This document shows positions 1-20,521 of a DNA stretch of 20,521 nucleotides, piece by piece. The notes beneath the pieces were generated by a model that had not been told where the DNA came from, did not search any database, and was given only the letters and a program-made list of their open reading frames with translations. The first letter of the stretch is position 1, and each line of letters opens with the position of its first letter. The translations under genes were made by a program, and so were the position numbers. Source of the DNA: a virus. The stretch spans positions 1 through 20,521 of IMG/VR virus record IMGVR_UViG_3300032116_001596; one strand, 5' to 3'.

Positions 1-196
1 CTATGACACTGAAGATGTGTTGATGATATTTGATGAGCATGAGATGTATGAAAAACAAATCTCACTTCTTGAGCGTAAAGGAAAGATTGCAGATTATTTA
101 AAAAGTAAAATTTCAATAACAAGCCATGAAATCGCAAAAGAAATAAATGACTTATGGGAAATCAACAAAGAGCTTGAAGCCCTAAAAGGGGAATAA
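1..196 (+). CDS. C-terminal part of a coiled-coil protein (5' truncated by the window)
   Basis: An open frame enters from the left edge (first full codon at 2) and stops with TAA at 194-196, showing 64 residues. The visible part is charged and heptad-like, rich in E, K, L and I, and ends in ELEALKGE, so a helical coiled coil is likely. The last codons contain a Shine-Dalgarno-like AAAGGGG that sits ahead of the next ATG at 198, so the next gene is probably translationally coupled. The last 27 bases resemble the end of another coiled-coil gene at 10391-10417. The N-terminus is outside the window and I assign no function. Confidence 0.6.
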   Translation, partial: YDTEDVLMIFDEHEMYEKQISLLERKGKIADYLKSKISITSHEIAKEINDLWEINKELEALKGE

Positions 197-197
197 A

Positions 198-395
198 ATG
201 AAGAAGTTTTATAATTATTTTTTATACAAGAGCAATAACAATAATTTTTGGGTAAATGTGGCGAATATTCTCCCTAAAAAATTACAACTATGGTGTTTTA
301 TATTGGTTTATGGGTCAGATGGGGATTGCCCGTGCAATTGTTATAAGAAGAAATATGACCACTTTGTGGATAAATATCTAATTAAAGGAATGTAA
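198..395 (+). CDS. Small phage protein with LPKKL motif, unknown function
   Basis: This 65-residue ORF begins one base after the stop of the preceding gene, with an SD embedded in that gene's last codons. A basic, aromatic N-terminus is followed by ILPKKLQLWCFILVYG (about residues 24-39) and a Cys-rich stretch CPCNC (about 44-48). The LPK(K/R)L plus hydrophobic pattern recurs in the gene at 430, so the two look like diverged members of one family of small phage proteins. The function is unknown. The hydrophobic stretch is too short for a confident membrane segment. Confidence 0.55.
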   Translation: MKKFYNYFLYKSNNNNFWVNVANILPKKLQLWCFILVYGSDGDCPCNCYKKKYDHFVDKYLIKGM

Positions 396-396
396 G

Positions 397-417
397 TGAA
401 ATCCCTATATTAAACAA
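397..417 (+). repeat. Truncated copy of a gene start (direct repeat with 591-611)
   Basis: These 21 bases match 591-611 at 20 of 21 positions. At 590 they encode the start of a gene, MKSLYQ. Here a GTG replaces ATG and a C-to-T difference at 411 turns the CAA codon into TAA, so the copy reads VKSLY-stop. It looks like a leftover gene start from a short duplication or recombination. Confidence 0.6.
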
Positions 418-429
418 AAGGAAAATAGA

Positions 430-588
430 ATGAAATTATTTTACGCAATTATTTGTAGGTTTTTACCTAAAAGATTAGTGGCTTTTGCTTTACTACTTCA
501 CGCAAAACAAATCACTAAAGGCAATATGGTGGTTATGCAAGAATTAACAGTTGTTGAATTATTTGATAAATTAGCAGGAGAAAGCTAA
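430..588 (+). CDS. Small phage protein with LPKRL motif, unknown function
   Basis: This 52-residue ORF starts at ATG 430 behind a purine-rich AAAAGGAAAATAG leader. It reads MKLFYAIICRFLPKRLVAFA and ends VVELFDKLAGES. The FLPKRL segment followed by a hydrophobic stretch matches the design of the gene at 198, and the conserved layout (LPK-L, helix, then a QELTVVE-like tail) resembles small proteins common between early genes of tailed phages. The stop at 586-588 is one base before the next ATG. No enzymatic role is evident. Confidence 0.5.
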   Translation: MKLFYAIICRFLPKRLVAFALLLHAKQITKGNMVVMQELTVVELFDKLAGES

Positions 589-589
589 A

Positions 590-967
590 ATGAAATCCCT
601 ATATCAAACAACACTAGAACAATTTACAGGAACCCAAGAACTCAAAGAGGGTGATTGTGTCGTTTGTCCCATGTACCCGAATGAGATATTTAAGGTTAAG
701 TTTGATAATAATGGCAGATGTGAGATTCAAACTCCTTCTATTTCTAGGCTCTTCAATAGGTTCGGGAGGTCTTTTGATATAGAGGATTTCCCTCTATACC
801 TAAAATGCTCCCCACCAAAAAAGAAAGTCGAGAAGGTTTTTGATGTTTATATTTTTGAAAACCACTTTAAGTATATAGGAAGCTCAAGTAATGCTATTTT
901 TATCTCAACGGGAAAAGATGAGGAATACAACATCAAAGCAAAACTAATCGTGGAGATAGAGGAATGA
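590..967 (+). CDS. Hypothetical phage protein, 125 aa
   Basis: The ORF starts one base after the previous stop and ends in an ATGA overlap with the next gene at 964. The protein is soluble-looking, with Cys residues near the N-terminus (GDCVVCPMYP, about 21-30), a basic central part with a PPKKK run, and a beta-rich C-terminus ending KLIVEIEE. No motif that I recognise is present. Its last codons, GTG GAG ATA GAG GAA TGA, double as the ribosome binding site for the next gene, a cassette repeated at other junctions in this block. The function is unknown. Confidence 0.6.
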   Translation: MKSLYQTTLEQFTGTQELKEGDCVVCPMYPNEIFKVKFDNNGRCEIQTPSISRLFNRFGRSFDIEDFPLYLKCSPPKKKVEKVFDVYIFENHFKYIGSSSNAIFISTGKDEEYNIKAKLIVEIEE

Positions 968-1134
968 AATTTTTAAAAATCATGTTTAGGGGAACAGTAA
1001 GGGGAATTGTAGCTTTGTCTGTAATTTTTTTAATCTTAACTGTAACATTACTGCCTCTACACTTCACATCTGTTTCCATTGCATACACTGTTGTACTGAC
1101 AATTTTAGGTATATACGTCTTAGGAGATAGTTAG
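964..1134 (+). CDS. Small two-helix membrane protein, 56 aa
   Basis: The ATG lies in an ATGA overlap with the preceding gene and the ORF closes with TAG at 1132-1134. A short basic N-terminus (MKFLKIMFRGTVRG) is followed by two hydrophobic segments, about residues 15-32 and 38-53, ending YVLGDS. This predicts two membrane spans with little soluble mass. Small membrane proteins of this kind in phages include holin-like and superinfection-exclusion proteins, but nothing here separates those options and there is no lysis gene beside it. Confidence 0.55.
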   Translation: MKFLKIMFRGTVRGIVALSVIFLILTVTLLPLHFTSVSIAYTVVLTILGIYVLGDS

Positions 1135-1207
1135 GAATTTAGACAGTGTAAAGACTACAGAACCAATTTAATTTTTTAACTGATAGTTTAAAATACCAAA
1201 TAACCAA

Positions 1208-1232
1208 CTAATTGCGGAGGTAGAGGAATGAA
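1208..1232 (+). repeat. Repeated stop/SD/start cassette (leader of the 1228 gene)
   Basis: This leader, GCGGAGGTAGAGGAATGAA with flanks, matches the gene junctions at 944-968 and 1408-1426, where the same bases encode the end of one gene (E-I/V-E-E-stop) and provide the ribosome binding site of the next. Here no upstream gene is open: in the matching frame the bases would read LIAEVEE-stop, but a TAG lies about 14 codons back. A similar orphan leader is at 2971-2995. Confidence 0.6.
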
Positions 1233-1425
1233 TACAAGAATTAACTTTGGAAATTACTATATAACTATTCAATTAGGTTTTGTGGAAGATGTGATAGGTT
1301 TAGCAGTGACAAGCTATTGGAGTAATAGTCATATCGCAAAATATATTACTTTCACGTCTTTGATAATAAATTTAAACTTTAACTTTGTTTTTGGATATGA
1401 ATATGAAAAAGAGGTAGAGGAATGA
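1228..1425 (+). CDS. Hypothetical protein, 65 aa
   Basis: A strong purine-rich SD (GGAGGTAGAGG) precedes the ATG. The protein is rich in aromatic and beta-forming residues (INFGNYYITIQLGF near the start, INLNFNFVFGYEYE near the end), suggesting a small beta-sheet fold. It ends KEVEE, and the codons for that tail form the SD for the next gene, which starts in an ATGA overlap at 1422. The function is unknown. A 93-bp AT-rich gap lies upstream, with no clear promoter. Confidence 0.55.
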   Translation: MNTRINFGNYYITIQLGFVEDVIGLAVTSYWSNSHIAKYITFTSLIINLNFNFVFGYEYEKEVEE

Positions 1426-1658
1426 AACACAAAAAACTTTCAGACTATGATCGTAGTCAAGACTGCATTGCAATAAGTGATTATATTGATGAAAAATTAG
1501 AAGACCATGCTGATGACTCAGAATTAATAAAGGTCGCTGATGAGTTTAGGGCTTTACTTGGTGACAAGCTAGACAGCCTTAAAACTCTCCCTTTTAGTAT
1601 TTATAATAGTGAAACATATAGAAAAAAATACAGCAAAAAGAAGAACCAAAGAGCTTGA
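1422..1658 (+). CDS. Hypothetical acidic protein with basic tail, 78 aa
   Basis: It starts in an ATGA overlap with the 1228 gene. The first two thirds are acidic and helical (DYIDEKLEDHADDSELIKVADEF is typical), and the end is strongly basic (YRKKYSKKKNQRA). The first 12 bases of the gene (ATGAARCACAAA) recur at the start of the gene at 1660. No known motif is visible. The stop at 1656-1658 is one base ahead of the next ATG. Confidence 0.55.
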   Translation: MKHKKLSDYDRSQDCIAISDYIDEKLEDHADDSELIKVADEFRALLGDKLDSLKTLPFSIYNSETYRKKYSKKKNQRA

Positions 1659-1659
1659 A

Positions 1660-1764
1660 ATGAAGCACAAATGGATTAAAAAAGTATTTTGCTATATCTG
1701 CGAAAGGTGCAGGATAATACAAAACGAAGAAAACAAAGACGAGAAATGTAAAGGTAAGGAATGA
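1660..1764 (+). CDS. Cys-rich mini-protein, 34 aa, possible zinc finger
   Basis: A 34-residue ORF starts one base after the previous stop. It reads MKHKWIKKVFCYICERCRII and then EEN-rich residues to CKGKE. The CxxCxxC cluster (residues 11, 14 and 17) plus a last Cys at 30 resembles the small zinc-ribbon-like proteins scattered through phage genomes, so metal binding is plausible but unproven. There is no independent SD beyond the GAGCTTGAA of the previous gene's end, so coupling would be required. The short length keeps confidence modest. Confidence 0.4.
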   Translation: MKHKWIKKVFCYICERCRIIQNEENKDEKCKGKE

Positions 1765-1781
1765 ATCAAAAGAGGTTTATC

Positions 1782-1921
1782 ATGAGAAGAAAAAAAGAAC
1801 CACAAGTTCTCAACCTAAACTCAAGATAAACTATGATAAAAAACTTACTGCTAGAGATAGACAAGTGATAGAGTTAATTCTATACAATATTAATGTGCAT
1901 TTTAGAGGTAGTGATGATTAA
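1782..1921 (+). pseudogene. Small gene split by a -1 frame change on a run of seven A
   Basis: An ATG at 1782 with an AGAGG SD six bases upstream (1771-1775) opens MRRKK and then, in the zero frame, stops at 1827-1829. At the A-run 1790-1796 the -1 frame is open and continues RTTSSQPKLKINYDKKL to a TAA at 1919-1921. That frame has no ATG of its own, but its stop overlaps the methyltransferase start at 1914, as in a normal coupled gene pair. Either ribosomes slip on A AAA AAA, or the gene is frameshifted by mutation or a homopolymer sequencing error. The fused product would be about 46 residues. Part of it (1793-1836) is repeated at the end of the methyltransferase gene. Confidence 0.4.
1793..1836 (+). 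repeat. Left 44-bp direct repeat flanking the methyltransferase
   Basis: It matches 2874-2917 at 41 of 44 bases in the same orientation. Both copies read through as KRTT-S/N-SQ-P/T-KLKINY in the corresponding frames. Similarity resumes after an approximately 20-base insertion in the right copy (TGATAAAAAACTTA here, against TGATATAAAAAACTTA ending near 2950). Confidence 0.75.
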
Positions 1922-2921
1922 TGTATTAAGTTTGTTTGATGGAATGAGCTGTGGTCAGCTAGCTTTAAACAGAGCTGGAATAAAATATAATAACTATTAT
2001 GCTTTTGAGATAGACAAGTATGCTATTGCTGTAACTCAAGCTAATTATCCAAACACAATACAGAAAGGTAGTGTAGTAGATTATGATTTTAAATCATTAG
2101 GCGAGATCGATCTATTAATAGGAGGTTCACCATGCCAAGGTTTTAGCTTTGCTGGAAAGCAATTAAATTTTAATGATCCTAGATCAGCTTTGTTTTTTGA
2201 GTATGTAAGAGCATTAAAAGAAGTTAAGCCTAAATACTTTTTACTAGAAAACGTAAGAATGAAGCAAGAGTATCAAGATGTAATAAGTGAGCATTTAGGA
2301 GTAGAGCCTATAATGATTAACTCATCTTTAGTGTCAGCTCAAAACAGAGTTAGATTGTACTGGACTAATATTCCTAATATTACTCAGCCTGAAGATAAAG
2401 GAATAGTGCTAAAAGATATAATTGAAAATGAATTATTGGATAACAGTTATGATGTTGATAAAACTTTTTTTGCTAGGAAAGTCGGTAGGCGATTAAATAA
2501 TGGCAAAAGAGATGATTATAATAAAAACATACCAACTAATCAGGTAATTGAGGTGAATAAAAACCCAAACAAAAGCAATACCTTGAGCACAGTAGATAAA
2601 GATAACTTATTTGTTACAGTGTATAAAAAACCCCATGGCTTTGTTAAAGGAGGCTTTAGTGAAAGAGAAAAGTTTAGCACTCTTAGGGTTCATACCTATG
2701 TTAATCATGCCATAAAAGATGATTACTGTATTAGAAAACTAACACCTATAGAATGTGAAAGGTTGCAAACAGTGCCCGACAACTATACTAATCATGTAAG
2801 CAATACCCAAAGATATAAGATGTTAGGTAATGGCTGGACTGTAGATGTAATAGCTCACATATTCAAAGGCATTAAAAGAACCACAAATTCTCAAACTAAA
2901 CTCAAAATAAACTATGAATAA
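1914..2921 (+). CDS. Orphan DNA (cytosine-5) methyltransferase
   Basis: This is a 335-residue C5-cytosine methyltransferase, which transfers a methyl group from AdoMet to C5 of cytosine in a specific DNA sequence. Conserved motifs appear in order: motif I VLSLFDGMSCG (4-14), motif IV GGSPCQGFSF with catalytic Cys74, motif VI LLENV (111-114, Glu112), motif VIII QNRVRLYW (143-150), motif IX RKLTPIECERLQTVP (274-288) and motif X RYKMLGNGWTVDVIAHI (300-316). The target-recognition region lies between VIII and IX. The start at 1914 is chosen because AGAGG (1904-1908) sits five bases ahead; an ATG at 1893 would put that SD inside the gene. No restriction endonuclease is adjacent, so protection of phage DNA from host restriction is the likely role. 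The last 15 residues (KRTTNSQTKLKINYE) lie beyond motif X and fall within a direct repeat, so the tail seems added by recombination. Confidence 0.93.
   Translation: MINVLSLFDGMSCGQLALNRAGIKYNNYYAFEIDKYAIAVTQANYPNTIQKGSVVDYDFKSLGEIDLLIGGSPCQGFSFAGKQLNFNDPRSALFFEYVRALKEVKPKYFLLENVRMKQEYQDVISEHLGVEPIMINSSLVSAQNRVRLYWTNIPNITQPEDKGIVLKDIIENELLDNSYDVDKTFFARKVGRRLNNGKRDDYNKNIPTNQVIEVNKNPNKSNTLSTVDKDNLFVTVYKKPHGFVKGGFSEREKFSTLRVHTYVNHAIKDDYCIRKLTPIECERLQTVPDNYTNHVSNTQRYKMLGNGWTVDVIAHIFKGIKRTTNSQTKLKINYE
2874..2917 (+). repeat. Right 44-bp direct repeat flanking the methyltransferase
   Basis: This is the partner of 1793-1836 (41 of 44 bases identical). It encodes the last residues of the methyltransferase, beyond the conserved motif X. 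Confidence 0.75.
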
Positions 2922-2970
2922 AAAGACATGTTTTTGATATAAAAAACTTATCAATTAGCCAAAAAACTTG

Positions 2971-2995
2971 ACAATTGTGGAGGCAGGGGAATGAA
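2971..2995 (+). repeat. Repeated stop/SD/start cassette (leader of the 2991 gene)
   Basis: ATTGTGGAGGCAGGGGAATG resembles the cassettes at 944-968, 1208-1232 and 1408-1426. In the matching frame it would read LTIVEAGE-stop, like the end of the 590 gene (KLIVEIEE-stop), but no gene is open upstream. Just before it are two imperfect copies of an AAAAAACTT-N2-CAATT unit (2945-2975). Confidence 0.55.
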
Positions 2996-3104
2996 TAGAA
3001 ATGAATTTAAAAAAGCTACGATAAAAGAAGTAATTTTACTTGCTTTGATTTTATTATTTGGATTAATATACGCAATCTTGACACCTTGGAGCAACAATGA
3101 ATAA
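2991..3104 (+). CDS. Single-span membrane mini-protein, 37 aa
   Basis: A strong GGAGGCAGGGG SD precedes the ATG. The protein has a charged N-terminus (MNRNEFKKATIKE), one hydrophobic helix (about residues 14-30, VILLALILLFGLIYAIL) and a short polar end, TPWSNNE. The ORF overlaps the next gene by eight bases (ATG at 3097), which supports coupled translation. A small spanin-like, holin-like or immunity role is possible, but no feature selects one. Confidence 0.55.
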   Translation: MNRNEFKKATIKEVILLALILLFGLIYAILTPWSNNE

Positions 3105-3414
3105 ACCTAAAAAACAAAAGAAACCCCAAAAAAGAACAGTAGAACAGTGGATATTAGAAAGAATAAAAATAGAAAGAAAAATGAAAAAAGACCTTCTAAG
3201 CTTTGCCAAACGTGAAAAAATAATAATGGATTTCATAGATAAAGAAACAGAAAAGTTAGATTGGGCAGACAATGACGCTATTTACTTAGAAACAATGTGT
3301 CTAACAAATATAAAAATAGAGCAATTCATATTTGAAGAATTAACCGATAGAGACATTGAAGAATATCGGAAGTCAAAAACGAGAGAAATTATAAAAGAAT
3401 TTTTAAGCCAATAA
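3097..3414 (+). CDS. Hypothetical charged helical protein, 105 aa
   Basis: It starts inside the end of the membrane mini-protein gene. The N-terminus is very basic (NKPKKQKKPQKR), followed by long amphipathic helices rich in K, E and I, and an acidic middle (DKETEKLDWADNDAIYLE). It is the last gene before the packaging module and may bind nucleic acid through its basic start, but no domain is recognisable. The overlap with its neighbour, and its length compared with the sparse opposite-strand ORF at the same place, favour this frame as the real gene. Confidence 0.6.
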   Translation: MNKPKKQKKPQKRTVEQWILERIKIERKMKKDLLSFAKREKIIMDFIDKETEKLDWADNDAIYLETMCLTNIKIEQFIFEELTDRDIEEYRKSKTREIIKEFLSQ

Positions 3415-3634
3415 TTTGACACAATAAAAATTCAATGCTCAAATCAAGAAATGGTAGAGCCAAAACAATCAAGGTTGAGCCTTGAGGATTCAAGAGTCAA
3501 AAAACTGACAGTCTCAAGCAAGAGGTTCCTTAAATTCAATCATAAACATAAACAAAACAACTCTGCCAGAAGATGGCAATAAAGTAACGCATTATGTTGC
3601 TGTCATCTTTTCATGCAAAGGAGTGCATTGAGCC
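3415..3634. other. Non-coding gap before the terminase genes; candidate packaging site
   Basis: There is no convincing ORF in these 220 bases. They contain four TCAAG motifs (starts at 3444, 3469, 3490 and 3514), a small inverted repeat CTTGA-GGAT-TCAAG (3481-3494), a five-base-pair hairpin TGCCA-GAAGA-TGGCA (3564-3578) and the AAGGAG SD (3618-3623) of the next gene. The position just upstream of the small terminase gene is where cos or pac sites often lie. Confidence 0.4.
3444..3518 (+). repeat. TCAAG iterons, possible small-terminase binding sites
   Basis: Four same-strand TCAAG pentamers start at 3444, 3469, 3490 and 3514 (spacings 25, 21 and 24, about two helical turns), with one inverted copy at 3481-3485. 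Regular spacing on one face of the helix is typical of multimeric DNA-binding proteins such as small terminase subunits. The motif is short, so this is suggestive only. Confidence 0.35.
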
Positions 3635-3994
3635 ATGATGGAAGGGGTAAAGTTAAATTATCAAGTTGTGGATACAGCTCTGGAATATGGAGCAACATTA
3701 GGTCAATTAAGAGCCTCACTCGGTAGAGCAGGGCAAATTCTTTCAACGAGAACAATTCAAAGAGCCATAGAGAGAGATAAGGGCGTAACTTTTTCAGATT
3801 ACAGAGAAATGATGATGTCTGATAATGTGATGGGTTTAAAGCAAAAAGCTATTCAAATGGGACTCTCAGGCGATAGAACAATGTTGATTTTCTCACTTAA
3901 AAACATAGGCGATTGGTCAGACACGCCAATGCAAACAGCACAAACTGAAGATTTGGAATTTGTAGATGGCGAAAATAGTATTCAAGAAAACTAA
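3635..3994 (+). CDS. Terminase small subunit (DNA recognition)
   Basis: This 119-residue protein sits immediately upstream of the large terminase, with a 29-base overlap. The N-terminal half holds a helix-turn-helix-like region (ATLGQLRASLGRAGQILSTR, about 19-38, then TIQRAIERDKG). The C-terminal half has the family's typical ending, in which an LSGDRTMLIFSLKNIGDWSD stretch (about 77-96) resembles the common 'LKN-x-GW-D' motif. Small terminases form rings that bind the packaging site and regulate the motor. AAGGAG (3618-3623) is 11 bases ahead of the first ATG; the adjacent ATG at 3638 is an equal alternative. The identification rests on position plus motif. Confidence 0.8.
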   Translation: MMEGVKLNYQVVDTALEYGATLGQLRASLGRAGQILSTRTIQRAIERDKGVTFSDYREMMMSDNVMGLKQKAIQMGLSGDRTMLIFSLKNIGDWSDTPMQTAQTEDLEFVDGENSIQEN

Positions 3995-5252
3995 GGCACA
4001 AGCAGAAGTCTTTGACGATGATATAACAAGTACGATTGTTTTTTCAGGCGGTCTTGGGTCTGGAAAAACCTATGTCTTGTGTAACAAAATGCTTAAATTG
4101 AGCTATATAAATAGAGGCTTTTCAGGTGGTTTGCTTGTCCCTGACTACCCTAGTTTTAGAAAAGACGTTCAACCAACATTTGACGATATATTTCAGAAAA
4201 ATGGAATAAAGTATAAGTTTAACAGACAAGAAAACGCTTATTATTTCCCATGGAACAGAAAACCTCTTTATATTTTCACCGCAGAAAAACCAATCGCAGG
4301 ACCAAATTTAGCTTATTCAGGAATCAATGAATACTCATTAATGAAGTATGATCGAATAAAAGAAATGACTAGAAGGGTGAGATTAAAAGGGGCAAAGTGC
4401 CTACAATCTGTCTTAGCAGGAACACCAGAAGATGTTTTTGGTTGGCTTGAAGAGTATAAAGAAAATATGGAAAAGCAGAATAAAGAAAGACCAAATGCTT
4501 TTAAGATTGTTTACGGAAGCACAAAAGATAACATTTATTTATCAGATCACTATCTAGATGACTTAAGAGCCACATTAGATGAGCAAGCACTTAAGGTATT
4601 TACAGAAGGTGCGATAATTAAAATAGGTGGAAACTATTTTTACTACTCATTTAGTCGTGAAAAAAACGTGTCTGAGCAGGCTATTTATCAAAAAGGTCAA
4701 ATGATTCATGTTGGGCTAGATTTCAACGTGGGCAATATGAGTGCGACGTTTTCACATAAAATAGTTAATAATGGACGAGCAGAACAGCATTTTTTTGAAG
4801 AATTGGTTTTAAAAGGTGACTCGAACACCTACACAATTGCCGAGGCTGTTATTAAAAGATTCCCATGGGAATATCAAAACGGGTTATTGTTAGTGACCTG
4901 CGATGCCTCTGGAAGTGCAAGAAAGTCATCTGCTACCGAACAGCTTCAATCAGACGTTGCTATTCTGCAATCAAAAAAACTCAGAGTTAGATACAAGCAA
5001 GTGAACCCAAGGTTAAGAGAAAGACAATTATTAATGAATGGACTATTCTATCATGGTGTAGTTAAAATAAATCCTAAGTGCAAAGAATTAATAAAGGATT
5101 TCACTCAGGTAATGCAAGAGCCAAAAGATTTTTCAAAAGTAAAATCAGACCCTAATAGGACGCATTTATCTGACACAGCTGACTATGTTTGTGATTTTGA
5201 ATATGATTTACCAGATAGAATAAGAAAACCTATATCAACTCAAGGAAGGTAA
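3966..5252 (+). CDS. terL: Terminase large subunit (packaging ATPase and nuclease)
   Basis: This 428-residue motor protein packs DNA into the prohead through the portal and cuts the concatemer. The N-terminal ATPase has Walker A GGLGSGKT (28-35), an INE segment (120-122) that probably supplies the catalytic Glu, and coupling motif AGTPE (151-155). The C-terminal RNase H-like nuclease has acidic residues in LDFNVG (Asp252), TCDASGS (Asp313) and LSDTADYVCDF (Asp403 and Asp406). The length is normal for the family. Its start overlaps the small subunit by 29 bases, and the portal gene begins three bases after its stop. Four other ORFs would have to be ignored to place it elsewhere, so confidence is high. 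Confidence 0.95.
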   Translation: MAKIVFKKTKAQAEVFDDDITSTIVFSGGLGSGKTYVLCNKMLKLSYINRGFSGGLLVPDYPSFRKDVQPTFDDIFQKNGIKYKFNRQENAYYFPWNRKPLYIFTAEKPIAGPNLAYSGINEYSLMKYDRIKEMTRRVRLKGAKCLQSVLAGTPEDVFGWLEEYKENMEKQNKERPNAFKIVYGSTKDNIYLSDHYLDDLRATLDEQALKVFTEGAIIKIGGNYFYYSFSREKNVSEQAIYQKGQMIHVGLDFNVGNMSATFSHKIVNNGRAEQHFFEELVLKGDSNTYTIAEAVIKRFPWEYQNGLLLVTCDASGSARKSSATEQLQSDVAILQSKKLRVRYKQVNPRLRERQLLMNGLFYHGVVKINPKCKELIKDFTQVMQEPKDFSKVKSDPNRTHLSDTADYVCDFEYDLPDRIRKPISTQGR

Positions 5253-5255
5253 TAA

Positions 5256-6815
5256 ATGGATTTATTGAATAAAGATGTCAGGCTTCAATTAATAAATGAA
5301 ATCACTGGAAGCGAAAACAAAGACAGAAAATATCGCTCATTTCAACAGGCTCAAATTTATAACTCAAAAATATATGATTATGTTTATGAATATCTTGAGC
5401 AACATAACTCGCCCGAGTCATTGAAGCAAATTCCAGTTGTTTCTTCTATTAACATATCAAGAGCAATTGTGAACAAAGAGGCTTCTCTTTATAAATGCGA
5501 ACCAGAAAGAGCATTTATTGGAGTAACAGAAGAACAGGCAAAGGCATTAAAAGATATTTATCACCGCATCAATGTGGATAACAAGATGCTAAATGTGAAT
5601 AAAGCCTTTAAAACCCACGACCAAGCATTTATTCAATCACTGGTTTTGAATGGTGAGATCAAAGTAAGATGCTTTAGACCGCATCAAATTGATGTTATTC
5701 CTAACGAAATTGATCCAGAAATTGCAGACGCATATATAATTTCATCTTATGATCAAGACTGGAATATGAGCGAAAACTCCGGGAATAAATTAGTTGAAAA
5801 CGGAAGATCAAAATTATCTTACGACCAAATAGATCAAGCAATAGGTGACGGCGATGATTGGCGAGCTAATTCAAGGTTCGTTTTCTGGACAAAAGAGCTT
5901 AATTTTGTTTGTGATGGCTACGGGAATATAGTTTCTGATTTAGCAGATGTTGAAAACCCTATCAAGCATCTATCATTCATTGATATAGCAAACGAAAAAG
6001 AATTTACTTTCTTTGTTGATGGGGGAGATGATTTAGCAGACATCACTATTCAATACAATGCAACAATGTCAGATGTTGCTCATATTGTCAGAATGCAAGG
6101 TTGGTCACAGGCTATCTTAAAGGCTCCGAGCACATTAATGCCTGAAAATATCCAGATAGGTCCAACTCATTTATTGAAGCTCCCAACTGATAACACAACA
6201 GATGGGCAAGTAACTTTTGAATTTGCGAATCCAAATCCTAATCTTCAAGGCACCCATGAATTTACAGATAAGCTTTTATCTAACTTCTTAACCACAAGAG
6301 GTCATGACCCAAAACTTGTAAATGGAAAGGGTGAAGCAGTTTCCTATTCATCGGGAGTTGAAAGACTTCTTTCAATGATTGAGCAGTTCGAGGCTTCGCA
6401 ATCTGATATGGCGAAATTTAGAAAAGCCGAAACTGAACTGTTTAAGCAAATTGTTAAATGGATTAATTTATACAGTGGAACGGATTTTTTAGATAGATTC
6501 TATTGGATTGGCAAAATTCCAGAAACAGCGACAGTTGAAATTAAGTTTCACGAGCCTTCAAATATCATGAGTGAAAACGAAAAACTAGATTTAGTAATTA
6601 AAGAAATCCAAAACAACTTAACAACTCCTAAAAAAGCACTAATGAAATACTATGATTTAGATGAAGAAGGTGCAGATGAGTTGCTTGAGCAAATAAATCA
6701 AGCTAACATGAGCAATTATGAACAAGTTTCCAATAAGCTCAATGAATCGAAGTCGAAACAAGAAGCAATGGAAGATGAAGAAGGAGAATCAGATGAAGAA
6801 GAAAGCGAAAGCTAA
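5256..6815 (+). CDS. Portal protein
   Basis: The 519-residue protein follows terL directly and has the size and order of a portal, the dodecameric ring at the capsid vertex through which DNA is pumped. The start region (QIPVVSSINISRAIVNKEAS, about 58-77, then LYKCEPE) resembles SPP1 gp6-type portals. The middle contains an extended mixed alpha/beta body (RCFRPHQIDVIPNEIDPE, about 138-155) and a long helix late on (SSGVERLLSMIEQFEASQS, about 366-384). The C-terminus is very acidic (EEGESDEEESES). An SD (AAGGAG) and a start for a small overlapping ORF lie inside its last codons. The family assignment comes from motif feel and context rather than a catalytic signature. Confidence 0.9.
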   Translation: MDLLNKDVRLQLINEITGSENKDRKYRSFQQAQIYNSKIYDYVYEYLEQHNSPESLKQIPVVSSINISRAIVNKEASLYKCEPERAFIGVTEEQAKALKDIYHRINVDNKMLNVNKAFKTHDQAFIQSLVLNGEIKVRCFRPHQIDVIPNEIDPEIADAYIISSYDQDWNMSENSGNKLVENGRSKLSYDQIDQAIGDGDDWRANSRFVFWTKELNFVCDGYGNIVSDLADVENPIKHLSFIDIANEKEFTFFVDGGDDLADITIQYNATMSDVAHIVRMQGWSQAILKAPSTLMPENIQIGPTHLLKLPTDNTTDGQVTFEFANPNPNLQGTHEFTDKLLSNFLTTRGHDPKLVNGKGEAVSYSSGVERLLSMIEQFEASQSDMAKFRKAETELFKQIVKWINLYSGTDFLDRFYWIGKIPETATVEIKFHEPSNIMSENEKLDLVIKEIQNNLTTPKKALMKYYDLDEEGADELLEQINQANMSNYEQVSNKLNESKSKQEAMEDEEGESDEEESES

Positions 6816-6840
6816 AAAACCTGTTAAAAAAGGTAAATAG
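6793..6840 (+). CDS. Lysine-rich micro-ORF (15 aa) overlapping the portal end
   Basis: AAGGAG at 6781-6786 lies six bases before an ATG at 6793 in the +1 frame relative to the portal. The peptide MKKKAKAKKPVKKGK has nine lysines in 15 residues, and its TAG ends three bases before the next gene's ATG at 6844. The spacing and the SD look deliberate, and would carry ribosomes across the portal stop to the next gene. The lysines are also an automatic result of reading GAA-rich codons one base later, so the peptide itself may be incidental. Confidence 0.35.
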   Translation: MKKKAKAKKPVKKGK

Positions 6841-6843
6841 TTA

Positions 6844-7434
6844 ATGAAAATCAACCTCGAAGAAGAAGAAGTAAGTCAGGTTTTTGATTTGCAGAAAATC
6901 TTTGGGGTTGATTTTGAAATCCCTCAAGTTGTTCACGAGGCATTTGGGCAAGAAGTTATTGATATAATCAGAGAAAGAACATCCAAAACAAAAGACATCA
7001 ACGGCAATGATTTGCCTTCTCCTTATTCAGAAGCCTATTCAGAATCATTAGAATTTAAAGCATTCGGGAAATCCAAGAATAAAGTAAATATGAAACTAAC
7101 AGGCGATATGTTGGATTCAATGGATATTTTGGATATTGATGGGAATGTTTTAAAGGTTGGTCTTGAAGGGCTAGAAGCCACAAAAGCTTTTGCCCACAAC
7201 ACAGGCTTTGAGGGTCACCCAATTCTTGAAGGCAAAGTTCCAAAAAGAAAGTTTTTTGGCGTAACAAAAGATGAAGTTAATAAAATAAAAAATAAGCTCC
7301 AAGATTTATTAGAAAGATCAAAAGATGTAACTCAAGATGAAGATGCTTTTACATTAGGAGCAATCGAGTTATTGGAAGGCTCAAATAGCCCTGTCTCATT
7401 TAGAATAGATGACCTATTTGATGATAATGAATAA
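6844..7434 (+). CDS. Mu gpG / HK97 gp10-like virion morphogenesis protein (first of two)
   Basis: This is a 196-residue protein between portal and scaffold. The middle has the layout of phage virion-morphogenesis and tail-completion proteins: RTSKTKDINGNDLPSPYS (about 45-62), then KLTGDMLDSMDI (84-95), a hydrophobic strand VLKVGL, an alanine and aromatic-rich AFAHNTGFEGHP (115-126) and VPKRKFFGVTKDEV (132-145), the usual 'P-x-R-x-F-x-G-(L/V)-(S/T)-x-(D/E)' end. These proteins join head and tail. An acidic C-terminal extension (IDDLFDDNE) follows. The stop overlaps the next start by one base. It shares the core motif with the next gene. Confidence 0.65.
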   Translation: MKINLEEEEVSQVFDLQKIFGVDFEIPQVVHEAFGQEVIDIIRERTSKTKDINGNDLPSPYSEAYSESLEFKAFGKSKNKVNMKLTGDMLDSMDILDIDGNVLKVGLEGLEATKAFAHNTGFEGHPILEGKVPKRKFFGVTKDEVNKIKNKLQDLLERSKDVTQDEDAFTLGAIELLEGSNSPVSFRIDDLFDDNE

Positions 7435-7934
7435 TGGACATAGTTGACGCAATTATAAAAAAGATCGAAGCAATATTAAAAGATAAGGATTTTCTTGATA
7501 AAGTTGGGGCAGACGTTGTTTTTATATTTAAAGGAACTACCAGAACAGGAAAGAATGTTGCAGGTCAAAAATTTCAATTTAAGGACAAAAAGAAAGCATC
7601 AAAAAGACGAGAACAGGTTGCAAAATACAACAAAACTCACCCAACATTTTCAAAAGGTCGAGCAAACGTCACAATCACAGGAGAGTTGGTTGATTCAATA
7701 ACTCATAAAGTTGACTCAAATAGTTCAGCAATAACAATAACAGTCGAGGGTGACCATAAAGGCTACAAGAATAAAAATGGGACAACTGGGAAAAGCGTTC
7801 CGAATAAGAAAATATTAAAAGGCTTAGGAGAAAAAGGGTTCACAATACTGATCGAATCTGAAAAGATTAACGAGAAGATCACGAAAAAGGTCAAGGAAGA
7901 ATTAAGACGCAGACTTAAAAACAAAATATCTTAA
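7434..7934 (+). CDS. HK97 gp10-like morphogenesis protein (second of two)
   Basis: This 166-residue basic protein starts in a TAATG overlap. It repeats the architecture of its neighbour: FKGTTRTGKNVAGQKF (about 32-47), then NVTITGELVDSI (78-89), a strand pair SAITITVEGDH, and a SVPNKKI-LKGLGEKGF segment (121-136), followed by a basic helix (EELRRRLKNK). The alignment of TG-(E/D)-(L/M)-(V/L)-DS in both suggests an old tandem duplication, with each copy taking a different neck position. The net charge is opposite to that of the first copy's C-terminus, so the two might interact; that is inference. Confidence 0.55.
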   Translation: MDIVDAIIKKIEAILKDKDFLDKVGADVVFIFKGTTRTGKNVAGQKFQFKDKKKASKRREQVAKYNKTHPTFSKGRANVTITGELVDSITHKVDSNSSAITITVEGDHKGYKNKNGTTGKSVPNKKILKGLGEKGFTILIESEKINEKITKKVKEELRRRLKNKIS

Positions 7935-7966
7935 GTTTGCAAAACTATAAAAGGGAGTTTATTATT

Positions 7967-8575
7967 ATGACTAACGAAGCCAATGTCAGTAGTGCTGACA
8001 AATCAAAGGTTGTGCCTAATGATTCGATACCAGTCGAGGTTTTAGAACGCTTTAAAGATGATTTGTTCAAGCAAAAAAACGCAAACAATGATTTGAAAAA
8101 GCAACTAGAAGAAGCCACTCAAAAGCTCAATGAGTACAATCTTAAGGAGCAAGAGAAGGCAGGAAACTTCGAGGAAGTAAAAAAGGCTTACGAGGAAAAG
8201 ATTTCAAACCTAGAATCTAAATTTAAAGAAACTAGGGAGCTTTTCGTTAATAAGACGCTTTTCAAGACTTTAAAAACAAAAGCAGAAATGAAAGGGTGTA
8301 AAGACTCTGACGTTTTTCTGAAGCTGTTGAATAAAGATCAAGTAAAGAATGTTATGACGGAAGATTTTGATTTCGATGACTCAAAAATCAATGAACTGAT
8401 AGAGAATGTTGCTAAGGAAAAAACATATTTATTTGAAGGTAGTGCCTCAAAAGTAAAAGATGTTCCACCTACGAGCAAGCACCAAGTTTCAGAAGTTGAT
8501 TTTAAAACAGCAATTGCAGAGGCTAAAACTCAAAAAGAAGTCGAAGCAGTTATGAAAAAGTATAACAAAATTTAA
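7967..8575 (+). CDS. Capsid scaffolding protein
   Basis: This 202-residue, highly charged helical protein lies immediately before the major capsid gene, the normal place for a scaffold that guides procapsid assembly and then leaves. The first half is a coiled coil (about residues 30-90, with LKKQLEEATQKLNEYNLKEQ typical). The C-terminal part ends in a helical segment, DFKTAIAEAKTQKEVEAVMK, as in many scaffolds where the basic C-terminus contacts the coat. The start at ATG 7967 has AAGGGAG (7951-7957) ahead of it; an in-frame TTG at 7937 has no SD and is rejected. Confidence 0.82.
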   Translation: MTNEANVSSADKSKVVPNDSIPVEVLERFKDDLFKQKNANNDLKKQLEEATQKLNEYNLKEQEKAGNFEEVKKAYEEKISNLESKFKETRELFVNKTLFKTLKTKAEMKGCKDSDVFLKLLNKDQVKNVMTEDFDFDDSKINELIENVAKEKTYLFEGSASKVKDVPPTSKHQVSEVDFKTAIAEAKTQKEVEAVMKKYNKI

Positions 8576-8593
8576 TTTTCAAGGAGAAAGAAA

Positions 8594-9517
8594 ATGCCTT
8601 TTACAACTAACTTATCAGGTACAGCTCAAGTTGATGATTCAATCATCTTAGCGTACGATAAACAATTTATTGTTGCGTCTGCACAAGACCAAATTATGGA
8701 CCAATTTGTTACTTACAAAGCTAACATCAACGCTAAATCAATTGAGTTTGAAAAATATTCTCAATTATCACTAGCAACAACTCCGCTTGTTGAAACAGAC
8801 GATGTTGTTTCTGAAGCATTAGCTGATGCAAATATCATCTTAACTCCTGCTGAATACGGGAACGTAGTTACAAAAACTCAATTAGCTTCACTTCAAACTG
8901 GTGGAAAAATTGATTTAGCTTCTGCTAGATTGGTTGGTATTAACGCAGGTAGAACTCAAGATAAATTAGCTCTTTTATCTTTAGATGCTTCATCTAATGT
9001 ACAATTTGCAGGAACAGGAAACGGAGCAAATGGTGACTTAGCTGTTACTGATATTGTTGACACATCATTCCTTAACAAAATGTATAACAAACTTGCAAGA
9101 AACTCTGTTCAAATGATTAACGGGTTATACGTTGCAGTTCTACACGATGACGCTATTCATGATTTAAGAAACAGTGCTGGTTCTGGTTCATGGGTTGACA
9201 TCAATAAATACGCTCAACCAAATGAAGTTCTTATGAATGAAGTTGGTATGCTTTGCGGTTTCAGAATCATCAGAGATAACCATGCAACTATTTTTGCAGG
9301 TGCTTCAGGGGATTCAGAAGATGTTTATAACTCTTATTTCATGGGATTCAACGCTCTTGGAAAAGCTGTTTCTAAAGAGGTTGGAATGGTTGCAACTGGA
9401 CCTTTCGACAAGTTAAACAGATTTGTAAACCTTGGTTGGTATGGTGTTTTCAAATATGGAATCATTGACCAAGATGCTCTATATATCGGTCGTTCTTGTT
9501 CATCTTTATCAGCTTAA
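8594..9517 (+). CDS. Major capsid protein (N4-gp56-type HK97 fold)
   Basis: This 307-residue shell subunit has an excellent SD (AAGGAG, seven bases upstream) and is followed by an intrinsic terminator, as expected for the most abundant virion protein. Signature segments of N4-gp56-family coat proteins can be read: VSEALADANIILTPAEYGN (72-90), LVGINAGRTQDKLALL (113-128), a cargo-like LYVAVLHDDAIHDLRN (178-193), WVDINKYAQPNEVLMNEVGM (200-219) and CGFRIIRDN (221-229). The remainder is the beta-rich P-domain and A-domain fold. No cleaved N-terminal delta domain is visible; scaffolding is supplied by the separate upstream gene. Confidence 0.9.
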   Translation: MPFTTNLSGTAQVDDSIILAYDKQFIVASAQDQIMDQFVTYKANINAKSIEFEKYSQLSLATTPLVETDDVVSEALADANIILTPAEYGNVVTKTQLASLQTGGKIDLASARLVGINAGRTQDKLALLSLDASSNVQFAGTGNGANGDLAVTDIVDTSFLNKMYNKLARNSVQMINGLYVAVLHDDAIHDLRNSAGSGSWVDINKYAQPNEVLMNEVGMLCGFRIIRDNHATIFAGASGDSEDVYNSYFMGFNALGKAVSKEVGMVATGPFDKLNRFVNLGWYGVFKYGIIDQDALYIGRSCSSLSA

Positions 9518-9532
9518 TTAGTTGAATAATTT

Positions 9533-9560
9533 GGGGGTGCAGAAATGCACTCCCTTTTCT
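9533..9560 (+). terminator. Rho-independent terminator after the capsid gene
   Basis: The stem GGGGGTGCA / TGCACTCCC has nine pairs (one of them G-T), a GAAA tetraloop and a TTTT tail. It lies 15 bases past the capsid stop and would limit read-through from the head genes into the neck and tail genes. Confidence 0.88.
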
Positions 9561-9571
9561 ATCGGGTTTAA

Positions 9572-9775
9572 ATGGCTTTATCTAAAAATATAAATTTGAT
9601 CGTTTATAAATTGGAAGCCAATTCCTTTATTGAACTTCAAAAATTAATGCTCCTTAATAACGTGGTGAATAACACTATGTTTGACTATTTCCAAGTTCAA
9701 GAAACAGAAAATAAAGCTATTGTTTATTTCAGAGCAGATGCTTCTATTTATCGCCCACCAAAGGAAGGTAAATAA
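9572..9775 (+). CDS. Hypothetical small protein, 67 aa
   Basis: The first gene after the capsid terminator ends in a TAATG overlap with the next. It reads as a mixed alpha/beta protein (LIVYKLEANSFIELQKLMLL near the start, KAIVYFRADASIYRPPKE near the end) without a recognisable motif. Its SD is weak (GGG at about 9564-9566). The overlap with a clearly coding neighbour and the good ORF position suggest it is real. The function is unknown; it could be a head-decoration or neck accessory protein by position alone. Confidence 0.6.
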   Translation: MALSKNINLIVYKLEANSFIELQKLMLLNNVVNNTMFDYFQVQETENKAIVYFRADASIYRPPKEGK

Positions 9776-10239
9776 TGTCAGGCATATTTGTTAGAAAAAA
9801 CATTAGAGACAGAGAGCATGAAAAATTTAGGGAAGCCTCTGGTGACCTAACAAAGGTTGCCGTAAGCATTGAACAATCAATATCTGAACCCGTGCCAGTT
9901 TCTTTTACTGAGCTAGGTGAGCCGTTAAATGTTTATGATGAAGCTCCAAGTGTTGCAGGTTTAGCAACTGAAACGATAATCGACTACACAGTCCCTGCTT
10001 TAAAAGGTCTTGATGTTAAGCATATTCATATATCAGGCGAAAATAAGTCTGTTTTTACTATAGAAATTAACTCGGTTATTGTTTACAAGCACAGAATTTG
10101 GTTCACAAAATTCAGTGACAATATCGAGACGACAATCAGATTACAGTCAGGTGACAATTTGAAAGTTATCGTAGAAAATAAAAGCAACTCAATTTCTGAC
10201 TTTAACAGCACAATAACAGGGAACATTTACAATGCATGA
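9775..10239 (+). CDS. Putative head decoration or fibre protein with beta-sandwich domain
   Basis: This 154-residue protein has a charged N-terminus (IFVRKNIRDREHEKFREAS), a proline-rich linker (SEPVPVSFTELGEPLNV) and a beta-rich C-terminal domain from about residue 65 to the end. That domain shares KINSVIV/EINSVIV (here 97-103) and a STI(T/S)G ending with the C-terminus of the gene at 10420, so both probably carry the same fold. The position between capsid and neck genes fits a capsid-surface decoration. The start is in a TAATG overlap; the stop overlaps the next ATG by eight bases. The function is inferred only. Confidence 0.55.
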   Translation: MSGIFVRKNIRDREHEKFREASGDLTKVAVSIEQSISEPVPVSFTELGEPLNVYDEAPSVAGLATETIIDYTVPALKGLDVKHIHISGENKSVFTIEINSVIVYKHRIWFTKFSDNIETTIRLQSGDNLKVIVENKSNSISDFNSTITGNIYNA

Positions 10240-10417
10240 TTTAGAAATACTTGAAAAAGAATTAGAGCTTAAAAAAGTTATCGTAGGGAAAGATTCTCTA
10301 CAATTAGATATTTTAAAAAGAAAAAAAGAGATTGAAAGAATCGAGAAAAATCTCGAAATTCAATCTGAAAAAATAAAAGAACTAGAACAAGAGCTTAAGG
10401 CTCTTAAAGGAGAATAA
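10232..10417 (+). CDS. Small coiled-coil protein, 61 aa
   Basis: Nearly every residue fits a charged helical heptad pattern (LEILEKELELKKV, then IERIEKNLEIQSEKIKELEQ) ending ELKALKGE. The gene begins eight bases before the end of the previous one. Its last codons encode LKGE, and their bases AAAGGAG form the SD of the next gene at 10420. A similar sequence ends the partial gene at 1-196. It could oligomerise or act as a spacer for fibre or decoration proteins. The function is unknown. Confidence 0.55.
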   Translation: MHDLEILEKELELKKVIVGKDSLQLDILKRKKEIERIEKNLEIQSEKIKELEQELKALKGE

Positions 10418-10419
10418 CC

Positions 10420-11211
10420 ATGGCTGATTTTGATTCATCACTTCCAATTCGTACCGAGCAAGATGGTGACGTTGTAGCAAAAATTGCAGACGCAACAACC
10501 CCAAGTCAACAGTTAAAAGTTGAAGCAGACGGGTCAATCAATGTTAATGCTGATATTACGGCAACTGATTTAGACATTAGAGACTTATCACACACTCAAG
10601 ATTCAGTAAAAGTTGGTGACGGAACTGATTTCTTGGCAGTTAATGCAGATGGTTCAATCAATATTACTGACAATGGTGGCTCAATTACTGTTGATGCTTC
10701 TGATTTAGATATCAGAGACTTATCTTTCGCATCTGACAAAGTTGACGTTTCTGGTTCTTCAAATGTTGGCGTAACTGCTACTGATTTAGATATTCGTGAC
10801 TTAAGCGCAACAACTGATTCAGTTTCGGCTCACTTAAAAGATGAATTAGGTAATGCTTATTCAAGTGCAAATCCTTTACCTGTTGAATTTTTCGAGAGCT
10901 TAACAGAAGCTTTTGACCACAATAAAGGAACTGGGATAGCAGTTGATGCTAACTCAACACATACTTACGGGGCTCCTGCAAACTTCAAGCTTTATGAAGT
11001 TCATTGTAGTGCATCTGGGAAAATGAGAGCTGAGCTAAAAATCAATTCAGTAATTGTTGCGGTTGGATTTAACTCTACAGCTAACCCAAATATTGCTTTT
11101 AAATTTGAAAAAGGCTTAAATGCTTCTTCTGTAAACATTGAGGTTGTAAGAACTAACTTGGACAACCAAGCTCAAGACTTATACTCTACAATCTCAGGAG
11201 CTAGTATTTAG
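10420..11211 (+). CDS. Repeat-containing fibre or decoration protein
   Basis: This 263-residue protein has an SD in the end of the coiled-coil gene (AAAGGAG, 10406-10412). The octapeptide DLDIRDLS occurs three times (50-57, 95-102, 122-129), and VEADGSINVNAD (34-45) and VNADGSINITDN (74-85) form a second repeat. Such beads on a thread are common in phage fibres. The C-terminal 80 residues are a beta domain with KINSVIVAVGF (207-217) and YSTISGASI that matches the end of the 9775 protein. Placement downstream of the capsid suggests a head or neck fibre; receptor or sugar binding is possible but not shown. The stop is in a TAGTG overlap. Confidence 0.6.
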   Translation: MADFDSSLPIRTEQDGDVVAKIADATTPSQQLKVEADGSINVNADITATDLDIRDLSHTQDSVKVGDGTDFLAVNADGSINITDNGGSITVDASDLDIRDLSFASDKVDVSGSSNVGVTATDLDIRDLSATTDSVSAHLKDELGNAYSSANPLPVEFFESLTEAFDHNKGTGIAVDANSTHTYGAPANFKLYEVHCSASGKMRAELKINSVIVAVGFNSTANPNIAFKFEKGLNASSVNIEVVRTNLDNQAQDLYSTISGASI

Positions 11212-11834
11212 TGGCTGACATATCAGGTTCTAATAGAGCAGATTTTATAAAAATAACAGGCGGTGATGAAATACACACCGCCGATGTTATTTCAGAAGAT
11301 GGAATAAAAAAGCTTTGGGTAAAAGCGACTTCTGCTCCACAAATTATCGGAAATCTTTACGAAGAATATGTTAAGAATGGAACAAGCAATTCATTAAACG
11401 TGAATGGCTCCGTGACTCCTGTTGAGTTTATTATTAATGCACTTCCAAGCGAGGACATAGTTGTAACTTCAATGGCATTTGCAGGCGTTGATGTTGGTAT
11501 AAAATTAACAAACTTTCTTGGGCTAAATAACGCACTAACAAACGGCTTATTAATTGAAGTTAAGTCAGAAGATACAACATTTCAATTTCAACCGATCAAA
11601 ACGACTTATGAATTTGATATGCACTTTGCAGTTGGAGCAGGTGGGGGTTTTGATATTATTGGAGCTTCTTCTGGTGATTATATGAGTGCAAAGTTTGGTC
11701 CTGCTTCTCCATTCGTTATTAAACGACAAGGAACATATTTAACAAACGATTACATAAAAGTAATTGTTCGTGATAATATTTCACAAGTGGACTTATTAAA
11801 AATGATTGTATTTGGTCAAAAGGACGCATCATAA
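11211..11834 (+). CDS. Structural protein, unknown role (GTG start)
   Basis: This 207-residue protein begins with GTG in a TAGTG overlap (stop of the repeat protein at 11209-11211) and ends in a TAATG overlap. The sequence is beta-rich with a glycine-rich loop (VGAGGGFDIIGASSGDY, about 142-158) and an N-terminal DEIHTADVISEDGIKKLWV that looks like a small adaptor. The overlaps and the lack of any enzymatic motif point to a virion part made in fixed ratio with its neighbours, perhaps a neck or tail-attached fibre. I do not recognise the family. Confidence 0.5.
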   Translation: MADISGSNRADFIKITGGDEIHTADVISEDGIKKLWVKATSAPQIIGNLYEEYVKNGTSNSLNVNGSVTPVEFIINALPSEDIVVTSMAFAGVDVGIKLTNFLGLNNALTNGLLIEVKSEDTTFQFQPIKTTYEFDMHFAVGAGGGFDIIGASSGDYMSAKFGPASPFVIKRQGTYLTNDYIKVIVRDNISQVDLLKMIVFGQKDAS

Positions 11835-12397
11835 TGGGAGTTAATTTACCAGAAAGAGATTCAAATGGTCGGGAGATTGTTAGGCAAGCATCTGCAACAG
11901 CAGGCTTTCATTATCAGTTACCGTTTATTGAATTTGAAACTTCGAACATAACTGGTCTTTATTATAAAGATGCTTCTGGAAATAATATAACTCATGCGAC
12001 TGCAAAATATTACAAGTCAGGCGATATTGAATGTTCAGATCAAGCAGATGCAGATTCAAACTGCATTAAAACCGTAATTGATTTTGAACCTAATTATGAT
12101 TTTGAAATTGTTGGGGCAATGTTGTTGCAAAAAGATAGACCATCGCAAGACCTAAGATGTTGGGTTCAAGCTGTGCCAGATGTGCCAGAGGCTTATGGTG
12201 GGACAAAACCTTTTACTCAAGGCGGAATTAATTTAACTTTTATACCACCAGAATCTTATTTTGATGTTGATGGCAGGGCTTCTAAATACATGACCTACAG
12301 TGCGACAAATCACACAAATAAATTAAGAATGATTTTTAAACATAACGCAGGATTCAAGCATAAAATTGCAATATGCTATGAAATATTTAAGGCATGA
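11834..12397 (+). CDS. Structural protein, unknown role
   Basis: This 187-residue protein has a TAATG start and an ATGA end overlapping the membrane protein. It opens MGVNLPERDSNGREIVRQAS, has several Cys residues (for example SGDIECSD and ADSNCI, and CYEIF near the C-terminus), and a beta-type body (FEIVGAMLLQKD, INLTFIPPESYFDVDG). It is conserved-looking, without an assignable motif. Its chain-linked position next to the 11211 gene suggests both belong to one virion sub-assembly. Confidence 0.5.
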   Translation: MGVNLPERDSNGREIVRQASATAGFHYQLPFIEFETSNITGLYYKDASGNNITHATAKYYKSGDIECSDQADADSNCIKTVIDFEPNYDFEIVGAMLLQKDRPSQDLRCWVQAVPDVPEAYGGTKPFTQGGINLTFIPPESYFDVDGRASKYMTYSATNHTNKLRMIFKHNAGFKHKIAICYEIFKA

Positions 12398-12654
12398 ATA
12401 TTTATAAAGTAACAAAAATTGTAACATTTCTAATTATTCCTTTAATTGTTTTATTAATTTTAGCTTATGATATTTATGCCATTATGTTAGGTGGCACAGA
12501 GGCTTCAATAAGTTCTTTAATTATAAAATCGAGCTATGAAATGCCTTTTATGGTTTTTTGCATTGGTTTATTTATTGGAATTTTTAGCGGTCATTTATTT
12601 TGGAGAATGAAATCGAATAAAGACACAGTAAAAATTGATGGAGTTGAAAAATGA
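12394..12654 (+). CDS. Two-span phage membrane protein in the structural operon
   Basis: This 86-residue protein has hydrophobic segments at about 9-30 (VTFLIIPLIVLLILAYDIYA) and 51-68 (PFMVFCIGLFIGIFSG), with the loop GGTEASISSLIIKSSYEM between and SGHLFWRM after the second. That arrangement (a GGTE-x-SIS loop, then SY and GHLFW) is one I associate with small membrane proteins of phage virion operons, but no function is established. Both ends are ATGA overlaps. A holin or membrane-associated morphogenesis role is possible; the size and two spans fit a class II holin, although the location among neck genes is atypical. Confidence 0.6.
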   Translation: MNIYKVTKIVTFLIIPLIVLLILAYDIYAIMLGGTEASISSLIIKSSYEMPFMVFCIGLFIGIFSGHLFWRMKSNKDTVKIDGVEK

Positions 12655-13352
12655 TTTTCCCATTTTTAGAACTAGAAGATAAGGTTCAAGTAAACGATAA
12701 AACCAGATTATATGCTGGGAAATCTTTTATAACGCCAGATGAAAATGCAGTTTCATTAGTTGAAATAGAGCCTTTTTCAGGTGCAGGGTTTATTGATGTA
12801 ACAAATGATGACCCAGAAAGATGGTATTTAGATTTTCAGTATGCAACAGACGGGGTTAAAACTGTTTCAATTAGAATTACAACAGATGGGGCTCCAACAA
12901 CAGAAACAAAAGACATTCTTATATTAGATGCAGGAGATGACCTACTTTTTAGCTCTGACAATAATCTTATTGCCCACGAACAAGACATAATGAAATATGT
13001 CAGAAATGGCAGAAATACATTTAAAGATATTCACAGAAGATCACAAGAACTTATCCTTCAATATTTTGATGAGCAACGAATCTACAAAGAAGATGGCTCT
13101 AAGATATTAAAGGGTGATTTGCATGATATTGAAGAAGTAAGAGAATGGTCTGTATATCAGACCTTAGTTCTTATCATGAAATCATTGACAGTTTCACCAG
13201 ATGATATTTTTGATACAAAAGCAAAAGCATATGAGCAATTGTTAATTAACGCACGAAATAGATCAGCTATTAAATTTGATTATGATGGTGATAATGTTGT
13301 TGATGAAGATGAAAGACGAGATATTCGAACAACTACTCTGTGGAGAATTTAA
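12651..13352 (+). CDS. Head-tail connector or neck protein with EF-hand-like loop
   Basis: The N-terminal half (about residues 1-95) is beta-sandwich-like (VSLVEIEPFSGAGFIDVTND, VKTVSIRITTDG). The C-terminal half is helical (about 105-200, e.g. REWSVYQTLVLIMKSLTVS), as in adaptor proteins that stack on the portal. Near the end is D-Y-D-G-D-N-V-V-D-E-D-E (residues 210-221), which matches the spacing of an EF-hand calcium loop (acids at positions 1, 3, 5, 9 and 12). The ATG is in an ATGA overlap. It lies just before the tail-completion gene and the tube, so a neck role is reasonable. The calcium idea is untested. Confidence 0.55.
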   Translation: MIFPFLELEDKVQVNDKTRLYAGKSFITPDENAVSLVEIEPFSGAGFIDVTNDDPERWYLDFQYATDGVKTVSIRITTDGAPTTETKDILILDAGDDLLFSSDNNLIAHEQDIMKYVRNGRNTFKDIHRRSQELILQYFDEQRIYKEDGSKILKGDLHDIEEVREWSVYQTLVLIMKSLTVSPDDIFDTKAKAYEQLLINARNRSAIKFDYDGDNVVDEDERRDIRTTTLWRI

Positions 13353-13778
13353 TTGATTTCAGATATTAGAAGTTATTTTAAAGCCAAAATAAAAGAAGTT
13401 ATGCCAGACATAAAAGAGCATAATCACCCAACTTCTTTTGATAATATCCCAGACACAAGACTTGAGGATTGGTATTTCCTAGGAATCAAGTCAACTACAA
13501 CAGAGCAACAGCATACGACAATTATCGACACAGTTGAAGTTGAGATTAAGTTATTTATTGATGGAAATAATAATCCAATGCTTCGCTATGACCTCGGTTA
13601 TTGCAAAGCAGGAGAAATAAGGCTTAATTTAACAAAAAGATCAAATGCTTTAAGTGCAGTTAATCCAATTAAAAACATAATTTGTAACTCGATAACACCA
13701 GAAAATGTTAGTGAAGATGACAACACGTTTATTTTTACATTACAATTTCAAGTAGAGTTGCATCAATCAATAATATAA
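13353..13778 (+). CDS. Tail completion / tail terminator-like protein
   Basis: A 141-residue protein with a TTG start right after the previous stop; GGAG (13342-13345) lies seven bases upstream, which supports TTG. It is a small alpha/beta protein with an N-terminal helix (DIRSYFKAKIKEVMPDIKEH) and strands EVEIKLFIDG and FIFTLQFQVELHQ, the pattern of proteins that cap the tail tube at its head end. The location directly before the tube gene is the strongest support. The stop overlaps the SD (AAGGAG) of the tube gene. Confidence 0.55.
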   Translation: MISDIRSYFKAKIKEVMPDIKEHNHPTSFDNIPDTRLEDWYFLGIKSTTTEQQHTTIIDTVEVEIKLFIDGNNNPMLRYDLGYCKAGEIRLNLTKRSNALSAVNPIKNIICNSITPENVSEDDNTFIFTLQFQVELHQSII

Positions 13779-13787
13779 GGAGATTTT

Positions 13788-14720
13788 ATGGGTTGTGGAG
13801 TACAAGGAACAAACATTCGTGTTGAACCAATGCGAGTATTTTGGGGTAGAGAGCATTGCCGTAATTACATTTTTAATGGAAATGGCTCTAACTCAGGTGG
13901 GGATTATTTGAATTTAACAATCATTGACCCTGATTATAATCAAACTGTTGGTTATATTTGGTTTGATGACGGGGTAGCTTCAGATCCTGCTCCTGCTGGA
14001 AAAACATTATTAGGTTCAGTTTCAATTCTTGCAGGTGATACATCTGCTCAAATTGTTGCAAAGGTTTTATTAGCTTTCCTTTTTTCTGGAGTAGATGATT
14101 TTTATGCAAAAGCAGGTGAATCTGCTCAAGAATTTTGTTTATGCAATAAATTCATTGGCGAAATCGACAACACAGCAGAAGGAACTGGAACAGCAAATGT
14201 AACTAAGGTTGTTGAAGTCCAAGGAATCGGTGGGGAGCTTGGTGCTACTTCTGGTGGGGTTGAGTTATCTTTCGAAGCTCAAACAATCGAAATTAAATCA
14301 GACCAAACAGGCGAGATTGTTTTAGATGATATTTTTGCAGGGTCAACAGCTTCAGCTTCAATGAGCTTAATTGAGCTTACTCAAGGGATTTTAAAAACTG
14401 TTATTGCTGGTGTTTCTGGCGATGCATTAACTCCTTCTGGCGGTACTGAAGTTCTTGGACAAGGTCAATCAAAACTTTATAATTCAATGTATGATTATGC
14501 AGGAAAGTTAATTCTTCACCCTGTTAGAATTATTGATATTTCTGATAGAAGTGATGACTGGGTATTTTGGAAATCTGCACCACTTATTGAATCGGTTTCT
14601 TTTTCTGGAACTGAACAAAAAGCACTAGCAGTTAATTTCAAAGCTTATCTAGACAAATCACTAGACCAAAAAGTAAACTTATGGGTACAAGGTGATTGGT
14701 TACAAGATTTTAGTGCTTAA
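13788..14720 (+). CDS. Major tail tube protein
   Basis: This 310-residue protein has an optimal SD (AAGGAG, five bases ahead) and is followed by an intrinsic terminator, marking high expression. The order, neck genes then this gene then chaperones then tape measure, is the position of the tube subunit. The sequence is beta-rich, with a glycine and serine-laden stretch (GGELGATSGGVELSFEAQTI, about 148-167) and an end of tube type (ESVSFSGTEQKALAVNFKAY, about 270-289). The extra domain in the first 130 residues makes it longer than a minimal tube protein, so it may carry a surface domain. Confidence 0.75.
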   Translation: MGCGVQGTNIRVEPMRVFWGREHCRNYIFNGNGSNSGGDYLNLTIIDPDYNQTVGYIWFDDGVASDPAPAGKTLLGSVSILAGDTSAQIVAKVLLAFLFSGVDDFYAKAGESAQEFCLCNKFIGEIDNTAEGTGTANVTKVVEVQGIGGELGATSGGVELSFEAQTIEIKSDQTGEIVLDDIFAGSTASASMSLIELTQGILKTVIAGVSGDALTPSGGTEVLGQGQSKLYNSMYDYAGKLILHPVRIIDISDRSDDWVFWKSAPLIESVSFSGTEQKALAVNFKAYLDKSLDQKVNLWVQGDWLQDFSA

Positions 14721-14745
14721 TCCAATTAGGCAATAATGAATGGTT

Positions 14746-14780
14746 GGTGCAGAGTTTTTATCCTTCTCTGCACCTTTCTT
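14746..14780 (+). terminator. Rho-independent terminator after the tail tube gene
   Basis: A nine-base stem GGTGCAGAG / CTCTGCACC with an 11-base loop and a TTTCTT tail, 25 bases past the tube stop. The stem shares the GGTGCA core with the capsid terminator. Confidence 0.85.
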
Positions 14781-14791
14781 AAAAAGGTTTT

Positions 14792-15046
14792 ATGAAGTTA
14801 GAGTTTAGCAAAAAATCCTTAGAGGTTGTTTTTGACGGAAAAGCTTACAATGTGAGCTTTCCAACAATTAAAGAAGCCAATGAGTATGCAAAAAACTTTA
14901 GCAAAGCAGATTCAGCAGAAGCAAAAGATGAAGTTCTTTTTCTTTTTTTAGAGAAATTGGGCTTGCCAAAAGAGATCGTTGAGCAATTTTACGTTGAGCA
15001 GTTAGAGCAAGTTATTGATGTTCTTTTGCTTCAAAAAAAAATTTAG
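14792..15046 (+). CDS. Tail assembly chaperone, short form (gpG-like)
   Basis: This 84-residue protein lies between tube and tape measure, the place of the lambda G/GT chaperones that hold the tape measure during tail assembly. It opens with a small beta unit (KLEFSKKSLEVVFDGKAYNV) followed by helices (EANEYAKNF, EVLFLFLEKLGLPKEIVEQ). Its last codons are CAA AAA AAA ATT TAG, a run of nine A just before the stop. Slipping back one base opens the frame of the next segment, as in lambda. AAAGG lies a few bases before the ATG. Confidence 0.78.
   Translation: MKLEFSKKSLEVVFDGKAYNVSFPTIKEANEYAKNFSKADSAEAKDEVLFLFLEKLGLPKEIVEQFYVEQLEQVIDVLLLQKKI
15034..15046 (+). other. Likely -1 ribosomal frameshift site (A AAA AAA)
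   Basis: Zero-frame codons CAA AAA AAA ATT TAG give A AAA AAA at 15034-15040. After a -1 slip reading continues AAT TTA GCG ATT GAT GAG into the 15058 frame, which stays open to 15336. A six-pair inverted repeat TTGCCA/TGGCAA (15058-15063 and 15074-15079) lies 17 bases downstream and might act as a stimulator. Confidence 0.7.
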
Positions 15047-15057
15047 CGATTGATGAG

Positions 15058-15336
15058 TTGCCATTATTTGAAGTGGCAAGATTTTATTCTCTAAACCCCC
15101 ACGAGGTTGAAGGCATGGAAGCCGAAATGTTTTACAAGTCTTATGAGGCTATGAATATTTTAAAGGCTAGAGAAACATTAACAAGTGTTGATGTGGCTTC
15201 TTATACCAAGATAAGCGATAAAGACAGAGCTAATTATCACAGAGAGCTTCACAAACAAGCAAATCCCTTACATTTTGAAAATTGGGTTTCATCAAAAGAC
15301 GCTGTTGAAATATTAAAGCAGAGAGGTAGAAGGTAA
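15058..15336 (+). CDS. Tail assembly chaperone extension (gpT-like), reached by frameshift
   Basis: This frame is open from the slippery site, so the probable product is the gpG-like protein joined to NLAIDELPLFEVARFYSLNP and onward, about 181 residues in all. The TTG at 15058 has no good SD and is an unlikely independent start. The extension is helical and charged (YEAMNILKARETLTSVDV, DRANYHRELHKQ) and ends EILKQRGRR, like gpT-type tails that contact the tape measure. It ends in a TAATG overlap with the tape measure gene at 15336, as in other siphoviruses. Confidence 0.7.
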   Translation: MPLFEVARFYSLNPHEVEGMEAEMFYKSYEAMNILKARETLTSVDVASYTKISDKDRANYHRELHKQANPLHFENWVSSKDAVEILKQRGRR

Positions 15337-17954
15337 TGGCTGATGAAATCAAAATTCAGCTCAACTTAGATAAAGGTGCTTTATCTTCTGAGATAAAAAA
15401 AGCTGAAAAAGAAATAGAGAAATTAACAAACATCTCAAAAAAGTTTATTGAAAACTCTGGTCTTGATAAAATTGGTGATAGCTTCACATACTTAACAGCC
15501 AGAATAAATGAGAGTAGAAAATCAATAGAGCGTTTTAACAATAGTCTAATTACAACAGCTCAAATTTACAAAGAAGTCATAAGAAAAAGCGTTGATTTTA
15601 AAGGTGCTTCAGACAGTATTGCAAAATCAGTAAGCGAAATTAATAAAGAAACTGCCAAAATAAGACGTTCAAATGTTCAAGAAGTTGCAAGTGATTTAAA
15701 AAAATTATCAACTGTTGTAAAAACAGAAAAACCAGAAGTTGGGATTTCAAATATCGCTCAAAGCTCAGAAGTTGCTTCTGGTGCTTTAGGAAAATTTAGG
15801 GGTGCATTTAGTTCTCTTATCCCTCAAATGACAATAGCGAACCTAACAAGCAGAGCTGTTGAATCTGCTATCAGATTAATTACAAATGTTTTAACAACTG
15901 GTTTAAACTCTGCCAGAGATTATTCAAGGGCTTTTGCAGAAGTAAATTCTATCCTCGCAGATAATGAGCAAATAACAGCGACGCAAACAGATGTCTTTAA
16001 AGATTTTGCATCACAATATGCATCAACCTCGGCTCAACAAGCAAAGGCTTATTACGAGATTGTTTCAGCAGGTATTCAGGGCACAACAAATAGGCTTGAT
16101 TTATTAAAGACTGCCAATGATGCTTCTATTGCAGGTTTATCTGATTTAAAAGATACAACAAAAGTCTTAGCTTCTGTTTTAAACTCATATTCTCAACAAG
16201 GTTTAACAGCTCAAGTTGCTTCAGATGCTTTATTTGTGGCTGTGCGAGAAGGTATTGTTACATTTCAAGAGTTTTCAGATTTTCTAGGTAACGTAGCTCC
16301 AATTGCATCAAGTGCAGGTGTTTCGTTTACTGATTTAGCAGGAACAATCGCCTTTGTTACCAAGCAAGGTGTTGCTTCTGATATTGCAATTAGAGGCATT
16401 AGACAATTATTAGTAAATGTCATCAAACCAACAAAAGAAGCTAGTGACACAGCAAAGGCTCTTGGTCTTGAATTTAATCAAACAGCACTTCAAGCAAAAG
16501 GGCTTGTTGGATTTCTTCAAGATGTTCAAAATAAAACAAAAGGCAACTCATCTGCTCTTAATGCTTTAGTTGGTGATGTAAATGCTTTAGTCCCTCTTTT
16601 GTCTATTGTAAAAGGGGACACAAAAGACTTTGCCCGTATTCTTCAATTGACAGAAAACAGTGCAGGGGCAACAGCGAGAGCTTTTAACACCATTTCTCAA
16701 TCACTAGACTTTAAAATAAGCCAGTTTACTGCTGAATTTAAATTACTCGGGCAAGAATTTACTGAGAGTATTTTGCCAGCATTAATGGACACCATTGAAG
16801 CAGGTAGGGGATTTTTAAGATTTATAAAAGATGCCAAAGAAGCCAAAGGAGCTTTCGATCCTCAAACAGCATCATTGAGACAACTGGACTCTCAAATATC
16901 TAAGCTTGTTGATTCGCAACAAATTGTAATTTCACAAATTCAGCAGTTAGAAAAATTAAATAGAAGAAATGACTTAAGTGTTTCTATTAAATCAATAGAC
17001 ACATTAAGAAAAGAAAATCAGAAATATGAAGATCAAATAAGCTCTCTTTTAAATAAAAGAAAAGAAATATTAAGCTCGCAAGAAAAAGAGCGTGAAAGCA
17101 CAAGAAAAGTTGCTAGTGCTTATGTTGATTCAAATAATCAAATAATTACCTCTGAACAGAAAAAAATTGATTATCTTTCTCAGATTGGCATAATGTCGAA
17201 CGAGCTTAATTTACAAAATTTAAATAAAAGACGAGAAGCAATAGATGAAGCTAATAAACAGGGGTTGTTGTCTCAAGCATCTTATAATGCTCTAATCTTG
17301 GAAAACGATAGAATGTTTCAAGAGCAGAGAGATGCTTTAAGAGAAAAAGAACTTGGAGATGTAACTGTTTTTGCAACTGGAATCGCAGAAGCCTTTGAGA
17401 TTGCATCAAGAAGATCAAGAGCAACCATAGTTCAACTTGCAACAACAATTCAAACTGTTTTTGTTTCTGGATTAAGTCGCTCACTTAATAATGTTGGTGT
17501 AGCCTTAGCTAAAAATGAAAATGCCTTTAAGGCATTTGAGGCTGGGATCTTAGCAACATTTGGAGATATTGCTAGTGCAATTGGCGATTTTTATATTAAA
17601 CAAGGTGTTGCTGAAACTATCGCAACAAAAGGTGCATCTGGTTGGGCTTTAATCTCAGCAGGTGCAGGGATAAAAATTCTCGGAGGATATTTAAGTGCAA
17701 AAGCAGGGGCAACCTCTGCAAATACTCCTAGTTCAAGCGGTGGAACTGGTTCTTATGGTGGCTCTGAGCTAGGTGGCTCAAGAGCTTCGATAACACCAGA
17801 TCAAATAGAAGAAAGAAAACCAAGCACAAATGTTTCACTTGTTGTACAGGGCGATATTTTAGATTCACAAGAAACAGGAACAAGATTAGCAAAAATTTTA
17901 TCTGATTCATTTGGAAAAGAAGGGATTGTTTTAACAGACGCTAGGTTTGCTTAA
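15336..17954 (+). CDS. Tail tape measure protein (TP901-type core)
   Basis: This is the longest gene complete in the window: 872 residues setting tail length and passing DNA at infection. The N-terminal 130 residues are a coiled coil (IKKAEKEIEKLTNISKKFIE). The conserved TP901-family core runs from about 195 to 455, with DFASQYASTSAQQAKAYYEI (223-242), ASVLNSYSQQGLTAQVASDA (279-298), GTIAFVTKQGVASDIAIRGI (336-355) and KGNSSALNALVGDVNALVPL (402-421). More coiled coil follows, then a hydrophobic segment near the C-terminus (ALISAGAGIKILGGYLSAKAG, in which a membrane-inserting stretch is plausible) and a Gly/Ser tail. The length would predict a tail of roughly 130 nm by the usual 1.5 angstrom per residue rule; that is inference. 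Confidence 0.92.
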   Translation: MADEIKIQLNLDKGALSSEIKKAEKEIEKLTNISKKFIENSGLDKIGDSFTYLTARINESRKSIERFNNSLITTAQIYKEVIRKSVDFKGASDSIAKSVSEINKETAKIRRSNVQEVASDLKKLSTVVKTEKPEVGISNIAQSSEVASGALGKFRGAFSSLIPQMTIANLTSRAVESAIRLITNVLTTGLNSARDYSRAFAEVNSILADNEQITATQTDVFKDFASQYASTSAQQAKAYYEIVSAGIQGTTNRLDLLKTANDASIAGLSDLKDTTKVLASVLNSYSQQGLTAQVASDALFVAVREGIVTFQEFSDFLGNVAPIASSAGVSFTDLAGTIAFVTKQGVASDIAIRGIRQLLVNVIKPTKEASDTAKALGLEFNQTALQAKGLVGFLQDVQNKTKGNSSALNALVGDVNALVPLLSIVKGDTKDFARILQLTENSAGATARAFNTISQSLDFKISQFTAEFKLLGQEFTESILPALMDTIEAGRGFLRFIKDAKEAKGAFDPQTASLRQLDSQISKLVDSQQIVISQIQQLEKLNRRNDLSVSIKSIDTLRKENQKYEDQISSLLNKRKEILSSQEKERESTRKVASAYVDSNNQIITSEQKKIDYLSQIGIMSNELNLQNLNKRREAIDEANKQGLLSQASYNALILENDRMFQEQRDALREKELGDVTVFATGIAEAFEIASRRSRATIVQLATTIQTVFVSGLSRSLNNVGVALAKNENAFKAFEAGILATFGDIASAIGDFYIKQGVAETIATKGASGWALISAGAGIKILGGYLSAKAGATSANTPSSSGGTGSYGGSELGGSRASITPDQIEERKPSTNVSLVVQGDILDSQETGTRLAKILSDSFGKEGIVLTDARFA

Positions 17955-17963
17955 GGGTTATAA

Positions 17964-18737
17964 ATGATATTTTCAAAAACTGCATTTATTTATGGTCACT
18001 ATATTGATGAAACTAATTATCTTTTGCCTTTCGATGAAGGCTCAGGAGAGTTATTAGCTGAGTTAAATTCTGGTGCTTATACAATTGATGAGTTTATAGA
18101 TGAGATTGCTAGAGCTTTAAACGAAGCAGGTTCTCTTGATTATTTAACAACACTTGATCGAGAAAATAGATTAATAACAATTTCAGCAAGCGGAAACTTT
18201 GATTTATTAGTTAGTTCTGGTTCGGTTATTGGAAATGATTGCTTTGCATTGGCAGGCTTTACAGGCGCAGACTTAACAGGTGCAAGCTCTTATGAATCAA
18301 ATATTACTTCTGGTTTTGAATATAGACCTCAATTCGACCTTCAGGATTACATAGACGCAGAAGATGACCAAGAAGCAAATCAAGTAAGTGTAAATGAATC
18401 AACTTCTGGGATAAATGTTGAAACAATTTCTTATGGTCAATTAGAATACTTTTCATTTAATATAGCCTTAGCAAACGACTACGAACACGCAAAGGACTCC
18501 CCAATAAGAGAGGATTTAAATGGTGTTTTAAACCTTAGAAATTTCCTCAAGTATATAACCAAGAAAAGACAAATTGAATTTATTCCAGATATTACAAATT
18601 ACAATAATTATTATAACATTTTACTAGAATCTACTTCTAAATCCAAAGACGGAACAGGCTATTTATTAAAAGAACTTTATGCAGATGGTCTTGTTGGATA
18701 TTATGAAAGTGGTATTTTAAGATTTAGGAAATTATGA
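17964..18737 (+). CDS. Distal tail / tail-tip protein
   Basis: A 257-residue protein directly after the tape measure, where distal tail proteins normally are. The AAGGG SD overlaps the tape-measure stop. The N-terminal half contains a helix-loop segment GAYTIDEFIDEIARALNEAG (about 36-55) and strands RLITISASGNFDLLVSSG. The middle has an acidic linker (DLQDYIDAEDDQEANQVSVN) and the C-terminal half a mostly beta and helix mix (LNGVLNLRNFLKYITKKRQI). It lacks a recognised enzymatic domain. It ends in an ATGA overlap with the next gene. A baseplate-hub or adaptor role is likely. Confidence 0.6.
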   Translation: MIFSKTAFIYGHYIDETNYLLPFDEGSGELLAELNSGAYTIDEFIDEIARALNEAGSLDYLTTLDRENRLITISASGNFDLLVSSGSVIGNDCFALAGFTGADLTGASSYESNITSGFEYRPQFDLQDYIDAEDDQEANQVSVNESTSGINVETISYGQLEYFSFNIALANDYEHAKDSPIREDLNGVLNLRNFLKYITKKRQIEFIPDITNYNNYYNILLESTSKSKDGTGYLLKELYADGLVGYYESGILRFRKL

Positions 18738-19279
18738 CAGTAAGTTTTAACTCTCCATTAACAAGCTCAAATGTAAATAATTCCTTCATGTCTAAAAATT
18801 CAGACACAGGGACAACGGGCAAAATTAATCAAACAAATATCACAAACGCAACCAACTCAACAGACGGGGCTTTTCACACAGACGGCGGAGCTTCTATTGC
18901 AAAAGATTTATTTGTTGGGCAAATTTTAAACGCAACAATATTTAAAAACATTTTTAAAACGTTTGCAGTTGAAGATATTTCTGGTGGCGGTTCAATTTCA
19001 AAAGATGACTCTCAATCATTTCAAATGAGACGAGTTCAGGGTCAAGGCGGTCCAGCAACAGCTTCGACAACTCCTTTTGGTTCTTTATCTGCAATGCAAG
19101 ATGGCACAGTTATTTTGCTATTTGGACAAAGTGACACAAACACAATTAAGATAACATACAACGATATTCAATATGGTGCATTTATAAATGGCGATGCTGA
19201 GTTAAAAAAAGGTTATTGCCTTGCACTTATGTATGACTCAATCAACGAAAGGCTTTTTGAAATATGCAGAAATTTTTAA
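18734..19279 (+). CDS. Tail-tip or fibre-attached protein
   Basis: A 181-residue protein in the chain after the distal tail gene. The N-terminus has a low-complexity, Asn/Thr-rich linker (NTITNATNSTDGAFHTDGGA style, with SIAKDLFVGQILNATIF after) typical of fibre stems, where 'STDGAF-DGGASI-KDL-VG' resembles the repeat that holds tail-fibre trimers together. The C-terminal half is a compact beta-rich unit (GTVILLFGQSDTNTIKITYN). It overlaps the large fibre gene by 16 bases. It probably sits in the tail tip beside the large fibre. Confidence 0.55.
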   Translation: MTVSFNSPLTSSNVNNSFMSKNSDTGTTGKINQTNITNATNSTDGAFHTDGGASIAKDLFVGQILNATIFKNIFKTFAVEDISGGGSISKDDSQSFQMRRVQGQGGPATASTTPFGSLSAMQDGTVILLFGQSDTNTIKITYNDIQYGAFINGDAELKKGYCLALMYDSINERLFEICRNF

Positions 19280-20521
19280 TTGTTATTTTTTTATTATTTG
19301 CTTTGGATTCAATGGCTCAATTTGGCTCAAATAGAGCAACAAAAACAGACGAGATTCAATCAAATACAACTTCAAATATTATTCTAAACCCAACAACAGA
19401 TGTCATTCTTGATAATTTAACTGGCAATACGGTTCCTTACTTAAATGGTTCCAAGGCAATTAAATCATCAAGTGTAACAGACACAGAATTGGGGTATTTG
19501 TCAGGAGTTACTTCATCAATTCAAACACAATTAAATGCAAAAGTTGATGACGCAACAACAATCACGACAACTTCACCATTATTCATAGATGGAATTGGAA
19601 GTGCTGATTTATCTGCAAATAGAACTTTATCAATTCAACAAGCAACTTCTTTATTAAGTGGTTTTTTATCTTCAACAGATTGGAATACATTTAACAATAA
19701 GGTTTCAGCAACTAGATCAATAAGTACAACCTCCCCTTTGACTGGCGGTGGCGATTTAAGTGCAGATAGAACTATTTCTATTCCTCAATCAAGTGGCTCT
19801 CAAGATGGATATTTAAGCTCTGGTGATTGGAATACCTTTAATTCAAAATTCACTTCTCCACTAACAACAAAAGGTGATTTATTATCTCGTGACGCATCAA
19901 CTCATGTCCGAGTTCCAGTTGGAACAGACGGATATATTTTAAGTTCGGATTCAGCAGAGGCATCTGGTTTAAAATGGATAACACCTCCTGCAACTTCTCC
20001 CCTTACAACAAAAGGCGATATTTTCACTTATTCAACAAACAACGATAGATTGCCAGTTGGAACAAATGGGCAATTAATTAGAGCAAATCCTGCAACAGCA
20101 ACAGGACTTGAGTGGTTTACCCATGATTTTGCATCAACAGTATCTCCTGCATTCACAGGAACTCCAACTGCACCTACCCAAGCACCTAATGATAACTCTA
20201 CTAAGATTGCTACAACTGCTTATGTGGATAACGCTATTGTGGGAGGAGCTACTTTTGATGCTTTTACTTATGACGGGGTTACTTTTCCTTATTTTAAAAC
20301 AGGAGAAACAGAACTTGGGCTAAACACTTGGTTCTCTAGCTCTGTACACACTGTAAACTCTGGAGTGGCACAATCTAGTGATGGAACATATTTTGTACAG
20401 TACACGACAGTTGCCCCGTACTTGTTAATACAAAAATTGGTTTCTGGAGTATATAGAAATTTGGAGCTTCCTTCTACACTGCCTACTGGAGCAGTGAGAT
20501 CAGCTTCTTTTTCCCCTAATG
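19264..20521 (+). CDS. Large tail fibre, 3' truncated, with signal-peptide-like start
   Basis: The frame is open from ATG 19264 to the window end (419 codons visible). The first residues MQKFLIVIFLLFALDSMAQF look like a Sec signal peptide (K at 3, hydrophobic core, MA-Q cut site). The stem has fibre repeats: YLSSGDWNTFNSK and LSSTDWNTFNNK, two copies of SPLTTKGD-x(10)-(R)-(V/L)PVGT-(N/D)-G (about 199-270), and AFTGTPTAPTQAPNDNSTK followed by IATTAYVDNA (about 298-326), a known phage fibre repeat. The last part, VAQSSDGTYFVQYTTVAPYL then PTGAVRSASFSPN, resembles the first blade of a beta-propeller. The protein is likely to bind the host surface. The end is outside the window. Confidence 0.75.
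   Translation, partial: MQKFLIVIFLLFALDSMAQFGSNRATKTDEIQSNTTSNIILNPTTDVILDNLTGNTVPYLNGSKAIKSSSVTDTELGYLSGVTSSIQTQLNAKVDDATTITTTSPLFIDGIGSADLSANRTLSIQQATSLLSGFLSSTDWNTFNNKVSATRSISTTSPLTGGGDLSADRTISIPQSSGSQDGYLSSGDWNTFNSKFTSPLTTKGDLLSRDASTHVRVPVGTDGYILSSDSAEASGLKWITPPATSPLTTKGDIFTYSTNNDRLPVGTNGQLIRANPATATGLEWFTHDFASTVSPAFTGTPTAPTQAPNDNSTKIATTAYVDNAIVGGATFDAFTYDGVTFPYFKTGETELGLNTWFSSSVHTVNSGVAQSSDGTYFVQYTTVAPYLLIQKLVSGVYRNLELPSTLPTGAVRSASFSPN

Follow-up and report, generated by a model that had tools for sequence, protein, structure and literature searches.

A predicted −1 frameshift on a run of nine A's ahead of the tape measure gene of an uncultured long-tailed phage

Two overlapping open reading frames separate the tail-protein candidate from the tape measure gene of an uncultured phage. 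Are they translated separately, or are they joined by a −1 frameshift on a run of nine A's (A9)? We analyzed the 20,521 bases of a virus record in IMG/VR, and the window refers to this whole record. Its source is an uncultured, low-GC, long-tailed phage, and its terminase-like, capsid, tail-protein candidate and tape measure genes lie in head-to-tail order (Table 1). Elsewhere in the window, the product of 1893-2921, which carries a GGSPCQGFS motif, presumably resembles a C5 cytosine DNA methyltransferase. The first-pass annotation of this DNA had placed the nine A's by the zero-frame stop of the first frame (G) and had described the −1 frame (T) as open and ending in an overlap with the tape measure gene, and both observations were confirmed. 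The 3′ end of G reads CTT CAA AAA AAA ATT TAG, with the stop (15044-15046) right behind ATT, which contains the final A of the run. The T frame has 105 codons, 95 of them past the G stop, and the final A of its TAA is the first base of the tape measure ATG at 15336.

Table 1. Features of the tail region of the window (positions count from the first base of the window)
Feature	Position	Strand	Evidence or remark
Major tail (tube) protein candidate, 310 aa, Ig-like part	13788..14720	+	PHROG 2175 (Ig domain), E 8.4e-12; PHROG 885 (major tail protein), E 1.1e-4
G, putative tail assembly chaperone, zero-frame product, 84 aa	14792..15046	+	ORF; gene-like codon usage, +0.34 per codon
T, −1 open frame	15019..15336	+	Adds 98 residues (N-L-A-I-D...) to G's 83 (through Q-K-K)
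Slippery run, nine A	15033..15041	+	Sole A/T run of at least 8 in the window
A_AAA_AAA, sole in-frame X_XXY_YYZ heptamer of the G/T overlap	15034..15040	+	
Predicted imperfect stem-loop directly 3′ of A9	15042..15095	+	Apical 8-bp stem, 15058-15065/15072-15079
TTG, first possible T-frame start	15058..15060	+	No Shine-Dalgarno; within hairpin 5′ arm
Tape measure protein, 872 aa	15336..17954	+	PHROG 23013, E 9.5e-33; Pfam PF10145, E 1.1e-25

The T frame carries a coding signal. Its codon log-likelihood was +25.8 over 96 codons (+0.27 per codon), and those of the other frames were −21.3 and −1.6; the reference for such scores was stretches of the same size, in which true genes had a mean of +0.41 and a minimum of +0.10 (n = 51) and wrong frames a maximum of +0.09 (n = 102). 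Open runs of at least 97 codons were absent among the 1,177 wrong-frame runs of the window, the longest of which had 81 codons. A long coding −1 frame joined to A9 at the boundary of the tape measure gene is thus not a product of chance.

We also evaluated where translation of T might begin. No start supported by a Shine-Dalgarno (SD) sequence was found in the T frame: the anti-SD energy of the TTG at 15058 was −0.2, compared to −6.4 for the window's other TTG start, at 13353, and 24 of the 27 other starts scored were at −2.4 or better, with the remaining three at 0 (1893, 7434 and 12394). Because the TTG at 15058 lacks an SD sequence, a separate T would need a restart there after the G stop at 15046, and no fusion would be made. 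The short distance (the TTG lies 12 nt past the stop), the use of TTG by this phage at 13353 and the three other starts that score as lacking an SD sequence are all compatible with a restart, but T's own TTG lies within one arm of the hairpin, and upstream of it the frame stays open back through A9. We therefore regard a separately made T as very unlikely.

To place this junction among others, we scanned 50 related loci, namely the neighborhoods of relatives of the tape measure and of the capsid, for a −1 overlap with an in-frame heptamer whose T frame ends within 120 nt of a long tape-measure-like frame. This layout was found in 24 of the 50, a count that includes near-duplicates (L038/L039, L041/L042, L007-L009, L026/L027 and L045/L048/L054) as well as L020, which is perhaps no true G/T pair; it was not found in the other 26, some of which are fragments without the region. 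Loci L063-L068 and L023, mentioned below, are outside this count or negative in it. The heptamer was GGGAAAC in L028 (Dinoroseobacter phage R26L), L031 and L041-L044, AAAAAAC in L034 (cyanophage KBS-S-2A), L038, L039 and L046, GGGAAAG in L045, L048 and L054, and of a T6 type in L026, L027 and L058, and further positive loci had homopolymers. In two loci (L051:2681-3276 and L052:2679-3271), the frames of a G/T-like pair overlap by 130 nt in −1, and this overlap holds neither an in-frame heptamer nor a run. Of the 24 positive loci, 16 have a possible T-frame start (ATG, GTG or TTG) upstream of the G stop or no more than 45 nt past it, as a separately translated T would have it, but the other 8 (L013, L021, L038, L039, L045, L048, L050 and L054, near-duplicates included) have no such start, which argues against that route.

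Long runs recur at these junctions. The junction carries nine T's (T9) in L007-L009, L013 and L063/L064 and A9 in L021/L023, L050 and L056, all at 30 to 39% GC, and among named phages A9 is found in Caldibacillus phage CBP1 and Ruminococcus phiRgIBDN1 (42 to 43% GC) and A8 in Lactococcus bIL285, with AAA AAA AAA/AAG plus a stop at the same place in all three. Since 24 of the 50 loci share this layout, slippery heptamer included, and the three named phages have A8-A9 runs, a −1 frameshift at the G/T junction of the window is very likely. A misread run, in which G and T would truly form one gene containing ten A's, or in which the length of the run varies between phages, is suggested by the single record, the error-prone nature of homopolymers and the lack of a second copy in the searched collections, but other independent records and the named phages have G and T split at this same position, and an error of assembly or sequencing seems to us extremely unlikely. 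The lambda G/GT design that the first-pass annotation had proposed is supported: the gene order fits, the −1 frame is coding, no second start has SD support, and the layout recurs in related loci.

The run itself is less telling than its position. A/T runs of at least 8 bases number one in the 20,521 bases, and 8.8 were expected from an order-2 Markov model; shuffling of synonymous codons within ORFs gave an expectation of 3.85, with one or fewer in 4.1% of 2,000 shuffles. A homopolymer of at least nine A's or T's, rare elsewhere, is thus present, but the count is only mildly below that of the shuffles. Given the peptide Q-K-K-I and the codon usage of the phage, A9 arose at the G/T junction in 910 of the 2,000 synonymous shuffles (45%), so that the run alone is not strong evidence of selection, and as an argument by itself it was weakened by this result. 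The window contains A7 ten further times, and its ORFs hold 60 in-frame heptamers, with A_AAA_AAA in six places besides the junction. In E. coli, A_AAA_AAA is reported to be much less shifty than A_AAA_AAG (PMC5009743).

We infer the occurrence, route and rate of the shift, and the chaperone function of its products, from the sequence and its comparisons. G and T probably form a pair of tail assembly chaperones like lambda G/GT, with a shift most likely made by the ribosome at A_AAA_AAA and perhaps with a contribution from RNA polymerase. Most translation would yield G. A minority of ribosomes would slip back one base on A9, reading CAA AAA AAA and then AAT TTA GCG, and would produce a 181-aa fusion in which G up to ...QKK continues as NLAIDELP... 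(junction peptide ...LLLQKKNLAIDELP...). The canonical form of the heptamer, the close stop and the predicted downstream structure speak for the ribosomal route; the stop, and perhaps the stem-loop too, may aid the slip at A_AAA_AAA. By analogy with lambda, the tape measure protein would be bound by many copies of G and few of GT, and the tail-tube protein would be recruited by T.

The first-pass annotation had also suggested that a possible downstream hairpin with the arms TTGCCA/TGGCAA may stimulate slippage, a claim that is supported in part. The arms belong to a perfect 8-bp stem, and the 60 nt after A9 fold at −15.5 kcal/mol (shuffle mean = −7.2, z = −3.46, P = 0.003). However, over 89 nt the z value was −1.42, with 13 of 200 shuffles equally stable, and 38 of 1,740 windows of 60 nt were at least as stable as the one after A9. 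The 8-bp stem, moreover, starts 17 nt after the heptamer, and a weak lower stem alone lies at the usual spacing of 5 to 9 nt (PMC5009743). Nine other junctions were folded likewise: structure was strong in bIL285 (z = −4.6) and CBP1 (z = −5.8) and moderate in L064 (z = −2.9), and no clear structure was found in the remaining six (z = −1.6 to +0.5). The hairpin is thus real but of moderate strength, and an aid of it to slippage is plausible.

That the long run may allow slippage in several ways, transcription included, is a reasonable part of the first-pass annotation. RNA polymerase adding one A to A9 may contribute alongside the ribosomal shift, or it might do all of the work: a minority of mRNAs with ten (or seven) A's would then be translated normally into the GT fusion, with no ribosomal shift. 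Slippage on nine A's or T's is reported to be efficient in vivo (PMC5009743), and in many bacterial genomes selection against slippage becomes visible at a run length of nine, although this length varies between them (PMC1088944). The exactly-nine runs recur at the junction in differing codon phases (phase 2 in the window, phase 1 in L021/L023/L066/L068 and phase 3 in L007/L008/L013/L063/L064/L050/L056), the extra A's add no second in-frame heptamer in the window or in L021, and the absence of any other run of at least 8 and the poor shiftiness of the heptamer point in the same direction. On the other hand, reporters of E. coli RNA polymerase slippage were nearly dark, with a maximum of 5 to 10% on T7/T8 and no detectable signal below eight A's (PMC6260861); codon usage predicts A9 in nearly half of the shuffles; the heptamer is canonical in form; and structure is predicted downstream and not upstream of the run (upstream z = −1.12). 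On balance, a purely transcriptional origin of the fusion appears unlikely. A ten-A RNA encodes the same joined peptide as the ribosomal −1 shift, and a seven-A RNA gives one K fewer, so mass spectrometry would prove the fusion and not its route; sequencing of cDNA would separate the routes.

A broader proposal follows the nine-base runs across phages: in mostly low-GC phages, runs of exactly nine A's or T's at the G/T junction would make the fusion wholly or partly by RNA polymerase slippage, with the G:GT ratio set at transcription instead of on the ribosome. If true, tail assembly would have a second way to fix the same protein ratio. A nine-base run was present at 12 of 23 junctions, a biased rate, as the junctions were picked partly for long runs, and L045/L048/L054 and L046 have low GC and do not follow the pattern. 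In phase 3, nine bases plus one form two overlapping heptamers, and in phases 1 and 2 (the window) they form one; ribosomal reading explains the two overlapping heptamers of the phase-3 runs. Three sequences of the T9 group (L008/L013/L064) were aligned over 255 columns, and their longest invariant block was AATTTTTTTTT, with 11 columns, the next having 5; this conserved block may stem partly from the conserved peptide N-F-F. We hold the proposal to be improbable. Outside its G/T junction, L013 has a second nine-base run, an A9 in the region 535-1289 (minus strand), at which an early gene ends and which supplies the start codon of the gene that follows (AAAAAAAAATG); we take the product of this following gene to resemble a T7 endonuclease I type protein.

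We then looked for kin of G and T beyond their layout. Profile searches gave no family match better than an E value of 0.04 for either protein, and pairwise alignment with 19 other G/T pairs gave nothing significant (best z = 1.7). A single-sequence structure model of G (pLDDT 77) showed a weak resemblance to tail chaperones: 6 of the 50 BFVD matches listed bore the name tail assembly chaperone, with a best E value of 0.063 and none at 0.001, and a PDB fold search gave no match at an E value of 0.001 or below, with the uncharacterised protein 5ir0 as the best (Z = 4.5) and the HK97 chaperone 2ob9 at rank 9 (Z = 2.4). The model of T had a pLDDT of 49. In the viral contigs searched, no close relatives were found of the G-T fusion, the full-length tape measure or the tail protein; the DNA search in phages found no relative, and none was found there for the tail protein or the portal; the G-T protein search in phages gave one weak, chance-like match, and that in genomes gave no relative, in collections that may omit records very near the window. 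Two of 26 capsid-relative records matched the tape measure of the window, several others being fragments that end before the tail. L007/L008, L013 and L021 have a related capsid (window 8594-9517) yet tape-measure-like and G/T genes that differ from those of the window (within 13788-17954), which suggests that tail modules are exchanged. For this orphan gene pair, the G/T reading settles what T is, as T would otherwise be missed or called a separate gene.

The site is a fresh example of the already known G/GT frameshift and is otherwise ordinary. As in lambda, a short gene lies between the tail-tube and tape measure genes, a −1 shift (here predicted) occurs near the end of G, and T is without a good start of its own. 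In lambda the slippery site is G_GGA_AAG and gpG has 140 aa, whereas here the site is A9 with A_AAA_AAA, G is much shorter at 84 aa, and no family match is evident by sequence. Lambda gpG and gpGT, in a ratio of about 30:1, work together with the tape measure and tail protein; among long-tailed phages, −1 shifting in G/GT genes is widely conserved even where sequence similarity is low, and a stimulator seems to be dispensable in some cases (PMC5009743). The present locus adds a sequence-unrelated case to this widely conserved device. In an HK97-like chaperone cluster, two genes were tested and shifted at 6% and 7% (PMC3711429). A close likeness in layout is seen in phages of Gram-positive hosts (bIL285, CBP1 and phiRgIBDN1), in which A8-A9 lies just 5′ of the G stop, T is in the −1 frame and the tape measure gene comes next; bIL285 and CBP1 also have the strong downstream stem-loops described above. 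Unlike those of the window, their runs start at codon position 1 and not 2, and neither G nor T aligns significantly with theirs. Among open-access papers, judged mostly by title and the start of the abstract, we found none on a tail chaperone made by transcriptional slippage; slippage has been proposed for the tape measure gene of an Acinetobacter prophage (PMC6095929). The window resembles the 9A/9T cases of transcriptional slippage (Thermus dnaX, IS elements and Shigella mxiE) in its nine A's and in the frame change just after them, but in those cases experiments or comparisons showed slippage or led to its inference (PMC1088944, PMC5009743), whereas here it is a candidate route.
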